DNA of 64,000 bases from Longimicrobiales bacterium. GTDB taxonomy: Bacteria; Gemmatimonadota; Gemmatimonadetes; Longimicrobiales; Gaopeijiaceae. Made by a program: the position numbers and the translations under genes. The stretch lies in the NCBI GenBank assembly GCA_951828585.1, contig OX639991.1:4198001-4262000 (forward strand). The letters are read 5' to 3'. Under the pieces are notes generated by a model. The model worked only from the letters and a program-made list of their open reading frames with translations. It did not search any database and was not told where the DNA came from. This document shows, one piece after another, positions 1 to 64,000 of this stretch (positions within the stretch are counted from its first letter, which is position 1; each line of letters starts with the position of its first letter).

Positions 1-132
1 ATGGCGGAATCGGTGATCGGCATCGGCGGAATACGGATCCGGGAAGCTGTTGACTGCTACTTCGATGAGACGATGGAGCGGCCGGGGATCATCCGCTTGC
101 AATTTGTTCGAGATGAAGTTCTTGTCCCGTGA
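1..132 (+). CDS. 3' end of an unrecognised gene (partial)
   Basis: The first reading frame is open from base 1 to a TGA at 130-132, giving 43 residues that end in QFVRDEVLVP. The ATG at base 1 is probably an internal codon of a gene that begins left of the window. The composition (charged, with EAVDCYFDE and RLQFVRDE) looks like ordinary coding sequence, but the piece is too short to assign to a family. The 170 bases after it up to the IS630 end hold no convincing gene. Confidence 0.4.
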   Translation: MAESVIGIGGIRIREAVDCYFDETMERPGIIRLQFVRDEVLVP

Positions 133-302
133 AGCTGCCTCGGAACGTCAGCGGACGAAAGCTGACGGTGGGTCGCCTGGGGTGCAGACTGGAGTGGCCA
201 TCGATGATCGGTAGCTGACCCGCCCAGCGTTATACTACGGCGAGACGCTCCGGTCCAACCCCTCCGGGAGACCGGAGGAACCCCCCGACCCGCAGGTAGC
301 CC

Positions 303-1527
303 TAGTGTAGTGTCCGAAACATAATGCACCTATGCTGAGGCGGCTGCGAGCGCCTTCCGGGCCCGCTCCACCTTCTCCAGAATCTGCGCGGCCGACTTCG
401 TCCAGACGAACGGCCGGGGGTCTTGGTTGTAGGTCTCGAGGTACTCCTTCAGACACGATTCGAGGTGGGCGACGGAGTGGAAGACGCCGCGGCGGATCTG
501 CTTCTCGGTCAGCGTGCTGAAGAAGCGCTCGACCAGATTCAGCCACGAAGAGCTGGTCGGGACGAAGTGGAAGTGCACGCGCTTCGTGCCCTCGGCCCAC
601 TCCCTGACCTTGCGGTGCTTGTGGGTCGAGTAGTTGTCCAGGATGATGTGGATCTGCTGCCCCTTCGGCACCTCCTTCACGACCTTGCGGAGGAACCGGA
701 GGAGCTCCTGGTGCCGGTGCCGCCGGTAGGTCTCGCCGATCACCTCGCCCGACGCCACGTCCATCGCGGCGAAGAGCGATGTGGTCCCGTGGCGCTTGTA
801 GTCGTGCGTCATCGTCCCGCAGCGGCCCGGCTTCGGCGGCAGTCCCGGCTGCGTCCGGTCGAGCGCCTGCACCGAACTCTTCTCGCCAAAGCTGAACACC
901 ACCGCGTTGTCCGGCGGGTCAAGGTACAGCGCCACAACGTCTTGCAGCTTCTCCTCGAAGCGCGGATCCGTGCTCACCTTGAAGGTGCGCCACAGATGGG
1001 GCTTCAGCCCCGCCGAGCGCCACACCGTGTTCACGAAGCTGTGCGTCGTGCCCACCGCGCTGGCCATCGACCGGCACGACCAGTGCGTCGCGTCCGGCGG
1101 CTTCTCCCGCGTCGTCCGGCGGATGATCTCCGTCCTCAGCGCCGCCTGCGCCTTCGGGCACCGGCCCCCGTGGTTGCCACCCCGGGGACGCTCCTTCTCG
1201 ATCCCCTCGATCCCCTCGTCCGCGTAGCGCCGCCGCCAGCGGCCCACCTTGTCCGTATGCGTCCCCAACTCCCGGGCGATGGCGACGTTCGTCATCCCGC
1301 CGGCCGCCATCAGCACGATCCGCGACCGCTCCCGCAGCCGCACCGTCGCGCTCCTCGACCGCGACCAGCGCTCCAGAACCTCCCGGTCCCCCTCCGCAAG
1401 CTCGATCCTGACCGCCTTCCGCATTTGGCTCCCCCTCGTTTGCTCAAGGTCTCCCGATCCCGCACGAAGATGGACCATAACCCAAGCCAGCCCGGATTAA
1501 CAGGGGTATATCACGGACACTACACTA
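303..1527 (-). mobile_element. IS630-family insertion sequence
   Basis: A 15-bp perfect inverted repeat, CTAGTGTAGTGTCCG at 302-316 and its complement at 1514-1528, brackets a single transposase gene. Each end carries a TA dinucleotide (303-304 and 1526-1527), as expected for the IS630/Tc1 group, which targets and duplicates TA. The element sits at the point where the minus-strand Big2/LRR gene stops. The sequence beyond its left end does not resume that gene's leucine-rich pattern, so the insertion was probably accompanied by loss of adjacent DNA. Confidence 0.88.
330..1424 (-). CDS. IS630-family transposase, first catalytic Asp replaced
   Basis: This is a 364-residue DDE transposase with an N-terminal helix-turn-helix (about residues 30-75) and an RNase H-like core. 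The ATG at 1424 is preferred over 1478 because a purine-rich GAGGGGGAG lies just before it. The core shows ILDNYSTH (D263) and SSWLNLVERFF (E299). The first catalytic block reads FSFGEKSSVQALDRTQPG, where IS630 relatives have VDEKSQIQALDRTQPG. The catalytic Asp is therefore Gly180 here, while the rest of the block is intact. The reading frame is otherwise complete, so the protein would be made but is expected to be inactive. Confidence 0.9.
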   Translation of the reverse strand: MRKAVRIELAEGDREVLERWSRSRSATVRLRERSRIVLMAAGGMTNVAIARELGTHTDKVGRWRRRYADEGIEGIEKERPRGGNHGGRCPKAQAALRTEIIRRTTREKPPDATHWSCRSMASAVGTTHSFVNTVWRSAGLKPHLWRTFKVSTDPRFEEKLQDVVALYLDPPDNAVVFSFGEKSSVQALDRTQPGLPPKPGRCGTMTHDYKRHGTTSLFAAMDVASGEVIGETYRRHRHQELLRFLRKVVKEVPKGQQIHIILDNYSTHKHRKVREWAEGTKRVHFHFVPTSSSWLNLVERFFSTLTEKQIRRGVFHSVAHLESCLKEYLETYNQDPRPFVWTKSAAQILEKVERARKALAAASA

Positions 1528-2283
1528 GCTTGGCCACCCGGCCCTGTCTGTCCGTATCCACCCCATACCACTCCCCCAGCGGCGCATCCGTCAGCCAGTT
1601 GGTGTTGTCGACCCAGTTCGGACCGTCCGTCGCGTTGTACAACGCCACCAGCGCCGTCCGGTCCGCCGACTGCATGACGGTCACACGCGCTTCACCGGCC
1701 GCGTCCCCCGCCGTCGCCGTGACCGTCACCGCACCATTGCTCACCGCCGTGACCAACCCGGACGTGTCCACCACCCCGACGGTCGTATCAGCGCTCGACC
1801 AGGCAACCGGAACCTCTCCATCGCGCGCCCGGCCTGATCGCGCACCTCGGCGGTGAGCTGCGTGGTTTGTCCCAGCGCGATGAGCACCACCGAGTCGGGG
1901 GTGACGGCGACGGTCGTGGGCACCGGAGCCACAATCGTCAGCTCCGCGCGGCCCGTGAGCCCTGCCGCCGTAGCCGTCACCTGCACCTCTCCCGCACCAA
2001 CCCCGGTCACCAGCCCGGACGTGTCCACCACGGCCACCGCCGTGTTTCCCGACGCCCATACAAACTCGACCCCGCTCACCACCTGTCCGTACGCGTTGGT
2101 GGCGGTCGCCGTCAGCCGCAACGTATCGGCCTCCACAACCGTGGCCGTGGCCGGGCTCACCGTGACGGTGGTGGGCTCAGGGACATCGCGTGGCGGCTCC
2201 GTGGTCCCGTCCCCGCACGCGTACGTCCACAGAGCGACCGATACGATGGCCGAAAGGAACAGCAGCAGTCGTTGACGTCTCAT
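1528..2283 (-). pseudogene. Big2/LRR surface lipoprotein, frameshifted and cut by IS630
   Basis: The gene starts at ATG 2283 with a lipoprotein signal (lipobox WTYAC) followed by at least two bacterial Ig-like Big2 repeats with the motif VVDTSGLVTGVGAGEVQVTA. Near 1815-1822 the frame breaks. The second frame continues in register as VPVAWSSADTTVGVVDTSG, consistent with a 2-bp duplication inside GAGAG. It then enters LVALYNATDGPNWVDNTNW, the usual lead-in to a leucine-rich repeat domain, and is cut by the IS630 end. Two independent lesions and a missing 3' part make it a pseudogene. It was probably an outer-surface adhesion or binding protein. Confidence 0.82.
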
Positions 2284-2446
2284 TTTTCGTACTCCAGATT
2301 CAGGTGAGCAGGATCAGGGGCAATCGCCACCGTCCAGAACGTGCATCGCCGAACCCCCGCTTCCCCGCAAACGGCTCCATCCCAACCCCGGCAGCGGCCC
2401 CGAGCGACTTTGCCAACAACATCAGGCACGGCGGCCATAGGTCGAT

Positions 2447-3280
2447 CTACCGTCCCGCGTGCAGCCGGTTGACGAGATTCCTCAGGCAGTACTGTCCGAT
2501 CCGGTTGAGCGCACCCTCCTCGCGCTCCTGCATGATGTGCATCACTAACATCAGCACCGCGGACTGCAGGAGGGCGAGCAGGGTCGTGTAGAACGCCACG
2601 CCGAGGTCGCCGGTGACCTGTTCCATCATCTCCGGACCGATGGACGCTTCGGTGATGCTCGCGCCGGCGAACATGAGCCCGGCCGTGCGCATCGCGAACG
2701 CGATTCCCAGCACCGTGCCGACGAAGCCCAGCGTCGGGATCAGCCAGATCACGTACCTGAGCATGTTGTACCGAAGCTCGATCTCGTGATGGTACAGCTC
2801 GATCGACAGCTCGATCATCGAGGTGACCTGACCGACCGATTCGCTGTTGCGGAACTGGAGGAGCGCGCCGGTCAGCAGGCGCTGCAACAGGTAGCGGCCC
2901 TCGGGATCGGACTCGACCACCCCGTCGTGAATCGCTGTGACATCCCCTTGGCGCAGAACCGTTCGATCGTCCTCGGGAAGCAGTCCCAGTTCGAGCTGGT
3001 TACGTTCCCGGCGGCCCGCCAGGTGGCGCACCACGAGCTCGCCGGCAGCCAGGCAGAACGCGAGCCACATGAGGTTCTGGATCGTGAACGGATATGGGAA
3101 GATGCGGGTGTTTCTGTCGATCAGCAGTTCGGCGCCCACGCTGTCGTCGCCGGCCGGGAACACGTAGGAGAGCACGCCGACGAGGGCGACCGCGAACAGG
3201 AGCGAGCCGAACAGCACCACCGCCCGGAATGGTACGTGATCGTCCCTCGGCGGTCGCCCGGACGCGCTGTCCTTCACCAT
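2447..3280 (-). CDS. TolQ/ExbB/MotA-family proton channel protein
   Basis: The protein has about 277 residues and four predicted membrane segments: two near the N-terminus (VVLFGSLLFAVALVGVL, then NLMWLAFCLAAGELVV), a cytoplasmic loop, and the paired helices LIPTLGFVGTVLGIAF and FYTTLLALLQSAVLMLVM. The PTLGFVGTVLGI motif is the signature of ExbB/TolQ/MotA stator subunits, which conduct protons together with an ExbD/TolR/MotB partner. ATG 3280 is chosen over TTG 3286 because GGTGAG precedes it. The gene follows the pseudokinase gene by 7 bp and is the last gene of a five-gene block. No ExbD or OmpA-type gene is present; the vWA protein at 8026-9012 is the likeliest partner. Substrate or function is unknown. 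Confidence 0.87.
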   Translation of the reverse strand: MVKDSASGRPPRDDHVPFRAVVLFGSLLFAVALVGVLSYVFPAGDDSVGAELLIDRNTRIFPYPFTIQNLMWLAFCLAAGELVVRHLAGRRERNQLELGLLPEDDRTVLRQGDVTAIHDGVVESDPEGRYLLQRLLTGALLQFRNSESVGQVTSMIELSIELYHHEIELRYNMLRYVIWLIPTLGFVGTVLGIAFAMRTAGLMFAGASITEASIGPEMMEQVTGDLGVAFYTTLLALLQSAVLMLVMHIMQEREEGALNRIGQYCLRNLVNRLHAGR

Positions 3281-3287
3281 CGCCAAC

Positions 3288-5705
3288 TCACCGCCCGCCC
3301 GCTTGTTGGTCCGCGCACCTCGGCAGATTCACCCCGTCCATCTGGGGATTGATGCTCGACTCGAAACGACTCAATCCCTCCGGTATGCAACCCGACAGAC
3401 GATTGTGGCTGAGGGACAATCGCTTGAGGTTGCCCAGGTTGCCCAGTTCGGCCGGAATGCTCCCGGAAAGCTGGTTGCGCTCGAGGGACAACACCTCGAG
3501 GCGCGCGAGTCTGCCCAGCGCGGGCGGTATCCGGCCGGCGACCCGCGTGCGCGACAGGAGCAGGCGGCGAAGGTTGCCCAGGTTGCCCAGTTCGGCCGGG
3601 ATGCCGCCGGTCAGCGGGTTGTCATGGAGGTAGAGATCCTCGAGCTGGGAGAGGGAACCCAATTCGGCCGGTATCTCACCGGAAAGAAGATTGCCCTGCA
3701 GATACAGGACCTCAAGCTTGGTCAATCCGCCCAGCTCGGCGGGAATCGCGCCGGAGATCCGATTGTCGGCAAGGTTCAGGTACTGCAGATCCGGCAGATG
3801 CCCCAGCGTCGCGGGAATTTCGCCGTCCAGGACCCGGCCGGCGAGGTCGATACCCGTGACGGCGCCCCCCACCAGTTGCACGCCGGTCCACGACACCCAG
3901 TTCCGGTCGCGGCTCCAGTCCAGCAATCCCATCGTGCCGGCAAGATCGTCCGCGGAGATCAGAAGCACTTCACTATCTCCCTGTGCCAGCGCGAACCGAA
4001 GCCGGGCGTCGGCAAGCCGCTCGGCTTGTGCCAGGTGCTCGGCTTCCGCGCGTTCCTCCTCGGCGAGACGTGCCTCCTCGGCCTGCCGCGCCTCCTCAGC
4101 CAGACGCGCCTCCTCCGCCAAGCGCGCCTCCTCCGCCTGCCGCGCCTCTTCCGCCTGCCGCGCCTCTTCCGCCTGCCGCTCCTCCTCTGCCAGTCGCGCC
4201 TCCTCCGCCAGTCGCGCCTCTTCAAGACGTTCGGCTTCGAGACGCTCCGCCTCCAACCGCTCCGCCTCGAGCCGCTGCTCCTCCAGCTGGCGTTCGAACT
4301 CGAGCCGCTGCTCGTCCGCCGACCGACGTGCTTCGGCCAGTCGCGCCTGCCGGGCTTGCCGCCGCTCTTCCACCAACCGTTGCGCCTCGGCCTCCCGCTC
4401 GGCAGCCAGCCGCGCGTCCTCGGCCTCCTCCGCAACCGCCCGGCCCGCCGTGAACAGCTCCGACAGACTCTCGCGGTCCAGGTAGCCGGTCTCCTCGATT
4501 CCCTGCGCGGCCTGCCACTGCCGCAGTGCCGCGCGGGCTTCCGGTTCGAGCACTCCGTCCGGCTCACCGGAGTAGTGCCCCTCGGCCGACAGACCCGTCT
4601 CGACAAGCTCGATCGTCTCCGGGCCGAGTTCCAGACGGGCCTCCGTCGCGGCAGCCCGCTGCTCCGGCGTGAGCGAGCTGTTGCGCGCCACCGAAATCAT
4701 CACCGCCGCTCCGACGGCGACGAGGGCCACCCCGGTCGCGTAGAACATCCGTCGCCGGTTGATCCGGACCGGCGGGGTCGCGCGCCTCCGCCCACTCGCA
4801 ACCGCGGGCGCGGATCGTCCGGCCGGCATTCCGGACAGCAGGTCCCGCCAGACCCTCAGGTCCCGTGGCCGCGCCGTCTCGTCCATCCGCATCGCGGCTT
4901 CCACCGCGAACGCGAGCGCCGGGTCCACCGGACGCCCGGCGGCCGCCGCGAGATCTGGCAGCGTGTCGCGCCGGGCACGCTCGGCGGCGTATACGGGCTG
5001 CTTGCCCGTCAGTGCGTAGTACCCCACGCCTCCGAGCGCATAGATGTCGCTCCACGGGCCGCGTTCGGCAGTCGGACTGTACTGCTCGATCGGCGCGTAG
5101 CCCGATGAAGGCGCCGTCCAGAGCGACTCCGTGACCGGGCCGACCCGCGATGCCGCCGATCCGAAGCCGACGAGCACGGGCTCGCCGTCCCGCGACCGAA
5201 CCATCACGTTGCCGGGACGGATGTCCAGGTGCAGCAGGCCGAACGCGTGAACCTCGGCCAGCCCGCCCGCGAGCCCCTCCAGCATCCTCCGGACCCTGTC
5301 GTCGGTCAGCGGACCGGCCGCAACCAGCTCCTCCTCGAGGGTGCGCCCCCCTACGTGCTCCGTGACCAGGTACGCGGTGCCGTTCGCCTCGGCCACGCGA
5401 TGCACCCTGGCGATCGCGGGGTGATCGACCCTGGCCAGGATGCGGGCACCCGCCAGGAACCGCTTCAGCCCATCGGCATACGCCGAGGCCCAGTCGGCCG
5501 ACCGGGGACCGACCGTTCCGTCCGCGGCGCGCGCGCCCCAGGCCCGCGGCAGATACTCCGTGATCAGGACCGTGCGATCGAGGTGCGGCTCGCGGGCCAG
5601 GTACGCCGTCGCGACTCCGTCCCCACCCAGTTCGCGCTCGATCCGGTATTCGCCCAGGAGAAGAGTCCCCGGGAGGATGGAATCGGGAGAGGGAATGTCG
5701 GCCAT
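3288..5705 (-). CDS. Membrane pseudokinase with PG-binding, coiled-coil and LRR domains
   Basis: This 805-residue protein starts at ATG 5705, overlapping the previous gene's TGA by one base (TGATG). Residues 15-290 form a Hanks-type Ser/Thr kinase fold. The nucleotide-binding Lys is Thr49 (VLITEYLP, normally VAIKEYLP) and the DFG Asp is Gly180 (VLVGFGSA). The catalytic-loop Asp161 and Asn166 remain (HLDIRPGN). One membrane helix follows at about 320-340, then a peptidoglycan-binding-like domain (about 355-420), a long Glu/Ala/Arg coiled coil (about 425-600) and a C-terminal plant-type LRR array (IPAELGNLGNL units). It probably spans the inner membrane, with the pseudokinase inside and the PG/LRR part in the periplasm. 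It is tightly linked to the proton-channel and SH3 genes. Loss of two key residues argues against catalysis. Confidence 0.87.
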   Translation of the reverse strand: MADIPSPDSILPGTLLLGEYRIERELGGDGVATAYLAREPHLDRTVLITEYLPRAWGARAADGTVGPRSADWASAYADGLKRFLAGARILARVDHPAIARVHRVAEANGTAYLVTEHVGGRTLEEELVAAGPLTDDRVRRMLEGLAGGLAEVHAFGLLHLDIRPGNVMVRSRDGEPVLVGFGSAASRVGPVTESLWTAPSSGYAPIEQYSPTAERGPWSDIYALGGVGYYALTGKQPVYAAERARRDTLPDLAAAAGRPVDPALAFAVEAAMRMDETARPRDLRVWRDLLSGMPAGRSAPAVASGRRRATPPVRINRRRMFYATGVALVAVGAAVMISVARNSSLTPEQRAAATEARLELGPETIELVETGLSAEGHYSGEPDGVLEPEARAALRQWQAAQGIEETGYLDRESLSELFTAGRAVAEEAEDARLAAEREAEAQRLVEERRQARQARLAEARRSADEQRLEFERQLEEQRLEAERLEAERLEAERLEEARLAEEARLAEEERQAEEARQAEEARQAEEARLAEEARLAEEARQAEEARLAEEERAEAEHLAQAERLADARLRFALAQGDSEVLLISADDLAGTMGLLDWSRDRNWVSWTGVQLVGGAVTGIDLAGRVLDGEIPATLGHLPDLQYLNLADNRISGAIPAELGGLTKLEVLYLQGNLLSGEIPAELGSLSQLEDLYLHDNPLTGGIPAELGNLGNLRRLLLSRTRVAGRIPPALGRLARLEVLSLERNQLSGSIPAELGNLGNLKRLSLSHNRLSGCIPEGLSRFESSINPQMDGVNLPRCADQQAGGR

Positions 5706-6775
5706 CAACGACTCCAGACAACCCCGAACCGCGTGCGCGCGCCATCGCGGTCGACGAAGAGGCTGACGGGCGAACCGAAGGCCGATGATGCCGGATGCAT
5801 GGAAAGCGACCTGGTCCGCGTGAGTTCCTCGACCTCGCCCATCTTCTGCGAGGCCAGAATCCATTGAGCGAAGCCCCAGACACCCAGGACGCCACCGACG
5901 CCCGTGATCCAGTTTCTGGCCCTTTCGGCCTTGTCCCGCTTGTTGACGGCGTCCTGGAACTCCGAAGCGCTCTCAAAGTCCTCGGGCACCGGATCCGAGA
6001 AGTACGGAACCCACTCGACCGTCGCGAAGGAGGCGCCGGCCAGCAGGGCGCCCCAGAACACCTTGCGTCTTCCCAAGGAACGGCTCAGCGACGCTTCGGC
6101 GTACTGTCGGTCGAGGGTCGGGGTCGTTGCTTCCGGGAATTCCCGCTCCAGTTCGGCCATCTTGCGCCACCCCAGGACGTAGCGGCCGATGCCGTAGGTG
6201 GCCAGGGCCGCGCCCCCGATGATGGCCAGTTTCTTGACTGACGCGGCGCTTTCTTGCTTGTCCAGCGCGGCCTGGTACGCGGCCTCGTCCTCGTATTGTT
6301 CCCGGTCCTCCACCTCGAAAGCAATCGAGATGGTCACCTCCGCCGTGGCCGCCAGTCCCGCGCCCAGGGCCGCTCGCTTGAGTCCCGCCGCCCGGTTCGC
6401 CTTGGCGGTCGCGTGTTGCTCCGCGACGCCCGGTATCGCCATGCCGCCGCCGGACGCTCCCGGCGAAACTGGCGTTGCCGCCCCCACCACGGAGACTTCG
6501 CTGGCCAGCACGTACCCGACCAGATTCTCCTGGCCCGGCGGTCCGGGAACGGACACGGCGAAATAGGGGCCGTATTCGCCGACCCATTCCAGCACCGTGC
6601 CGGCCGCCAGCGTGGTGATGACCGGGCTCGCGTCGTTGGGATCGAGCCTGACGACGGTCTCATTGGCGACGACTTCGACCTGCTGCGCCGAGGCCGCCTC
6701 CGACGCGGGACCGGCCGCAAGGAACGACATCCAGACGGCGACCTGAAACAGGATGCTACCTCGCGTTGTCTTCAT
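5705..6775 (-). CDS. SH3-like exported protein with duplicated membrane module
   Basis: This 356-residue protein has an N-terminal signal (ILFQVAVWMSFLAAGPASEA) and then an SH3-like domain (VRLDPNDASPVITTLAAGT, EWVGEYGPYFAVSV, YVLASEV). Four hydrophobic segments follow, arranged as two copies of a module. Each module has a helix ending near EWVPYF or its equivalent, an acidic PVPEDFES-type linker, a KRDKAERARN helix and a second helix ending GVWGFAQWILA. ATG 6775 is chosen because it opens directly into the signal peptide; the longer upstream frame has no such feature. It is a paralogue of the next upstream gene and overlaps the pseudokinase start by one base. The SH3-like part may bind cell-wall peptide, and the membrane module loosely resembles DUF5683-type pairs. 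Function is unknown. Confidence 0.8.
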   Translation of the reverse strand: MKTTRGSILFQVAVWMSFLAAGPASEAASAQQVEVVANETVVRLDPNDASPVITTLAAGTVLEWVGEYGPYFAVSVPGPPGQENLVGYVLASEVSVVGAATPVSPGASGGGMAIPGVAEQHATAKANRAAGLKRAALGAGLAATAEVTISIAFEVEDREQYEDEAAYQAALDKQESAASVKKLAIIGGAALATYGIGRYVLGWRKMAELEREFPEATTPTLDRQYAEASLSRSLGRRKVFWGALLAGASFATVEWVPYFSDPVPEDFESASEFQDAVNKRDKAERARNWITGVGGVLGVWGFAQWILASQKMGEVEELTRTRSLSMHPASSAFGSPVSLFVDRDGARTRFGVVWSR

Positions 6776-6822
6776 GTTCCAATGCCTTTCGTGATTTTTT
6801 CGTGTGCGACACATGGCAGTCC

Positions 6823-7917
6823 TCACCATCTCAAGCCGATTCCGAACTCGGTGCGGGCGCCCCGGCGATTCGCGAACAGTTCGACCGGTACCTCTGCGAC
6901 GGAGGGTCCGAGCGGAACGGAGAGCGCCGCCATCCTGGCGGTTGCCTCGATCCGGGACATCCTCCGGGCCCCGAGCACCCACTGCGTCACGCCCCATCCG
7001 CCCAGGCCGGCCCCCAACATGTAAGCCCACGTCCTGGCGGACTCGGCCCGGTCCCGCCTGGACTCTGCCGCCCGGAAATCTTCCGGATCGTCGAAGTCCT
7101 CCATGTCGGGAGCATCGAAGTACGGAACCCACTCGACCGTCCCGTACGCGACGAGCGGCAGCAGGACGGCCCAGACCAACTTGCGCTTGCCGGAGGAACG
7201 CATCCTGAACGCATCGGCGTACTGCTCCTGCAGCGACGGGCCCGCCGTCCGCGGCAGTTCGAGTTCCAGACTCCGCATGTTCCGCCAACTCATTGTGACC
7301 TGCGCGACTCCCCAGGCGCCCAATGCCGCGCCCAGCCCCGTGGCGACGGTTCTGGCGGTCTCCGCCGCATCGCGCCGGTCCAGCGCGCTCTGGTAGGATT
7401 CGGCGTCCTCGAAGTCTTCGGGGACCGGTACCTGCAACGGAGGCACGAACTCAAGGGCCGCGTACGAGCCGCCGATGATGGCGAGGCTCCAGATCACCTT
7501 GCGCACGCCCGACGTGCGACGCCGCCGCTGGTCCTCGTATTGCGCCTCCAGCCCCGGAACGCCGATCAACGTGCCCGGCACGCCCGTCGGCACTGGGGCG
7601 ACGGGCGGCGGCACCCCCGCGCCCACCAATTCGACCTCGCTGGCCAGTACATAGCCGATGACGTCGTCTTCGCCGGGAGGACCCGCGACCGACACGGCAT
7701 ACCACGCGCCCGACTCGCCGACCCAGTCGAGCAGCGTCCCGGAGGCCATCGTGGTTATGACCGGGCTCGTTTCGCTGGGATCCAGCCTGACCTCGGTGCC
7801 GTCGGCGAGGATACGAACCTGCTGGCCACCGGCATCCGCGGGGAGGACCGCGACCAGAATCAGCATCACGGCCGCGGCCCTCATTGCCGCGGGAATGGAT
7901 TGGAGATGATCCGGCAT
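6823..7917 (-). CDS. SH3-like exported protein with duplicated membrane module (paralogue)
   Basis: This 364-residue protein has the same architecture as the gene 47 bp downstream: a signal peptide (AAAVMLILVAVLPADAGG), an SH3-like domain (VRLDPSETSPVITTMASGT, DWVGESGAWYAVSV, YVLASEVELVG), a Pro-rich spacer and two membrane modules (EFVPPLQVPVPEDFED and EWVPYFDAPDMEDFDD, each followed by LGAWG or LGGWG helices). The ATG at 7917 has a GGAGG 10 bases upstream, which decides the start. The two paralogues are adjacent, same-strand and clearly diverged, so this is an old tandem duplication kept in the block rather than a recent one. Its role is unknown. Confidence 0.8.
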   Translation of the reverse strand: MPDHLQSIPAAMRAAAVMLILVAVLPADAGGQQVRILADGTEVRLDPSETSPVITTMASGTLLDWVGESGAWYAVSVAGPPGEDDVIGYVLASEVELVGAGVPPPVAPVPTGVPGTLIGVPGLEAQYEDQRRRRTSGVRKVIWSLAIIGGSYAALEFVPPLQVPVPEDFEDAESYQSALDRRDAAETARTVATGLGAALGAWGVAQVTMSWRNMRSLELELPRTAGPSLQEQYADAFRMRSSGKRKLVWAVLLPLVAYGTVEWVPYFDAPDMEDFDDPEDFRAAESRRDRAESARTWAYMLGAGLGGWGVTQWVLGARRMSRIEATARMAALSVPLGPSVAEVPVELFANRRGARTEFGIGLRW

Positions 7918-8025
7918 CGGTGGGTTTCCTCCAGAATCAGGGCGAGAGAGCAATGCACGTTCCCGACCGGCTCGAAGCCGGGGCGCGAACGCGTACGAGA
8001 TCGTCATGGCTACATACGGTCGGCA

Positions 8026-9012
8026 TCACAACAGTGAGAGCAGGAGGTTGACGGTCAGCGAGCCGCCGACGTCGCGTACGAACTGACCCCCTCCGGCGTT
8101 GGCCACCGACTGCAGGAAAGCCTCCACCTGAGGATCGGCCAGGCCCTGCGAGTTGATGTAGACCGTGGAGACCCGGTGGCCGGGGAGCCGCCCGATCGCG
8201 GCGGCGGTGGCAATGGACCGGTTCACCTGATCGGGGTAGGCGGGCTGGTCGGTCACAAGAACGATGACCCTCTTCTCGGCCTCGGGCCGCCACGGCATGC
8301 GCGCCGCCTCCGTCAGCGCCTCCAGGAACGCCTCCGGCGGGTCGTCGTTGCCGCCGCGACCCAGGCCCATCCGCACGTCAAGGTTGTTCACGAACCCCCT
8401 GAACGCTGCCCGCTCCAACGTGGGGCCGGAGATCCTCCGCAGGGAGAACGTCGTCGTGGGCCTATCCCATTGGCGGTCTCCGAACGCGACCAGACCGATG
8501 GCGAAGCTGGGTGCCATCCGGCTCAGGAGGTCGCTCAGCTGTCCCACTTCGGCCTTGAGGGCGGCTACTTGCGGTCCCATGCTGCTGGTGATATCAAGGG
8601 CGATGACGAGGTCCAGGTGGGGCAGTTGGTAGGTCGCGGTCGGCAGTGCGGGGTCTGGATCGGGTGCGGGACACGGCACCGGATCGGGAATCGGCGGGCA
8701 TACCGGGCAGTCGACGGGCGCGGGGCCGGCCGGCGGTGTTTCGGGCACGGTGGCGACGGGCGCGGGGGCCGGTGAAGGGGTGGCAACCGGCGGTAGCGGC
8801 AGGGGCAAGGCGGGGCACACGGGACAGACGATCGGTTCCGGGCACGGAGTCGCGGCCAGCAGCGGGATCGGCTCCGCGGGCTCGGACCGCGAGGCGTCGG
8901 TGATGAGGGGGAAGATGATGATTGAGATCAGGATGAACGCGCCGAGCGCGGAGGCGAAGAGGTCCAGCGACGACATGCCGAAGAGGCTCAGTTCCCTGCT
9001 CTTGCGTCTCAT
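8026..9012 (-). CDS. Membrane-anchored von Willebrand factor A protein
   Basis: This 328-residue protein opens with a short cytoplasmic tail and one N-terminal membrane helix preceded by SSLDLFASALGAFILIS, a topology like ExbD/MotB partners of proton channels. A Pro/Cys-rich stretch with repeated CPVCP units (about residues 55-130) leads to a vWA domain. The vWA domain has the metal-site motif LDITSSMG, a downstream TLERAAF segment and VIVLVTDQPAY. ATG 9012 is used. The gene starts the five-gene block, 108 bp before the first SH3 gene. The SLDLF Asp at the membrane edge could be a proton-site residue, which is an inference. The paired Cys motifs could form disulphides or bind metal. Confidence 0.85.
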   Translation of the reverse strand: MRRKSRELSLFGMSSLDLFASALGAFILISIIIFPLITDASRSEPAEPIPLLAATPCPEPIVCPVCPALPLPLPPVATPSPAPAPVATVPETPPAGPAPVDCPVCPPIPDPVPCPAPDPDPALPTATYQLPHLDLVIALDITSSMGPQVAALKAEVGQLSDLLSRMAPSFAIGLVAFGDRQWDRPTTTFSLRRISGPTLERAAFRGFVNNLDVRMGLGRGGNDDPPEAFLEALTEAARMPWRPEAEKRVIVLVTDQPAYPDQVNRSIATAAAIGRLPGHRVSTVYINSQGLADPQVEAFLQSVANAGGGQFVRDVGGSLTVNLLLSLL

Positions 9013-9117
9013 GATGCGATTCCGGCGTCGAAAATTATTTGGGTCCCGATGAATCCAAGATGAAGTGCGTCGCGTGTAGCCACAAGAGAAGTCTCCACTT
9101 TCAGGCTTGTCTGTTAG

Positions 9118-10257
<1,140 letters not shown>

Positions 10258-10275
10258 TGGCTACGCGGCATCTCT

Positions 10276-10398
10276 GCTCCAGACCCGCTCGCTCTGGAGC
10301 CGCGACTCGCCCACTGGGCTTGCGACATGGATACTCTCCCGATGCGGCTGGTGGCGTATCCGACGGCGACCAACGAGCTTGTGAAGCGATTCACAAGC
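10276..10398 (+). ncRNA. Candidate IS110 bridge/seek RNA region (hairpins)
   Basis: Two clean hairpins lie 18-140 bases after the transposase stop. The first is GCTCCAGA/TCTGGAGC at 10276-10300 with a 9-base loop. The second is GCTTGTGAA/TTCACAAGC at 10377-10398 with a GCGA tetraloop. IS1111-type members of the IS110 family carry their guide RNA downstream of the transposase, whereas IS110-type members carry it upstream, so this region and 9110-9309 are alternatives. No target or donor guide loop could be matched from a single copy. Confidence 0.3.
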
Positions 10399-10474
10399 GG
10401 CGGAAACCGTGCGGGATACCCAAGGGAGCGGCCTGATATCGGGACGGAAATCGGGTCGGATCCCATACCCGCCT

Positions 10475-11617
10475 TCAGCGCCGGGCCTCCACGTTCGCGA
10501 AGAGGCCGTTGGGCGCCCCTGAATTCGCGGTGACGATCTCCGGGAAGCCGTCTCCGTTCAGGTCTCCCACCGCTACGCCATAGGCGGCGCAGTCCTGGCA
10601 GCCGAAGCGGAACTCGTCGAAGTCACGGCCTTGGTTGCCCCGGTTGAAGTAGACGGCGTTTTGCGCGGCCACGTTTGCGACGATGATGTCCAGGTCTCCG
10701 TCGAGATCGAGGTCGGCGAGGCGAACGGCGTAGCTTTGGTCGCCGCCGGGGTCGAATTGCCCGCTGCGTTCGAAGCCTCCTGCTCCGTCGCCGAAATACA
10801 CCGCGTTCGGTTCACCGATATTCGCTGCCACGATGTCGGGGTGGCCGTCGCCGTCCACGTCGCCTACCGCCACGCCGCGCGTTTCGTCGGTTCCGGTTCC
10901 GTAGGCGGTCGTCCGGGCGAAGCTGCCTGCGTCGTTCCAGTGGATGGCGTTGGGCCCGCCGTCGCGGTTGGCGAGCACGAGGTCGAGGTCCCCGTCGTGG
11001 TCGAGGTCGGCGGCGGCGACATCGATGGTGGAGTCGTCCCCGGACCCGAAGGGGATCCCGGCACCGAATCCCCCGGAACCGTCTCCGTGGAAGATGAAGT
11101 TCCGGCGTCGGCGGTTGACCACCAGGATGTCGGTGTGTCCGTCGCCGTCGAGGTCGGCTAGTGTCATGCTTCGCGTCGAACTTGGGCTTCCGAAGGTGGG
11201 GCCGGGTTTGAAGTGGCCGTTACCGTCGTTGAAGTAGATGAGGTTGCGGGTGCGGTCGTTTCCTACTGCGATGTCCAGGTCTCGGTCGCTGTCGAAGTCG
11301 GCGAGGGGGGCGGCGTAGGTGCCGGCCTGTTCATCTCCCAACCGCCGCGCGAGGGTGAAGGCGGCGCGACCGTCGTTGAGGTAGATCCGGTTCTGTCCGG
11401 GCCAGTGGCGGCCGTTGGCGACGACAGCGTCGAGGGCACCGTCGCCGTTTACGTCGGCGAGGCTTATTGCGGCGGTGAGTTCGCTGCCGGCGCCGAGGGA
11501 TCTGAGGGGGCGGAAGGTTCGCTCGTGCTGTGCTGCGAGCGGGTTTGCGGTAGCCGTGTGGGCGAGAAGCGCAGTCACCGCAAGCAAGCGCGCGAGAGGG
11601 ATCGGGGTGATCGTCAT
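10475..11617 (-). CDS. Secreted FG-GAP/VCBS repeat protein
   Basis: The protein has about 380 residues with a signal peptide (LLAVTALLAHTATANPLAA) and then seven or so FG-GAP/VCBS repeats. Each repeat carries a calcium-type loop such as DVNGDGALD, DLDGDGHTD or DVDGDGHPD, followed by VAN(I/R) and an IYFNDG-like strand. This predicts a seven-bladed, integrin-alpha-like beta-propeller outside the cytoplasm. ATG 11617 is chosen because it opens into the signal peptide; an alternative ATG at 11644 would overlap the katG stop by 14 bases. It follows katG closely and may be co-transcribed. Function and ligand are unknown. Confidence 0.88.
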   Translation of the reverse strand: MTITPIPLARLLAVTALLAHTATANPLAAQHERTFRPLRSLGAGSELTAAISLADVNGDGALDAVVANGRHWPGQNRIYLNDGRAAFTLARRLGDEQAGTYAAPLADFDSDRDLDIAVGNDRTRNLIYFNDGNGHFKPGPTFGSPSSTRSMTLADLDGDGHTDILVVNRRRRNFIFHGDGSGGFGAGIPFGSGDDSTIDVAAADLDHDGDLDLVLANRDGGPNAIHWNDAGSFARTTAYGTGTDETRGVAVGDVDGDGHPDIVAANIGEPNAVYFGDGAGGFERSGQFDPGGDQSYAVRLADLDLDGDLDIIVANVAAQNAVYFNRGNQGRDFDEFRFGCQDCAAYGVAVGDLNGDGFPEIVTANSGAPNGLFANVEARR

Positions 11618-11630
11618 CCTGCGCCAGTCG

Positions 11631-13964
<2,334 letters not shown>

Positions 13965-14444
13965 CTAGCTGTCGCCAAGGATTGACAGGTGCGCATCGCA
14001 TTCGCGCACACCCTCCTCGACGCCCGCGAACCGGTACAGCTTGGCCGCCCTCTTCCACAGCCGCCGCGCCCCCTCCACGTCGCCCAGCTCCTCCGTCAGT
14101 GCGGCCATGGGCCGGAGGGCGTTGGCGTGGTCCAGCGGATGTGCCGTCCCGGCCTGATCGTACAGGTCAAGCGCCTCCTGGTAGCAGCGTCGCGCGGATT
14201 CGGGCCGGCCCAGGCGATGGTTTACCTGGCCGAGGTGCCGTACGGCGTGTGCGAGCCGTAGTGGATCGCCGGCCTCCCTGGCCACCGCGACGGACCGCCC
14301 GAACAGAATCCGGGCCTTAGCCGGGTGATCCAGGTCCAAGGCGACGTGACCGAGCTTCCCCAATGCGACGGAAAGCTCCTTGCCGGCACCTGCCTGCTCG
14401 CAGATCTCACAGGCCCTGACCAGGTCAGCCTCCACCCGTGTCAT
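13965..14444 (-). CDS. Tetratricopeptide-repeat protein
   Basis: From ATG 14444 this encodes 159 residues made of about four TPR units (ALGKLGHVALDLDHPAKARI, AHAVRHLGQVNHRLGRPESA, HANALRPMAALTEELGDVEG and partial ends). It has no signal peptide or enzymatic domain, so it is probably a cytoplasmic protein-protein adaptor. The same frame stays open to a GTG at 14600, which would add 52 residues; that segment scores poorly as TPR, so the shorter form is preferred but the longer one cannot be excluded. It lies between katG and an SRPBCC gene on the same strand. No specific partner can be named. Confidence 0.7.
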   Translation of the reverse strand: MTRVEADLVRACEICEQAGAGKELSVALGKLGHVALDLDHPAKARILFGRSVAVAREAGDPLRLAHAVRHLGQVNHRLGRPESARRCYQEALDLYDQAGTAHPLDHANALRPMAALTEELGDVEGARRLWKRAAKLYRFAGVEEGVRECDAHLSILGDS

Positions 14445-14666
14445 GACGGTACCCCGGGTCACATGGTCGGTGGGTGGCGATTGCAGCACTCCGCGACGCG
14501 CTCGCCACGCCTGCGCGATGAGCGCCCGGGCGTGCTCCGCCCCGCCTCCAACCGGTTCGGAGTGTTGCGACTTCGAGTGCCCGGGGTCCACGACCTTCAC
14601 CTTGCGCGGGGTTTCGACGGGTCTTCCCCTTCCGCTGGTGGCTCGGCAGCAATCACGGCGGGCTCC

Positions 14667-15299
14667 TCATGCCGACTCCCCCGTATAGAACGCCGCCGTC
14701 CGCCTCGCCGCATCCCGCGCGGCCTCCGGATCCTCCCCACCCTCCACCGCCGCCTCCCCCCAGCGCTCGCTGCTGCCCGTCATCAACGCCTTCCCGTCCC
14801 GCGAAGTCGCAAACTCGACCGTATCCAACTTCGGTTCACCCGGCCGGGCGATATACAACGCCAGCCCCAGCAACCCCATCTCCCACCCCACCCCCGCCGC
14901 CCCCGCTCCGTACTGCGCCCAATGTTCCGACAGCAGCGCAGTATGCGTCACCGTCAGCCGCACCCGCCCCACCCCGTCGTCCGCGACCCCCGCCTCCACC
15001 CAGCTCACGTCCCCCCCAAACTCCCACGTGACCGCGACACGAGACTGCGGTTCGCACTCTTTGATCACTCCGCCTGCGTTCCCCTCCAGCTGGAAGCGCC
15101 CGCCAAGCTCCAACTCGCCGCTGACCGGCATGAACCAGCGTGGAATCCGCTCGCCGTTCGTCACGGCGTCCCACAGGTCCTCGACCGAGGTCGCGTAGCT
15201 GCGGGACAGCGTGACCGCGCGGGCGGGTTGGCCATCGCGCACCGGCGAAGACACGGAGCGTTCTACTGCGCGGAGGTGATTTTCGACATCGAGTTTCAT
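14667..15299 (-). CDS. SRPBCC/AHSA1-family protein
   Basis: The protein has 210 residues and starts at ATG 15299 (a GTG nine bases earlier is possible). The core SRYATSVEDLWDAVTNGERI and RWFMPVSGELELGGRFQLEG matches the AHSA1 branch of the START-like fold, which binds hydrophobic ligands or acts in stress and polyketide-type reactions. The strand GGVIKECEPQSRVAVTWEF is typical. No signal peptide is present, so it is cytoplasmic. The C-terminal part (SERWGEAAVEGGEDPEAARD) also resembles family members that carry an extra helix bundle. Ligand and pathway are unknown. Confidence 0.85.
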   Translation of the reverse strand: MKLDVENHLRAVERSVSSPVRDGQPARAVTLSRSYATSVEDLWDAVTNGERIPRWFMPVSGELELGGRFQLEGNAGGVIKECEPQSRVAVTWEFGGDVSWVEAGVADDGVGRVRLTVTHTALLSEHWAQYGAGAAGVGWEMGLLGLALYIARPGEPKLDTVEFATSRDGKALMTGSSERWGEAAVEGGEDPEAARDAARRTAAFYTGESA

Positions 15300-15372
15300 G
15301 GCTTCCACGGATTGTTGGTGTCGATTGCCTGTTCGCGGGGGCTGGAGCTCCCGCGAAGATCAACCTTCAACA

Positions 15373-16623
15373 CTAAGGCCCCAGCGACCCGATTGGAATC
15401 ACGTTCACTCCGTCCTCCCGCGTGTACCCGTATCCACTGCTCACGATTACGCCCAGCGCCGCCGGTTCGCCCATCCGCTCCCAATCCACTCGACCGGCCA
15501 GCCGGAGCAGGCTGCGCGCGCCTTCGTCCACCCGTCGCTCACCGAGCTTCACCTCGAAACCGGCCCAGCGGCCATCGTTCCCCTGCACGATTGCGTCCAC
15601 CTCCAAGCCGCCCTTCTCCCGGTAGTGAAACACTTCGGCGTCCGCGGCCTGGGCGTAGACCCGCAGATCCCGCACGACCATCGACTCGAAGAGAAGCCCC
15701 AGGAAATCGAGGTCGCGGAGCAGCCGAGCGGGTGTTGCGCGAACGGCGGCCACGGCGAGAGAGGGATCCGCAAGGTGCCGAACCGGTTTGCGTCTCAGGA
15801 CCGACCTCGACCTGAGGTGCGTCGGCCAGGCAGGCTGGTTCTCCACGATCATGATCCGTTCCAGCGCCCGCATGTAGTCGCCGGCGGTGTGTTCCTTGAT
15901 GGCGGACACACCTTCGCCTGTATCGGCCGCGAGGGTAGCGATCGCGGCGGGGGTTGCGACGTTGCGGGCCAGCGATCGAAGCAGCATCCCCACCCTCACC
16001 GGGTCCCTCCTCCTGCCGTCGCCATTCGCTATGTCCAGGCGCCGGATCTCGTCCAGATGATCCCTGTTGGCGCGCAGGGCCACTGGAGTGCTGCGCCCCA
16101 GGTTGACAGGCCATCCGCCCACGGAGATCAGCTCCGCCAGGTCGTCCAGGGGGATCACCGACCGGCCAGCGGCGGCTCGTACACCGTCCAGGAGGCCCGC
16201 CAACGAAACCTGGCCGGAAGAACGACCCAGCTCGAACAGCGAGAGCGGACGCATGCGAAGGCGCGTCAGGCGTCCGGCCCCCGTATGCCGAGTCGCATCG
16301 TCGGCCGGCACCGCGGAGCCGGTAAGAATGAATTGACCCGGGAGGCGGCGATCGTCCACCGCCCTACGCACATGATTCCAGATCGCCGGTTCCAGTTGCC
16401 ATTCGTCGATCAGCCGCGGCGCGGCGCCGATCAGGATGCGGGCAGGCTCCAGGCGGGCCAGTCGTCGTGCCACATCGTCGACATCGAGCCGCACTTCGCT
16501 GGCCGCGACCTGCTGCGCCGTGGTGGTCTTGCCACAAGCCCGCGGACCTTCAACGACTACCGCTCCGGTGGCAGCGAGGCGTTCGTCCAGCTCTCGGTCG
16601 ACAATCCTGGGATGATAGGCCAT
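15373..16623 (-). CDS. AAA ATPase with DUF4143 domain
   Basis: This 416-residue protein starts at ATG 16623. Residues 1-150 form a P-loop ATPase with Walker A VVEGPRACGKTT and Walker B APRLIDEWQ. The sensor segment FILTGSAVP follows. The C-terminal DUF4143 part ends with a nuclease-like VFHYREKGGLEVDAIVQ and WAGFEVKLGE (E, D and E-x-K positions of a PD-(D/E)XK fold). Such genes are scattered in bacteria, often in many copies and with patchy distribution, and their function is unknown; a toxin- or defence-like role has been suggested by context only. A 37-bp dyad element (16805-16841) lies 182 bases upstream. Confidence 0.88.
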   Translation of the reverse strand: MAYHPRIVDRELDERLAATGAVVVEGPRACGKTTTAQQVAASEVRLDVDDVARRLARLEPARILIGAAPRLIDEWQLEPAIWNHVRRAVDDRRLPGQFILTGSAVPADDATRHTGAGRLTRLRMRPLSLFELGRSSGQVSLAGLLDGVRAAAGRSVIPLDDLAELISVGGWPVNLGRSTPVALRANRDHLDEIRRLDIANGDGRRRDPVRVGMLLRSLARNVATPAAIATLAADTGEGVSAIKEHTAGDYMRALERIMIVENQPAWPTHLRSRSVLRRKPVRHLADPSLAVAAVRATPARLLRDLDFLGLLFESMVVRDLRVYAQAADAEVFHYREKGGLEVDAIVQGNDGRWAGFEVKLGERRVDEGARSLLRLAGRVDWERMGEPAALGVIVSSGYGYTREDGVNVIPIGSLGP

Positions 16624-16933
16624 GGGCACTCTGTGGGACTTGGAATCGGAAGGTCGCGGGGTTTGGATACTAATCGTCGACGGGGATTCCGGGAAGGGCT
16701 CAACGGCGGATTCGGCAAGACTACAGCGGCAGGAATGGCAATCCTTTGGCGGCGGAAACGGCGGACAACTACCGGGACAGAATCGGCCGACCAGCATTCC
16801 TGCTGTCAACTACACTTGACAAAATGTAAATCACAGTTGACAATCAATCCGACTCGCAGAGGGACCGGTCGTGGTGTCCGATCGCGGAAACGGCCTCCGA
16901 GCCGGGATCCTTGGGACTCCGGGGCCCTTACTC
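16624..16933. other. Intergenic stretch upstream of the DUF4143 gene
   Basis: These 310 bases separate the DUF4143 gene start from the 3' end of the lipoprotein gene transcribed toward it. The only structure seen is the 37-bp dyad element at 16805-16841. No open frame with coding character, tRNA or clear terminator was found. Confidence 0.6.
16805..16841. repeat. 37-bp double-dyad element, copy A
   Basis: Two 16-bp imperfect dyads, GTCAACTACACTTGAC (16805-16820) and GTAAATCACAGTTGAC (16826-16841), are separated by AAAAT. Centres are 21 bp apart, two helical turns. It lies upstream of the DUF4143 ATPase and could be its operator. Four more copies occur in the window at 18366, 21876, 46156 and 54438. 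Confidence 0.85.
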
Positions 16934-18157
16934 CTACCGCCTCAGCGGCCACATCTGGATCATCTCCACGTCGAGTTCACCTTCGGCGTGCCCCAGCAGG
17001 TAGTTCTCGCCGATCTCGTAGATCTTCAGCCCCGCCGGCGTCTCCACGAATCCCAGCACCCTCCCCTCCGGGCTGAATACCGTCCAGACCGGCGCGGGAC
17101 CAGCTTCCTTCGGGGGTTCGAATTCGCGGACCCACAGGTAACCGGCCGCATCGGACATGATCTCCGCGAAGGCGGGGAAGTACTCCTCGAGCTGGCTTTG
17201 CCGCACATTCTTCAGATCGGCCTCGAGCGCCTTCCGCAGATCCTCCCTGAGTGTCGGACTGACCCTGATGTCCTCCGGTCTGGGGACCCGGGGGACATGC
17301 TCGCGCCGCACGATTCGCACCAGCGTTCCGTCGGCGGCGAAGGCCTTGAGCTCGTACCTGTCGTTCGGACTCACGACCACCAGGTCCCCCCAAAGGCCGA
17401 GTTTCAGTTCCCGGCTGAAGTACAGAGACCGGCGGCTGCGGTGGAGACCCAGGGACATGTGCAGCCCACCGTCCCCGTCCAGGACTTGGACTTCGGTCTC
17501 GCCCGCATTCTCCCTCGCTGCAAGGATCGCCAGGATGGTTCCATCCCTGCGCACCAGCTCCGGCCGCGCCACCTGCCACGGCCTCTTGCCGGCGCCGGGA
17601 CGGTTGAACGAGCGCCCGAAGTTCCCTTCGGAATCGAATACGGAGATGGTCTGCGCGTCCGAGTACCACGCGACGATCGAGTCGCCCGGCCAGGGTTCCA
17701 CGTCGCCGAGACTCGCCCGGGGGAACTCACCGGGCCCTTCGCCCAGTCCGCCCCACGCGGCCAAGTACGTCCCGGCGACGTCGAAAACCCTCAGCTCGCT
17801 CGTCGAACGGTCCGCCACGACGATCCGCCCGTCGGCCAGCTTCGTCGCGTCCCACGCGTAACGGAACAGGTACGGATCCTCGCCATCCATGTCGCCGATC
17901 GATACGTCCGGCTCCGGCCCGATCACCCAGTCGAGCCGCGACCCCTCTTGGGGCTTGGCGTTCTCGACGATCCGGATCCCGGCGCTGTCCCGGGCTTCGG
18001 AGAAGGGGAGACCGGACCGGTCTGCGATCAGGGAGTCGGCGCTCTGGATGTCGGCGTTGCCGGTAGTCTCGGCAGAGGGGGCGCCGGTCTGGCCCTGGTC
18101 CTGCCGGCAGGCCAGCACACCCAGGGCAACGAGTACGGCGGCGAGTCGAGCCTTCAT
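16934..18157 (-). CDS. Lipoprotein with six-bladed beta-propeller
   Basis: From ATG 18157 the protein has 407 residues. The signal KARLAAVLVALGVLAC ends in a lipobox Cys, so it is predicted to be lipid-anchored. The rest matches the 6-bladed propeller lipoproteins common in Bacteroidota and Gemmatimonadota, with strand patterns such as KLADGRIVVADRSTSELRVF, YLAAWGGLGEGPGEF and DSEGNFGRSFNRPG. These resemble NHL propellers. The 5' region contains dyad element B between this gene and the divergent M28 peptidase. Ligand and role are unknown. Confidence 0.85.
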   Translation of the reverse strand: MKARLAAVLVALGVLACRQDQGQTGAPSAETTGNADIQSADSLIADRSGLPFSEARDSAGIRIVENAKPQEGSRLDWVIGPEPDVSIGDMDGEDPYLFRYAWDATKLADGRIVVADRSTSELRVFDVAGTYLAAWGGLGEGPGEFPRASLGDVEPWPGDSIVAWYSDAQTISVFDSEGNFGRSFNRPGAGKRPWQVARPELVRRDGTILAILAARENAGETEVQVLDGDGGLHMSLGLHRSRRSLYFSRELKLGLWGDLVVVSPNDRYELKAFAADGTLVRIVRREHVPRVPRPEDIRVSPTLREDLRKALEADLKNVRQSQLEEYFPAFAEIMSDAAGYLWVREFEPPKEAGPAPVWTVFSPEGRVLGFVETPAGLKIYEIGENYLLGHAEGELDVEMIQMWPLRR

Positions 18158-18365
18158 GGCGGTGTTCCTGTCGGAGTATTCGGCGGGAGAGAGCGACTGC
18201 CCGGGACATTGGCCGCTCCCGGGGCCCTGCATCTTGACCCGATCCAAGCGGCCCCGCTACCCTGCCCGGCAGATCGCATGAGCCAGTCGGTCGAACCTGC
18301 GGCCCGCGCCCGGCTCCAGGGCCCATCTTCCGGAAGCGATCGAGTCCGATTCGGAATCACGAAAT

Positions 18366-18402
18366 GTCAACTGCGGTTGACAAAATGTAAAGTACAGTTG
18401 AC
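18366..18402. repeat. 37-bp double-dyad element, copy B
   Basis: The dyads GTCAACTGCGGTTGAC (18366-18381, perfect GTCAAC/GTTGAC arms) and GTAAAGTACAGTTGAC (18387-18402) are separated by AAAAT. It lies in the divergent promoter region between the propeller lipoprotein and the M28 peptidase, 28 bp before the peptidase ATG, so it could be an operator here. Confidence 0.85.
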
Positions 18403-18430
18403 CATCAATCCTAGACGAGACGCCCCAACC

Positions 18431-20134
18431 ATGACAACCGCCCCCTCCCCCCACCCCACCCTGCCGGCCATGCTGCTCGCCTGCGCCGCCCTGGCCACCT
18501 GCGGCAATCCCGACGCCACCGACACAGCCGACGCCCCGGACCCCGCCGACGCCGCCGTCGCCGCCATGTCCCTCGAAGCCTATTCGGCCGCCATCCAGAC
18601 CCTGTCCAGCGACGAATTCGAGGGCCGCGCCCCCTCCACCGCGGGCGAGGAACTCACCGTCAACTACCTGGTCGAGCAGTTCCAGGCTGCCGGCCTCGAG
18701 CCCGGCAACGGCGACTCCTTCTTCCAGAGCGTCCCCCTCGTCGCGCTCACCGAGCAGGGCACCCCCCGCCTGACGGTGCGGGCCCCGCAAGCCAGCCTGT
18801 CCTACAGCTGGCCCGACGAGTTCGTCGCCTGGACCAGACGCGTCGTCGAAAACGAGTCGATCAGCGACTCCGAGATGGTCTTCGTCGGCTATGGCGTGGT
18901 CGCGCCCGAGTACGGCTGGAACGACTACGAGGGCGTCGACGCGGCCGGCAAGACCGTGATCATGCTGGTCAACGACCCGGGCTTCGCCACCCAGGACGAC
19001 GCGCTCTTCCGCGGCAACGCGATGACCTACTACGGCCGCTGGACCTACAAGTTCGAGGAGGCGGCCCGCCAGGGAGCCGCGGGCGCGATCGTCGTGCACG
19101 AGGAAGCCGCGGCGGGATACCCGTGGGCAGTCGTGAGCGGCGGCTGGACCGGGCCGCAGTTCGACCAGGCCGGCGAGGACGGCAACATGGACCGGGTCCA
19201 GGTCGAGGGATGGGTGCAGACGGACGTGGCGCGCGAGATCTTCGCGGCGAGCGGTTTCGACTACGACGCGCTGGCGCAGGCGGCCACGCGTCCCGATTTC
19301 CAGGCCGTCCCCCTCGGCGCCGCGGCGTCGGTGGCCGTCTCCTTCGACATCCAGCGCTCCGAGTCGAAGAACGTGCTCGCGCTGCTGCCCGGTAGCGAGC
19401 GGCCCGACGAGCTGATCATCTACACCGCCCACTGGGACCACTTCGGCGTCGGCGACGAAACCCTGGAGGACCCGATCTTCAACGGCGCCTTCGACAACGC
19501 AACCGGGACCGCCGGACTGATCGAGCTGGCGCGCGCCTTCGCGGCGCTGCCCGAGCGTCCGGCCCGCTCCGTGCTATTCCTGGCCGTGACCGCCGAGGAG
19601 CAGGGGCTGCTGGGGTCCGCCTACTACGCCGCGAATCCGGTGTATCCCACGGCGAGCACGGTGGCCACGATCAACATCGACGGGGTGAACGTGGATGGTC
19701 CCATGAACGACATCACGATCGTCGGGATGGGGGCGTCGGAGCTGGACGACTATCTGGAGGCGGCGGCGGGGAGGGTGGGGCGCGTCCTGCGGCCGGACCC
19801 CGAGCCCGAGAAGGGTTTCTACTACCGCTCCGACCACTTCAGCTTCGCCAAGGTCGGCGTCCCCTCGATCTACACCGATTCGGGGATCGACCACGTCGAG
19901 CACGGCGAGGAATGGACGCTGGCGCGCCGCGCGGACTACACCAGCAACCGGTACCACAAGGTGACCGACGAGTTCGACCCGGAGTGGGATCTGACGGGGG
20001 CGCTGGATGACCTGGAGCTGATGTTTCGTGTGGGGTATCGGCTGGTGACTTCGGATGACTGGCCGAACTGGCGGGAGGGGAACGAGTTTCGGGGGATTCG
20101 GGATGGGGATCTGGGGGGCGCCGGGGGCGGATGA
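18431..20134 (+). CDS. M28-family zinc aminopeptidase lipoprotein
   Basis: This 567-residue exported peptidase starts at ATG 18431. Its signal ends in a lipobox (LLACAALATC). A PA-like insert (about residues 150-270, EYGWNDYEGVDAAGKTVIML) precedes the catalytic M28 domain. Zinc and catalytic residues are visible in order: TAHWDHFG, GAFDNATGTAG, VTAEEQGLLGS, INIDGVNVDGP and FYYRSDHFSFA. This is the usual pattern of two metal ions and a Glu base, so it is predicted active and to trim N-terminal residues from peptides outside the cytoplasm. Its stop overlaps the next gene's start (ATGA, 20131-20134), so the two are translationally coupled, which is unusual given the partner. Confidence 0.93.
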   Translation: MTTAPSPHPTLPAMLLACAALATCGNPDATDTADAPDPADAAVAAMSLEAYSAAIQTLSSDEFEGRAPSTAGEELTVNYLVEQFQAAGLEPGNGDSFFQSVPLVALTEQGTPRLTVRAPQASLSYSWPDEFVAWTRRVVENESISDSEMVFVGYGVVAPEYGWNDYEGVDAAGKTVIMLVNDPGFATQDDALFRGNAMTYYGRWTYKFEEAARQGAAGAIVVHEEAAAGYPWAVVSGGWTGPQFDQAGEDGNMDRVQVEGWVQTDVAREIFAASGFDYDALAQAATRPDFQAVPLGAAASVAVSFDIQRSESKNVLALLPGSERPDELIIYTAHWDHFGVGDETLEDPIFNGAFDNATGTAGLIELARAFAALPERPARSVLFLAVTAEEQGLLGSAYYAANPVYPTASTVATINIDGVNVDGPMNDITIVGMGASELDDYLEAAAGRVGRVLRPDPEPEKGFYYRSDHFSFAKVGVPSIYTDSGIDHVEHGEEWTLARRADYTSNRYHKVTDEFDPEWDLTGALDDLELMFRVGYRLVTSDDWPNWREGNEFRGIRDGDLGGAGGG

Positions 20135-21864
20135 TGCTGACCCACCTCACGATCCGCAACTTCAAACGATTCGGCTCGGTGGACATCGAGCTCGGGAGCC
20201 CCGTCGTCTTCATTGGGCCCAACAACTCCGGCAAGACCTCGGCCATGCAGGCGCTCGCGTTGTGGGACATCGGCCTCCGGCGGTGGAACGAGAAGCGATC
20301 CGGGCAGGTGACGCCGGAAAAGCGGCCAGGCGTGGCGGTCAACCGACGGGACCTTGTCGCGATCCCAGTGCCACATGCCAACCTGCTGTGGCGTGGACTC
20401 AAGGTCCGTAACGTGCACAGGTCGGACGGCAAGACAACGACCAGCAACATTCGGATCGATATTACCGTGCAAGGGTTGGGTGAGAACCAGCCATGGGAAT
20501 GCGGGCTCGAGTTCGACTACGCCAACGAGGAGTCCTTCTACTGTCGGCCGCTCAGGCTCTCGGAAACCCGGAACCCGGAGCGGATGCCTGTTCCGAAAGC
20601 GGCGAATAATATACAGATCGCTTTCCTCCCTCCGATGTCGGGGCTGGCAGCCACGGAAACACGGTTGGATCACGGGGCCGTGAACGTCCGGGTCGGGGAA
20701 GGGCGCACCGCCGAAGTGCTACGCAATCTTTGCCACCGCGTCCACCGGGACAACTCGCGCTGGGCGGACCTGGTCGGACGGATCCGCGGATTGTTCGGAG
20801 CTGAATTGCTCGAACCACGATATATCGCGGAGCGTGGCGAGATCGCGATGAGCTACCGGGAACACGGCATCGAGCTTGATCTTTCGTCTGCCGGCCGGGG
20901 CCTGCAGCAGACGCTGCTGCTTCTGGCGTACATGCACGCGAACCCCGGCGCCGTGTTGCTGCTGGACGAGCCGGACGCGCATCTCGAGATCCTTCGCCAG
21001 AGACAGACTTATCAGATGCTGACAGATACCGCCCACGGGACCGGCAGCCAGATCATCGCCGCCAGTCATTCCGAGGTCCTTCTCAACGAGGCGGCGGGCC
21101 GGGATCTTGTCATCGCGTTCGTGGGCGCCCCTCACCGCATGGACAACCGCGGCAGCCAGGTGCAGAAAGCCCTCCGGGAATTCGGGTTTGAGCACTACTA
21201 CCAGGCCGAACAAACGGGCTGGGTCCTGTATCTGGAGGGATCGACGGATCTGTCGATCCTGCGGGCGCTCGCCAGTCGTCTTGATCACGGTCCCGCACTC
21301 AGTGCTCTGGAACGCCCCTTCGTTCACTATGTGCGCAATCAGCCGTCCGCGGCGGCAAATCACTTCCATGCGCTGCGAGAGGCGCTACCCGAGCTTCGTG
21401 GAATCGCCCTGTTCGACCGTATGGGCAAGAAGTTGGCGGATGCTTCCCCGCTCGAAAACCGGATGTGGGAGCGGAACGAGATTGAGAACTATGTGACTAC
21501 GCGACGCACGCTTGAGCGATACGCTTCCGCGTCGGCTCAGGATGCCACGCCCGGGCCGCTGTTCGCACCCTCCGAGCAAGCCAGGCGGACCAGCGCCATG
21601 CACGAGTCCATCGATGCCATCGAATCAGCTTTGAAGAGACTCGGGAAAGGTTCTCCGTGGGGACCGGACATCAAGGCCAGCGACGATTTTCTCGACCCGC
21701 TCTTCGCGGACTATTTCGAGCGGCTGGGCCTTCCCAACGTGATGCCGAAGAAGAGCTATCATGTACTCGCCCGGCACGTCCCGAGAGAGGAGATCGACGC
21801 GGAAGTAGTCGAGAGTCTGGATGCTATCGCGAGGGTCGCCGAGAGTTCGGAAGGACGTGGGTGA
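20131..21864 (+). CDS. OLD-like AAA ATPase with degenerate TOPRIM segment
   Basis: The protein has 577 residues. The N-terminal ABC/SMC-type ATPase has Walker A FIGPNNSGKTS, signature LSSAGRGLQQ, Walker B AVLLLDEPDAHLE and the switch His in IIAASHSEVL. A C-terminal region resembles the TOPRIM domain of OLD nucleases: VLYLEGSTDLSILRALA supplies the Glu, but the second motif reads GIALFDRMGKK, where a DxD is expected. The later RNEIENYVTTRRTLERYA is shared with OLD relatives. OLD and GajA proteins act in phage defence as DNA nucleases. Here the metal site looks incomplete and no GajB helicase or reverse transcriptase is adjacent, so a defence role is only possible. It is coupled to the M28 gene by a 4-bp overlap. 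Confidence 0.85.
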   Translation: MMLTHLTIRNFKRFGSVDIELGSPVVFIGPNNSGKTSAMQALALWDIGLRRWNEKRSGQVTPEKRPGVAVNRRDLVAIPVPHANLLWRGLKVRNVHRSDGKTTTSNIRIDITVQGLGENQPWECGLEFDYANEESFYCRPLRLSETRNPERMPVPKAANNIQIAFLPPMSGLAATETRLDHGAVNVRVGEGRTAEVLRNLCHRVHRDNSRWADLVGRIRGLFGAELLEPRYIAERGEIAMSYREHGIELDLSSAGRGLQQTLLLLAYMHANPGAVLLLDEPDAHLEILRQRQTYQMLTDTAHGTGSQIIAASHSEVLLNEAAGRDLVIAFVGAPHRMDNRGSQVQKALREFGFEHYYQAEQTGWVLYLEGSTDLSILRALASRLDHGPALSALERPFVHYVRNQPSAAANHFHALREALPELRGIALFDRMGKKLADASPLENRMWERNEIENYVTTRRTLERYASASAQDATPGPLFAPSEQARRTSAMHESIDAIESALKRLGKGSPWGPDIKASDDFLDPLFADYFERLGLPNVMPKKSYHVLARHVPREEIDAEVVESLDAIARVAESSEGRG

Positions 21865-21875
21865 CCGGGGCTTAT

Positions 21876-21912
21876 GTCAACCACACTTTCCATTATGTAA
21901 ACTCGGGTTGAC
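21876..21912. repeat. 37-bp double-dyad element, copy C
   Basis: A degenerate left dyad GTCAACCACACTTTCC and a good right dyad GTAAACTCGGGTTGAC are separated by ATTAT. It lies between two convergent 3' ends (OLD-like ATPase and MscS), so it cannot be a simple promoter operator for either. Confidence 0.8.
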
Positions 21913-21915
21913 CCC

Positions 21916-23067
21916 TTACTCCGCCTTCGGCAGCAACCCCGCCGCCCCACCCCCCCTGATATACAGCTCCCGCTTCGGATACGGGATCTCCACCCCGGCC
22001 CCGGCGAAGGCCACCATCGCCTTCTCGGTGATCTCGTCCGCGATCCGGCGCCGCGACCGCGCCTCCATGATCCACACGCGCAGCTGCAGGTTCACCTCCG
22101 ACGGCCCGAAGCCCCGCACGATCACGATCGGGGCGGGGTCCAACTTGACGCCCTTCACCGTCGGGGCCACCTCCTTCAGCAGCCCCTTCGCCCGCTCGAT
22201 ATCCGACTCGTAGGCGCACGAGAATGGGATGCGCAACCGGATGTCGTCCCCCGACATCGTGTAGTTGATGATGTCGCGCCGCATGATCTCGTTGTTGGGG
22301 ACGACCACCACGAGGTTGTCGGGATTGCGGATCTTGGTCGCGCGCAGGCCGATCTCGATCACGTCGCCCCATGTGCCGGTCTCGCGGGGCGCGTTCCACA
22401 GTTCGATTCTGTCCCCCACCTTGAAGGGACGGTCCATGATGAGGAGGACGCCCGCGATCAGGTTGGAGAGCGTGTCCTTGGCGGCGAAGGACAGGGCCAG
22501 ACCCATCACGCCCGCGCCTCCCAGCAGCGGCGCGATGCTGATGCCCAGCTGCGGGAGGGCGAGAAGCACGCCGACGGCAATCACCAGGAACCGGACGAAC
22601 CGGTTGACCATCGGCAGGGCCGTCTCGTCAAGGGCGGTGTCGGTGCGGGACATCACCTTCTGCTCGAAGGTGGCCATCACGTGGCCGACGAACCGGCTGA
22701 TGGGGAAGAAGACGAGGATCGTCCAGATGCCCCACACCCAGTCCTGGGGTTGAACGTCGTTCGCCACCCACTCGCCGCCTTCGGGAGGTGCCGTGCCAAG
22801 GGGCGGCACCCATTCGCTCAGCAGCTGCGAGATGGCCCACGCAACCACCGTGAGGCGGACCACCTTGCGGAGCGACCGCAGGAACTCGTCGTCCAGGTCG
22901 GTTTCGGTCCGGGCGGCCAGCCGCTTGTCGAGGCGGCGGAGTATCCAGCCGGCCACGATGTAGATGATGCCGGCCGCTGCGAGGACGATGAGGCTGGGCA
23001 GCCAGCGGGGCTCGACGTAGGCGAGCGCGTTGGTCCACAATTCCTGCAGAGTCAAGGGGGGATCCAC
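21916..23067 (-). CDS. Small-conductance mechanosensitive channel (MscS family)
   Basis: This 383-residue protein has three to five membrane helices. The last is the pore-lining helix LLGGAGVMGLALSFAAKDTLSNLIAGVLLIM, shown here in full only by its ends LLGGAG and GVLLIM, with the Gly/Ala packing typical of MscS TM3. It continues into the beta domain (MDRPFKVGDRIEL, GDVIEIGLRATKIRN, VVVVPNNEIMRRDIINYT) and a cytoplasmic alpha/beta end. It releases solutes on osmotic downshock. The start is GTG 23067, overlapping the 3' end of the CoA-transferase gene by 16 bases, so the pair may be co-transcribed. Confidence 0.93.
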   Translation of the reverse strand: MDPPLTLQELWTNALAYVEPRWLPSLIVLAAAGIIYIVAGWILRRLDKRLAARTETDLDDEFLRSLRKVVRLTVVAWAISQLLSEWVPPLGTAPPEGGEWVANDVQPQDWVWGIWTILVFFPISRFVGHVMATFEQKVMSRTDTALDETALPMVNRFVRFLVIAVGVLLALPQLGISIAPLLGGAGVMGLALSFAAKDTLSNLIAGVLLIMDRPFKVGDRIELWNAPRETGTWGDVIEIGLRATKIRNPDNLVVVVPNNEIMRRDIINYTMSGDDIRLRIPFSCAYESDIERAKGLLKEVAPTVKGVKLDPAPIVIVRGFGPSEVNLQLRVWIMEARSRRRIADEITEKAMVAFAGAGVEIPYPKRELYIRGGGAAGLLPKAE

Positions 23068-24302
23068 CCTGCTATCGCCTCCGAATCACGGGGAGCGCCA
23101 CGTTGCACCGGTGCTACGTGGTCGCATGCTAATCCGTTGAACCTGCCCACGGCGCCCGAACGGAGCAACTGCGCGATCTCCGCCTCGTCGAACCCGTACT
23201 CGCCGAGGACCTCTTCCGTGTGCTCGCCCAGCCGCGGTGCCCCGCGTTCCAAGGTGACCGGAGTCTCCGACAGCTTGACGGGCATGCCCAGCGTCTCCAC
23301 CGGCTCCCCGCCCTGCTCCACCGTCACCACCATCTCGCGCGCGGTCGTCTGCGGGTGCCGAAGCGCCTCCAGCATGCTCGACACGGGGCCGGCGGGAACG
23401 GCCGCCTTCTCCAGCCGCCGAAGCCAGGTCTCCGACGAGGCGGACCGCAACCGCAAGGCCAGCACGTCCCGCAACGCATCCTGGTTCTTCATGCGCACTT
23501 CGTTGGTCGCGAAGCGCGGGTCGTCGGCCAGCTCGTCGAGCTCCAGAGCATCCAGCAGGCGCAGCCAGTTGACCTGGTTCCAGCCCCCGATGGTGATCCA
23601 GCCGTCGGCCGTCGGGAAGGCTTCGTAGGGGGTGGCGAGAGGATGGGCGGAGCCCAGGGGACCGGGTGACTCGCCCGTCGCCAGGGTGACGGCCGACTGC
23701 CAGAAGGTCTGCACCAGACCGGCCTCGTAGAGCGAGGTGTCGATGCGTTGGCCGACACCCGTCCGCTCGCGCGAGTAGAGCGCCGCCACCACCCCCATCG
23801 CCCCCAGGATCCCGGCCGTGATGTCCGTCAGCGGGGGGCCGCACTTGACCGGCGGCCGCCCCGGCCCCTCCCCGGTCACGCTCATCAATCCCGTCATGCC
23901 CTGGGCGATCAGGTCGAAGCCGCCGTGGTCCGCCAGCGGCCCCGTACGCCCGAACCCGGTGATCTGGCAGTACACCAGACCCGGGTTCGCCTCCCGCAGC
24001 GATTCGTACCCCAGACCGAACCCCTCCATCACCCCCTTACGGAAGTTCTCGATCACCACGTCGCAGCCGGCGAGCATCCGCCGCACCACCCCCTGCCCCC
24101 CCTCCCCCTTCAGGTCCACCACGATGCCCCGCTTCCCCCTGTTCATCATGACGAACGCTCCCGACGCCTCAACCCCCTCCAGCGGCACCAGCGCCCGGGT
24201 CGGATCGCCGCCCCCCGGCGACTCCACCTTCACCACATCGGCCCCCATGTCCGCGAGCATGCGGCCGCAAACCGGCCCCGCCATGATGTGCGCCAACTCC
24301 AC
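23052..24302 (-). CDS. Class III CoA-transferase (CaiB/BaiF family)
   Basis: About 416 residues match the formyl-CoA transferase/CaiB/BaiF fold: CGRMLADMGADVVKVESPGG, VIENFRKGVMEGFGLGYESL, and GGFDLIAQGMTGLMS, which holds the catalytic Asp. It moves CoA between carboxylic acids. The annotated GTG start begins VELAHIMAG, but homologues have about eight more residues (LAGIRVV is encoded just upstream). No ATG, GTG or TTG is available in that extension before an in-frame TGA near 24350, so the real start may be a rare codon. It is followed by the hydratase and TRAP genes on the same strand, suggesting activation of an imported acid. Confidence 0.9.
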   Translation of the reverse strand: MELAHIMAGPVCGRMLADMGADVVKVESPGGGDPTRALVPLEGVEASGAFVMMNRGKRGIVVDLKGEGGQGVVRRMLAGCDVVIENFRKGVMEGFGLGYESLREANPGLVYCQITGFGRTGPLADHGGFDLIAQGMTGLMSVTGEGPGRPPVKCGPPLTDITAGILGAMGVVAALYSRERTGVGQRIDTSLYEAGLVQTFWQSAVTLATGESPGPLGSAHPLATPYEAFPTADGWITIGGWNQVNWLRLLDALELDELADDPRFATNEVRMKNQDALRDVLALRLRSASSETWLRRLEKAAVPAGPVSSMLEALRHPQTTAREMVVTVEQGGEPVETLGMPVKLSETPVTLERGAPRLGEHTEEVLGEYGFDEAEIAQLLRSGAVGRFNGLACDHVAPVQRGAPRDSEAIAGWIPP

Positions 24303-24397
24303 GACCCGGATCCCGGCCAGCGCCCCGCCTCCCCGCCCCCCCCACCAGCCGCTCCGCTCACGATTTCATTACCGATTTCGCTACCCTTCACGTAACG

Positions 24398-25246
24398 CTA
24401 CTCCCCCGAAAACCGCGGCTCACGCTTCTCCACGAACGCCGCCGTCCCCTCCCGGTAATCCCGCGTCCGGAACGCCTTGTACGCCTCGGCCCGCTCCTCG
24501 TCGGTCAGCGGCCGCTCCTCCGCCAGCCGCCTCACGAACTTCTTGTGCCATCGATTCACCAACGGCGCCCCACCGGCGATCCGACGCGCAATCTCCCCCC
24601 CCACCCCCCCAACCTCCCCATCCCCCACGACCCTGCTCACAATCCCCATCTCCCGCGCGCGACCCGCCCCCACCAGGTCACCCGTCAGAAGAATCTCCAG
24701 CACGGCACCCGCCCCGGCCGCGGCCAGCAGCGGCGCCATCTCCTCGTACGCCATGGTCGCGCCCAACCGATTCACCGGCGCACCGAACCGGCTCGATTCC
24801 CCGCACACCACCACATCGCAGCACGCGGCAATGATCAACCCGCCCCCCACGCAAATCCCCCGCACCACCGCCACCGTCGGGTGCGGACAGTCATACACGC
24901 CCTCCAGCCCCCGCCGAATCGCCGCCGCGTACCGCTCCACCTGCTCCGGCGTGCCCCGCTGCGCCTCAAACGCCCCTATGTCCGACCCGGCCGAAAACGC
25001 CCGTCCCCCCGCCCCCTCCACCACCACGCACCGCACCCCATCATCCCCCGCCAGTCCCCCGAACACCTCACCCAACCGCTCCCACCCACTCCGGTCCAGC
25101 ACGTTCAGCTTGGCCGGATGATCAAGCGTCACCGTGACAATGCCGCCCTCGCGGCCGGCGACCACCCGCGACCGGCCTCCCCCGCGGTCCTGCTCCTCCG
25201 CCCTCTCCGGCGGCTGCCCGCTTTCCACACTCCGCTGTTCGCTCAT
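24398..25246 (-). CDS. Enoyl-CoA hydratase/isomerase family protein
   Basis: The protein has 282 residues from ATG 25246, which overlaps the DctM stop (ATGA). The crotonase fold is clear: VTVTLDHPAKLNVLDRSGW, oxyanion-hole segment FSAGSDIGAFEAQ, and CVGGGLIIAACCDVVVCGE with FGAPVNRLGATM. These act on CoA thioesters by hydration, isomerisation or decarboxylation. The N-terminal 30 residues (EQRSVESGQPPERAEEQ) are low-complexity and likely disordered. Position between the TRAP transporter and the CaiB-type transferase suggests the next step after CoA activation of the imported substrate. Exact substrate unknown. Confidence 0.92.
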   Translation of the reverse strand: MSEQRSVESGQPPERAEEQDRGGGRSRVVAGREGGIVTVTLDHPAKLNVLDRSGWERLGEVFGGLAGDDGVRCVVVEGAGGRAFSAGSDIGAFEAQRGTPEQVERYAAAIRRGLEGVYDCPHPTVAVVRGICVGGGLIIAACCDVVVCGESSRFGAPVNRLGATMAYEEMAPLLAAAGAGAVLEILLTGDLVGAGRAREMGIVSRVVGDGEVGGVGGEIARRIAGGAPLVNRWHKKFVRRLAEERPLTDEERAEAYKAFRTRDYREGTAAFVEKREPRFSGE

Positions 25247-26523
25247 CGGTAAAGCCATTCCACCAGCGCCATCGAGAACCCGGGTACGTACGTCACGATC
25301 CCAAGGATGGCGACCAGCACCGCAATGAACCAGAGATTCGCGCGCGTCACCCGCCAGATGTCGGCGCGCGCCACCGAGCACGCCGTCACCAGCACCGAAG
25401 CGACCGGCGGCGTCTGCTGCCCGATGCCCAGGTTCAGGGTGACGATCAGGCCGAAGTGGACCGGGTCGATACCGGCGGCCTCGATCAGTGGCATCACGAC
25501 CGGGACCACGAGGATGATCGCCGCGGCCGAGTGCAGGAAGAGCCCGACCGCCAGAAGGAAGAGGTTGAGCAGGGCCAGGATCGCGAGCTTCGAGTCTGTG
25601 AACTCCATGATCGACGCGGCGATTTGCTGCGGCACCCGGACTTCGGTCAGGAAGTCGCCCAGGAGCGCCGACGAGGCCACCAGCAGCATGACCACCGCGG
25701 TCTGGTGCCCGCATTCCAGGATCGCCTTCCTGAGCTTTGCGAAGTTCAGCTCCCGGTAGACCACCCCGCCGATCAACAGCGCCGCCACCACCGCCAGCCC
25801 CGCCCCCTCGGTCGCCGTCACCCATCCACCGAAGATCCCGCCCAGGATGACCACGGGAAGCAGCAGCGACCACCCCGCCTCGCGGAAGGTCCGCCACACG
25901 CGCCGCAGCTGAAACGTTTCCTCCATGGGCAGCTTCGCGCGCCGCGCCCACAGGTACGCCACGAACATCATGAGAAGGCCGCCCGCGATGCCCGGGAGGA
26001 TCCCCGCCACGAACAGCTCCACGACCGACGCGCCCGACATCACGCCGTAGAGAATCATGGGAATGGACGGGGGGATGATCACCGCCAGGGTGGCCGACGA
26101 CGAGGTCACCGCGGCCGCGAACTCGCGCGAGTAGCCGCGCTTCCGCATGGCCGGGATCAGGATCGAACCTAGCGCGGCCACGTCCGCGACAGCGCTCCCC
26201 GAGATCTCGGCGAAGAACATCGACGCCGAGATGCTCACCATCGAGAGCCCGCCACGGATGAACCCGAAGACCGCCGACGCGAAGGCCACCAGGCGACGCG
26301 AGATCCCCGAACGGTTCATGATCGCGCCCGCCAGGATGAAGAGCGGGATCGCGATGAGGGGGAACTTCGTCGACCCGGAGAACATGAGCAGGCCCGCGTT
26401 GGGCAGCGACGCCAGGCCGCCGGTGGCCGCGATCGCCACCACCGCCACGAGCCCCAGCGCCACCGCGATCGGCACGTTGACCAAGATGAGGAGCAGGAGG
26501 AGCAGGACCAGGGCGACGGTCAC
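25243..26523 (-). CDS. TRAP transporter large permease (DctM family)
   Basis: The protein has 426 residues and about 12 membrane helices, starting VALVLLLLLLILVNVPIAVA. The characteristic DctM motifs are present: FVxF-like IPLFILAGAIMNRSGI, FAEISGSAVADVAALGSILI, IIPPSIPMILYGVMSG and GQQTPPVASVLVTACSVA. It forms the transport channel of a sodium-coupled tripartite system, with the small subunit (26520-27011) and the periplasmic binding protein (27119-28129). It overlaps the small-subunit gene and the hydratase gene by 4 bp each (ATGA-type), so the operon runs dctP-dctQ-dctM-hydratase, with the CoA-transferase next. Confidence 0.95.
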   Translation of the reverse strand: MTVALVLLLLLLILVNVPIAVALGLVAVVAIAATGGLASLPNAGLLMFSGSTKFPLIAIPLFILAGAIMNRSGISRRLVAFASAVFGFIRGGLSMVSISASMFFAEISGSAVADVAALGSILIPAMRKRGYSREFAAAVTSSSATLAVIIPPSIPMILYGVMSGASVVELFVAGILPGIAGGLLMMFVAYLWARRAKLPMEETFQLRRVWRTFREAGWSLLLPVVILGGIFGGWVTATEGAGLAVVAALLIGGVVYRELNFAKLRKAILECGHQTAVVMLLVASSALLGDFLTEVRVPQQIAASIMEFTDSKLAILALLNLFLLAVGLFLHSAAAIILVVPVVMPLIEAAGIDPVHFGLIVTLNLGIGQQTPPVASVLVTACSVARADIWRVTRANLWFIAVLVAILGIVTYVPGFSMALVEWLYR

Positions 26524-27011
26524 GGCAGAGCGCCTCGGTCCTCGCCGCCCTCACCTCGGAGCGCATCGGACAGGCTCAGGAGCTGGGCCACGATGAAGAG
26601 CACGGCCCCGATCGGGATGACCGACTGCGCCAGCGTCGCGGGCACGACCGGCATGCTCACCAGCGCGGTCCCCGCCAGCGCGTCCTGCACCCGCAGGCCG
26701 GCCCACGCCAGCACGACGAAAAAGCCGATGACCGCGACTTCGCCCACGATCAGAACGCAGGTGCGCGCCGGACCGCGCAGCCGCTCCACCAGCACCGGAA
26801 CCCCGATGTGTCCCCGCGTCAGCGCCACCAGCGCCGCGCCGTAGTAGGTGAGCCACGCCAACAGGATCGACGCGGCCTCGTCGTACCACACCAGCGCCGC
26901 CCCCGCCTTCCGGAAACCGACGCCCAGCACCACAACCACGGCCAGCGCCGCAACCAGTACGATCACGACGACCTCCAGCACCTTCCGAAAGACCCGCCGC
27001 GCCCCCCTCAT
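26520..27011 (-). CDS. TRAP transporter small permease (DctQ family)
   Basis: The protein has 163 residues with four membrane helices: VVVIVLVAALAVVVVLGVGF, SILLAWLTYYGAALVALTRG, VLIVGEVAVIGFFVVLAWAG and a final VIPIGAVLFIVAQLLSL. The WYDEAASILLAWLTYYGAA and RGHIGVPVL segments are typical of DctQ. ATG 27011 is preferred. A TTG at 27077 stays in frame, but the extra 22 residues are translated partly from a dispersed repeat (27067-27114) and are not family-like. It ends in a 4-bp overlap with the large subunit. Confidence 0.9.
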   Translation of the reverse strand: MRGARRVFRKVLEVVVIVLVAALAVVVVLGVGFRKAGAALVWYDEAASILLAWLTYYGAALVALTRGHIGVPVLVERLRGPARTCVLIVGEVAVIGFFVVLAWAGLRVQDALAGTALVSMPVVPATLAQSVIPIGAVLFIVAQLLSLSDALRGEGGEDRGALP

Positions 27012-27066
27012 CCCCGCCCCCGTCCGGGACCGCGCCGCCGGGGACTGGGTCACAAGAGGCTGGCGG

Positions 27067-27114
27067 CCCGTGGACAAGATCCCCCCGGCATTCGAGCGGC
27101 TCTATCCACGGATT
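27067..27114 (+). repeat. CCCGTGGACAA-type repeat, copy P1
   Basis: This begins CCCGTGGACAAGATCC and ends with the inverted arm TATCCACGG, so CCGTGGA (27068-27074) can pair with TCCACGG (27105-27111). It lies 5 bp beyond the dctP stop codon, between dctP and dctQ. Related copies occur at 41263, 44157, 49710 and 59699, all just downstream of a stop codon. Confidence 0.85.
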
Positions 27115-27118
27115 GCTG

Positions 27119-28129
27119 TCAATTGGCCAGCATCAGGGCCCGGTCGATCAACTCCCGCCCCGTCGCCACATCCGACGCGAACTGGTCGTACACCATCTGG
27201 CTGACGCCTTCGAAGGCGGACTTGTTCGCCCAGTTGACCGAGATATCCGTCTGGCCCAACTCCACCAGAAGCTCGCGGTCCAGCCGCTTCGCCGCGTCGT
27301 ATACGAACCCCCTCAAGCCGCGCGCCTCCTCTTCGACAACCGCGCGCACGTTCTCGGGCAGCTCCTCCCAGTGTTGGGAAGACACGGTCACGTACGCCGG
27401 CGTGTACACGTGCTCGGTCAGGGAGAGGTCGGTCTGCACCTCGTCCAGCTTGGCCGCGCGGATCTGGGCAAGCGGGTTCTCCTGTCCGTCCACGACACCG
27501 GTGCGCAGCGCGAGCAGCACATCCGAGAAGGCCATCGGGACGGGGTTGGCGCCGAACTGCTGGAAGAGCTTGACCCGCCACGTGCCCCGGGGCGTGCGCA
27601 GCTTGATCCCGTCCAGGTCGTCCGGAACGCGCACGGGGCGCACATTGTTGGTGACGTGGCGGTAACCGTTCTCCCACACGGCCAGGATCCGGTAGCCCTC
27701 GGCCTCCGCGAGCGGCGCCAGCCTGGGCCACACGATTCCCTCTTCGATACGGGACATGTGCTCGCGGTTCCGCACAAGGTAGGGCATCTCGAAGAGCCCG
27801 AACTCCGCGATCCGCGACGACATGATCGACGAGGGCAGCGCCATGTCGACGGTCCCCAGCTTCAGCTTCTGCAGCAGGACATCGTCCCCCCCGAGCTGGC
27901 TCGATCCGTAGACGACCACCTCGGCCTCGCCGTCCAGGCGTTCGTTCACGCGCCGAGCGAACTCCTCCGCGGTGAGCGCGAAGAGCGATCCGGGCGCGCC
28001 GACGTGACCGAAGCTGAGCTCGAGGACCGCCTCGGAGGGGGATCCGCTGCCACAACCCGTCGAGAAAACCGCCGCGGCCGCAAACAGTCCTTGTACAATC
28101 CCGCGCGCCCAATGGGTGCGGCGAGGCAT
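27119..28129 (-). CDS. TRAP transporter substrate-binding protein (DctP family)
   Basis: This 336-residue lipoprotein from ATG 28129 has a signal ending in a lipobox (VFSTGC). The mature part has the DctP pattern: LSFGHVGAPGSLFALTAEEF, KLKLGTVDMALPSS, DLDGIKLRTPRGTW with the conserved Arg that binds the substrate carboxylate, and FSDVLLALRTGVVDGQENPL. This predicts capture of an organic acid in the periplasm. It heads the TRAP-hydratase-CoA-transferase operon, and the divergent gene is a 2-hydroxyacid oxidase, so a hydroxy- or related carboxylic acid is the plausible substrate. Confidence 0.93.
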   Translation of the reverse strand: MPRRTHWARGIVQGLFAAAAVFSTGCGSGSPSEAVLELSFGHVGAPGSLFALTAEEFARRVNERLDGEAEVVVYGSSQLGGDDVLLQKLKLGTVDMALPSSIMSSRIAEFGLFEMPYLVRNREHMSRIEEGIVWPRLAPLAEAEGYRILAVWENGYRHVTNNVRPVRVPDDLDGIKLRTPRGTWRVKLFQQFGANPVPMAFSDVLLALRTGVVDGQENPLAQIRAAKLDEVQTDLSLTEHVYTPAYVTVSSQHWEELPENVRAVVEEEARGLRGFVYDAAKRLDRELLVELGQTDISVNWANKSAFEGVSQMVYDQFASDVATGRELIDRALMLAN

Positions 28130-28274
28130 CGGGCCAGGGTCCTCTTGCCGGGGTCTGAAATCCCCTACCCCAAACTCACGCCCGAATCCCCCTGCCGTCT
28201 GCGACATTGCGCCCTGCTGCCTCCCGGTTTCCTGGTTTGCTTGTGGGACCCAAGGATTATTCACAATTTGCCAT

Positions 28275-31200
28275 ATGTTTACCACCCCGCCCCTGGCGGA
28301 ACGGCTCCGCGACACCGTGGAAGGCCCGGTTCGCTTCGACGCGCTCACGAGGGGGCTGTATTCGACCGACGCATCCATCTACCAGATCGAGCCGGTCGGG
28401 GTGGTGCTGCCCCGCACCCTCGGCGACATCGACGCCACCATGGCGATCGCGCGCGAGGAGGGGGTGCCGGTGCTGCCCCGGGGCGCGGGAACGTCGCAGT
28501 GCGGACAGGCGGTCGGGCGGGCGCTGGTGGTGGACACTTCGCGGTACCTGCGCGGGGTGGGCGCGGTGGACCGGGAGGACCGTTCGGTGTGGGTGGAGCC
28601 GGGGGTGGTGCTCGACCGGTTGAACCGCCGTCTCGCCCCCACGGGCCTCTTCTTTCCGGTGGACGTGGCGACCGCGAGCCGGGCCACGATCGGAGGGATG
28701 GCGGGCAACAACAGCGGCGGGGCGCGCTCGATCCGCTACGGGATCATGGCCGACAACGTCCTGGCCATCGAGGCTGCGCTGCCGGACGGGCGGGTGGCGG
28801 TCTTTAGGGGGGAGGAAAGCGGCTGGGGGGACACCGTACGGTCCGCCGGGGGGCGCACGGCTCCAGGCCTTGTGGGCGAAGCCGCTCCAGACAATGCGGC
28901 CGATCTTGTCCGCGCGATCCGGACGATCGCCTCGCGCGAGGCCGATGAACTGGAGCGCCGCGTGCCGAAGGTCCTCCGTCACGTGGCGGGGTACAACCTG
29001 CACCGGCTGTTGCGCCCGGGCGCCTCCACGGCCGAGTTGCTGGTCGGCTCCGAGGGCACCCTGGCCTTCTTCCGCAGGATCAAGCTGAAGCTGTCGCGCC
29101 GTCCGACGCGGCGGGTCCTGGGCGTCTGCGCCTTCCCGTCGCTGTTGGACGCGCTGGACGCCGTGCGGCACATCGTCGAACTGGACCCCCACGCGGTCGA
29201 ACTGATGGACCATACGCTGACCGGGCTGGCCCGGGAGAATGCGGCGTTCCGTGCGACGGTCGACGAGTTGTTTCCCCCTGCGGCCCACACGCTGCTGCTG
29301 GTGGAGTTCGCGGGGGACGAGGAGGGGGCGCTGTCGGGGCGGTTGTCGCGTCTGGAGGAAGTGGTGCGGGGCATCGGGTCCGGGTGCGATGTGACCCGCG
29401 CCGAAGACCCGGCCGCGCAGGCCGGGATCTGGGCGGTGCGGCGCGCGGGACTCAACATCGTGATGTCGATGAAGGGCGACCGGAAGCCGGTCTCGATCGT
29501 GGAGGACTGCGCGGTTCCGCTGCCCGTGCTGGCCGAGTTCGGCGCCGCCGTCGAAGAGATCTTCGCGCGGCACGGCACCGGCTCGACCTGGTACGCGCAC
29601 GCCTCGGTGGGGTGTTTGCACGTGCGGCCGTCGCTCGACATGAAGGACCCGGCCGACATCCGGGCCTTCCGCGCCATCGCGGAGGAGGTGCACGGGGTGG
29701 TGGGGCGGTTGGGGGGCTCCCATTCGGGCGAACACGGGGACGGGATCCTGCGCTCCGAGTTCATCGAGACGGTGCTGGGGGGACGGTTGGCGGGCGCATT
29801 CCGCGAGGTGAAGGAGGCCTTCGACCCCAATGGCATGATGAATCCGGGGAAGATCGTGGGGGCGCCCCGCATGGACGACCGCGAGCTGTTCCGGTACGGG
29901 CCGCGGTATCCCCGGCGCGTGGAGCTGCCGACCGTGGGCGACTGGTCGGAGAGCGGTGGGTTGGCGAGGGCGGTCGAGGCGTGCAACAACAACGGGGCGT
30001 GCCGGAAGATGGACCCGGGCGTGATGTGTCCGTCGTATCGCGTGACGCGGGAGGAGCGTGATTCGACGCGGGGCCGGGCGAATGTGCTGCGTCTGGCGAT
30101 GACGGGGCAGCTTGGGGGGGGTGGGGGTGGGGGGGGGCGTGGCGGGGGGCGTGGGCGGTGGGGAGAGGGGCGAGGGGGTCGCGGTGACGGCATTCCCGCG
30201 GGGCGCGGAGAGGGGCGAGGTGCCCCGCGAGGAGTTTCGGTGGCGGGGCTGGCGGGGGACGAGGTGGCCGAGGCGATGGAGCTCTGCGTGGGCTGCAAGG
30301 CCTGCAAGCGGGAGTGCCCGGCGGGCGTGGACATGGCCAGGATGAAGGCCGAGACCCTGCATCTGCGGAACCAGCGGCGCGGGATGCCGCTGCGGGAGCG
30401 TCTCTTCGCCTCGCTGCCGCGCTTTGCGCCGGTAGCGGCGCGGGTCCCCGGGTTGTTCAACCTGCGGAACCGGAGCCGCGTGCTGCGGTGGGCCGGCGAA
30501 CGGGCGCTCGGGATCGCGGCGGCGAGGGAGCTCCCGGAGTGGCATGCGCGGCCGTTTCGGGACACACCGCCGACCCGGACCCTCAAATCCGCCGTGACAG
30601 ATTCCGTGACAGATTCCCCCATGAATCTGGCCAAACCATCGTCCACAAAGGGGGGTGGAGCCCGGTCGGGACAGCCCATAGCCCTCTTCGTGGACACATT
30701 CCATAGGTATTTTGGCACGAACGTCGTCCGCGCAGCCTGTAACGTCTTTCGTCGTCTCGGCTACGAATTCGTCGTTCCACGCCCCCCAACCGCCCCCCGC
30801 CGCCCCCTCTGCTGCGGCCGCACCTGGATCTCCGCCGGCCTCCTCGACCACGCCCGCACGGAACTGCGCCGCACCATAACCTCCCTCGCTCCCCTGGCCC
30901 GCCAAGGCATCCCCATCGTCGGCCTCGAGCCCTCCTGCCTCCTCACCCTGCGTGACGAAGCCCTCCACCTCTGCCCCGGCGACGATGCCCGCCTGGTGGC
31001 CGACCACGCCTTCCTCACAGACGAATTCCTGGCGTCGCGGTCCGCCCCCACCAGTGCGCCGAACGGCGACCCCGCCGGACACCCGGACGCGACCCCCGCA
31101 ATGGTCGCGGACGGCGCGGAAGTCCACATCCACGGCCATTGCCACCAGAAGGCCGCCGGGACCGAAGCGGCCACCGCCACCACACTCACCGCCCTCACCG

Positions 31201-31451
31201 GCACGACTGCCACCCCGATCGAATCCAGCTGCTGCGGAATGGCGGGATCCTTCGGCTACACGGCCAGACACCTGCGCACCTCCCGCGCAATGGGCGAACT
31301 GGGACTCTTTCCCGCCTTGCGGGCCACACCCCCGTCCGACACCGTTGTGGCGAACGGGTTCAGCTGCCGCGCGCAGATCCATGCCGGAACCGGGTGGCGC
31401 GCACGGCACGTGATGGAGGTTCTGGCAGAGCGGATGGAGCTCGGTCGATGA
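28275..31451 (+). CDS. FAD/Fe-S 2-hydroxyacid oxidase (GlcD-GlpC fusion)
   Basis: The protein has 1058 residues. The first ~560 form a FAD-linked oxidase: PP-loop LPRGAGTSQCGQAVG, FFPVDVATASRATIGGMAGN, and the C-terminal flavin-domain segments GSHSGEHGDG and MMNPGKIV. An iron-sulphur part follows, with CNNNGACRK, VMCPSYRVTREE and CVGCKACKRECPAGVDMA. The last third has two CCG-type cysteine domains (LCCGRTWISAG, SSCCGMAGSFGY, HIHGHCHQKA). Such YdiJ-like proteins oxidise D-2-hydroxyacids and pass electrons to the quinone pool. Start ATG 28275. A Gly/Arg insert of about 50 residues encoded by poly-G tracts (30112-30230) interrupts the Fe-S region. The 4-bp ATGA overlap couples it to the next gene. 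Confidence 0.93.
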   Translation: MFTTPPLAERLRDTVEGPVRFDALTRGLYSTDASIYQIEPVGVVLPRTLGDIDATMAIAREEGVPVLPRGAGTSQCGQAVGRALVVDTSRYLRGVGAVDREDRSVWVEPGVVLDRLNRRLAPTGLFFPVDVATASRATIGGMAGNNSGGARSIRYGIMADNVLAIEAALPDGRVAVFRGEESGWGDTVRSAGGRTAPGLVGEAAPDNAADLVRAIRTIASREADELERRVPKVLRHVAGYNLHRLLRPGASTAELLVGSEGTLAFFRRIKLKLSRRPTRRVLGVCAFPSLLDALDAVRHIVELDPHAVELMDHTLTGLARENAAFRATVDELFPPAAHTLLLVEFAGDEEGALSGRLSRLEEVVRGIGSGCDVTRAEDPAAQAGIWAVRRAGLNIVMSMKGDRKPVSIVEDCAVPLPVLAEFGAAVEEIFARHGTGSTWYAHASVGCLHVRPSLDMKDPADIRAFRAIAEEVHGVVGRLGGSHSGEHGDGILRSEFIETVLGGRLAGAFREVKEAFDPNGMMNPGKIVGAPRMDDRELFRYGPRYPRRVELPTVGDWSESGGLARAVEACNNNGACRKMDPGVMCPSYRVTREERDSTRGRANVLRLAMTGQLGGGGGGGGRGGGRGRWGEGRGGRGDGIPAGRGEGRGAPRGVSVAGLAGDEVAEAMELCVGCKACKRECPAGVDMARMKAETLHLRNQRRGMPLRERLFASLPRFAPVAARVPGLFNLRNRSRVLRWAGERALGIAAARELPEWHARPFRDTPPTRTLKSAVTDSVTDSPMNLAKPSSTKGGGARSGQPIALFVDTFHRYFGTNVVRAACNVFRRLGYEFVVPRPPTAPRRPLCCGRTWISAGLLDHARTELRRTITSLAPLARQGIPIVGLEPSCLLTLRDEALHLCPGDDARLVADHAFLTDEFLASRSAPTSAPNGDPAGHPDATPAMVADGAEVHIHGHCHQKAAGTEAATATTLTALTGTTATPIESSCCGMAGSFGYTARHLRTSRAMGELGLFPALRATPPSDTVVANGFSCRAQIHAGTGWRARHVMEVLAERMELGR

Positions 31452-32731
31452 CGCGATCAGGACGACGGGGACGGACCTTCCGGCAAGCCGCCGTCCGCGG
31501 AATCGGCACACTTGCCGCGGCGTGGACCATGGGGGTCCTGTCACTACCGACCCCCGGCACGGCTCAGGAACCCGCCCGCGAGATTCCATGCGAGAACGGA
31601 ACCGCCGGCGGCTACGCCTGCGACCGCGTGGACTTCCTCTCCCGTCTGTCTCGGGAGGAACTGGGCGCGGCCGACAGCATCCTGCTCAACGATGTCTGGG
31701 GGTGGACGGATCCGCGGACCGGCGGGGAATACGCGCTGGTGGGACGCATGGACGGCGTCGCCTTCGTGGAGGTGACCGAACCCCACCGGCCCCGCTACCT
31801 GGGGAGCCTGGCCGCAACCGCCGGGAGTCGGATCACGATCTGGCGCGACATGAAGGTCTTCCGGGACCACGCGTGCGTCGTGGCCGGCGGCGCGGGACCG
31901 CACGGCATGCAGGTGTTCGACCTGCGGCAGCTCCGGGAAGTGACCGAGCCCCGTGAATTCACGCCCACCGCTCGCTACACCGGCGTCGAATCCTCGATCA
32001 ACCTGGCGATCAACGCCGAGACAGGGTTCGCCTACCTGCTGGGTTCGTCCGGCGGGGAGACGTGCGGCGGAGGCGCGCACATCGTGGACATCGGCGAACC
32101 GCTGGACCCGGTGTTCGCCGGCTGTTTCGCGCACCCCGGCACGGGCCGCCGGCTCACGGGGCCCACCCACGACGCGCAGTGCATCCTCTACCATGGCCCG
32201 GACGAAGCGTACCAGGGACGCGCAATCTGCCTGAGCGCGAACGAGACCGCCATTTCCATTGCGGACCTCACCGACAAGCGGGACCCCACTCCCATCACGA
32301 CCGCCCAGTATCCCCGCATCGGCTATGCCCACCAGGGCTGGCTCACGGAGGATCACCGGTACTTCTACTCCACCGACGAAGTGGACGAGATGGTGGAGCT
32401 GGTGGAACGGCAGCGGACTCTGGTCTGGGATGTCTGGGATGTGGACGATCCCATCCTGGTCACGGAGTACTTCGCGCCCATCGGCGGTCCCGAACACAAC
32501 CTCTACGTCCACGGTGACCGGCTCTACATCACCGACAGACGGGCCGGCCTGCGCGTGCTGGACATCGGCGATCCCGAGAACCCCGTCAATGCGGGTTTTT
32601 TCGACACGACATCCCCGGGTGCGGACACCTCACGGTTCGTGGGGGCGTGGAGCGTCTACCCGTTTTTCGAGAGCGGCAGCGTGCTGGTGTCGAGCCGGAG
32701 CGGGGGGCTGTTCGTCGTTCGTCCCCGGTAG
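31448..32731 (+). CDS. Exported choice-of-anchor-B (LVIVD-repeat) protein
   Basis: The protein has 427 residues from ATG 31448, overlapping the oxidase stop. A Tat-like or Sec signal (GRRGRTFRQAAVRGIGTLAA, then AWTMGVLSLP) precedes a propeller built of LVIVD-type repeats: GGEYALVGRMDGVAFVEVTE, DPVFAGCF, NLYVHGDRLYITDRRAG and VLDIGDPENPVNAGFFDT. The Cys-containing CENGTAGGYACDRVD motif begins the mature protein. Members are annotated as choice-of-anchor-B proteins of unknown function. It is a close paralogue of the C-terminal half of the following gene. Coupling to the oxidase may be incidental or reflect joint expression. Confidence 0.88.
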   Translation: MTRSGRRGRTFRQAAVRGIGTLAAAWTMGVLSLPTPGTAQEPAREIPCENGTAGGYACDRVDFLSRLSREELGAADSILLNDVWGWTDPRTGGEYALVGRMDGVAFVEVTEPHRPRYLGSLAATAGSRITIWRDMKVFRDHACVVAGGAGPHGMQVFDLRQLREVTEPREFTPTARYTGVESSINLAINAETGFAYLLGSSGGETCGGGAHIVDIGEPLDPVFAGCFAHPGTGRRLTGPTHDAQCILYHGPDEAYQGRAICLSANETAISIADLTDKRDPTPITTAQYPRIGYAHQGWLTEDHRYFYSTDEVDEMVELVERQRTLVWDVWDVDDPILVTEYFAPIGGPEHNLYVHGDRLYITDRRAGLRVLDIGDPENPVNAGFFDTTSPGADTSRFVGAWSVYPFFESGSVLVSSRSGGLFVVRPR

Positions 32732-32863
32732 CCGGCGGCAGCACGTGGGCGCCGCGGGAGCAGTCCGGCGCTGAACGGCTGTACCGTGGGAGGAGTCGTC
32801 CAATCGTGGATGGTGGCATACATTACCGAACCCATTTCCACTTGCCGAGCGGAGGATCTCGCC

Positions 32864-35257
32864 GTGCGTATTCGTGAATTCCCGGGGAAGTCGTGTTCCC
32901 CTGACCACCGCCGGTCCAACCGACTGGCGCCTGTTTTCGCTGTAACCGCCGTCGTTGTTGCGGCTTCGGTGTTCGCGACCGTGCCCACACCTGCCACCGC
33001 CCAGGCCTTCGGCGGCGCCGTCCTCATCACCGGCGACTACATTCTTGTCGGCGAAGCGGCCCACGAACGGGAGCCCGGCACCGTATGGGTCTTCGCGCGC
33101 GACGGCGACGAGTGGACCAACGTCGCGGCCCTGAGATCAACCGCCGACCTCGAGGGGCGGCCCCGCACGCCCCAGACAGGCGACGGCTTCGGCACGTCTC
33201 TGGCGCAGTCGGGCGACTTTGTATTTGTGGGAGGCGGCGGGCTGTCGGTCATGCGGTATCACCTGCGGGATATCGGAAACCCGAGTCCGGACCCGGTCGT
33301 GTGGATCTGGGTCAGCCACGCCTCGGGAGTCGGGGATATGCTGGCGGGTCACGGAGACGACCTGATGGTTGCCATGGGGCGGATTGAGACCGGCCAGGAA
33401 GTGCAGATGTACCGGGTCACCGGAGACGGAGAGCTATCGGAGACCGGGGATTTCATCGCACCCCGGGCGTCAGGTCCGGTTGGCACCCCGGTCGCACTGG
33501 AGGGCAACCTCCTTGTCGTCGGCAATCCCGGCGAAGATGCCGTCCATCTCTTCGAGAGGCCGGCCGACGACGGCGAATGGGAGTCGACCGCGATTCTCTC
33601 ACCCTCGGACGAGACAGGCCCGCCCTCGTTCTTCGGATCCTCCCTCGTCATTGCAGGGGGCGAGATCCTGGTCGGTCAGATGCGGGAAGGGGTCGTGCAT
33701 CGCTATGCAAAGGTGGACGGCACCTGGCAATCCGTCGGAACTCTGGAGCCGGAGGACGAGGAGATGCGCCCCGGTTGGGGAAGTTCCCTGGCGGCGGACG
33801 GCGAGACGCTGCTCGTGGGCGGCGCCCAGCGGTTTCAAGCGTACCGTCGCGACGAAGGATCCTGGGTTGCCGCGGGCACGTCGCCGCTCTACTACGACGC
33901 GGAGGAAGGACCGGCCTTCGCGCGGACAACCCTGTCGCTGGCGGGGCAGCTCGCGGTTGTAGCCGACCCCTCCGCCGATTTCGGAATGGGAGCGGTGCTG
34001 GTGTTCTCCAACGAGTCGGGCGACTGGGTACGATCGAGCCGCCTAGTTGCCGAGCACGCCCCCCTCCCTGCCGTCACCGGCGGCGAAATCGCCTGCGACG
34101 ACGGCGAGGCCGCCGACTATGACTGCGATCACGTCGACCTGCTGTCCTTCCTGCCGCGCGAGGAAATCGGGACCGCCCGGGGCGCCCGCCTGAACGACAT
34201 CTGGGGCTGGACCGACCCGGAGACCGGGCGCGAGTACGCGCTGGTGGGCCGGATGGACGGAACATCGTTCGTCGACGTGAGCGACCCCTACAACCCCCGC
34301 TACCTGGGCAACCTGGACCGGACCGATGGGAGCCCGGCCAGCACTTGGCGCGACATCAAGGTCTTCAAGGACCACGCCTTCGTCGTGGCCGACGGCGCGG
34401 GAGAGCACGGGATGCAGGTCTTCGACCTCACCCGGCTGCGCGACGTGACCGAGCCGCGCGAGTTCGAGCCGACCGCGCTCTACACCGGAATCGCTTCCTC
34501 GCACAACGTGGCCATCAACGAGAACACGGGTTTCGCCTACCTGGTGGGGTCTTCAGGCGGCGGCGAGACCTGCGGCGGCGGATCGCACATCGTGGACATC
34601 AACGACCCCCTCAACCCGGTCTTCGCGGGGTGCTTCGCGCACGCCAACACGGGACGGTCCAACACGGGCAACTCCCACGACACCCAGTGCGTCATCTACC
34701 ACGGGCCCGACGAGGACTACCGGGGCCGCGAAATCTGCGTGAACTCGAACGAGAACGCGCTCTCGGTTGCGGACGTGACCGACAAGGACAATCCCGTCGC
34801 GGTCGCCAAGGCGGATTATCCCAACGTTGCCTACGCACATCAGGGCTGGCTCACCGAAGACCACCGCTACTTCTACTCCAACGACGAGCTGGACGAGGTC
34901 AGCGGCCTGGTCGAGGCCACGCGCACCCTGATCTGGGACCTGGCCGACCTGGACGATCCCGTCATGATACGGGAGTACTTCAGCTCCACGAAGGTCACGG
35001 ACCACAACCTGTACGTGAAGGACGACCGCCTCTACATGTCCAACAACCGGGCCGGCCTGCGCGTGCTCGACATCAGCGACCCGGAGAACCCCGTCGAACT
35101 GGGGTACTTCGACACGACCCCGTGGAGCGCGGACGAGTCGGGGTTCGACGGCACCTGGAGCGTCTATCCCTACTTCGAGAGCGGGACCGTCCTGCTGTCG
35201 AGCCGGCGCGAGGGATTGTTCCTGGTGCGGCCGCGGGCGCGGAGGTTGATTCCGTAG
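32864..35257 (+). CDS. Exported choice-of-anchor-B protein with N-terminal propeller
   Basis: The protein has 797 residues. The start is GTG 32864, because GGAGGA lies 7 bases upstream and the frame then opens into a signal peptide (VFAVTAVVVAASVFATVP); an earlier GTG at 32786 lacks such a site. Residues 50-400 form FG-GAP-like blades (GDYILVGEAAHE, GTSLAQSGDFVFVGGGG, GSSLVIAGGEILVGQ, GSSLAADGETLLVGG). The rest repeats the whole architecture of the preceding gene (DYDCDHVDLLSFLPREEIG, ALVGRMDGTSFVDVSDP, YAHQGWLTEDHRYFYSNDEL). It therefore looks like a tandem duplicate with an added propeller. The role is unknown; a surface or periplasmic binding protein is likely. Confidence 0.88.
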   Translation: MRIREFPGKSCSPDHRRSNRLAPVFAVTAVVVAASVFATVPTPATAQAFGGAVLITGDYILVGEAAHEREPGTVWVFARDGDEWTNVAALRSTADLEGRPRTPQTGDGFGTSLAQSGDFVFVGGGGLSVMRYHLRDIGNPSPDPVVWIWVSHASGVGDMLAGHGDDLMVAMGRIETGQEVQMYRVTGDGELSETGDFIAPRASGPVGTPVALEGNLLVVGNPGEDAVHLFERPADDGEWESTAILSPSDETGPPSFFGSSLVIAGGEILVGQMREGVVHRYAKVDGTWQSVGTLEPEDEEMRPGWGSSLAADGETLLVGGAQRFQAYRRDEGSWVAAGTSPLYYDAEEGPAFARTTLSLAGQLAVVADPSADFGMGAVLVFSNESGDWVRSSRLVAEHAPLPAVTGGEIACDDGEAADYDCDHVDLLSFLPREEIGTARGARLNDIWGWTDPETGREYALVGRMDGTSFVDVSDPYNPRYLGNLDRTDGSPASTWRDIKVFKDHAFVVADGAGEHGMQVFDLTRLRDVTEPREFEPTALYTGIASSHNVAINENTGFAYLVGSSGGGETCGGGSHIVDINDPLNPVFAGCFAHANTGRSNTGNSHDTQCVIYHGPDEDYRGREICVNSNENALSVADVTDKDNPVAVAKADYPNVAYAHQGWLTEDHRYFYSNDELDEVSGLVEATRTLIWDLADLDDPVMIREYFSSTKVTDHNLYVKDDRLYMSNNRAGLRVLDISDPENPVELGYFDTTPWSADESGFDGTWSVYPYFESGTVLLSSRREGLFLVRPRARRLIP

Positions 35258-35287
35258 ACAAAGAACACCCCGTCACGACATGGCCAA

Positions 35288-35310
35288 AACCCTGACGTAA
35301 CGTAAGGGTT
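35288..35310. terminator. Possible bidirectional terminator dyad
   Basis: Arms AACCCTGACGT and ACGTAAGGGTT pair with one mismatch around a central A, in the 82-bp gap between two convergent genes. The position suits a shared terminator, but there is no clear T-run on either side, so it may need Rho or be fortuitous. Confidence 0.35.
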
Positions 35311-35339
35311 GTCCCCCTGAGCGGTTCGGACGACGGTCC

Positions 35340-35999
35340 CTATTCCGGCTGTGGCACAAACCGGATATACGGCAGCGGCTGCTCCCAGCCCTCCGGATAC
35401 TTTTCCTTCGCGTCCTTGTCCGAAACGGCCGGCAGGATGATCACGTCGTCCCCCCGTTCCCAGTTGGCCGGGGTGGCGACCTGCTCCTTCGCCGTCAGCT
35501 GGACCGAGTCGAGCAGCCGCAGGATCTCGGCGAAGTTGCGGCCTGTGCTCATCGGGTAGGTCAGCGTCGCCTTGATCCGCTTGTCGGGACCGATCACGAA
35601 TACCGAGCGGGCTGTGGCGTTGTCCATCGGGGTGCGGCCCTCGCTGGTCTCGCCCGCGCCGGCCGGCAGCATGTCGTATCGTTTCACCACCTCGAGCGTC
35701 GGGTCGCCGACCAGCGGGTAGTTGAGCGCATGGCCCTGTGAACGCTCAATATCCCAGGACCAGACCTTGTGATCGGCGACGCCGTCCACGCTTATCCCCA
35801 GCACCTTGCAGTTGCGCTTCTCGAATTCGCCCATCAGTCCGGCCATCGTGCCGAGTTCAGTCGTGCAGACGGGGGTGAAGTCCTTGGGGTGGGAGAAGAG
35901 GATCGCCCAGCCGTCGCCGATCCAGTCGTGGAAGCTGATCGGGCCTTCGGTGGTGTCGGCGTCGAAGTCGGGGGCGATGTCGTTGATTCGCAGCGTCAT
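35340..35999 (-). CDS. Peroxiredoxin, Prx6/1-Cys type
   Basis: The protein has 219 residues from ATG 35999. The peroxidatic Cys lies in HPKDFTPVCTTELG. The long C-terminal dimerisation region (RIKATLTYPMSTGRNFAEIL, then VATPANWERGDDVIILPAVS) is characteristic of the Prx6 group. It is cytoplasmic and reduces hydrogen peroxide, alkyl hydroperoxides or peroxynitrite. The length is normal and the active site intact. Together with KatG it indicates an aerobic life. It is transcribed alone; no OxyR-like site was recognised upstream. Confidence 0.96.
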   Translation of the reverse strand: MTLRINDIAPDFDADTTEGPISFHDWIGDGWAILFSHPKDFTPVCTTELGTMAGLMGEFEKRNCKVLGISVDGVADHKVWSWDIERSQGHALNYPLVGDPTLEVVKRYDMLPAGAGETSEGRTPMDNATARSVFVIGPDKRIKATLTYPMSTGRNFAEILRLLDSVQLTAKEQVATPANWERGDDVIILPAVSDKDAKEKYPEGWEQPLPYIRFVPQPE

Positions 36000-36116
36000 G
36001 GTCGTCCTCGTGGAAGCGGTAGTCGTTGCAGTGGTGGGGATTGGACGATAGCAAAGCGGAGGCGGGGACGCTACGGACTCGGAAGGTCTCGCTCCGTGGT
36101 CCGAGCTGAATGGCGC

Positions 36117-36329
36117 TCAGCGGCCGCGGATGACCCGCAGGACGTTTCCATTCCGGTCGATGATGATCTCGGGTCCGCGGCCGATATCGTCGCTGAAGTC
36201 GAAGGCCAGCGTCGCATCCAGACTCACCCGAGACAGCTCGCGCGACTGGACATATACCGCCAAGTCTCCACCCTGGGCGGTAAGCGTGACTTCCGTGAAC
36301 TTGCCCGCGTCGGCGATTTCGTCCTCCAT
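36117..36329 (-). CDS. Small hypothetical protein, possible gene remnant
   Basis: A 70-residue frame starts at ATG 36329 (MEDEIADAGKFTEV). The frame is open upstream through ETWVYRDGWYG, which reads like protein, so the true start may lie further back or be lost. The strands LTAQGGDLAVYVQS, SLDATLAFDFSDD and IIIDRNGNVLRVIRG look like beta-sheet. It is adjacent to an Ig-like fragment in another frame (36361-36540), and the two may be parts of one decayed gene. No family was recognised. Confidence 0.45.
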   Translation of the reverse strand: MEDEIADAGKFTEVTLTAQGGDLAVYVQSRELSRVSLDATLAFDFSDDIGRGPEIIIDRNGNVLRVIRGR

Positions 36330-36360
36330 CCCGTACCAGCCATCCCTGTATACCCAGGTC

Positions 36361-36540
36361 TCACGTTGGGCGTATGAACTCCTGCGAGACGGTGTCCCCG
36401 AAGTGATCCGTCGCCGTCACCGTCAAGGTCGCGGAGCCTTCGTTGCGAGCGTTGAGGTCTAAGGTCTTGCCGTTCTGCGAGGTCGAAACGACCGCGGGAT
36501 GCGACGACTCGAGCGGATTCGGAATTGATGCGCACGTCAT
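36361..36540 (-). pseudogene. Ig-like (cadherin-type) domain fragment
   Basis: The frame from ATG 36540 to TGA at 36361-36363 encodes 59 residues. The segment NARNEGSATLTVTATDHFGD followed by TVSQEF matches bacterial Ig-like domains (GxATxTVTATDxxG). It begins abruptly with no signal peptide and ends after a single half-domain, so it is most likely a piece of a larger surface protein. The following small frame (36117-36329) may derive from the same gene after a frameshift. Confidence 0.5.
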
Positions 36541-36580
36541 GAGTAGTCCCCCAATCCCCGATTGAGAGAGTCCTGGCTGG

Positions 36581-38101
36581 TCAGGCGGTGCCCCTCCTCA
36601 GCACCCGCGTCCCGCCCCTGAGTGCATAGGCCTCATACCCCACTGTCTGCAGAAGGTGCGCGAGTTCCGCGGACTGGATACCGTTGTCGCAGACCAAGAC
36701 GTAGGAACTGTCCTTGTTCAAGGATCCCGCCACGGCCGGGAAATCCCGCGGCAGCACCCGGCGCGATCCCGGATGGCGCCAGCCGTCGTCGTGGTGTGCC
36801 GGCCGACAGTCGATCACGCGGGCGTTGGCCGGAACCGCGTCGATCCAGAGGTAGTCGCGATTCAGGTCGGCGTCTTCCACGGCCCTCACGTCCAGTATCT
36901 TGCGCAACTCAACCGCCCGGTCCACCAGCGCGACGTCCACAGGTGCCTCCTCCCTGTCCACCGCGCCCACCTTCGCCGCCGTGACCGGCTTGCCCTCCAG
37001 GATCGCGCAGTACTCGCGGACGCGGGCCGAGAGCGCGGCCGTGCCGATGTGCTTCGCGATGCGGATGATCTCCTCCTTGTCGAAGCCGACCAGCGGGCGC
37101 AGCACCGGAAGGGCCGCCACCGCCTCGATGGCGCGCAGGTTGCGCAGCGTCTGGGACGACACCTGACCGAGCGACTCGCCGGTCACCAACGCGTCCGCGC
37201 CGATTTCAACGGCCACCTGCCCGGCCGCCCGGTACATCAGCCGCTTGAGGACGACCTGCCAATAGCGCGGCGTCACCCGGTCCTGGAGTTCCCGCACCGC
37301 TTCGCCGAAGTCCACGATGTGTATGCGTGGACGGTCCCCGTAGCTCCAACGGTCGGCGAGCACCCTGGTGACCTGGATCACCGACCGCTCGAAGGCGGGG
37401 CCGGCCAGGTTGCAGAAGACGTAGTCGAGAGCGACTCCCCGCTTGAGGAGCAGCCACGCCGCCACCGCCGAATCGAAGCCGCCGGAGATGAGGCACACCG
37501 CCCGCCCCTGCACCCTGAGCGGCAACCCCCCCGGTCCCTCGACACGGCTGGAGAAGAGGTACGCCCGGTCGTCGCGCACCTCGACCGAAACGGTGACCTC
37601 CGGGGTTGTCAGGTCGACGGTGCCGTACGGGTTGAGCGCCGCGCCCAGCTGGACACAGATGTCCCGTGACGAGAAGGACTGGCGGCCGGTGCGACGCGCG
37701 GCCACCGCGTACCGGCGGCCCGTAACCGCTTCACGGTACGTTTCGTGCCCGACCCGCACGATGGTCTCCAGGTCGGCTGGAACCACGGCGTCCACCTCGG
37801 AGAAGGAGCTGACCCCGAAGACGCGCGCCGCCGCCGACATGGCGTCCGCCTTTGGAACCGTCACGAACAGGCGGCTCCAGCGGTCGATCACGCTACCTCC
37901 AGTACCACTTGAATTCAGAGCATCTTTCAGATTGACCACCAATTGCTTATGGAATCGGCGGCGCGTGCGGTTTGACTTTCTGGCGACCTCGGCCGCCAAG
38001 CGCAAGATGAATCGGGCCTCGTCGCTGGCCACGGATTCCACCCGGGGGCTCCCGTCACCGGCCGCCTGGCCGTCCGCTCCGGTGTCCGGCGTTCCGCTCA
38101 T
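36581..38101 (-). CDS. thiI: tRNA 4-thiouridine synthase / thiamine sulfurtransferase ThiI
   Basis: The protein has 506 residues from ATG 38101. In order it has an N-terminal ferredoxin-like part and THUMP domain (about 25-200), a PP-loop ATP pyrophosphatase with CLISGGFDSAVAAWLLLKRG, and a C-terminal rhodanese domain (VIDCRPAHHDDGWRHPGSRR) whose active Cys is in YVLVCDNGIQSAELA. The rhodanese Cys receives sulphur from a cysteine desulphurase, and the PP-loop adenylates U8 of tRNA. All key parts are present. It lies just upstream of a decayed Ig-like gene and just downstream of the threonine dehydratase (34 bp). Confidence 0.96.
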   Translation of the reverse strand: MSGTPDTGADGQAAGDGSPRVESVASDEARFILRLAAEVARKSNRTRRRFHKQLVVNLKDALNSSGTGGSVIDRWSRLFVTVPKADAMSAAARVFGVSSFSEVDAVVPADLETIVRVGHETYREAVTGRRYAVAARRTGRQSFSSRDICVQLGAALNPYGTVDLTTPEVTVSVEVRDDRAYLFSSRVEGPGGLPLRVQGRAVCLISGGFDSAVAAWLLLKRGVALDYVFCNLAGPAFERSVIQVTRVLADRWSYGDRPRIHIVDFGEAVRELQDRVTPRYWQVVLKRLMYRAAGQVAVEIGADALVTGESLGQVSSQTLRNLRAIEAVAALPVLRPLVGFDKEEIIRIAKHIGTAALSARVREYCAILEGKPVTAAKVGAVDREEAPVDVALVDRAVELRKILDVRAVEDADLNRDYLWIDAVPANARVIDCRPAHHDDGWRHPGSRRVLPRDFPAVAGSLNKDSSYVLVCDNGIQSAELAHLLQTVGYEAYALRGGTRVLRRGTA

Positions 38102-38134
38102 GCTCTCAGTCCCCGGCAGCTTCCACGGGCCGCT

Positions 38135-39178
38135 TCAGTTCCAGGACAGCCCGCGCAACTGTTCCACATCCAGATTCCCACCACTCAACACGCAAACCGT
38201 CTTCGTCCCGGGGGACGCGTCCACCAACCCCTCCAGCAGTGCCCCCACCGGCGACGCGGCCGCGCCCTCCGTCACCAGCTTCGCCCTCGTCATCAGCCAG
38301 AGCACCGCGTCGAAGATCCGCTCGTCCGGCAGCGTCACGATCTCGTCGACGAAGCGGGAAACGACGGAGCAGGTGTGATCCCCCACCCGCATCACGCGCA
38401 GGCCATCAATGATGCAGCCGACCTCATCAAGCGTCACGCACCCGCCCGCCTCCACGCTGCGCTTCATGGCCGGCGCCCCCGACGACTCGACCCCGATCAT
38501 CCGAATACCCGGTCTCACCGACTTCACCGCCATGGCAATCCCGGAAATCAGCCCCCCACCCCCGATCGGCACAACCACCAATTCGGCCTCCGGGAACTGG
38601 TCCATGATCTCCAGCCCCACGGTGCCCTGCCCCGCGATCAGGTCGGGATCGTCGAACGGATGGATGTAGGTGAAGCCCTTCGATTCCACCAGCTCGAGTG
38701 CCTTCTGGTTGGCTTCGTCCCAGATGCTGCCGTGGAGAACCACGCTGGCCCCGTACCCTTCGGTGGCCGCGATCTTGGAGCGCGTGGCATTCTCGGCCAT
38801 CACCACGACCGCACGCACACCGTAGTGCCCCGCCGCGATCGCCACGCCCTGCGCGTGATTGCCCGCCGACGAACAGATCACACCCCTCGCCCGCTCCTCG
38901 TCGCTGAGCCGGGCGATCTTGTTGAGCGGTCCCCGCACCTTGTAGGATCCTCCGCGCTGAAACAGCTCGGCCTTGAGGCGCACATCGAACCCGCACGCCT
39001 CGCTCAGCGAGCGGCAGGTCATCATCGGCGTGCGATACACGTGCGGGGCGACATGGCGGCGCGCAGCCTCGAAGTCGGCCAGGGTCAGCGTGAGACCCGG
39101 TATGCCCGCCCGCCGGGTCCCGGCGCCACCGGCCATCCCATCAACTGCCGCAACCGCATCCCTCCCCAACCCCTTCAC
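38135..39178 (-). CDS. PLP-dependent threonine/serine dehydratase
   Basis: The protein has 347 residues from GTG 39178, whose GTGA overlaps the aldo/keto reductase stop. It is a fold-type II PLP enzyme: Schiff-base Lys in GGSYKVRGPLNKI, SSAGNHAQGVAIAAGHYG phosphate/substrate loop, VVPIGGGGLISGIA glycine-rich PLP phosphate loop and a final CVLSGGNLD. It lacks the C-terminal ACT-like regulatory domains of biosynthetic IlvA, so it resembles catabolic TdcB or serine racemase. It converts Thr or Ser to the 2-oxo acid and ammonia. A paralogue lies at 52610-53602. Confidence 0.92.
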   Translation of the reverse strand: MKGLGRDAVAAVDGMAGGAGTRRAGIPGLTLTLADFEAARRHVAPHVYRTPMMTCRSLSEACGFDVRLKAELFQRGGSYKVRGPLNKIARLSDEERARGVICSSAGNHAQGVAIAAGHYGVRAVVVMAENATRSKIAATEGYGASVVLHGSIWDEANQKALELVESKGFTYIHPFDDPDLIAGQGTVGLEIMDQFPEAELVVVPIGGGGLISGIAMAVKSVRPGIRMIGVESSGAPAMKRSVEAGGCVTLDEVGCIIDGLRVMRVGDHTCSVVSRFVDEIVTLPDERIFDAVLWLMTRAKLVTEGAAASPVGALLEGLVDASPGTKTVCVLSGGNLDVEQLRGLSWN

Positions 39179-40188
39179 GAGCTGATCCCCGGCAACTGCA
39201 CAGGCCCGTCAAGCCACCCCCGCACCGCGTGCGGCCTGTACGGCGCCTCCAGTTCAGCGCACTCCTGCGCGGTCAGCGTCACCTGCACCGCCGCGCACGC
39301 CGAGTCGATCTGTTCCACCCGCGTAAACCCCACCACGGGCGCCACCACCGCCGGCCGCGACAGCAGCCACGCCAGCGCCACCTGCGCCGGCTCGTCACCC
39401 CGCCGCCCGGCCACCCGCACCGTGGCGTCCACAACGTCCCAATCGTTCTCGTGATCATAGAGTTCACCAGCCAGATCGTCGTTGGCATCCCGGAGCGAGG
39501 CAGCCTGCTCCCCGCGCCTGCGCTTCCCCGTCAGGAGCCCCCGCGCCAGCGGCGACCATGGAATCACCCCGATCCCCTCCGCCACGCAGAGCGGCATCAT
39601 CTCCCGCTCCTCTTCGCGGTAGACGAGGTTGTAGTGGTTCTGCATGGAGACGAAGCGCGCCCAGCCGCCGCGTTCCGACACCGACAGCATCTTCATCAGC
39701 TGCCACGCGTACATCGACGACGCGCCCAGGTAGAGGACCTTCCCCTGGTGGACCAGTTGGTCGAGCGCGGCCAGCGTCTCCTCAACCGGGGCACCCGCGT
39801 CCCAGCGGTGGATCTGGTAGAGGTCGATCCGCTCCACGCCGAGCCGCCGAAGCGACGCCTCGCACGACTGGATGATGTGCTTGCGCGACAGACCACCCCG
39901 GTTCGGCCCCGGCCCCATCCGCATCTTGACCTTTGTGGCAACGACCGCCTCGTCCCGGGACGCGAACTCGCGCACCGCCTTCCCGGTGATCTCCTCGCTC
40001 ACTCCCAGCGAGTACACGTCGGCCGTGTCGAAGAAGTTGATGCCGAGCTCGACGGCGCGCCGGAAGAAGGGCATGGCATCGTCCTCCTCGAGGATCCAGG
40101 GGCGCCACTCGCGGCTGCCGAAGCTCATGCAGCCGAGCGCGATGCGCGACACGACCATGCCGCTGTCGCCGAGCCGTGCGTATTGCAA
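39175..40188 (-). CDS. Aldo/keto reductase
   Basis: The protein has 337 residues from ATG 40188. The TIM-barrel AKR signature is complete: LGCMSFGS, NFFDTADVYSLGVSEE (catalytic Asp and Tyr), VATKVKM with the catalytic Lys, and the His in LYQIHRWD. NADPH-binding residues lie in the C-terminal segment VVGFTRVEQID. Closest in style to the YajO/YhdN group, which reduces small aldehydes. It is coupled by 4 bp to the threonine dehydratase, though no shared pathway is evident. The substrate is unknown. Confidence 0.93.
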   Translation of the reverse strand: MQYARLGDSGMVVSRIALGCMSFGSREWRPWILEEDDAMPFFRRAVELGINFFDTADVYSLGVSEEITGKAVREFASRDEAVVATKVKMRMGPGPNRGGLSRKHIIQSCEASLRRLGVERIDLYQIHRWDAGAPVEETLAALDQLVHQGKVLYLGASSMYAWQLMKMLSVSERGGWARFVSMQNHYNLVYREEEREMMPLCVAEGIGVIPWSPLARGLLTGKRRRGEQAASLRDANDDLAGELYDHENDWDVVDATVRVAGRRGDEPAQVALAWLLSRPAVVAPVVGFTRVEQIDSACAAVQVTLTAQECAELEAPYRPHAVRGWLDGPVQLPGISS

Positions 40189-40272
40189 GGGTTTGACTCC
40201 AGGGTTGGGGAGAAGGGGGTAGCGGGCGGAGGTGGATGATACCGCCGGGCGGGGTTGCGGCGCACCCCCCGG

Positions 40273-40725
40273 TCAGTACAGACGCGGATCCCAGCGCACG
40301 TCCACCACCTCGGCCACCCGCACTCTTGCATAGTCGGGATGGGCCGGATTCAACACGACGTTGCGGCCCCACGGCCGGGCCACCAACGAGGGCACCACCA
40401 GGGCAAGCGACCGCCCCGAGTCGACCCACTCCCGCCCCACCTCGTGGGAGCAGACCCTCCTGCGCCAGTCCGGGTGTTCCGTTTCGGCGAAGGTGTGCGC
40501 GTCGGCGTCCGCCGGAAGTACGATTCGGGACGCAACCTGCCCGGTCGGCACACTTCTCGCAACGACGCGAGCCAACATTTCAAGGATGGTGCCTTCGTAC
40601 GCCGCCGATGTGTAGACCACGGGGACTCCCGGCGGATTCCACCTCCCGGCACGTATTGCGGCCCCGGCACCGCTCAGCGCAGGGAACCGGCGGTCGTGGA
40701 TCCTGTAGACTTCCCGGGGCTTCAA
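40273..40725 (-). CDS. RES-domain toxin
   Basis: The protein has 150 residues. The start is TTG 40725, overlapping the antitoxin stop (TTGA). RES-family motifs are seen: VYRIHDRRFPALSG (R and Y), AGRWNPPGVPVVYTSAAY, and EGTILEMLARVV with the conserved Glu. RES toxins are NAD+-degrading enzymes that stop growth when not held by their partner. The C-terminal DPRLY is the usual short end. Paired with the gene before it as a type II toxin-antitoxin module; both parts look intact. Confidence 0.92.
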   Translation of the reverse strand: MKPREVYRIHDRRFPALSGAGAAIRAGRWNPPGVPVVYTSAAYEGTILEMLARVVARSVPTGQVASRIVLPADADAHTFAETEHPDWRRRVCSHEVGREWVDSGRSLALVVPSLVARPWGRNVVLNPAHPDYARVRVAEVVDVRWDPRLY

Positions 40726-41186
40726 ATCGGCAAGCCGTAGTAGAGACCCCAGAGGATGTCCTCCACATGCCGCACCCCGACCTCCGACAGGGCCAGTTCG
40801 ATGGGCTTCACACCCCCCAACATCGGATGCGGATGCGTCAGAAACTCGGCCGCCCCCTCCTCCTCACCCCAGACGTAGACGGCCAGCGCCACCGTAGCGG
40901 CCACCCGCAGCACCGCTTCCCCCTCCTCCCGCTTGAGCAGCTTGCGCCGCTTCCGGGTGGCCCGGGGCACGATCCTGTTCACGAACTCGGAGGCGCGCCG
41001 CACCCCGAAACGCTTCAACTCTGCCTGAAGCACCTTCACCGCCTCCACCGGGAGCCCTGCCTCCGCCACATGGCGCAACTCCTCCAAACTCTCGGGGTCG
41101 CCGTATACCGGCCGTGCCTCGCGCACCAGCCGAGCCGGGAGATCCGCGGGGTCGTAGCCGCACGCACGCACTTCTGATTCGTTCAT
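40722..41186 (-). CDS. Xre/MbcA/ParS-type antitoxin
   Basis: The protein has 154 residues from ATG 41186. The C-terminal half carries the DUF2384/MbcA-ParS toxin-binding domain: VYVWGEEEGAAEFLTHPHPM, GVKPIELALSE and HVEDILWGLYYGLPI. The N-terminal part is helical with a basic stretch RATRKRRKLLKREEGEA. It should neutralise the RES protein encoded directly after it and repress the pair. The start codon overlaps one copy of a GTTCATATGA repeat, with another 22 bp upstream, consistent with autoregulation. Confidence 0.92.
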   Translation of the reverse strand: MNESEVRACGYDPADLPARLVREARPVYGDPESLEELRHVAEAGLPVEAVKVLQAELKRFGVRRASEFVNRIVPRATRKRRKLLKREEGEAVLRVAATVALAVYVWGEEEGAAEFLTHPHPMLGGVKPIELALSEVGVRHVEDILWGLYYGLPI

Positions 41187-41214
41187 ATGACCTCCATCTT
41201 CGGTTCATATGAAC
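41181..41214 (-). promoter_or_regulatory. Candidate autoregulatory operator of the Xre-RES pair
   Basis: GTTCATATGA occurs at 41181-41190, across the antitoxin start codon, and again inside the perfect 12-bp palindrome GTTCATATGAAC at 41203-41214. The copies are 22 bp apart, about two helical turns. The ribosome-binding GGAGG lies between them. Binding of the antitoxin-toxin complex would cover the start site. Confidence 0.65.
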
Positions 41215-41262
41215 GTAATCCCGCATGACGGAGCCGTCAAACCCCGGCAACGTCCCTACCAG

Positions 41263-41308
41263 CCCGTGGACAAGATCCCCCCGGCCTTCGGGCGGCTTTA
41301 TCCACGGA
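41263..41308 (+). repeat. CCCGTGGACAA-type repeat, copy P2
   Basis: This begins CCCGTGGACAAGATCC and ends TTATCCACGG; CCGTGGA (41264-41270) can pair with TCCACGG (41301-41307) and the interior is also self-complementary (CCGGCCTTCGGGCGG). It lies 4 bp beyond the pdxH stop codon. Confidence 0.85.
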
Positions 41309-41311
41309 CTG

Positions 41312-41932
41312 CTACGGATACAGCCGCCGCATCTCCCATCTCCCCGCCCCGCGCCGCCGGTACTCGAACCGGTCGTGCAGCCGCGACGCCCCCTCCTGCC
41401 AGAACTCGATCGCGTCGGGCACGATGCGGTAGCCGGACCAGTGGGGCGGCCTCGGAACCTCGCGGCCCGCGTAACGCGCCTCCACCGCCGCGAGCCGGGC
41501 CTCGATCGCCGCCCGGCTGTCCAGCACCCGGCTCTGGTCCGAGGCCCACGCACTAAGCCGGTTTCCCCTCGGGCGGCTGGCGAAGTAGGCATCCGCTTCG
41601 GCCGCCGACACGGCTTCGACCGCGCCCCGGATCCTGACCTGGCGCCCCAGTGGCTGCCAATAAAAGGTCATGCCGGCCCTCCCATGCCCGTCCAGCGCAC
41701 GCGACTTGGCCGACTCCAGGTTGGTGTAGAAGACGAAACCCCGTTCGTCGAAGTCCTTCAGGAGTACCATCCGGCCTTCCGGGGTGTCGCCGGGGCCCAG
41801 CGTGGAGAGGCAAACGGCCTCGGCGAAAACGTTCCGCGAGTCGGCCTCCGCATCGGCGAACCAGCGGCCGAACTGCTCGACGGGGTGGGGCGAGAGGTCA
41901 GCGCGCTTCAGAGACGGGCTCGCGGATGACAT
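41312..41932 (-). CDS. pdxH: Pyridoxamine 5'-phosphate oxidase PdxH
   Basis: The protein has 206 residues from ATG 41932. It oxidises pyridoxamine or pyridoxine phosphate to PLP using FMN. Family motifs in order: FAEAVCLSTLGPGDTPEGRM, VLLKDFDERGFVFYTNLESA, MTFYWQPLGRQVRIRG, and the C-terminal RPPHWSGYRIVPDAIEFWQ with RLHDRFEYRR. The length is normal. It is transcribed behind the TIGR01777 epimerase gene (14 bp gap). A dispersed repeat (P2) sits directly after its stop. Confidence 0.96.
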   Translation of the reverse strand: MSSASPSLKRADLSPHPVEQFGRWFADAEADSRNVFAEAVCLSTLGPGDTPEGRMVLLKDFDERGFVFYTNLESAKSRALDGHGRAGMTFYWQPLGRQVRIRGAVEAVSAAEADAYFASRPRGNRLSAWASDQSRVLDSRAAIEARLAAVEARYAGREVPRPPHWSGYRIVPDAIEFWQEGASRLHDRFEYRRRGAGRWEMRRLYP

Positions 41933-41946
41933 GATGTCGGGACCCA

Positions 41947-43332
41947 CTACGGCACACGCGCGGCGCGGCCGAGCTGGAAGGCCAGCGATTCGCCGATGCC
42001 CTCGAAATCGAACCGAAAGCCGGTGCGACGGGCCGCCTCCGGGAGCACGCGCTGACCGTCCAACAACAGCGCCTTCCCCATCTCGCCGAACATACCGCGC
42101 ACCGCCAGCGACGGCACGGGCAGCAGGGTGGGACGGCGGAGCGCGTGACCGAGTTTGGTCGTGAAGGTGGCGTTGGTTACGGGGTGGGGGGCGGTGCCGT
42201 TGACCGGCCCCCGCACGGAGGTGTCGACGAGGGCGTGGAAGATCAGGGCGACGAGGTCGTCGTGGTCGATCCAGCTCACGTACTGGCGTCCCGACCCCAG
42301 CCGCCCCCCGATCCCCATCTTGAAGGGCAGGAGCATCGTGCCGAGCGCTCCGCCGGCCGGACTGAGCACGAGCCCGGTCCTCAGGGTGACCACGCGCACC
42401 CCCGACCGCCTCGCCTTGAACGCTTCGCTCTCCCATTCGCGGCAAAGTTCCGCCAGGAACCCGCTTCCGGGCCGGCTCCGCTCAACGAGCCGTTCGCTGC
42501 CGCGGTTCCCGTAGTACCCGATGGCCGACGACGAGACAAAGACGCGCGGCGGATCGCGCAACCGGTTCAGCGCGTCCGCAATCACCTGCGTCCCCACGAT
42601 CCGGCTCTTCCAGATCGCCCGTTTCCTGGCCGGATTCCACCGCCCCCGCGACAGGCTCTCACCCGCCAGGTGCACCAGCGCGTCCACCCCCTCCAGCCGC
42701 GTTCCCTCAATCTTGCGCTCCATGGGGTCCCAGTGGATCTCGCCCAGATCCCGGTCCGGCCGGCGCCGCACGATCGGCAACACTTCGTGGCCGCCCGTCG
42801 TCAGGAAGTGGTGCAGCGCCGACCCGACGAAGCCGCTCGCACCGGTGATCGCGACTTTGAGCCGGGGTCCGTCGTACGTGGCGTGACGCGCCAGATCCTG
42901 CGCGAGGCGCTGGTTGCGGAACCGGAAGAGCCGCTTCATTTCGCCCTCGAGGGTGGATCCGGCGAGCGCGGCGGTGGCTGCCCCAAGGGGCGGATCGTAC
43001 CGGATCCGGTCGCGGATCAGACAGGCGCCGCTTCCCCGGGGTTCGAACTCGTGACGGTGTTCCCACGACCCCATGGGGCCCGACACCTGTTCGTCGGTGA
43101 AAAGACTGCCCGGTTCGAAGTCGGTGTGGCGCACCTTGAAGTCCACCTTCACCGGACCCCGCTTCACCTTCACATGCACGGTGCCGCCGTCGCCGATACC
43201 CCCCACGCGACCGACCACCCGCGCGTCCTCCCAGGGGGGCATGAGGCGTTCGAGCGCACCCGGGCGCATGTGCCAGTCCCAGACCTGCTCGACCGGAAAC
43301 GGCAGCTCCTTCTCGTGGTTGAATCGGCGCAT
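41947..43332 (-). CDS. TIGR01777-family NAD-dependent epimerase with SRPBCC domain
   Basis: The protein has 461 residues from ATG 43332. An N-terminal SRPBCC ligand-binding domain (residues 1-155; PVEQVWDWHMRPGALERLMP) is fused to a Rossmann short-chain epimerase, whose nucleotide motif is VAITGASGFVGSALHHFL. Further signature parts are LVHLAGESLSRGRWNPARK, SSSAIGYYGNRG with the active Tyr region, and YVSWIDHDDLVALIFHAL. This fusion is known in other phyla; substrate unknown. It lies 9 bp after rpe on the same strand, so probably co-transcribed. Confidence 0.93.
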   Translation of the reverse strand: MRRFNHEKELPFPVEQVWDWHMRPGALERLMPPWEDARVVGRVGGIGDGGTVHVKVKRGPVKVDFKVRHTDFEPGSLFTDEQVSGPMGSWEHRHEFEPRGSGACLIRDRIRYDPPLGAATAALAGSTLEGEMKRLFRFRNQRLAQDLARHATYDGPRLKVAITGASGFVGSALHHFLTTGGHEVLPIVRRRPDRDLGEIHWDPMERKIEGTRLEGVDALVHLAGESLSRGRWNPARKRAIWKSRIVGTQVIADALNRLRDPPRVFVSSSAIGYYGNRGSERLVERSRPGSGFLAELCREWESEAFKARRSGVRVVTLRTGLVLSPAGGALGTMLLPFKMGIGGRLGSGRQYVSWIDHDDLVALIFHALVDTSVRGPVNGTAPHPVTNATFTTKLGHALRRPTLLPVPSLAVRGMFGEMGKALLLDGQRVLPEAARRTGFRFDFEGIGESLAFQLGRAARVP

Positions 43333-43341
43333 GGCGAAGCC

Positions 43342-44031
43342 TCAGTCCCCCCTGCCCCACCAGTGGATCCCCGCAATGGAGGACCGGATGGCCTCGACAC
43401 CGGCCCCGGGTCCCCCCGGATGGCCGAAGACCGCCGAACCCGCCACCAGGACCGTCGCACCGGCCTCCGCCAGCGCCGGCGCCGTCTTCGCGTCCACCCC
43501 ACCATCCACCTCCACCTCCACCCGTCCCCCCGAGCGCGCCTCCACCATGTTGCGGGCGCGCGCCACCTTGTCCACCGACTGCTCGATGAAGGCCTGGCCG
43601 CCGAAGCCCGGGTTGACCGACATGATGCACAGCAGGTCGATCTCGTCCAGCACCTCCTCCACCGCCGCGAGCGGCGTCGACGGATTGAGCGCCACCCCCG
43701 CACGCTTCCCGAGTTCCCGGATCAGGCCCAGCGTGCGGTGCAGATGGACCGTCGCCTCGGCGTGCACCGTGATCACATCCGCGCCGGCCCGTGCGAAGTC
43801 CGCGACGTAGCGGTCGGGGTGCTCGATCATGAGGTGCGCGTCCACCGTGCGGGAGGTCACCCCGCGCACCGCGTCCGCGATGAGCGGTCCGATCGTGATG
43901 TTCGGCACGAAATGCCCGTCCATCACGTCGACATGGATCCACTCCGCGCCGGCCTCGTCGACCGCGCGCACCTCGCGTCCCAGCTCCGCGAAGCTGCAGC
44001 TGAGAATCGACGGGGCGATCCTGATGCTCAC
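43342..44031 (-). CDS. rpe: Ribulose-phosphate 3-epimerase
   Basis: The protein has 229 residues from GTG 44031. TIM-barrel motifs are complete: IAPSILSCSFAELG, IHVDVMDGHFVPNITIG (metal-binding His and Asp), DAHLMIEHPDRY, MSVNPGFGGQAFI, and the C-terminal Asp of VDGGVDAKTA with VAGSAVFG. It interconverts ribulose- and xylulose-5-phosphate in the pentose phosphate pathway. The rpiA gene, which makes ribulose-5-phosphate, is the next gene upstream on the same strand. Confidence 0.96.
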   Translation of the reverse strand: MSIRIAPSILSCSFAELGREVRAVDEAGAEWIHVDVMDGHFVPNITIGPLIADAVRGVTSRTVDAHLMIEHPDRYVADFARAGADVITVHAEATVHLHRTLGLIRELGKRAGVALNPSTPLAAVEEVLDEIDLLCIMSVNPGFGGQAFIEQSVDKVARARNMVEARSGGRVEVEVDGGVDAKTAPALAEAGATVLVAGSAVFGHPGGPGAGVEAIRSSIAGIHWWGRGD

Positions 44032-44156
44032 GGGCCGGAGTCCTTGGGCAAATCCGCCCGAGCACCGAGAGCGGCGAGGCGCCGGGCCGGCAAGGCGCGA
44101 CGAGAGGAGAATAGCAGCGCCATTCGCCCGAGGAGCAACGCAGAGCGAAGCGATCC

Positions 44157-44206
44157 GGCGCGGATGCATCGCCGTTCGAATGCCGGGGGGATTTTGTCCA
44201 CGGGCT
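44157..44206 (-). repeat. CCCGTGGACAA-type repeat, copy P3
   Basis: On the minus strand it reads AGCCCGTGGACAAAATCC, then CCCCGGCATTCG, and ends near GATGCATCCGCG. It is nearly identical to P4 at 49710 over about 49 bases. It lies 2 bp beyond the rpiA stop codon, in the rpe-rpiA gap. Confidence 0.85.
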
Positions 44207-44207
44207 C

Positions 44208-44909
44208 CTAACCCCTTTTCATGCGGCGCACGCCCCCCACCCCCGCCACCACCGCCTCCGTCGCCACGCCCAGAAACAGCCCGCATTCCACCACCCCCGC
44301 CCGGCGGCCCAGCCGCCGCTCCAGCCCGGCGGAGTCCTCGATCCCCCCGGTAAAGTGGCAGTCGATGATCACGTTCCCGTTATCGGTTCGGTAAGGGTGG
44401 CCGTTGCCTCCATCCCGTACCCTGGGCTCGGCCCCGAGGTCCCGCAACCACCCCACGTGGCTCATGTGGCCGAACGGCACTACCTCGACCGGAAGGGGCG
44501 CGATCTCGCCCAGACGCCCCACCAGCTTGGAGTCGTCCACGATCACCAGCATCCGGACCGAGGCCTGGGCCACCATCTTCTCCCTGAGCAGCGCGCCCCC
44601 CAATCCCTTGACGAGGTCGAGCCCGGGGTCCACCTCGTCCGCGCCGTCGACGGTTAGATCGAGGGTGCCGATCTCTTCCAGGGTGGCCAGGGCGATACCC
44701 AGCTTCCGGGCGGCCCTCTCCGTGCGCACCGAGGTCGGGACGCCCACCACGCCGGAGAGCTCGCCACCGGCGATGCGCGCGCCCAGATGTTCCAGGAAAT
44801 GGGCCACCGTGGAGCCCGTGCCCAGGCCCAGACGCATGCCGGATGCGACGCTCCGGGCGGCGTCGCTTCCCGCCATGCTCTTGATCTCTTCTGCGGAGGT
44901 GGGGGCCAA
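44208..44909 (-). CDS. rpiA: Ribose-5-phosphate isomerase A
   Basis: The protein has 233 residues. TTG 44909 gives the N-terminal helix SAEEIKSMAGSDAARSVASG expected in the family; ATG 44876 is the alternative. Signature parts are RLGLGTGSTVAHF, VTVDGADEVDPGLDLVKGLG-type (here LTVDGADEVDPGLDLVKG), GALLREKMVAQAS and VIVDDSKLV, with the catalytic Asp and Lys present. It converts ribose-5-phosphate to ribulose-5-phosphate. The C-terminal end (GGVRRMKRG) is basic and short, as normal. Confidence 0.96.
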   Translation of the reverse strand: MAPTSAEEIKSMAGSDAARSVASGMRLGLGTGSTVAHFLEHLGARIAGGELSGVVGVPTSVRTERAARKLGIALATLEEIGTLDLTVDGADEVDPGLDLVKGLGGALLREKMVAQASVRMLVIVDDSKLVGRLGEIAPLPVEVVPFGHMSHVGWLRDLGAEPRVRDGGNGHPYRTDNGNVIIDCHFTGGIEDSAGLERRLGRRAGVVECGLFLGVATEAVVAGVGGVRRMKRG

Positions 44910-45111
44910 GGCCTCGCGGGGCTGGGGGAACTGGAGGGGATGCGCGGCGAAATCTACCCGTTCGCGGGGGCGGTCACCAGTTGGAGGGCGGTTCAGCTAC
45001 CGGACGGAAATCGCCATCTTCTCTTGGCGCCGGGCGGCGTCGCATCTCCCGCCGCCGCCCGTCACATCGACATCCAACGGCCGGACCCCCCGGGGTCCCG
45101 GGAACAAACCC

Positions 45112-46128
45112 GTGATCATCGTCGCCAGAAAAAACATCACCGCCGACCAGCTCGACTACATCCGGGAACGGATCGAGTCGCTGGGGCTGCGGACCCACAT
45201 CTCGAAGGGCGTGAGCCGCACGATTGTCGGATGCATCGGAGACGAGGCCCGGCTGTCCGACGTGCCACTGCTCTCCATTCCGGGCGTCAGCTCGGTGCAC
45301 CCGGTCATGCGTCCCTACAAGCTGGCCGCGCGGGACTTCTCGGCGGACCGGACATCGCGCGTACAGGTCGGCAACCGCACCTTCGGCGGGCCTGCGTGCC
45401 TGGTCGCCGCCGGTCCCTGCTCCGTGGAGGGTGCGGAGATGATGGCCGAGACGGGGCGGGCGGTGGCGGCGGAGGGGGCCGCGCTGCTCCGGGGCGGCGC
45501 CTTCAAGCCGCGCACCTCTCCCTATTCCTTCGACGGACTCAAGGAGGAGGGCCTGCAGATTCTCGAGCGCGTCCGTGAAGAGACCGGCCTCCCGGTCGTC
45601 ACCGAGGTGCTCGATCCCCGGCACGCCGAGCTGGTGGCCGGGTACGCCGACATGCTGCAGATCGGGGCCCGAAACATGCAGAACTTCGCGCTGCTCAGGG
45701 AGATCGGGCAGCTGCAGCGCCCGGTCCTGCTGAAGCGCGGCATGTCGGCGACGCTCAAGGATCTTCTGCTAGCGGCCGAGTACGTCATGAGCGGCGGCAA
45801 CATGGACGTGGTGCTCTGCGAACGGGGCATCCGCACCTTCGGGGGCGAGATGCGCAACACCTTCGACCTGGCGGCGATCCCCTGGCTCAAGCTCGAGACG
45901 CACCTGCCGGTGATCGCCGATCCTTCGCACGCCGGAGGGCGCCGCGACCTGGTGGCGCCGCTCGCCTATGCGGCGCTGGCGGCCGGGGCGGACGGGCTCA
46001 TCGTGGAGGTGCACCCCGACCCGGAGACGGCGGCCTCCGACGGCGACCAGTCGCTCACCTTCGCGGAGTTCGCCGACATGATGCAGGGACTGGGTGCGTT
46101 TGCGGAGGCGGCGGGGCGGTCGGTGTAG
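45112..46128 (+). CDS. aroF: 3-deoxy-D-arabino-heptulosonate 7-phosphate (DAHP) synthase
   Basis: The protein has 338 residues from GTG 45112. An N-terminal ACT-like/ferredoxin-like domain (residues 1-70; IIVARKNITADQLDYIRERI) precedes the catalytic barrel, the layout of the Thermotoga-type enzyme, whose N-domain gives Tyr/Phe feedback control. The barrel has LVAAGPCSVEGAEMM, LRGGAFKPRTSPYSF, PVLLKRGMSATLKDLLLAAE, and the metal and substrate motif PVIADPSHAGGRRDLV with VEVHPDPETAASDG. First step of aromatic amino acid synthesis. The 202-base upstream gap to rpiA holds no gene or recognised riboswitch. Confidence 0.96.
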   Translation: MIIVARKNITADQLDYIRERIESLGLRTHISKGVSRTIVGCIGDEARLSDVPLLSIPGVSSVHPVMRPYKLAARDFSADRTSRVQVGNRTFGGPACLVAAGPCSVEGAEMMAETGRAVAAEGAALLRGGAFKPRTSPYSFDGLKEEGLQILERVREETGLPVVTEVLDPRHAELVAGYADMLQIGARNMQNFALLREIGQLQRPVLLKRGMSATLKDLLLAAEYVMSGGNMDVVLCERGIRTFGGEMRNTFDLAAIPWLKLETHLPVIADPSHAGGRRDLVAPLAYAALAAGADGLIVEVHPDPETAASDGDQSLTFAEFADMMQGLGAFAEAAGRSV

Positions 46129-46155
46129 CGCGCCGGGATCGGCGCTGGTGAGAAT

Positions 46156-46192
46156 GTAAATCCGACTTTACATAATGTAAAGTTAAGTATAC
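46156..46192. repeat. 37-bp double-dyad element, copy D
   Basis: The dyads GTAAATCCGACTTTAC (46156-46171) and GTAAAGTTAAGTATAC (46177-46192) are separated by ATAAT and followed by a T-run. It lies between the convergent 3' ends of aroF and argH. Confidence 0.85.
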
Positions 46193-46214
46193 TTTTTTCC
46201 CCTAAGGCAACGCT

Positions 46215-47663
46215 TCAGGGACCGGCGACAGCCTCTTCCAGCGCCCTGGCCAACGCGTCGAACTGCACCTCCAGCGCCGCCGCCGCGGTACCGCCGCGAA
46301 CCGAGCGCGACTCCACGGACGCCGCTGGGTCGAAGACCTCGTACACATCGTCGGCAAAGGCCGGATGCACCGCGTTCATCTCCTCAAGGGTGAGCCGGCC
46401 CAGCTCCCTTCCCACGTCCTCCGCCACCCTAACCAGTGCGCCGGCCACGTGGTGCGCCTCCCTGAACGGCACCCCCCGCCGCACCAGGTAGTCGGCCAGG
46501 TCGGTGGCCAGCATCTGCGTGCCCATCGCCGCCGCGAGACGGCCACGGTCGAGGGTCAGACCCGCGACCGCGCCGGTGATGGCCGGCAGCACCACCGCAA
46601 GGGTGTCCACCGAGTCGAAGACGGCCTCCTTGTCCTCCTGCAGGTCCCGGTTGTACCCGGTCGGGAGTCCCTTCAGCACCGTCAGCAGTCCCACCAGGTT
46701 CCCCACCAGCCGTCCCGACTTCCCGCGCGTCAGCTCGGCCACATCGGGGTTGCGCTTCTGCGGCATGAGCGACGAACCGGTCGTGTAGCCGTCGCCCAGC
46801 CGCACGAACCCGAATTCGCTGCTGGAAAAGAGGACCAGGTCCTCGGCCAGCTGCGACAGGTGCACACCGGTCATCGCCGCGCCGAAGAGAAGCCGCGCGG
46901 TCCAGTCGCGGTCCGAGACGGTATCGATGGAGTTCTCGGAGACCCCGCCGAAGCCGAGATCGTCCGCGAGCGCCTTCCGGTCGATATCGAATGGGCAGCC
47001 GGCCACCGCTCCCGCACCCAGCGGCAGGACGTCGCACTCCCGCAGCACCGCCCGCAGGTGTTGCAGGTCGCGGACCAGCGGCCACGCGCGTGACAGCAGC
47101 CAGTGGGCGGCGGGGACCGGCTGCGCCTGCTGCAGGTGGGTGAATCCCGGCATCGCGATGCCCGGGTTCTCGCGCGCCTTCCCGGCGATCGCCTCCACCA
47201 GCGCCGCCAGCCGGTCGCGGAGCGCACGGATCGCGTCCTTCCCCCAGAGACGGAACGCGGTGGCGACCTGGTCGTTGCGGGACCGCCCGGTGTGGAGTTT
47301 GCCGCCCACGGAGCCGATCTCTTCGATGAGCATGCGCTCCAACACGGTGTGGATGTCCTCTTCGGGCAGTCCGGCCGGACCGGGCAAGGCCTCCAGCCGC
47401 GTGGCGACTTCGGCCAGGCCCGCGTCGATCCGGCGGGCTTCCTCCCAAGTCAGGATTCCCGCCCGCTCCAGTCCGCGCGCCCAGGCCCGGCTCCCCCGGA
47501 CATCGTGGGGCCACAGGCGCCAGTCGACGTCGAGGGACCGGTTGAGGGGCTCCATCTCGTCGGCAAGGCCACCCTCGAAGCGCCCACCCCAGAGGGCGTG
47601 GGCCGCACGGTCGCTGGGCGGGCCGGAGCCGGGGGGTGGGGACGAACCGGCCAGCGAAGTCAG
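46215..47663 (-). CDS. argH: Argininosuccinate lyase
   Basis: About 482 residues. Family motifs: HALWGGRFEGGLADEMEPLN, THLQQAQPVPAAHWLL with the catalytic His, and the signature loop GSSLMPQKRNPDVAELTRGK. It splits argininosuccinate to arginine and fumarate. The start is uncertain: no ATG, GTG or TTG lies at the family-expected place. A CTG at 47663 overlaps the argG stop (CTGA, in the manner of ATGA coupling) and would give the best-fitting length. The frame is open much further upstream inside argG, so a longer product cannot be excluded from sequence alone. Confidence 0.93.
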   Translation of the reverse strand: MTSLAGSSPPPGSGPPSDRAAHALWGGRFEGGLADEMEPLNRSLDVDWRLWPHDVRGSRAWARGLERAGILTWEEARRIDAGLAEVATRLEALPGPAGLPEEDIHTVLERMLIEEIGSVGGKLHTGRSRNDQVATAFRLWGKDAIRALRDRLAALVEAIAGKARENPGIAMPGFTHLQQAQPVPAAHWLLSRAWPLVRDLQHLRAVLRECDVLPLGAGAVAGCPFDIDRKALADDLGFGGVSENSIDTVSDRDWTARLLFGAAMTGVHLSQLAEDLVLFSSSEFGFVRLGDGYTTGSSLMPQKRNPDVAELTRGKSGRLVGNLVGLLTVLKGLPTGYNRDLQEDKEAVFDSVDTLAVVLPAITGAVAGLTLDRGRLAAAMGTQMLATDLADYLVRRGVPFREAHHVAGALVRVAEDVGRELGRLTLEEMNAVHPAFADDVYEVFDPAASVESRSVRGGTAAAALEVQFDALARALEEAVAGP

Positions 47664-48931
47664 TCGCCCTGGGCGTGCGCCACCTCGGCGGCGGGCCGCC
47701 AGCCTGCGGTTGACACTCCGGCCGGCAACGTCGGAGTCTTCGCGCGCCGCTGCGCCGCCACTGCGCGCTGGGGGAGGGTAAACAGCTTCACGAAGCCCGA
47801 CGCGTCGGCGTGCGCGTAGCCCTCCGAAGCGCCGAAGGACGCCAGGTCCAGGTCGTACAGCGAGACGGGCGCCTGACGCGCCAGGACCGTCGCCTGTCCC
47901 TTGAAGAGGCGCAGCCGCACGGTTCCCGTCACGTTCTCCATGAGCGAGTCCACCGTGGCGTCGATGGCCTCCCGCTCCGGCGTCCACCACCGTCCCTCGT
48001 ACACCAGGTCGGCGTAGCGGGGCGCCAGCGAGTCCTTGAGCGCCAAGGCGCCGCGCGACAGCACCAGCTGCTCCAGCTCCTGGAGCGCGGTGAGCAGAAT
48101 CGTCCCTCCGGGTGTTTCATAGACGCCCCGCGACTTGATCCCCACCACCCGGTCCTCGACGATGTCGGCGCGGCCCACCCCGTGCTCCGACCCCACCTCG
48201 TTCAGCTCGGTCAGGAGCGTGAGAGGCGACAACGGATGTCCGTCGAGGGTGACCGGGAAGCCGGCTTCGAAGCCCAGCTCCAGATCGACGGGCGTATCGG
48301 GTGCGTCCACGGGGTCGCGCGTCCATACGAACACATCGCGCCCGGGCGCGTTGGCGGGGTCCTCGAGGGGGCCCCCCTCGTGGCTGATGTGCCACAGGTT
48401 CTCGTCGCGGGAGTAGAGCTTGTCCTCGTCGATGCCCTCGAGCGAGATTCCCCGGGCCCGCGCATAGGCGAAGGCGTCCTCGCGCGACGTGATGTCCCAC
48501 TCCCGCCAAGGCGCGACCACCTTCAGTTCCGGCGCCAGGGCGGCGAAGGACACCTCGAAGCGGAGCTGGTCGTTCCCCTTGCCGGTGCAGCCGTGGGCCA
48601 GTGCGTCGGCCCCCGTACGGCGTGCGATCTCCACCATGCGGCGCGAGATGACCGGCCGGGCCATGGCGGTGCCCAGCAGGTACTTCCGGCTGTAGACCGC
48701 GCCGGCGCGCAGCACCGGAAGGATGTAGTCCGCCAGGAACTCCTCACGCAGGTCTTCGCCGAAAAAGGCGGATGCGCCCGTGGCGAATGCCTTCGTCGCC
48801 AGCTTGTCCACCCCGCCCCGCTGCCCCACGTCGGCCGCCATGCAGACAACGTCCGCCCGATAGTTTTCTCTCAGCCAGGGCACGATCACCGAAGTGTCGA
48901 GCCCTCCCGAGTATCCGAGTACGATCTTCAC
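47660..48931 (-). CDS. argG: Argininosuccinate synthase
   Basis: The protein has 423 residues from GTG 48931, which begins KIVLGYSGGLDTSVIVPWL, the ATP-binding PP-loop. Downstream are LAHGCTGKGNDQLRFEVSF, REWDITSREDAFAYA, SRDENLWHISHEGGPLEDP and GIKSRGVYETPGGTILL. It joins citrulline and aspartate in arginine synthesis. A longer in-frame extension exists but is not family-like. It is preceded by the 290-bp argR-argG gap with a promoter and tandem ArgR-like boxes, and couples to argH by 4 bp. The ~40-residue C-terminal tail after FTLPQRAVAAQRR is low-complexity. Confidence 0.96.
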   Translation of the reverse strand: MKIVLGYSGGLDTSVIVPWLRENYRADVVCMAADVGQRGGVDKLATKAFATGASAFFGEDLREEFLADYILPVLRAGAVYSRKYLLGTAMARPVISRRMVEIARRTGADALAHGCTGKGNDQLRFEVSFAALAPELKVVAPWREWDITSREDAFAYARARGISLEGIDEDKLYSRDENLWHISHEGGPLEDPANAPGRDVFVWTRDPVDAPDTPVDLELGFEAGFPVTLDGHPLSPLTLLTELNEVGSEHGVGRADIVEDRVVGIKSRGVYETPGGTILLTALQELEQLVLSRGALALKDSLAPRYADLVYEGRWWTPEREAIDATVDSLMENVTGTVRLRLFKGQATVLARQAPVSLYDLDLASFGASEGYAHADASGFVKLFTLPQRAVAAQRRAKTPTLPAGVSTAGWRPAAEVAHAQGD

Positions 48932-49068
48932 GGCTTGCAACGATTCCTGTTCGAGTGCCCCTGAAACCGCACGCGGGCCGGAACATGGGGGCCGTACGTC
49001 TCCCGCCAAGGCCGTACGGTACTGTCAATCCCCATGCTCCGGACCCGCTGAACGATGTCGGGGCGTGG

Positions 49069-49119
49069 TAATAATATGCAGTCTCAGTGAAATAATATAC
49101 ATATTCGCCATCGTGTCAA
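49069..49119 (-). promoter_or_regulatory. argG promoter overlapped by tandem ARG-box-like sites
   Basis: On the minus strand TTGACA (49119-49114) and TATTAT (49097-49092) are 16 bp apart, a good sigma-70-type promoter. AT-rich direct repeats AATAATATGCA (49070-49080) and AATAATATACA (49091-49101) lie 21 bp apart, the spacing of tandem ARG boxes; TGAAATAATATACAT resembles the ArgR consensus. One box covers the -10 region. With argR next door, arginine-dependent repression of argGH is a natural reading. Confidence 0.7.
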
Positions 49120-49220
49120 CCGCCACGGCGAGGACACGGCCGCGGGCACCGACCGGATGGACAGCGTCCGACGCCCATCTGACCGGACCATGAGGCGGCC
49201 CCGGCGCTCGGGAGATAGTA

Positions 49221-49688
49221 TTACCGCGAGCCGCCGGCAGCCAGTTCCCTGATGGCGACCGCGACATCCCGAGCGGCGCTTCCATCCCGCAGAATCACGA
49301 GCACCGTGTCGTCCCCGGCGATCGTTCCGACCAGTCCCTCGAACTCCTCCCAGTCGATCCCCGACGCCACCGCCTGCGCCGCCCCACTCAGAGTTCTGAC
49401 GACGATCAGGTTGCCCACGGGTTCGGCGGACACGAAGAGCGCCGGCAGAATCGAGTCCAGCGGCGCGAGGTTTTCCCATTCCTCGGGAAGCGTGTAGTGC
49501 GGCTTCCCGTCCGCGCCCACGACCTTGACCAGCCGCAGGTCACGGATGTCGCGCGACAGGGTCGCCTGCGCCACCGGGAACCCCTCCGCGGCCAGACGGG
49601 CACGCAGGGCCTCCTGGTGCGGGACCCGGTGCTCACGGATGATCCGGAGCACCTTGGCCTGCCTCCGCCGCTTTCCCCCCGACTTCAC
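49221..49688 (-). CDS. argR: Arginine repressor ArgR
   Basis: The protein has 155 residues from GTG 49688; a GTG at 49721 lies inside a dispersed repeat and adds non-family residues. The N-terminal winged helix has LRIIREHRVPHQEALRARL and VAQATLSRDIRDLRLVKV (SRDI-x-L-x-LVKV is the family signature). The C-terminal oligomerisation/arginine-binding domain has LIVVRTLSGAAQAVASGID and GTIAGDDTVLVILRD, with the paired Asp that bind arginine. It is transcribed toward argG and argH, with probable operator sites in between. Confidence 0.96.
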   Translation of the reverse strand: MKSGGKRRRQAKVLRIIREHRVPHQEALRARLAAEGFPVAQATLSRDIRDLRLVKVVGADGKPHYTLPEEWENLAPLDSILPALFVSAEPVGNLIVVRTLSGAAQAVASGIDWEEFEGLVGTIAGDDTVLVILRDGSAARDVAVAIRELAAGGSR

Positions 49689-49709
49689 GCCGCCCTGCGA
49701 AGCGGTCCA

Positions 49710-49758
49710 GCGCGGATGCACCGCCGCTCGAATGCCGGGGGGATTTTGTCCACGGGCT
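49710..49758 (-). repeat. CCCGTGGACAA-type repeat, copy P4
   Basis: Minus-strand sequence AGCCCGTGGACAAAATCC, CCCCGGCATTCGAGCGG, ending near GTGCATCCGCGC. It is almost identical to P3. It lies 19 bp beyond the TonB receptor stop codon and 22 bp upstream of the preferred argR start. Confidence 0.85.
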
Positions 49759-49776
49759 GCGCGGCCTTCGTGGCCG

Positions 49777-52467
49777 TCAGAAGTCGTACTGGACCCGCAG
49801 GAGGAGGAGCCGTCCCACCTCCGGCGCTCCCACGAACTCGCGGTGCATGTTGTTCAGGACGTTGTTGGCGGTCACGGACAACCGGGTTCCGCGCCGGAAG
49901 GGCAGCGCGTAGCTGACCGACGCGTCGACCACCTCGTAACCCGTGACCTCGCCGGTGTAGACACCGGAATTCATGGGGAAGCCGTTCGTCATGCGCATGC
50001 GCCCCTGCAGGGTGAACCCCGCGGCGCGGTCGTCGAAGGTGAAGCCGAACGACCCCTTGTTGCGCGGAGCATTCAGCGCGATGTCGTGCAGCCCCGTGCA
50101 GTCGTCGTCCTCTTCCTCGTCGAAGCAGTCGTCGCTCATGAAGGAGTAGTTGCCGTTGATCCGGAGGCGATCCGAGACCAGGATCTGCGCCGACAGGTCG
50201 GCTCCCCAGTAGTCGACCTCACCGAAGTTCCGGTAGGTCACAATCAGGTTGTGATCCTCCGACTGGTCCGGGACGACGGTGCCGATGGGAACCTGAGCCA
50301 GCTGCGATACGATCGCGGCGACTTCCGCCTCGGTGATCGCCCCCGCCTGAATGAGGGGCCCGAGACGGTGGAACACGAACGCCCCGGTGGACAACGGATC
50401 GAGAAAGACGTTGGGCGTCTCGACGCGCAGCGGGCCGACGAAGTTCTGGATGTTGGCCTTGTATACGTCGGCGGCCAGCAGCACCCGGCCTCCCAGCAAC
50501 CCCTTGTAGCCCCCCTCCATGGTGGTGTAGATGGTCGGCTCAAGGGGGTCGACGGCGGTCGGCCCGTCGTCGAGAGGGTACTCCTGGGTGTTGATGTCCA
50601 GCCGCCTCAGGACCGTACCGATCGCCGGATCTTCGGGGATGGCGCCGGGCATCTGCAGGAACGACACGATCGGCGCGAGTTCGGGGGCGAGCTGGGCCAG
50701 AAGTTCCAGCAGGCCGTCCCAGAAGAGCGCGGCGTTGGCGGGCAGCTGTCCCGGCGCCAGCGGAGAACGCATGCAGAGCAAGTTGAACCCGCCCTGGCAC
50801 GTGTTGTTGAAGGTGTAGCCGGACGAAGGCACTCCCCGCGCCTGGACGGCAAAGAAGTCGACCGGCGGAGGGAGCCTGGCCGCGATGATGTCCAGGAAGA
50901 GATTGTTGGCGGTCGGCGTGCCAAAGGCCTGGTTGTAGGTGAGGCGGAAGTTGTGGTCCTCCGTCGGCTTGAACACCAGGGCCGCGCGCGGCGAGATGTT
51001 CAGTTCCTCGAGCCGGCTGTGGTCGTCGACGCGGATGGCCGCGACCAGGTCCAGCTTGTCTCCCAGCGAGGTCTCCGAGTGTATGTACCCCCCGATCTCG
51101 CCGATGAGGTCGTCGTCCTCGTTACGGCCGTTGATCGTCCCGCCGGTGCGGGGTTCGGTCCGCTGCCAGTCGACGCCGTAGGTGAAGCTCTGCCGGGAAC
51201 CCAGGTCGAGTCCGTACTGGACCTGCGCCGCCATGGTGCGCGACTGGTCGACGACCGGCTGCCCCGTGCGGAGCCCGAAGGTGCCGTCCTCGGTGGGCGT
51301 TCCGGCTCCCGCTCCGGAGTTCGTCATGTTGAGGAAGTACTGGGCGAAGAGCCGGCCCTTGGAGAGGCGGGTCTGCACGTAGTTGTACCCCCAGTTCTTC
51401 ACCTGGAAGGCGCCGATGCCGGTCATCTCGACCCCGCTGGCCAGTGTCGAGGTTCCCCCGTTGAGCACGAGGTCGCCGTCGCCGGCGAAGCGGAAATCGA
51501 GACGCGCGTCCACGGAGTAGCGTTTGCTGTCATTGTCCCGTTCGCAGATCTGGCACCCGGCCTTGCGCGCCGCCGCTTCCACAATGTCGTCGTATTCCCA
51601 GTCGTCGCCCTGCATGTACTGCCCCGAGATCTTGAGCCCGAAGTTCTCGGTGGGGGCGTGGGCCGTGCGGAACTGGCCGTGGAAGAGGGACCGTTCCCCT
51701 GCGGCGAGCGAGGCCGTCGATCCCTGTTTGTCGAGGGGAGACGAGGTGATGAGGTGCATGACGCCCGATGCGGCGTTGGGACCGTACAGAGCCGCGCCGG
51801 GACCGAGCGAGACCTCGATTCGGTCGATGTCGAGGTCCGTGGTCGGGAACATGTTGTAGGCGTTGAAGCGTAGCGACGGGACCCGCGCATAGCGGTTGTC
51901 GATGATCGTCAGAAAGGTGCCCGAGAAGACGTTGTTGAAGCCGCGGGCCACCACCGTGCCCTGGGTCAGGCCGGTCTGGACCCGGTCGATCCCGGGCAGC
52001 GTCGTCACGTGATCGGCCACCGTGACGGCCGCGATTCGCGCGACCTCGTCGGCGGAGACCGTCGAGATGGATGCGGGCGCGTCCAGGGCCTTCTCCTGGC
52101 GGCGCGAAACGGTGACCACCACCGGATTGAGGATCACGGCCGTGGAACGCACTGAAATGTCGATGTCCGCGCTGCCACCCGCGGGGACGCTCACGTCGTC
52201 AACACGCGTGGTCTCGTAGCCGACGAGCTTCACCACCAGGGAATACGTGCCGGGCGAAACGGTCAGGGTGAACCGGCCCTCTTCGTTGGAGCCCTGCGGG
52301 CTTCCCGCTCCAAGCGCTTCCACCGAGGCCCCGGCGAGCGGCTCGCCGGTTTCGGCGTCGATGATGCGGCCGCTGATGGTCCCCTGTTGCGCGGAAGCGG
52401 CCCCCTCCGGGAGGCTGATGGCGAGGGCAACCGAAAACAGAATAGTGAACCGGAATGCAACGCTCAT
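49777..52467 (-). CDS. TonB-dependent receptor with carboxypeptidase-like domain
   Basis: The protein has 896 residues from ATG 52467, preceded by GGAAGGGA. A signal peptide (FRFTILFSVALAISLPEGAA) is followed by a CarboxypepD_reg domain (GTISGRIIDAETGEPLAGAS), a plug (LDAPASISTVSADEVAR, DHVTTLPGIDRVQTGLTQG, DIDRIEVSLGPGAALYGPNA) and a beta-barrel ending in aromatic LLLRVQYDF. It sits in the outer membrane and takes up a large or scarce ligand using TonB energy. The barrel contains an acidic loop (CFDEEEDDDC) and a long Ala/Leu-rich insert near 560-640. No SusD-like partner is adjacent; the ligand cannot be named. Confidence 0.95.
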   Translation of the reverse strand: MSVAFRFTILFSVALAISLPEGAASAQQGTISGRIIDAETGEPLAGASVEALGAGSPQGSNEEGRFTLTVSPGTYSLVVKLVGYETTRVDDVSVPAGGSADIDISVRSTAVILNPVVVTVSRRQEKALDAPASISTVSADEVARIAAVTVADHVTTLPGIDRVQTGLTQGTVVARGFNNVFSGTFLTIIDNRYARVPSLRFNAYNMFPTTDLDIDRIEVSLGPGAALYGPNAASGVMHLITSSPLDKQGSTASLAAGERSLFHGQFRTAHAPTENFGLKISGQYMQGDDWEYDDIVEAAARKAGCQICERDNDSKRYSVDARLDFRFAGDGDLVLNGGTSTLASGVEMTGIGAFQVKNWGYNYVQTRLSKGRLFAQYFLNMTNSGAGAGTPTEDGTFGLRTGQPVVDQSRTMAAQVQYGLDLGSRQSFTYGVDWQRTEPRTGGTINGRNEDDDLIGEIGGYIHSETSLGDKLDLVAAIRVDDHSRLEELNISPRAALVFKPTEDHNFRLTYNQAFGTPTANNLFLDIIAARLPPPVDFFAVQARGVPSSGYTFNNTCQGGFNLLCMRSPLAPGQLPANAALFWDGLLELLAQLAPELAPIVSFLQMPGAIPEDPAIGTVLRRLDINTQEYPLDDGPTAVDPLEPTIYTTMEGGYKGLLGGRVLLAADVYKANIQNFVGPLRVETPNVFLDPLSTGAFVFHRLGPLIQAGAITEAEVAAIVSQLAQVPIGTVVPDQSEDHNLIVTYRNFGEVDYWGADLSAQILVSDRLRINGNYSFMSDDCFDEEEDDDCTGLHDIALNAPRNKGSFGFTFDDRAAGFTLQGRMRMTNGFPMNSGVYTGEVTGYEVVDASVSYALPFRRGTRLSVTANNVLNNMHREFVGAPEVGRLLLLRVQYDF

Positions 52468-52609
52468 GATTCCCTTCCTTGGCGCGGGCGACGTACGTTG
52501 TCCTGCCTGCCGAAGTTATGGAATCGCACAGGCAAACACAATCGGGGCGGGATGCTCCGTTTGGGTCGGCGCTCACACCACCGGCCAGGTCCAACTAAGG
52601 GGAACGCGC

Positions 52610-53602
52610 ATGCCGGATTGGCTGAGTCGGGAAGACTTCGCGCTGGCCAGGGGCCGCGTGGCCGGCGTCGTTCACCGTACTCCGCTGCTTCCCTTCCGGA
52701 CCCTCGGCCGATCCAACGGTACGTCCCCCTGGCTGAAATGCGAGAACCTGCAGAAGACTGGCTCCTTCAAGGTGCGGGGCGCGCTCAACGCGATCGCGAC
52801 GCTCAGCCGCCGGGAGCGGGCCCGGGGCGTGATCACGATCTCGGCCGGGAACCACGCGCAGGCAGTGGCGTGGGCGGCTGGGCGGGCGGGTGCGCGCGCC
52901 GCCGTGGTGATGCCCGAGGGGGCCGCGCGGTCCAAGGTCGAGGCGGCCATCGGGTATGGGGCCGAGGTCCAACTGCACGGGGACGCGGCGGAGGCCTTCC
53001 GTGAGGCACGCAGGCGCGCGGGCGAGGAGGGGCTCGTCTTTCTGCACCCCTTTGACGCGGCCCCGGTGATCGCGGGTCATGGCTCGACCGGGCTCGAGGT
53101 AGGCGAGGACATTCCGGGAGAGGCGGTGATCGTGGTGCCGGTGGGGGGCGGTGGCCAGATCGCGGGGATCGCGGGGGCGCTGGCCGCGACCGGAAGGCTG
53201 GCCGGGCGGGGGCGCGTGCGCGTCTTCGGGGTCGAGCCGGAGGGGGCACCCGGCATGCGCAGAAGTCTCGACGAGGGCCGGGCCGCCACCCTCGACGGTG
53301 TCCGCACCATCGCCGACGGGTTGGCGCCACCCATGGCGGGGGAGCTCAACTACCGGTATGTGGCCGAGTTCACCGAGGACGTGGTGCTGGTGAGCGACGG
53401 GGAAATCCTGTCCGCGATGCGATTGCTGCTGACCCGCGCCAAGCTGGTGGCCGAGCCGTCGGGGGCCGCGGCGGTGGCCGCGCTGATGTATGGCCGGGTC
53501 CCCGTTGTGGCGGGCGAGACGGTGGTGGCGCTGGTCTCGGGCGGCAATGTGGACGACGAGATGGTGGTCCGTGCACTGCACGAGGGCGAGCCGTGGCCCT
53601 GA
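52610..53602 (+). CDS. PLP-dependent threonine/serine dehydratase (second copy)
   Basis: The protein has 330 residues from ATG 52610 (AAGGGGAA upstream). Fold-type II PLP motifs: KTGSFKVRGALNAI with the Schiff-base Lys, TISAGNHAQAVAWAAGRAG, VIVVPVGGGGQIAGIAGAL and VVALVSGGNVDD. No ACT domain. It is clearly related to, but diverged from, the gene at 38135-39178. It converts Thr/Ser (or a related hydroxy-amino acid) to a 2-oxo acid. Its 3' end overlaps the start of a broken ABC gene by 10 bases. Confidence 0.92.
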   Translation: MPDWLSREDFALARGRVAGVVHRTPLLPFRTLGRSNGTSPWLKCENLQKTGSFKVRGALNAIATLSRRERARGVITISAGNHAQAVAWAAGRAGARAAVVMPEGAARSKVEAAIGYGAEVQLHGDAAEAFREARRRAGEEGLVFLHPFDAAPVIAGHGSTGLEVGEDIPGEAVIVVPVGGGGQIAGIAGALAATGRLAGRGRVRVFGVEPEGAPGMRRSLDEGRAATLDGVRTIADGLAPPMAGELNYRYVAEFTEDVVLVSDGEILSAMRLLLTRAKLVAEPSGAAAVAALMYGRVPVVAGETVVALVSGGNVDDEMVVRALHEGEPWP

Positions 53603-54441
53603 TCGAGATCGAGGGGGCGGAGAAGCGTTATGGGACTGCGGTCGCCCTGGACGATGTCTCGTTGCGGGTCGGGACCGGGGAGTGCGTGGCCCTGGTGGGG
53701 GAGAGCGGTTCCGGCAAGACCACGCTGCTACGCGCGATCAACCGGCTGACCGCGCTGGACCGGGGACGGGTGGTGGTGCGGGGCGAGCCGGTCGATACCC
53801 TGGATCCGGTGGCGCTGCGCCGCTCGATCGGGTACGTGCAGCAGGACGGCGGTCTGATCGATGTCGCAGCCGTGCGGCGGGCCAACGAGCGAGTCGAGGT
53901 CGAGGGGGCCGCCATCGCGGACACCGCCCGGGAGTTGCTTGGCGTGGTGGGGCTGACCGATCCGTCCCGGGGGCCGCAGGGCGAGGTCGACAACCCTCGC
54001 GGCTCACTGTTGCGCCCGGGCGACGCCTCCATGCTGCTGGCCCTGCCGGTGCACATGTGGGAGAACCGGACGGAGTTGGCGCGGCAGGTCGCCCGCCACC
54101 TGTTGCTGGTGCTCCTGTCGCTGGGGGCGGCGATCTTCGCGGTACTTCCCGCCGGGGTCGCGCTGGAGCGGCGCCGGTCGCTGGCCGAGGGCGCGATCCG
54201 CCTGGCCGGCCTCCTTCAGACCATCCCCGGAATCGCGCTGCTTGCCTTCATGATTCCCGTCTTCGGGATCGGGGTGGCCCCAGCCGTCATGGCCTTGTAC
54301 CTCTACTCCCTGCTGCCGATCCTGCGCAACAGCTACACGGGGATCATCGAGGCCGCGCGAGGGGGGTGGCGGAGGGGAGGCGGTAGGGTGGCCCGCAACG
54401 CCCGCTTCGCTCGAACGGTGTTCCACAGGATCACACTGTAA
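53593..54441 (+). pseudogene. Truncated ABC ATPase-permease fusion (OpuC/OsmV-like)
   Basis: GTG 53593 opens a frame of 282 codons that stays open but lacks essential parts. The ATPase half has Walker A VGESGSGKTTLLRAINRLTA and the Q-loop GYVQQDGGLI. It then runs to ELLGVVGL and jumps past where the LSGGQ signature, Walker B and His switch should be. The second half has permease helices (LLLVLLSLGAAIFAVLPAGV, GLLQTIPGIALLAFMIPVFG, ALYLYSLLPILRNSYTGI) of the glycine-betaine/osmoprotectant family. It stops soon after SYTGI, before the EAA loop is complete. At least two deletions are implied, and the stop codon lies inside 37-bp element E. It is unlikely to make a working transporter. Confidence 0.85.
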
Positions 54442-54474
54442 ACTCGGGTTTACAAAATGTCATGTCCAGTATAC
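54438..54474. repeat. 37-bp double-dyad element, copy E
   Basis: A perfect-arm dyad GTAAACTCGGGTTTAC (54438-54453), then AAAAT, then GTCATGTCCAGTATAC (54459-54474). The TAA that ends the broken ABC gene is at 54439-54441, within the first dyad, so the element sits at the deletion breakpoint. It includes TATACT 15 bases after TTTACA, a poorly spaced promoter look-alike upstream of the next gene. Confidence 0.85.
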
Positions 54475-54506
54475 TTTCCTGCCTTCTCACACGGAGGTGA
54501 CCCACG

Positions 54507-55601
54507 TTGAATATGCTACGCCGCTACCTGCTCCCGGGCTTCGTCTTCCAGTCGGTGGTGATCGCCGGCGGATACGGTACCGGACGCGAACTGGCCGAGT
54601 TCTTCCTTTCGCGCGGTCCCCTCGGGGGACTCCTGGCGATGGCCTTGGCCACGGTCGTGTGGAGCGCGGTGTGCATCGTCAGCTACGAGTTCGCGCGCGT
54701 GTTCCGGGCCTACGAATACCGGAGCTTCTTCCAGAGACTGCTCGGCCCCGGCTGGGTGGCCTTCGAGGCGCTCTACGTCGCGCTGATGATGATCGTTCTG
54801 GCGGTGATCGCCGCCGCCGCCGGATCGATCACGGAAGAGACCTTCGGGCTCCCCTATCTGTCAGGCGTCGTCGGAATCCTGGCGCTCGTTGGATTCCTGG
54901 TCTTCGGCGGCAACCGGGTGATCGAACGGGCGTTTGCGGGGTGGTCGGGGGTGCTGTACGTGGTGTACTTCATCTTCTTCGTGATGTGCGTGCGCAGCTT
55001 CGGCCCGGCCATCCAGGAATCGCTTTCCAGTGGTGGCATCGAGGGAAGCTGGATCCTGGGTGGTCTCCAGTACGCCGGATACAACTTGGGCGTGCTCCCC
55101 GCCGTGCTCATCACGATCCGCCACCACCGCAACCGCAGGGACACCTTCATCGCAGGACTGCTGACCGGTCCGATCGCGATGATTCCCGCACTCCTCTTCT
55201 TCTGCGCCATCGCGGGCGAGTATCCCGGTATCCTGACCGCGTCGGTGCCGGTCAATCACATGCTGGAACTGCTGGGTTCGCGCTCCTTCCAGATCGTCTT
55301 CCAGGTCATGCTCTTCGGCACCCTGGTCGAGACCGGCGCCGGACTGATCCACGCCGTCAACGAGCGCATCGCCCGTACCTTCGCCGAACGCAACCGGGCG
55401 CTTCCGGCGCGAACCCGTGTGGCCGCGGCGCTGGGACTGCTGGGTCTCGGCGCGGTGATCGCCCAGTTCGGGCTGACGGATCTTATCGCCAGGGGCTACG
55501 GGATGATCACCTACGGCTACCTCCTCGTCTTCGTCCTGCCGGTCCTCACCTGGGGGATCGTGCTTATACGCCGCCAGCGCGCAGCCGCGCAAACCGCCTG
55601 A
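54507..55601 (+). CDS. YkvI-like multi-pass membrane protein
   Basis: The protein has 364 residues and 10 or so membrane helices, beginning LLPGFVFQSVVIAGGYGTGR, the APC/NSS-type first helix with the unwound Gly-rich GGYGTGRELAEFF motif. The family (YkvI-like) is distantly related to amino-acid and sodium symporters; transport of a small solute is likely but unproven. TTG 54507 is favoured over ATG 54513 because a full GGAGGTGA site ends 6 bases before it. It ends convergently inside the MFS pseudogene's 3' end by 38 bp. Confidence 0.85.
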   Translation: MNMLRRYLLPGFVFQSVVIAGGYGTGRELAEFFLSRGPLGGLLAMALATVVWSAVCIVSYEFARVFRAYEYRSFFQRLLGPGWVAFEALYVALMMIVLAVIAAAAGSITEETFGLPYLSGVVGILALVGFLVFGGNRVIERAFAGWSGVLYVVYFIFFVMCVRSFGPAIQESLSSGGIEGSWILGGLQYAGYNLGVLPAVLITIRHHRNRRDTFIAGLLTGPIAMIPALLFFCAIAGEYPGILTASVPVNHMLELLGSRSFQIVFQVMLFGTLVETGAGLIHAVNERIARTFAERNRALPARTRVAAALGLLGLGAVIAQFGLTDLIARGYGMITYGYLLVFVLPVLTWGIVLIRRQRAAAQTA

Positions 55602-56381
55602 TCGCGACGATTCCGGCCGCCGGCCCCAACGCCAGCACCGGGAAGGCCCACCGCCACCCCACCGCCCCCGCCACCGACGGCACCGCCTGAACCGTCACCG
55701 AGGCCAGCAGAAAACCCACGCACGTCTGCAGCGTCAGCGCGGTCCCCGCCGCCCCCTCGGGCGCCACCTCGGTAACGAGCGCACTGAACTGGGCCGAGTC
55801 CGCCACGACGAAGAAGCCCCACACCAGCGTCACCGCCGCCACCAGCGCGAAGGCCGTCCCGAAGAGCGGCGCGATCGCCACACAGCACAGCCCGCTCACC
55901 GCCATCGCCCGCACGACCACCCGCTCCCGCCCGATCCGGTCCGCCGCCCATCCCCCCCACACGCACCCCACGCCCCCGGCCGCCAGCGCCCCGAAGCTGG
56001 CCAGCTCCACGAAGGCATGGCCGTGCCCCGCCGCCTCGCTCGAAGCCGCCAGGAATGCCGGCACCCACGCCCACATGGCGTACAGCTCCCACATATGGCC
56101 CAGGTAGCCCGCGGTGGCCAGGCGCGTCTCGCGGTGACGCACCACCCGGGCGGCGAGTCCCCACGAGAAGCGTCCCCGGGTGAAGGGGAAGGGACCGTCA
56201 CGATAGAAGACCGCCACGAGCGCCGCCCCCAGCACCGCACCGCCGGAAGCTCCCAGCAGAGCGACATGCCCAGGAGTTCGGCAACCACCAGCAGGGCGAG
56301 GATGCGCCAGCGGCGGGGATCGGCGTCCGGCTGCGGCGAAGACGCGGCGTGGTTCGTCGCTTCGCCGGCCTCCCTCCTCAC
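55564..56381 (-). pseudogene. Internally deleted MFS transporter
   Basis: From GTG 56381 (GTGA overlap with the preceding stop) the frame begins WRILALLVVAELLGMSLC, the expected first helix of an MFS protein, then loses sense near 56262. In the next frame the C-terminal half resumes: GASGGAVLGAALVAVFYRDG, ETRLATAGYLGHMWELYAMW, DRIGRERVVVRAMAVSGLCC and further helices to the stop at 55564. About five helices (TM2-6) and the frame register are missing. It is a clear remnant rather than a short transporter. It formerly followed the sigma-like gene in an operon. Confidence 0.83.
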
Positions 56382-57874
56382 ACCTCCGGCTTCTCGGCCA
56401 ACAGCCCCGAGCCGTCGACGAGCAGCCGCAGCCCATCCGGCCGGAGCAGCACCAAGGCCTCTTCGCCCGGCTGCAGGCCGCACTCCAGAAGCGCTTCGCG
56501 CAACCGGCCCATCTCGGGCCCGTTCGGGTCGTAGGACCGCCAGATCACCGAGGCGTCGTCCACCCCGCGAGGGTGCTCGAAGGGGATCTTCACGGACCCG
56601 TCGAGCCCAACGCCGAGGTGCTGGGCCACCGCCACCGACACCTTCTGGCTGTTGCCTTTGAGGTGATGCAAACCGACCCGGAAGCGGAGCACCGGCGTAC
56701 CGTCCGCCGACCACGCGACGTCGCGGGCCCGGCCAAGATCCCGCACCGGAGCGACGGGCGCGGCCACGATCCGCACCACGTCGCCGTCGACCTCGAACTT
56801 CCGCGTACTCAGGTAGTTGCGGACCGTCGCGGGGAGGACCTCGAATCGAGCCGGGATATCCTCGAGCAGCGAGGTGACGCTCGTCTCGCCACCAGCCTCT
56901 TCGATTCGCTTGACGATCGCATCGACTACGCCCTCGTAGGGGTCGTCGGTCCAGTCGCTCAAGCCCCACTTGTCCTTGGTGAACCGGACGAAGAGCGGGT
57001 CGGAGGAGAGAAGGCTGGACAGCGACGAGTTGTCGTTGAGCCCGGCGACATCCGCGATCATTTCTCGCGTGGAAGCCTCGCCGATCTCGCGCAGGGCCAG
57101 GTACACGCGGGCGCGGCGCGTGCCGCGCAGGACGAGGCTGCCGCGGATCCGTACCAGCCGTGCGTTGCGCGCGAGAGCGTCCCACTCCGGAATCCCCACC
57201 GCCCCGATCCTCGCCCGCAGGGAATCCTCGTCGATCACCCCCGCATCGTTCGCAAACCCGGGGGCAACGCTCCGGGCCCGCTCGATCAACACCCTGAACA
57301 CCTCGTTGCCGACCACGTTGTCCAGGTACTCGTAGCCGCCCGCGTTCATGATCGCGACTTCGACCGCGGTCCTCCACCGGGACGGAGCGTCGCCCACCAG
57401 CAAGCCCAGAATCTTCTCGAACTTCTCGGGCCTGGCAGCCACGCCCACCGCCTTCTCCAGCCAGGCAGCCGCCCTCTCGATGGTTTGCGACGCGGCCCGC
57501 TCCACCTCCCAGCGGAGCCTGACTTCCAACTGGCGCACGCGCTCACGGCTGACCCCGAACTCCTTGCCCAGCACCGCCAGCTTTTCCGGTACGCGTGCAT
57601 ATGTACGCCGTCGCGCAATGGTGCGACGCCGTTCGTCCATGCCCTCCAGCACGCTCGCAAACTCCCGCCCGATCTGGATATCGGCCCGGAGTGCGTCGGC
57701 CGCGGCAATCAACTCGACGTTGCCGGCCGTGTCACCGAGTCCGCTCTGCTCGAGAAGAGTTGCGATGTCGATTTCCGCGAGATCCGCAAGGGTCTCCGCA
57801 CCGTGGAACAGCACGGCGCAGCCGAGCAGACGCTCCATCGCGTCGTGGTAGTCGCGGTCGGGTGTTGGGCTCAT
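56378..57874 (-). CDS. Sigma-region-4-like and HARE-HTH-like DNA-binding protein
   Basis: The protein has 498 residues from ATG 57874. A sigma-70 region 4-type HTH occurs near residues 90-115 (EKLAVLGKEFGVSRERVRQL). Around residue 255-310 a winged-helix segment resembles HARE-HTH (REMIADVAGLNDNSSLSSLL, then FVRFTKDKWGLSDW). A second similar unit follows (VVDAIVKRIEEAGGETSVTS, LPATVRNYLSTRKF). No region 2 is present, so it is not a complete sigma factor. It could be a chromatin or promoter-binding regulator; the target is unknown. A good promoter lies just upstream, and the deleted MFS gene is coupled to its stop. Confidence 0.8.
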   Translation of the reverse strand: MSPTPDRDYHDAMERLLGCAVLFHGAETLADLAEIDIATLLEQSGLGDTAGNVELIAAADALRADIQIGREFASVLEGMDERRRTIARRRTYARVPEKLAVLGKEFGVSRERVRQLEVRLRWEVERAASQTIERAAAWLEKAVGVAARPEKFEKILGLLVGDAPSRWRTAVEVAIMNAGGYEYLDNVVGNEVFRVLIERARSVAPGFANDAGVIDEDSLRARIGAVGIPEWDALARNARLVRIRGSLVLRGTRRARVYLALREIGEASTREMIADVAGLNDNSSLSSLLSSDPLFVRFTKDKWGLSDWTDDPYEGVVDAIVKRIEEAGGETSVTSLLEDIPARFEVLPATVRNYLSTRKFEVDGDVVRIVAAPVAPVRDLGRARDVAWSADGTPVLRFRVGLHHLKGNSQKVSVAVAQHLGVGLDGSVKIPFEHPRGVDDASVIWRSYDPNGPEMGRLREALLECGLQPGEEALVLLRPDGLRLLVDGSGLLAEKPEV

Positions 57875-57907
57875 CGGGAATCGACGCAGGGTGAAGAGAA
57901 GACTTCT

Positions 57908-57937
57908 AACATACCAGAGAATAGGCCATCTCGTCAA
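57908..57937 (-). promoter_or_regulatory. Sigma-70-type promoter of the sigma-like gene
   Basis: On the minus strand TTGACG (57937-57932) and TATGTT (57913-57908) are 18 bp apart, matching the consensus at 5/6 and 4/6. The expected start point is near 57901, giving a leader of about 27 bases and no strong ribosome-binding site before ATG 57874. Confidence 0.5.
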
Positions 57938-57973
57938 CTAGCAGTCTGCCAAGGCTGCGCTTATGCTTCAGAC

Positions 57974-59134
57974 ATGAGCCAGCGCACGGCCGTCCGCACC
58001 CACACCTTCACCGAGTCGGTCATCCGCGAGATGACACGCGTGGCACGGCGCCACGGCGCGATCAACCTCGCACAGGGCTTCCCCGACTTCCCCGCCCCCC
58101 GGCTCCTGAAAGACGCCGCCTGCCGCGCCATACAGGACGACGTGAACCAGTACGCGATCACCTGGGGTACGCCAGGCCTGCGCGCCGCGCTGGCGGCGAA
58201 GTACGCCGAGTGGTACGGGCTCGAGGTGGACGCGGAGAGTGAAATCACCGTCACCTGCGGTGCCACCGAGGCCATGGCTGCCGTCATGCTCGCGGCCATC
58301 GACCCGGGCGAGGAGGTGGTCATCCTCGAACCCTTCTACGAGAACTACGGCCCCGACGTGATCCTCTGCGACGCGGCTCCGGTCTTCGTATCCCTGTCTC
58401 CGCCCGATTTCCGCCTCGATCCGGACCGCCTCGCGAGTGTGGTCACCAATCGGACCCGCGCCCTCGTCATCAACACGCCCAACAACCCTGCGGGACGTGT
58501 CTTCAATCGTGACGAACTGGGCGCGGTCGCCCGGATCTGCACCGAGCACGATATCCTCGCGATCACGGACGAGATCTACGAGCACATCATCTTCGACGGC
58601 GAGCACATTCCCCTGGCCACCCTCCCCGGCATGCGCGACCGGACGGTCATCATCTCCGGCGCGTCCAAGACCTTCAGCGTCACCGGCTGGCGAATCGGGA
58701 CGATCGTGGCGCCCGCCGCGCTGAATTCCGCGATCCGCAAGGTTCACGATTTTCTCACCGTCGGCGCACCCGCCCCGCTCCAGGACGCCTGCGCGGCCGG
58801 CTTCGATTCGCTCGGCGGCGACTACTACGAGACTCTGGCGCGCGATTACCGGCAGCGGCGCGACATCCTCTACCGGGGACTGCGTGACGCCGGCTTCCGA
58901 TGCCGCCCCCCCGAAGGCGCCTACTACATGATGGCGGACTTCTCGGCGCTGAGCGCCCTCGACGACACCGCGTTCAGCACCTTCCTCGCGCGCGAATGCG
59001 GCGTCGCTCCGGTGCCGGGATCCTCCTTCTACCACCGGCCCGGGGACGGGCGCAACCTCGTGCGCTTCGCCTTCTGCAAGCAGGCGGCGACCCTGGAGCG
59101 CGCGGTTTCGCGGCTGCGCCGCTTCTTCGCGTGA
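57974..59134 (+). CDS. Class I/II PLP aminotransferase
   Basis: The protein has 386 residues from ATG 57974. Fold-type I motifs: AINLAQGFPDFPAPRLLKDA, QYAITWGTPGLRAALAAKYA, VTCGATEAMAAVMLA, VINTPNNPAGRVF, AITDEIYEHIIFDG and SGASKTFSVTGWRIGTIVAP with the PLP Lys in SASKTF-type context. It resembles methionine/kynurenine-type aminotransferases (YbdL/KAT group). It transfers amino groups to 2-oxo acids. Coupled by GTGA overlap to the SRPBCC gene downstream and divergent from the sigma-like gene. Confidence 0.94.
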   Translation: MSQRTAVRTHTFTESVIREMTRVARRHGAINLAQGFPDFPAPRLLKDAACRAIQDDVNQYAITWGTPGLRAALAAKYAEWYGLEVDAESEITVTCGATEAMAAVMLAAIDPGEEVVILEPFYENYGPDVILCDAAPVFVSLSPPDFRLDPDRLASVVTNRTRALVINTPNNPAGRVFNRDELGAVARICTEHDILAITDEIYEHIIFDGEHIPLATLPGMRDRTVIISGASKTFSVTGWRIGTIVAPAALNSAIRKVHDFLTVGAPAPLQDACAAGFDSLGGDYYETLARDYRQRRDILYRGLRDAGFRCRPPEGAYYMMADFSALSALDDTAFSTFLARECGVAPVPGSSFYHRPGDGRNLVRFAFCKQAATLERAVSRLRRFFA

Positions 59135-59697
59135 AGGCCTCCCCCCGCCCCCGGCTCCTCGCCGCGGTGGCACGCCCCGGTGTCATTGTCGCGGGGATCC
59201 TGGCGCTCTTGGCGGGCGGCTTCGTGGTGGTGGGAATCCTGCTTCCGGGGACCGTCGAGGTGACGCGTTCGGTCGAGATCGAGGCCGCGCCGGAAGCCGT
59301 CTTCCCCCTGCTCAACGACCTCGAGCGCTGGGCCGAGTGGACGCCGTGGGGCGAGGTGGAGTCTCGCCTCGAGGGCCCCTCGACGGGCGCCGGGGCACGC
59401 CGTGTGTGGGACGACCCCGGGGTGGGGCCGGGGTCGCTGGCTCTGGTGGGATCGCGTCCGCCGTCGGGTGTCGACTACAGGGTCGAGGTGGAGGACGGGG
59501 CGATCCGCTTCGAGGGCACGATCTCGGTCGAGGCGAAGGGAGACGGGTCGGTCGTGACCTGGACCGAGCGGGCGGACCTCGGTTGGAACCCCCTGCTGGG
59601 ATGGACAGCCCTGACCATGGACGAGTCGCAGGGGCAACAGCTGCAGGAGAGCCTGGACCGGCTGAAGGCGCGGGTCAAGGCGGGAGCGTCGCACTAA
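59131..59697 (+). CDS. Membrane-anchored SRPBCC protein
   Basis: The protein has 188 residues from GTG 59131, overlapping the aminotransferase stop (GTGA). An N-terminal helix (GVIVAGILALLAGGFVVVGI) anchors it, and the rest is a START-like SRPBCC domain (VTRSVEIEAAPEAVFPLLND, LERWAEWTPWGEVESRLEGP, ARRVWDDPGVGPGSLALV) with the GVVTWTE-like SVVTWTERADLG strand. Related to polyketide cyclase/transport-like family members; ligand unknown. Two other SRPBCC domains occur in the window (14667, 41947). Confidence 0.9.
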   Translation: MKASPRPRLLAAVARPGVIVAGILALLAGGFVVVGILLPGTVEVTRSVEIEAAPEAVFPLLNDLERWAEWTPWGEVESRLEGPSTGAGARRVWDDPGVGPGSLALVGSRPPSGVDYRVEVEDGAIRFEGTISVEAKGDGSVVTWTERADLGWNPLLGWTALTMDESQGQQLQESLDRLKARVKAGASH

Positions 59698-59698
59698 C

Positions 59699-59741
59699 AA
59701 CCCGTGGACAAAACCCCCCGGGCGGGGTGCGGCAACGGGCC
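59699..59741 (+). repeat. CCCGTGGACAA-type repeat, copy P5 (diverged)
   Basis: This begins CCCGTGGACAAAACCCCCC and then diverges (GGGCGGGGTGCGGC). It lies 2 bp beyond the rho stop codon and also right after the SRPBCC stop at 59697, filling the gap between two convergent genes. Confidence 0.7.
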
Positions 59742-59742
59742 G

Positions 59743-61146
59743 CTACAGCTTCTCCAGCGCCCGCGTGATCAACTCGTCGTTGGTGTCCGTTTGGCGCATG
59801 ACCCGGAGCAGCTCGTCCATCGCTTCCGCCGGCAGGGACGAGGACAGCTGGCGTCTCATCGCACGCGACACCCGGAGCGCCTCGGGCGAGAGCAGCAACT
59901 CCTCCTTGCGGGTCGCCGACGCGCGCAGGTCGATGGCGGGGTAGATGCGGCGGTCCGCCAGCTCCCGGCTCAAGACGAGTTCGCTGTTCCCCGTCCCCTT
60001 GAACTCCTCGAAGATGACCTGGTCCATGCGGGACCCGGTGTCCACGAGCGCGGTGGCGACAATCGTCAGCGACCCGCCCCCCTGGTCCTCCTTGATCAGC
60101 CTGGCGCTGCCCAGGAACCTTTTCGGCTTCTCGAGCGAACTGGCGTCGAGTCCGCCCGAAAGCGTCCGGCCGCTGCCCTCCTCGATGGTGTTGTGGGCCC
60201 GTGCCAAACGGGTGATCGAGTCGAGGATGATGACCACGTCCTTGCCGGCCTCGACCCTGCGCCGGGCGCGAGCGAGCGTCATTTCGGCGACTTGGCAGTG
60301 ACGTTCGGGGGTCAGGTCGAAGGTGGACGCGATGACCTCGCCGAAGCCGCACATCTCCATCTCGGTGACCTCCTCCGGTCGCTCGTCGACGAGGAGGATG
60401 ATGAGCTCGCACTCCGGGTGGTTCTTCTCCACCCCTTCGGCCACGGCCTGCAGGATGGTCGTCTTCCCCGCCTTGGCCGGCGCGACGATCATGGCCCGCT
60501 GGCCCTTCCCCATCGGACAGAAGAGGTCGACGACGCGGTTGGTCATGTCCGGCTCTCCCGCGTGAATCCTGCCGCACTCCAGCTTGAGCTGCTCGCGGGG
60601 GTGCATCGCGCTCAGACGGTTGAAGTCCGGGCGGCGGGCCGCGCTGTCGGGAGGGAGTCCGTTGACGAGATCCAGGAAGCGCAGCGGCGGACTCTTGCCG
60701 TTGCGCGGCCGGCGCCCGACAATGCCCGCCAGTTCGTCGCCGGTGCGGAGTCCGAACCGATGGATGAGACGGGACCCGACGTAGATGTCGTTCTTCCCCG
60801 GTACATACCCGTCGGCGGCGCGACGAATGAAGCCGGAGCCACTGGGCAGCACATCGAGGATGCCGAGGAGTTCTCCGTGCTCCCTGTTCCGCATGGGGCC
60901 TTCATGCGATTGCGAAGGGCCCCGCCGGCGGCGTGGACGACCCCGCCCTCGCCGGGGCCGCCGAGGTTGCCGGTCCGGTTGCGGGTCGGGAACCGGCGCC
61001 GCTTCCGCTGCCGCACCGGCCTGGGGAGCCGGGGTCGTTCCCCCTGGCGAGCCGGTTTCAGGAGCTGGTGCCGCCTCGGGTGTCGCGGACTGGGTCGCTT
61101 GGCCCTCCGCGCCGACGGAGTTTTCGGGTGTAGGTTGATCGGTCAC
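59743..61146 (-). CDS. rho: Transcription termination factor Rho
   Basis: The protein has 467 residues from GTG 61146 (GGAAGGTG upstream). A disordered N-terminal extension (about 1-85; Ala/Pro then Arg-rich RRGRGRPRRRRG) precedes the RNA-binding domain (LLGILDVLPSGSGFIRRAAD, YVPGKNDIYVGSRLIHRFGL). The ATPase has P-loop MIVAPAKAGKTTILQAVAEG, Walker B KDVVIILDSITRLARAHNT, the Q-loop/secondary site GGGLDASSLEKPKRFLGSAR and SGTGNSELVLSREL-type helix (GTGNSELVLSREL). It is a homohexameric helicase that ends transcription. Complete and expected to be essential or nearly so. Confidence 0.97.
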   Translation of the reverse strand: MTDQPTPENSVGAEGQATQSATPEAAPAPETGSPGGTTPAPQAGAAAEAAPVPDPQPDRQPRRPRRGRGRPRRRRGPSQSHEGPMRNREHGELLGILDVLPSGSGFIRRAADGYVPGKNDIYVGSRLIHRFGLRTGDELAGIVGRRPRNGKSPPLRFLDLVNGLPPDSAARRPDFNRLSAMHPREQLKLECGRIHAGEPDMTNRVVDLFCPMGKGQRAMIVAPAKAGKTTILQAVAEGVEKNHPECELIILLVDERPEEVTEMEMCGFGEVIASTFDLTPERHCQVAEMTLARARRRVEAGKDVVIILDSITRLARAHNTIEEGSGRTLSGGLDASSLEKPKRFLGSARLIKEDQGGGSLTIVATALVDTGSRMDQVIFEEFKGTGNSELVLSRELADRRIYPAIDLRASATRKEELLLSPEALRVSRAMRRQLSSSLPAEAMDELLRVMRQTDTNDELITRALEKL

Positions 61147-61393
61147 GGTCGTTGCACCTTCCGGAAGAACGCCTTCCAACTTGAGCGGTCGTACGGACCC
61201 CGCCGGGCACTGCTGGTTCCCTGACGACGATGGCGGCCCCCTTCGCACGGGTAACAGCCTCTAACGACAGACAATCACCCGGAAGTGGGCCGGAGGGTCC
61301 GAAAAGCACGCCGCGCGGATCATCATCACACGAGGGTGGTACAGCGCGGCGCCAATGCAATCAAGATTCACTTCTGTGGCGCCGTTGGCAAGT

Positions 61394-61411
61394 GGCTGGC
61401 GAATCTCCCCG
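61394..61411 (+). repeat. 18-bp target-site duplication, left copy
   Basis: GGCTGGCGAATCTCCCCG immediately left of the IS1202-like element. The identical 18 bases are at 63143-63160 on its right, in direct orientation, as left by insertion. Confidence 0.9.
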
Positions 61412-63142
61412 TGTCAAACCGGAATAGAAATGTCCGGGGGTAGAGCGAAATAGAAATGTCCCCCCCTGGGTGGGTGTTTGCCACCCCCGGCCAGCCTGAG
61501 CGGGTTGGGGGTGGGGTGGGTAGTGGGACCCCCCGATCGGAGGGACGGGCATGCCCGGCCCGGAGATCGGGGGGTTGCCGGCGGTCGCGTTGGTCTGGGT
61601 CACACCCTGCCTTGCCCGGACGGTGTGGGTCCACGAGGCGGTGATCATACCGATCCCGCATCCGATTTCCGGCGAGGTCCCCGGCCATCAGCGCCGCTCG
61701 CGAGTCCGGCATCCGGCAGATCGGCAGGCCGTCCGTTGCGCGCAGCCTCTTGTTCCGCGAGGCGCTTGTCCCGCCGTGCCATGGCCATCCGGGCACCCCC
61801 GTGGATTTGCTTTCGCCATGGATGGTCCGGTGGGGGCTTCGGCGGCTTGGACCCCGGCTTGCGGGGCTTCGCGGGCTGAGTCTTCGTCGGTGTTGCCGGG
61901 GGACGGGCCCGACCCAGGGACTCGACGGCCAGGTAGCGTTGGCCGATCCGGAAGTGGATGTCCCCGCAAAGTCGGCGCTCAACGACGACCTCGTCACCGG
62001 GCCGAACACCTCGGGCCTCCCGCTCCGGGATCTGCCAGTACCGGTTCTTGAAGCGGATGATGAAGTCACGGGCCACCTTCCGGGTCTCCGTCTCGGCAAA
62101 CAGGGCCTCCAGATCTATGCCGGGCGGCAAGGGCCGGTGCGCGTCGAGGGCACTCTGGGGCGCGACCACGAAGCGCTCGTTCCAGAACGGAACCCAGGAA
62201 TCGGCCAGGAAGCGGTTCGCTGCGTCAAGGGTGGAGATCCCTGCCACCCGCATTTCCTTGATCAGGCGGTCCTGCGCCGTACCGAAGGTCCGCTCGACTC
62301 GTCCCTTCGCCTGGGGAGAGCCCGCCAGGATCACCTCGACCCCCAACTCGCCCAGCGCCCGGGAGATGATCGTATCGGTCCGCTCCTCCTTCTTCGCCAG
62401 CCACTGCCCGAAGTGTCCGGCGTGGTCCGTGTAGACAGCCAGGGGGCGGCCGTGGCGCTGCAGGTATCCGATGATCGCCCGGCGGTTCTCCGCACCGTCG
62501 TCGCGCTCGACGAAGCGGGCCATCATCAGCCGGCTCGTCGCATCGTCATGGATCGAGATCAGCACCTGGTCGCCCGCAGCCCGGTCCTCCAGCCACGCAT
62601 GCACCGAGCTGTCCCACTGTTCCAGCTCGCCCAACGCCGCCCGCCGCGGACGCCGGCTGCGGTGCTTGGCCCGCCTGCGCTGCCGCTTCCACAGGCCGGC
62701 CTCCATCATCCAGCCCCGCAGCGTGTCCGGGCTCACCCGCAGCGCGAAGCTTCTCTCCAGGTGCTCCGCAAGCAGCGTAGGCCCGAAGTCTCGGTACAGC
62801 GGTTCCCTCGCGACTTCCAGCGCCCGCTCTCGAAACCCCCGCGGCAACGCCCTGTTCGACCGCCGCCCGCGCAGTCCGTGCACTACGGCCGCATCGCCCT
62901 CAGCCTCGAACTTCCGGCGCAACCTGCGAAAATGCCGTCGCGTCACCCCGATCCGCGCCGCTCCCGCAGCCGCGCTAAGCACTCCCTCCTTCACCTGTCT
63001 CAACACCGAGATGCGATCCCTCTCCTTCAGACTCAAGTCCATTTGCTCCTCTCCCGGATCCGGTTCCGTCGTTGACCGAACATGATCCGAAAGAGGACAT
63101 TTCTACTTCGCTAAGGGAGGACATTTCTAAATCGGCGCGACA
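61412..63142 (-). mobile_element. IS1202-like (ISNCY) insertion sequence, exact ends
   Basis: The element is 1731 bp. Its left end TGTCAAACCGGAATAGAAAT and right end (complement) TGTCGCGCCGATTTAGAAAT form imperfect 24-bp inverted repeats starting TGTC and ending GACA. Each end carries a second internal copy of TAGAAATGTCC (61453-61463 and complement near 63093-63103), probably transposase-binding sites. Perfect 18-bp direct repeats flank it (61394-61411, 63143-63160). Long target duplications are a habit of the IS1202 group. The perfect repeats suggest a fairly recent insertion. Confidence 0.9.
61645..63042 (-). CDS. ISNCY/IS1202-family transposase
   Basis: The protein has 465 residues from ATG 63042, with GGAGAGGAG just before it. 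Two N-terminal HTH motifs (KEGVLSAAAGAARIGVTRRH; FALRVSPDTLRGWMMEAGLW) precede a basic segment and the DDE core. Catalytic residues are in place: LEQWDSSVHAWLE, LAVYTDHAGHFG and SPQAKGRVERTFGTAQDRLI. The tail after residue ~360 is basic and Pro-rich. Compared with the IS630 transposase of this window, no key residue is missing, so it is probably active. Confidence 0.94.
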   Translation of the reverse strand: MDLSLKERDRISVLRQVKEGVLSAAAGAARIGVTRRHFRRLRRKFEAEGDAAVVHGLRGRRSNRALPRGFRERALEVAREPLYRDFGPTLLAEHLERSFALRVSPDTLRGWMMEAGLWKRQRRRAKHRSRRPRRAALGELEQWDSSVHAWLEDRAAGDQVLISIHDDATSRLMMARFVERDDGAENRRAIIGYLQRHGRPLAVYTDHAGHFGQWLAKKEERTDTIISRALGELGVEVILAGSPQAKGRVERTFGTAQDRLIKEMRVAGISTLDAANRFLADSWVPFWNERFVVAPQSALDAHRPLPPGIDLEALFAETETRKVARDFIIRFKNRYWQIPEREARGVRPGDEVVVERRLCGDIHFRIGQRYLAVESLGRARPPATPTKTQPAKPRKPGSKPPKPPPDHPWRKQIHGGARMAMARRDKRLAEQEAARNGRPADLPDAGLASGADGRGPRRKSDAGSV

Positions 63143-63160
63143 GGCTGGCGAATCTCCCCG
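63143..63160 (+). repeat. 18-bp target-site duplication, right copy
   Basis: GGCTGGCGAATCTCCCCG immediately right of the IS1202-like element, identical to 61394-61411. The next 160 bases up to the sigma-54-type promoter hold no convincing gene. Confidence 0.9.
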
Positions 63161-63319
63161 CGCTGTTGATCCCCCGCCGGCCGGTCCGCCGGCGCCACGC
63201 CCGGGCTGTCCCAGGTTGCCGGGGCACCTGTCCCGAGATGAGGACACGAGCCCGAACACCCACGGCGACATGGCACGCTATATTACTGTCAAACAACAGC
63301 TTATAAGTGTGTCGCTTTC

Positions 63320-63336
63320 TGGCACGCTGAATGCAT
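63320..63336 (+). promoter_or_regulatory. Candidate sigma-54 promoter
   Basis: TGGCACGCTGAATGCAT has GG at 63321-63322 and GC at 63333-63334, exactly 10 bases between, matching the -24/-12 consensus TGGCACG-N4-TTGCW except for one base. Transcription would start near 63346, leaving about 29 bases to the ATG at 63375 with GGAGGTGG in between. No activator-binding repeat was recognised upstream. Confidence 0.55.
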
Positions 63337-63374
63337 CAGGATGAGGGCGAATCCCTCTTGCAGGAGGTGGCGAC

Positions 63375-64000
63375 ATGAAGCATATGAGACGAGTCCTTTT
63401 TTCGGCTGCACTGCTCGCCATCCCGGCGACGGGCACGGCCCAGTTGACGGGCCACGTTTCGATCGGGATCGGCCTGGCGGCCCAGACCCAACCGGCCTTT
63501 CACCCCGGGTTCGGGATCGGTCTGGCTCACCAGCCAGCACGACCGGGCACCTACCTGGGTATCGGCTTTTCCGCGGGTATCGGCTCTTCGGGCTATTCGA
63601 ACCACCATGGGTACGGCCATCACGGCGGCTGGGACCCCTACGACTGCTGGGGTTTCGTCTGGTACGAACCGTGGTTCGATTGCGGTCCGTACTACCCGGT
63701 ACCCTGGTGGGGCTGGCATCGTCCGGCATGGGGGTTTTTCGGCTATTTCGGCTGGCCATCGTACCGGATCGTGCACCATCGCTGGTACGGGTTTCCCCCG
63801 CGCTGGCACGGTGGATGGAGCTGGTATCCGGACCACTACGGCTGGGGCTGGGGGTGGGACCGATATCGCTACCGGCCCCGGGTCCGCTACGTGTACGATG
63901 AGTACGACGGTGGCGGGTACGCGACGCCCCGTGGATACCGGACGGGCGGTCGTGCGACATCCCGCGGCGGCGACCGCATCGTCCGAGGCTCTCCGCTCTT
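63375..64000 (+). CDS. Secreted Gly/Trp/Tyr/His-rich protein (partial, runs off window)
   Basis: ATG 63375 follows GGAGGTGG by 5 bases. A signal peptide (MRRVLFSAALLAIPATGTAQ) leads to at least 188 mature residues with no stop before base 64000. The mature part is very rich in Gly, Trp, Tyr and His: repeated GIGLA/GIGFS units, then GYSNHHGYGHHGGWDPYDCW, WYEPWFDCGPYYPVPWWGWH and YGWGWGWDRYRYRPRVRYVY, then a basic Gly/Arg-rich part. Two Cys flank the aromatic core. No catalytic motif was seen. It could be an envelope, matrix or metal-binding protein. The 3' end is missing. Confidence 0.85.
   Translation, partial: MKHMRRVLFSAALLAIPATGTAQLTGHVSIGIGLAAQTQPAFHPGFGIGLAHQPARPGTYLGIGFSAGIGSSGYSNHHGYGHHGGWDPYDCWGFVWYEPWFDCGPYYPVPWWGWHRPAWGFFGYFGWPSYRIVHHRWYGFPPRWHGGWSWYPDHYGWGWGWDRYRYRPRVRYVYDEYDGGGYATPRGYRTGGRATSRGGDRIVRGSPL

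What the first reader, a model, noticed from the sequence alone, without database searches (positions are those of the whole stretch)
2447..9012. Five-gene block that may form an undescribed proton-driven envelope machine
Five minus-strand genes sit with gaps of -1 to 108 bp: a vWA protein with one N-terminal membrane helix, two SH3-like membrane proteins, a membrane pseudokinase with PG-binding/coiled-coil/LRR parts, and a TolQ/ExbB/MotA-type channel. Stator channels normally pair with ExbD/TolR/MotB proteins that have one N-terminal helix and a periplasmic wall-binding domain; here the vWA protein has that topology (SLDLF before the helix). The PG-binding domain sits on the pseudokinase and SH3 domains on two other members, so every part of a wall-anchored, proton-powered device is present but in a combination I do not recognise (compare Zorya ZorA/ZorB and Tol-Pal).
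Basis: partly seen in the sequence, partly recalled or inferred. Interest (0 to 1): 0.88.

Follow-up and report, generated by a model that had tools for sequence, protein, structure and literature searches.

The report
TolQ-type motor with adhesion-domain partner
In a group of Gemmatimonadota bacteria, four linked gene families (one duplicated here) appear to build a proton-powered membrane motor in which an integrin-like adhesion domain replaces the usual wall-binding partner; the core idea was predicted in 2025, but this version, with its extra cell-wall proteins and decaying kinase, has not been described.

Summary
The five genes are real, intact and under purifying selection (dN/dS 0.14-0.29). 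The channel, the vWA protein and the SH3 protein occur in the same genomes: about 20 genomes of one genus plus 2 of a sister genus. They stay linked in three different gene arrangements with different flanking genes, which argues for a functional unit. Its Asp17 motif (LDxxxxALGxF) is invariant. It persists in a Rhizobium relative where the channel is 41% identical but the vWA domain is replaced, and no ExbD/TolR lies next to the channel. The idea is not new: Mol Biol Evol 2025 (PMC12204202) predicted a 'TPH-vWA' family as the dimeric partner of TolQ-like pentamers in Proteobacteria and Verrucomicrobia. What is new here is the phylum, a single vWA instead of a pair, and obligate SH3 and PG-binding/coiled-coil/LRR companions. 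The kinase is not core: it is catalytically dead here, lacks its C-lobe in two relatives and is absent from the other arrangements. No evidence ties the block to phage defence. Best reading: a force-transducing envelope motor, a new variant of a known (predicted) kind. The complex itself could not be modelled.

The parts
2447..3280 (-). TolQ/ExbB/MotA-superfamily channel, 277 aa from the ATG at 3280 (279 from the upstream TTG). Four hydrophobic segments. Pore-type Thr191 (GTV in TM3) and Thr235 (TTLLAL in TM4), numbered from the TTG.
   Evidence: Pfam MotA_ExbB 4.6e-9; 76-84% identity in relatives; both Thr invariant in relatives down to 30% identity
3288..5705 (-). Single-TM protein: cytoplasmic pseudokinase, TM helix, PG-binding domain, E/A/R-rich coiled coil, LRR
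   Evidence: Pfam; TM and kinase motifs
4809..5666 (-). Pseudokinase domain: VAIK Lys to Thr, DFG to GFG. C-lobe missing in L009 and L040; domain not detected in arrangements b and c
4464..4763 (-). TM helix (4689-4763) and PG_binding_1 domain (4464-4613) of the same protein; conserved in all arrangements
3339..3857 (-). Leucine-rich repeats of the same protein; conserved in all arrangements
5705..6775 (-). SH3b-domain protein (second paralog): signal peptide, bacterial SH3 domain, two helical hairpins, C-terminal beta hairpin
6823..7917 (-). SH3b-domain protein (first paralog), same architecture
8026..9012 (-). TPH-vWA protein, 328 aa: N-terminal pore-type helix, Cys/Pro-rich periplasmic linker (6 Cys; 32 Pro in residues 41-130), vWA domain
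   Evidence: Pfam VWA 3.2e-6
8902..8982 (-). Transpore-type helix FGMSSLDLFASALGAFILISIIIFPLI, residues 11-37; Asp17 codon at 8962-8964
   Evidence: Asp17, Ala22, Leu23, Gly24 and Phe26 invariant also in L059 and in Rhizobium L068
8095..8613 (-). vWA domain with an intact MIDAS of integrin-beta type (D140, T142, S144, E227, D255)
   Evidence: these residues invariant in 15 of 15; integrin beta-8 profile match 1.7e-6

Best explanation
The block encodes a proton-powered (ion-powered) envelope motor of the 5:2 TolQ/ExbB/MotA type. Five copies of the channel form the pore; two vWA proteins place their N-terminal helices in it, where Asp17 against a ring of Thr191 and Thr235 takes up and releases protons. 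Ion flow turns or pulls the helix pair and, through Cys/Pro-rich linkers, moves two metal-binding (MIDAS) adhesion heads in the periplasm. The SH3 protein and the PG-binding/coiled-coil/LRR protein are obligate companions that most likely tie the machine to peptidoglycan or present the ligand pulled by the vWA heads. The pseudokinase on the cytoplasmic end of the LRR protein is a decaying, lineage-specific part. Shown: the domains, the invariant helix Asp and pore Thr, the intact MIDAS, absence of an adjacent ExbD/TolR, co-occurrence and rearranged-but-retained linkage, purifying selection. Inferred: 5:2 assembly, proton flow, force on an envelope ligand, the roles of the SH3 and LRR proteins.
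For: Linkage of vWA, SH3, PGB-LRR and channel kept in three arrangements (all codirectional in two different orders; vWA convergent in a third) with mostly differing neighbours. Co-occurrence: channel in 20 of 395 phylum genomes and SH3 protein in 18 of 246 class genomes, all of them genomes that carry the vWA protein; the two strong vWA genomes without a channel hit (G035, G163) have the vWA gene at a contig end. Helix motif with invariant Asp17 shared with a Rhizobium protein encoded next to a 41%-identical channel, although its periplasmic domain is not vWA: the helix, not the vWA domain, goes with the channel. Related channels in Anabaena, G006 and genus g7 are likewise next to single-TM partners with an S-x-[LM]-D helix pattern. 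The two Thr positions are kept in the aligned relatives and in the genome's canonical channels. Own genome: ExbD genes lie beside two other, canonical channels; the fourth ExbD hit is a 121-aa lipoprotein-like ORF with no such helix. dN/dS 0.14 (vWA) and 0.19 (channel). An independent published AF3 prediction exists for the same arrangement in other phyla.
Against: No complex could be modelled; the monomer model of the channel is unusable (pLDDT 51). No sequence of the published TPH-vWA family was at hand to show homology. Four hydrophobic segments in the channel recall MotA rather than the three of TolQ. Nothing here shows ion flow, and the ligand is unknown. One canonical-type channel of the own genome (L001) also lacks an adjacent ExbD, so absence of a neighbouring ExbD is not proof by itself.
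Confidence: 0.7

Rival explanations
1. Anti-phage defence motor (Zorya-like): the envelope complex senses phage entry and triggers an effector.
For: ZorA profiles give weak partial matches to the channel (3.8e-5). A related channel with two helix partners sits beside a type III-B CRISPR cassette with a CARF-HEPN gene and near a viperin gene in Anabaena.
Against: No ZorB, nuclease, helicase or other effector seen with the block. No PADLOC match for the vWA or SH3 proteins. Present in most genomes of the genus (20 of 23), unlike a patchy defence island. Neighbours in the window are transposase-like ORFs, an FG-GAP repeat protein and a catalase-peroxidase-like gene.
Confidence: 0.1
2. Signal-transduction device: the channel/vWA complex feeds envelope or wall state into Ser/Thr phospho-signalling.
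For: Pseudokinase in the window lineage; in Rhizobium the channel/helix pair sits among a Ser/Thr kinase with PDZ domains, an FHA protein and a PP2C phosphatase; the distant TPH-vWA of G171 is followed by an FHA-domain ORF (E 3.4e-15).
Against: In the Gemmatimonadota block the kinase is dead, C-terminally deleted in two relatives and absent in the other lineages, which keep the rest.
Confidence: 0.15
3. The vWA protein is a TolA/TonB-like side-binding transducer and a separate ExbD fills the pore.
For: A SHLS-type vWA transducer family exists and is linked to tolQR-like genes.
Against: No SHLS motif in the helix and no tolR/exbD seen in the loci; instead an Asp-bearing helix.
Confidence: 0.05

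Closest known systems
TPH-vWA / TolQ-like motors (second vWA family of PMC12204202, Mol Biol Evol 2025)
   Same: tolQ-like gene next to a vWA gene, no tolR/exbD, N-terminal helix with the proton-binding Asp and no SHLS motif, conserved Thr in the channel
   Different: Gemmatimonadota (not mentioned in the paper's main text), a single vWA rather than heterologous pairs, a Cys/Pro linker, and obligate SH3b and PGB/coiled-coil/LRR companions not mentioned in that paper's text
Rhizobium leguminosarum pRlBT01d locus (L068)
   Same: 41% identical channel and the same helix motif LDLFASALGGF
   Different: The partner has another periplasmic domain without a Pfam assignment; the neighbours are an apparently complete kinase, FHA, PP2C and a very large unrelated protein
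Zorya ZorA/ZorB
   Same: Predicted 5:2 ion motor; pore Asp and Ser/Thr ring; a peptidoglycan-binding part belongs to the machine
   Different: No OmpA-like ZorB, no long ZorA tail, no ZorC/D/E
Tol-Pal (TolQ/TolR) and Ton (ExbB/ExbD)
   Same: Channel superfamily; one-helix partner with a pore Asp
   Different: No TolR, TolA, TolB or Pal; TM4 lacks the GLxxAIP signature seen in the genome's own three canonical channels

Membership tests
TPH-vWA motor (PMC12204202) | tolQ-like gene linked to a TM-tethered vWA gene | tested here: met
TPH-vWA motor (PMC12204202) | no syntenic tolR/exbD | tested here: met
   none of the four ExbD hits of the genome lies at this locus; none seen in the relatives read in full
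TPH-vWA motor (PMC12204202) | transpore helix with conserved Asp, no SHLS motif | tested here: met
   Asp17 invariant
TPH-vWA motor (PMC12204202) | ring of Thr in the channel | tested here: met
   Thr191 and Thr235 invariant in the family; that they form a ring is inferred
TPH-vWA motor (PMC12204202) | vWA genes predominantly in heterologous pairs | tested here: not met
   one vWA per locus; described as predominant, not universal
TPH-vWA motor (PMC12204202) | sequence homology to the Idiomarina family | not tested
   no member sequence available in the collections searched
TPH-vWA motor (PMC12204202) | helix dimer inside a channel pentamer | not testable with these tools
   no multimer prediction; monomer pLDDT 51
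Zorya | ZorA with long cytoplasmic tail | tested here: not met
   277 aa; weak partial ZorA match
Zorya | ZorB with OmpA-like PG-binding domain | tested here: not met
   partner carries vWA instead
Zorya | ZorC/ZorD or ZorE effector | tested here: not met
   none among the five genes; none noticed in the ORFs read beside them
Tol-Pal | TolR, TolA, TolB and Pal genes with TolQ | tested here: not met
SHLS vWA transducers (first vWA family of PMC12204202) | SHLS motif and accompanying tolR-like genes | tested here: not met
Active Ser/Thr kinase (PknB-like) | VAIK Lys and DFG Asp | tested here: not met
   Thr and Gly at these positions

The most novel reading that the evidence does not exclude
A family of ion-driven motors in which the pore helix is the constant part and the periplasmic head is interchangeable (vWA adhesion head, another head in Rhizobium, paired heads in Anabaena and G006), each with its own envelope and signalling companions; the Gemmatimonadota version is an integrin-like pulling or adhesion machine anchored to the wall by SH3 and LRR proteins.
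Probability: 0.45. Interest if true: 0.78.

Novelty: new variant of a known kind. Interest (0 to 1): 0.58.

Why it matters
5:2 ion motors power flagella, gliding, nutrient uptake, outer-membrane upkeep and phage defence. A version that drives a metal-dependent adhesion head directly would add force-loaded binding to that list. Conserved companion proteins give concrete candidates for its wall anchor and ligand, which the 2025 prediction lacked. The shared pore-helix motif suggests how further motors could be found whatever their periplasmic domain.

Tried and rejected
AlphaFold2 monomer of the channel from 13 close relatives: pLDDT 51, not used for any fold search. IMG/VR scans with the helix and channel profiles and a phage search with the channel: nothing. 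Two weak helix-profile hits in family f6 (L088, L089) are unrelated multi-helix membrane proteins. Plasmid hits with the vWA domain alone cover only part of that domain, not the helix. No channel found in G171 beside its TPH-vWA; that genome is 830 contigs and 88% complete, so inconclusive. Kinase as part of the core: rejected. Zorya membership: rejected.

Full report
OBSERVATION. The window lies at 4,198,001-4,262,000 of a single-contig 4.47 Mb genome; the nearest named relative is a Gemmatimonadetes MAG. The five minus-strand genes are intact. Translation, homologous starts and the sequence around the starts place them at 9012-8026 (vWA), 7917-6823 (SH3a), 6775-5705 (SH3b), 5705-3288 (pseudokinase/PG-binding/coiled coil/LRR) and 3280-2447 (channel), with gaps of 108, 47, -1 and 7 bp. 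The SH3 part of a model of moderate confidence matches solved bacterial SH3 domains.

CONSERVATION. A search of 295 genomes of the class found strong vWA relatives in 20 of 23 genomes of the genus and in two genomes of a sister genus (g4), plus a distant one (31% identity) in a third genus. Reading the loci showed that the parts stay together in three arrangements: (a) vWA-SH3-SH3-kinase/PGB/LRR-channel, in the window, L009 and L040; (b) SH3-PGB/LRR-channel-vWA, codirectional, in L042 and L043; (c) SH3-PGB/LRR-channel with vWA convergent, in most of the genus. Neighbours on both sides mostly differ. A profile of the channel found it in 20 of 395 phylum genomes, and a profile of the SH3 protein found it in 18 of 246 class genomes; every one of these genomes carries the vWA protein. 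Linkage that survives rearrangement, with co-occurrence, is good evidence for one functional unit. Window against L009 gives dN/dS of 0.14 for vWA, 0.19 channel, 0.20 PGB/LRR, 0.28 and 0.29 for the SH3 proteins.

THE CORE IS SMALLER THAN FIVE. Arrangements b and c have one SH3 protein and an LRR protein that starts just before the TM helix, with no kinase domain. In the window the kinase lacks the VAIK lysine and the DFG aspartate, and in L009 and L040 the match stops at the middle of the domain (the L009 ORF is 655 aa). So the pseudokinase was gained, or kept, in one lineage and is eroding; the second SH3 gene is a duplication seen in the same lineage. The core is SH3 protein, TM/PGB/coiled-coil/LRR protein, channel, vWA protein.

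THE vWA PROTEIN AS PORE PARTNER. It has a basic N-terminus, one helix and a long periplasmic part. The helix reads FGMSSLDLFASALGAFILI; Asp17 is invariant in all 15 aligned members including the 31% relative. The decisive comparison came from a Rhizobium leguminosarum plasmid: its channel is 41% identical over 93% of the window channel, and the next gene begins MRRPNRNIEIFSMSVLDLFASALGGFIMIAIILFP but continues into a different periplasmic domain. The helix is thus what travels with the channel. Further relatives of the channel in Anabaena (L069), G006 (L109) and genus g7 (L110, L111) are next to one or two single-TM proteins, of which at least one in each locus has the related pattern S-x-[LM]-D...G. 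The channel has two Thr, in GTV of TM3 and TTLLAL of TM4, at the positions that by alignment correspond to the conserved Thr of the genome's own canonical channels. In a small unrooted tree of the TM3-TM4 region (136 columns) the three canonical channels separate from all the others with 100% support. The genome's ExbD genes sit by two other channels; the fourth ExbD hit is a lipoprotein-like ORF.

THE HEAD. The vWA domain keeps the MIDAS residues (D140, T142, S144, E227, D255 invariant), and its best matches among solved structures are integrin beta subunits (1.7e-6). Which residues form the MIDAS is assigned from the integrin alignment and general knowledge of the fold. The linker of window residues 41-130 has 32 Pro and 6 Cys, in repeated CPxCP-like motifs; disulphide links between the two chains are possible but untested. 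In the distant G171 protein the linker looks like a coiled coil instead.

MECHANISM (inferred from the 5:2 motors). Five channels around two vWA helices; proton passage by Asp17 against the Thr ring; rotation or pulling of adhesion heads in the periplasm; SH3 and PGB/LRR proteins as wall anchors or ligands. The parts are shown; assembly, ion flow and ligand are not. Channel topology (four hydrophobic segments) recalls MotA.

WHAT IS KNOWN. [quoted passage not shown] It reports them mainly from Proteobacteria and Verrucomicrobia and mostly as heterologous pairs; its main text does not mention Gemmatimonadota, SH3 or LRR partners. Every defining feature I could test is met, save the pairing, which the paper gives as predominant rather than universal; homology to its type sequence was not tested. 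I therefore file the block as working like that system and probably a new variant of it. Zorya, Tol-Pal and the SHLS-type vWA transducers each fail a tested defining feature.

RIVALS. A defence role has little support: no effector and no defence neighbours noticed, and presence in most of the genus. A signalling role draws on the Rhizobium kinase/FHA/PP2C neighbours, the FHA ORF beside the distant G171 vWA and the pseudokinase here, but the pseudokinase is being lost in this group.

VERDICT. Interest 0.58.

Noticed in passing
L069 4174-8364 (Anabaena cylindrica plasmid NC_019773): A TolQ-like channel with a C-terminal extension and two different single-TM partners sits directly behind type III-B CRISPR genes and a CARF-HEPN (Csx1-type) gene, about 3.5 kb before a viperin-family gene: a possible CRISPR-associated membrane motor.
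   Followed up: partly
L109 6970-9582 (G006): The same channel plus heterologous pair of one-helix partners in a Gemmatimonadota genome; no CRISPR genes noticed among the ORFs read beside it, which look like malate dehydrogenase and succinate dehydrogenase genes.
   Followed up: partly
L110 6973-9072 and L111 6412-8484: Genus g7: channel with a coiled-coil-like C-terminal extension next to a partner with helix LDSLMDILSCLVGVMLFLVI and no Pfam domain.
   Followed up: partly
L068 2430-14943 (Rhizobium leguminosarum pRlBT01d): Ser/Thr kinase with PDZ domains, FHA protein, PP2C phosphatase, channel and pore-helix protein in one cluster, followed by a 1610-aa Gly/Ser-rich protein; this record was the only channel hit of the window protein among 72,556 plasmid records.
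   Followed up: partly
window 330-2283: An Ig-like/LRR lipoprotein gene downstream of the channel looks frameshifted and cut by a transposase gene (330-1478); longer relatives follow the channel in L009 and L040, so it may be a lost sixth member in this lineage.
   Followed up: partly
window 9130-10257: Transposase-like ORF (IS110-type by eye) just upstream of the vWA gene on the opposite strand; with the element at 330-1478 it brackets the block.
   Followed up: no
L059 3935-5090 (G171): Distant TPH-vWA with a coiled-coil-like linker, followed by an FHA-domain ORF at the contig end.
   Followed up: partly

Follow-up and report, generated by a model that had tools for sequence, protein, structure and literature searches.

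What does a protein do that carries a sigma region 4-type helix ahead of a run of winged helices? This question is raised by P0001, encoded in a 64,000-nucleotide window (positions 4,198,001 to 4,262,000 of contig OX639991.1, assembly GCA_951828585.1) of a Longimicrobiales bacterium whose genome is a single 4.47-Mb contig. Sequence searches for relatives returned Gemmatimonadota MAGs, several of them named Longimicrobiales, and the bacterium is presumably sponge-associated, as MAGs of such kind usually come from sponges. A first-pass annotation had described the open reading frame as a non-sigma protein in which a region 4-type helix is followed by two HARE-type winged helices, with a good promoter of its own. 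The frame is real (Table 1), and the gene is under purifying selection; because dN/dS is 0.10-0.23 (nine close pairs) and synteny is conserved, we regard it as conserved beyond chance. The start codon at 57874 is matched by an ATG in most orthologues, and TTG apparently takes that role in L009-L011, L014 and L015. Our best explanation, to which we give about an even chance, sees P0001 as a DNA-binding transcription regulator that stands alone on the chromosome, probably domesticated from a defence-associated family, and not as a sigma factor.

Table 1. Features of the P0001 locus, in window coordinates
Feature	Coordinates	Strand	Residues	Basis or remark
CDS of P0001, sigma4/tandem winged-helix protein	56378..57874	-	498 aa	ATG start, stop included
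Sigma region 4-like HTH	57494..57682	-	~65-127	Pfam, NCBIfam and PDB profiles; VIA structure match
Recognition helix VSRERVRQLEV	57521..57553	-	108-118	most conserved stretch, mean pairwise identity 0.96
Predicted winged helix a	57305..57490	-	129-190	AlphaFold2, block pLDDT about 77-94
Predicted winged helix b	57125..57304	-	191-250	AlphaFold2, block pLDDT about 87-93
HARE-like winged helix	56948..57118	-	~253-309	hhalign with 7 HARE domains, controls passed
Winged helix d (generic, non-HARE)	56762..56944	-	311-371	AlphaFold2 and VIA
Conserved C-terminal domain	56435..56719	-	386-480	conservation; CDC48-N-like double-psi barrel possible, tentative
Sigma70-type promoter TTGACG-N18-TATGTT	57937-57908	-		upstream of P0001 gene
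Class I/II aminotransferase gene, divergent, candidate target	57974..59134	+		Pfam Aminotran_1_2, E 1.2e-60

The region 4 assignment was confirmed, with the helix GVSRERVRQLE at residues 107-117. Pfam Sigma70_r4 scores 20.9 bits in P0001, below its cut-off of 24.1, the only other Pfam match being a chance-level one to a terminase, and it exceeds the cut-off in 7 of 10 family members scanned. NCBIfam RpoH matches with E 2.2e-7, over residues 67-119 only, and SigB/SigA region 4 in the PDB with E 2e-5 at best. The recognition helix nearly equals that of the genome's own sigma factors, three proteins matching the RpoD model (GVTRERVRQIK, GVTRERIRQLR and GVTRERIRQIR), and where these have the hydrophobic run LRLYFGL in region 4.1, P0001 has ARRRTYA. 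Nearly all PDB and all NCBIfam sigma matches fall within region 4 (residues ~41-129), no Pfam or NCBIfam match to sigma region 2 or 3 was found outside that span, and only 64 residues lie ahead of region 4. Since Pfam, NCBIfam and the PDB give no region 2, we rejected identity as a sigma factor. The weak matches to sigma family models through region 4 might be read as the trace of a degenerate or unorthodox sigma factor still able to start transcription, but the absence of regions 2 and 3, the short leader and the confinement of the matches make this very improbable. A region 4-like segment also occurs in a defence protein, MzaA (NF041931) of the MZA anti-phage system, whose match to P0001 (E 0.087) is confined to residues 67-118, the remainder being unrelated at the sensitivity of the search.

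Beyond region 4, the AlphaFold2 model (11 sequences; pLDDT 71.6, moderate; pTM 0.53) predicts four tandem winged helices and then the conserved C-terminal domain. The first-pass annotation had included neither the winged helices at residues 129-250 nor the C-terminal domain, nor the family context. A PDB fold search with the whole model returned nothing with E under 0.001, and VIA matched residues 309-371 to many winged helices (up to Z 8.4, rmsd 2.2, 59 aligned).

One of the two HARE units claimed earlier held up. The unit at residues ~253-309, which contains FVRFTKDKWGLSDW and whose wing is poorly modelled by AlphaFold2, aligned in hhalign as a family profile with a HARE reference set (P 1.3e-4, score 30.5). 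This set consists of seven domains from six of the seven HARE-positive genomes among 149 searched, the match in G003 being omitted for its unclear reading frame. Controls scored lower: at most 20.3 among 200 column shuffles, 15.7 for the reversed profile, 13.8 for the other winged helix and 12.1 for the C-terminal domain; with orthologues alone the match was weaker (P 0.0012). Pfam HARE-HTH (PF05066) matches 4 of 9 family members (best E 7.3e-4), and matches neither P0001 nor anything else in its genome. Of the two domains proposed for a profile search, sigma4 was thus matched directly, and the HARE-like character appears by profile-profile comparison only. The second claimed unit, residues 311-371, did not match the HARE profile and was rejected as such. 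The notion of a non-sigma protein that mixes sigma4 and HARE is therefore sound as a domain description, with one HARE-like unit and not two.

These modules might act on RNA polymerase itself more than on DNA: sigma4 would dock on the beta flap and the HARE-like unit on the core, as delta does, and P0001 would compete with or displace sigma region 4. Sigma4, alpha-CTD and HARE are all modules of the polymerase or its subunits, and VIA matched model residues 67-177 to SigmaA region 4/beta-flap chimeras (Z 7.0, rmsd 3.4, 85 aligned), although VIA Z values of that size are commonplace. However, the DNA-reading helix is the most conserved stretch of the protein, ARRRTYA in place of LRLYFGL may remove the flap contact, and four winged helices suggest DNA, so we consider action on the polymerase unlikely. 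The delta subunit (RpoE) has one N-terminal HARE-HTH and an acidic disordered tail. Delta resembles P0001 in having a HARE-like unit in a transcription context, but it lacks sigma4 and the winged-helix array; in P0001 the HARE-like unit lies within the chain and a conserved domain forms the C-terminus, which is not the delta-type layout.

That C-terminal domain is common to all family members, and its core (residues 401-461) has a mean identity of 0.83. AlphaFold2 modelled it poorly, with low confidence. Its best profile match among solved structures is a CDC48 N-domain chain (E 0.011), MazE-like matches being weak, and we tentatively suggest that it is possibly a CDC48-N-like double-psi barrel. 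A B3/EcoRII-N-like reading found no support in profile searches.

P0001 matches were present in 23 of 23 genus genomes searched. Across all genomes the full query tallied 292 of 298, mostly through the sigma4 part, as ordinary sigma factors would match, and we therefore relied on a sigma4-free alignment (A4). This query matched 27 of 121 family-level genomes, namely 22 of the 23 genus genomes plus G196, G114, G122 (two copies), G128 and G338; G013 is missing because it holds just an N-terminal piece at a contig end. G196 and G114, from two further genera, carry orthologues, which overturned an initial genus-only distribution (0 of 36 genomes outside the genus). The copies in G122, G128 and G338 are of an operon-borne type and not orthologues. 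A phage origin was rejected: no phage match turned up, the single match on viral contigs covers the sigma4 segment only, and three further viral scans gave no relative. PADLOC did not recognise P0001.

A tblastn search of plasmids found actinobacterial relatives, some annotated in RefSeq as 'sigma factor-like helix-turn-helix DNA-binding protein', and P0001 is homologous to this family over sigma4, winged helices and C-terminal domain. The earlier remark that such a protein is not a standard annotation was thus half right. WP_197491897.1, on plasmid 2 of Microbacterium chocolatum, is homologous to P0001 over most of its length and shares sigma4, the C-terminal domain and two winged helices, one of them HARE-like; unlike P0001, it is plasmid-borne and has an N-terminal alpha-CTD-like segment (19.7 bits, cut-off 23.8). 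Mycobacterial members, in contrast to P0001, have lost the RERxRQ helix (absent in ten rows); on two mycobacterial plasmids (L092, L098) nearly identical family genes lie near ParA/ParB and DUF2637 genes, in what looks like plasmid backbone. The alpha-CTD scores 22.5 bits in L026 (cut-off 23.8), 19.7 bits in L040 and 25.8 bits, above the cut-off, in L042; in L024, L025, L133 and L134 the corresponding region is seen by alignment or by eye, with no Pfam match. Pfam found no alpha-CTD (PF03118) in P0001. It is also absent from the operon-borne L130 and L131, so its loss is not a mark of domestication.

In Gemmatimonadota, the family is linked with phosphorothioate defence. Seven of the eight non-orthologue loci lie in Ssp/Pbe operons, with gene functions taken from PMC6459918 and PMC10853773. 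SspC and SspD are present at all seven (L045 in G022, L046 in G018, L047 in G021, L130 and L131 in G122, L132 in G128, L133 in G338), SspA at five, SspB at four, and PbeA with PbeC at six (all but L132), in stretches several of which end at contig ends or at the limits of the fetched region. At L045 and L130 the family gene sits between sspD and pbeA, overlapping them or within about 25 bp, at L133 it ends within 5 bp of pbeA, and at L131 it is on the opposite strand. The L133 operon (L133:1384-15269) is complete, running SspA-B-C-D, sigma-like protein, PbeA and PbeC with a 165-aa ORF at its end, and mixes Ssp modification with a Pbe restriction module. The eighth locus, L134 (G096), belongs to the sister clade of the orthologues and has no Ssp/Pbe genes nearby. 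Among 13 actinobacterial loci, PbeA and PbeC were found only at Arthrobacter L042, directly downstream of the family gene; there, on a plasmid of Arthrobacter sp. StoSoilB13 (L042:7302-12895), an alpha-CTD/sigma4 family gene is followed by PbeA- and PbeC-like sequences. Four Ssp plasmid loci from outside Gemmatimonadota (out of 90 records with an SspD match) had no annotated sigma-like HTH neighbour, so that a link between family and Ssp loci beyond this phylum found no support.

The proteins of the SspABCD-PbeA-PbeC operons (L024, L025, L133, L130) have the sigma4, winged helices and C-terminal domain of P0001 and fall in its sister clade. They differ from it in their place between sspD and pbeA, a usual N-terminal alpha-CTD-like region and a patchy spread. 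In a quick tree of 45 rows, the orthologues formed one clade (SH-aLRT 100) with the operon-type clade as sister (98), and the operon-borne L026 and L131 grouped with actinobacterial rows on long branches; a 33-row tree with L026, L131 and L132 removed and fewer orthologues gave bootstrap/SH-aLRT values of 100/100 and 100/99. Because of this tree and the genomic context, we infer domestication: the window clade would be a branch without the alpha-CTD and the defence neighbours it once had, now passed on vertically as a core gene. Whether the change ran from defence to solitary hinges on how the tree is rooted, and Ssp/Pbe genes are also missing from most of the actinobacterial relatives.

P0001 might instead have kept a role in defence, acting alone to sense or silence invader DNA that its sigma4/HARE/winged-helix array recognises as promoter-like or modified, in genomes without an Ssp-Pbe operon. 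Its closest relatives do sit in phosphorothioate operons, as the earlier tie between HARE and restriction systems would have it, and HARE domains have been proposed to discriminate modified DNA (PMC10853773). The window copy has no such neighbours, however: SspA-D, PbeA and PbeC were found neither in the window nor in 18 orthologue loci scanned, and SspD is absent from the genome. Moreover, every genus genome has P0001, in a conserved gene order next to metabolic genes, as opposed to the patchy SspD (7 of 23 genus genomes), and Pfam found no nuclease domain in it. A present role in defence therefore seems unlikely to us.

A bolder idea, which we hold as an outside chance of similar size, concerns the whole family. 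It may be a promoter mimic, a single chain with alpha-CTD for the UP element, sigma4 for the -35 and a delta-like HARE module. In the service of Ssp-Pbe defence it would read the promoters of invading DNA, and either mark transcribing foreign DNA for PbeA/PbeC or shut those promoters down; the window clade would then be an exapted copy with a housekeeping task, the regulation of a metabolic gene divergent from it. If true, recognising promoters would be tied to telling self from non-self, and in the solitary branch a defence part would have become a regulator. The domain family is already known from annotation and partly from Aravind and Iyer 2012, who are said to have noted HARE in bacterial proteins that mix traits of sigma factors with those of the RNAP alpha subunit. 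Neither the family protein in Ssp/Pbe operons nor the solitary clade was described in the titles and beginnings of abstracts searched, subscription papers lying mostly outside that scope, and passages of PMC10853773 and PMC12839542 do not describe the protein in such operons. The little-described 'sigma factor-like HTH' annotation thereby gains a context: in Gemmatimonadota the family is recurrently linked to phosphorothioate-defence operons, PbeA/PbeC also adjoin a member from Arthrobacter, and one branch consists of solitary core genes.

If P0001 is the solitary regulator that we favour, then TTGAC-type -35 elements would be read by its sigma region 4 HTH, whose recognition helix resembles that of the housekeeping sigmas. 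The winged helices, four in tandem and one of them HARE-like, would hold the DNA next to it, and the C-terminal domain would respond to a signal or to a binding partner. P0001 would be a regulator of transcription with a promoter-reading part borrowed from sigma. It would most likely act at the 99-bp intergenic region (57875-57973) shared with the divergent aminotransferase gene, including P0001's own TTGACG promoter, and the outcome would be autoregulation or control of the aminotransferase. Such a regulatory role is plausible. In 23 of 24 other orthologue genomes the aminotransferase gene likewise lies divergently beside the P0001 gene, 15-219 bp away; in the exception, G011, the P0001 gene is present with no aminotransferase beside it.

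The promoter claimed earlier was borne out: a like site precedes 19 of 23 orthologues, as against 3.7% of mononucleotide-shuffled sequences, and the other 4 have no clear promoter. As a -35 element of the ordinary sigma70 kind, TTGACG could be conserved without any binding by P0001. The exact pattern AGTTGACG-N15..19-TATGTTA occurs once in the genome, and no regulon can therefore be read from it. On the aminotransferase side, a TATGCT hexamer ends six bases ahead of the ATG (57962-57974, +), which suggests that this transcript may be leaderless.

Three other genes in the window deserve mention. The MFS transporter gene downstream of P0001 (55564-56436, -) is broken in this genome: compared with a 424-codon open frame in L029, it lacks residues about 61-174, and what is left falls into two parts that do not share a frame. 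The relative L029, at least, has the gene intact. At 53593-54441 (+), abutting a dehydratase gene, an open frame reads like the N-terminus of an ABC transporter ATPase running into a piece of permease; relatives, L030 and L031 among them, have about 1.5 kb separating the two matches, so this transporter also looks shortened here. Near the window end, a 465-aa ORF (61645-63042, -) resembles, as judged by eye, a transposase with an integrase-like core.
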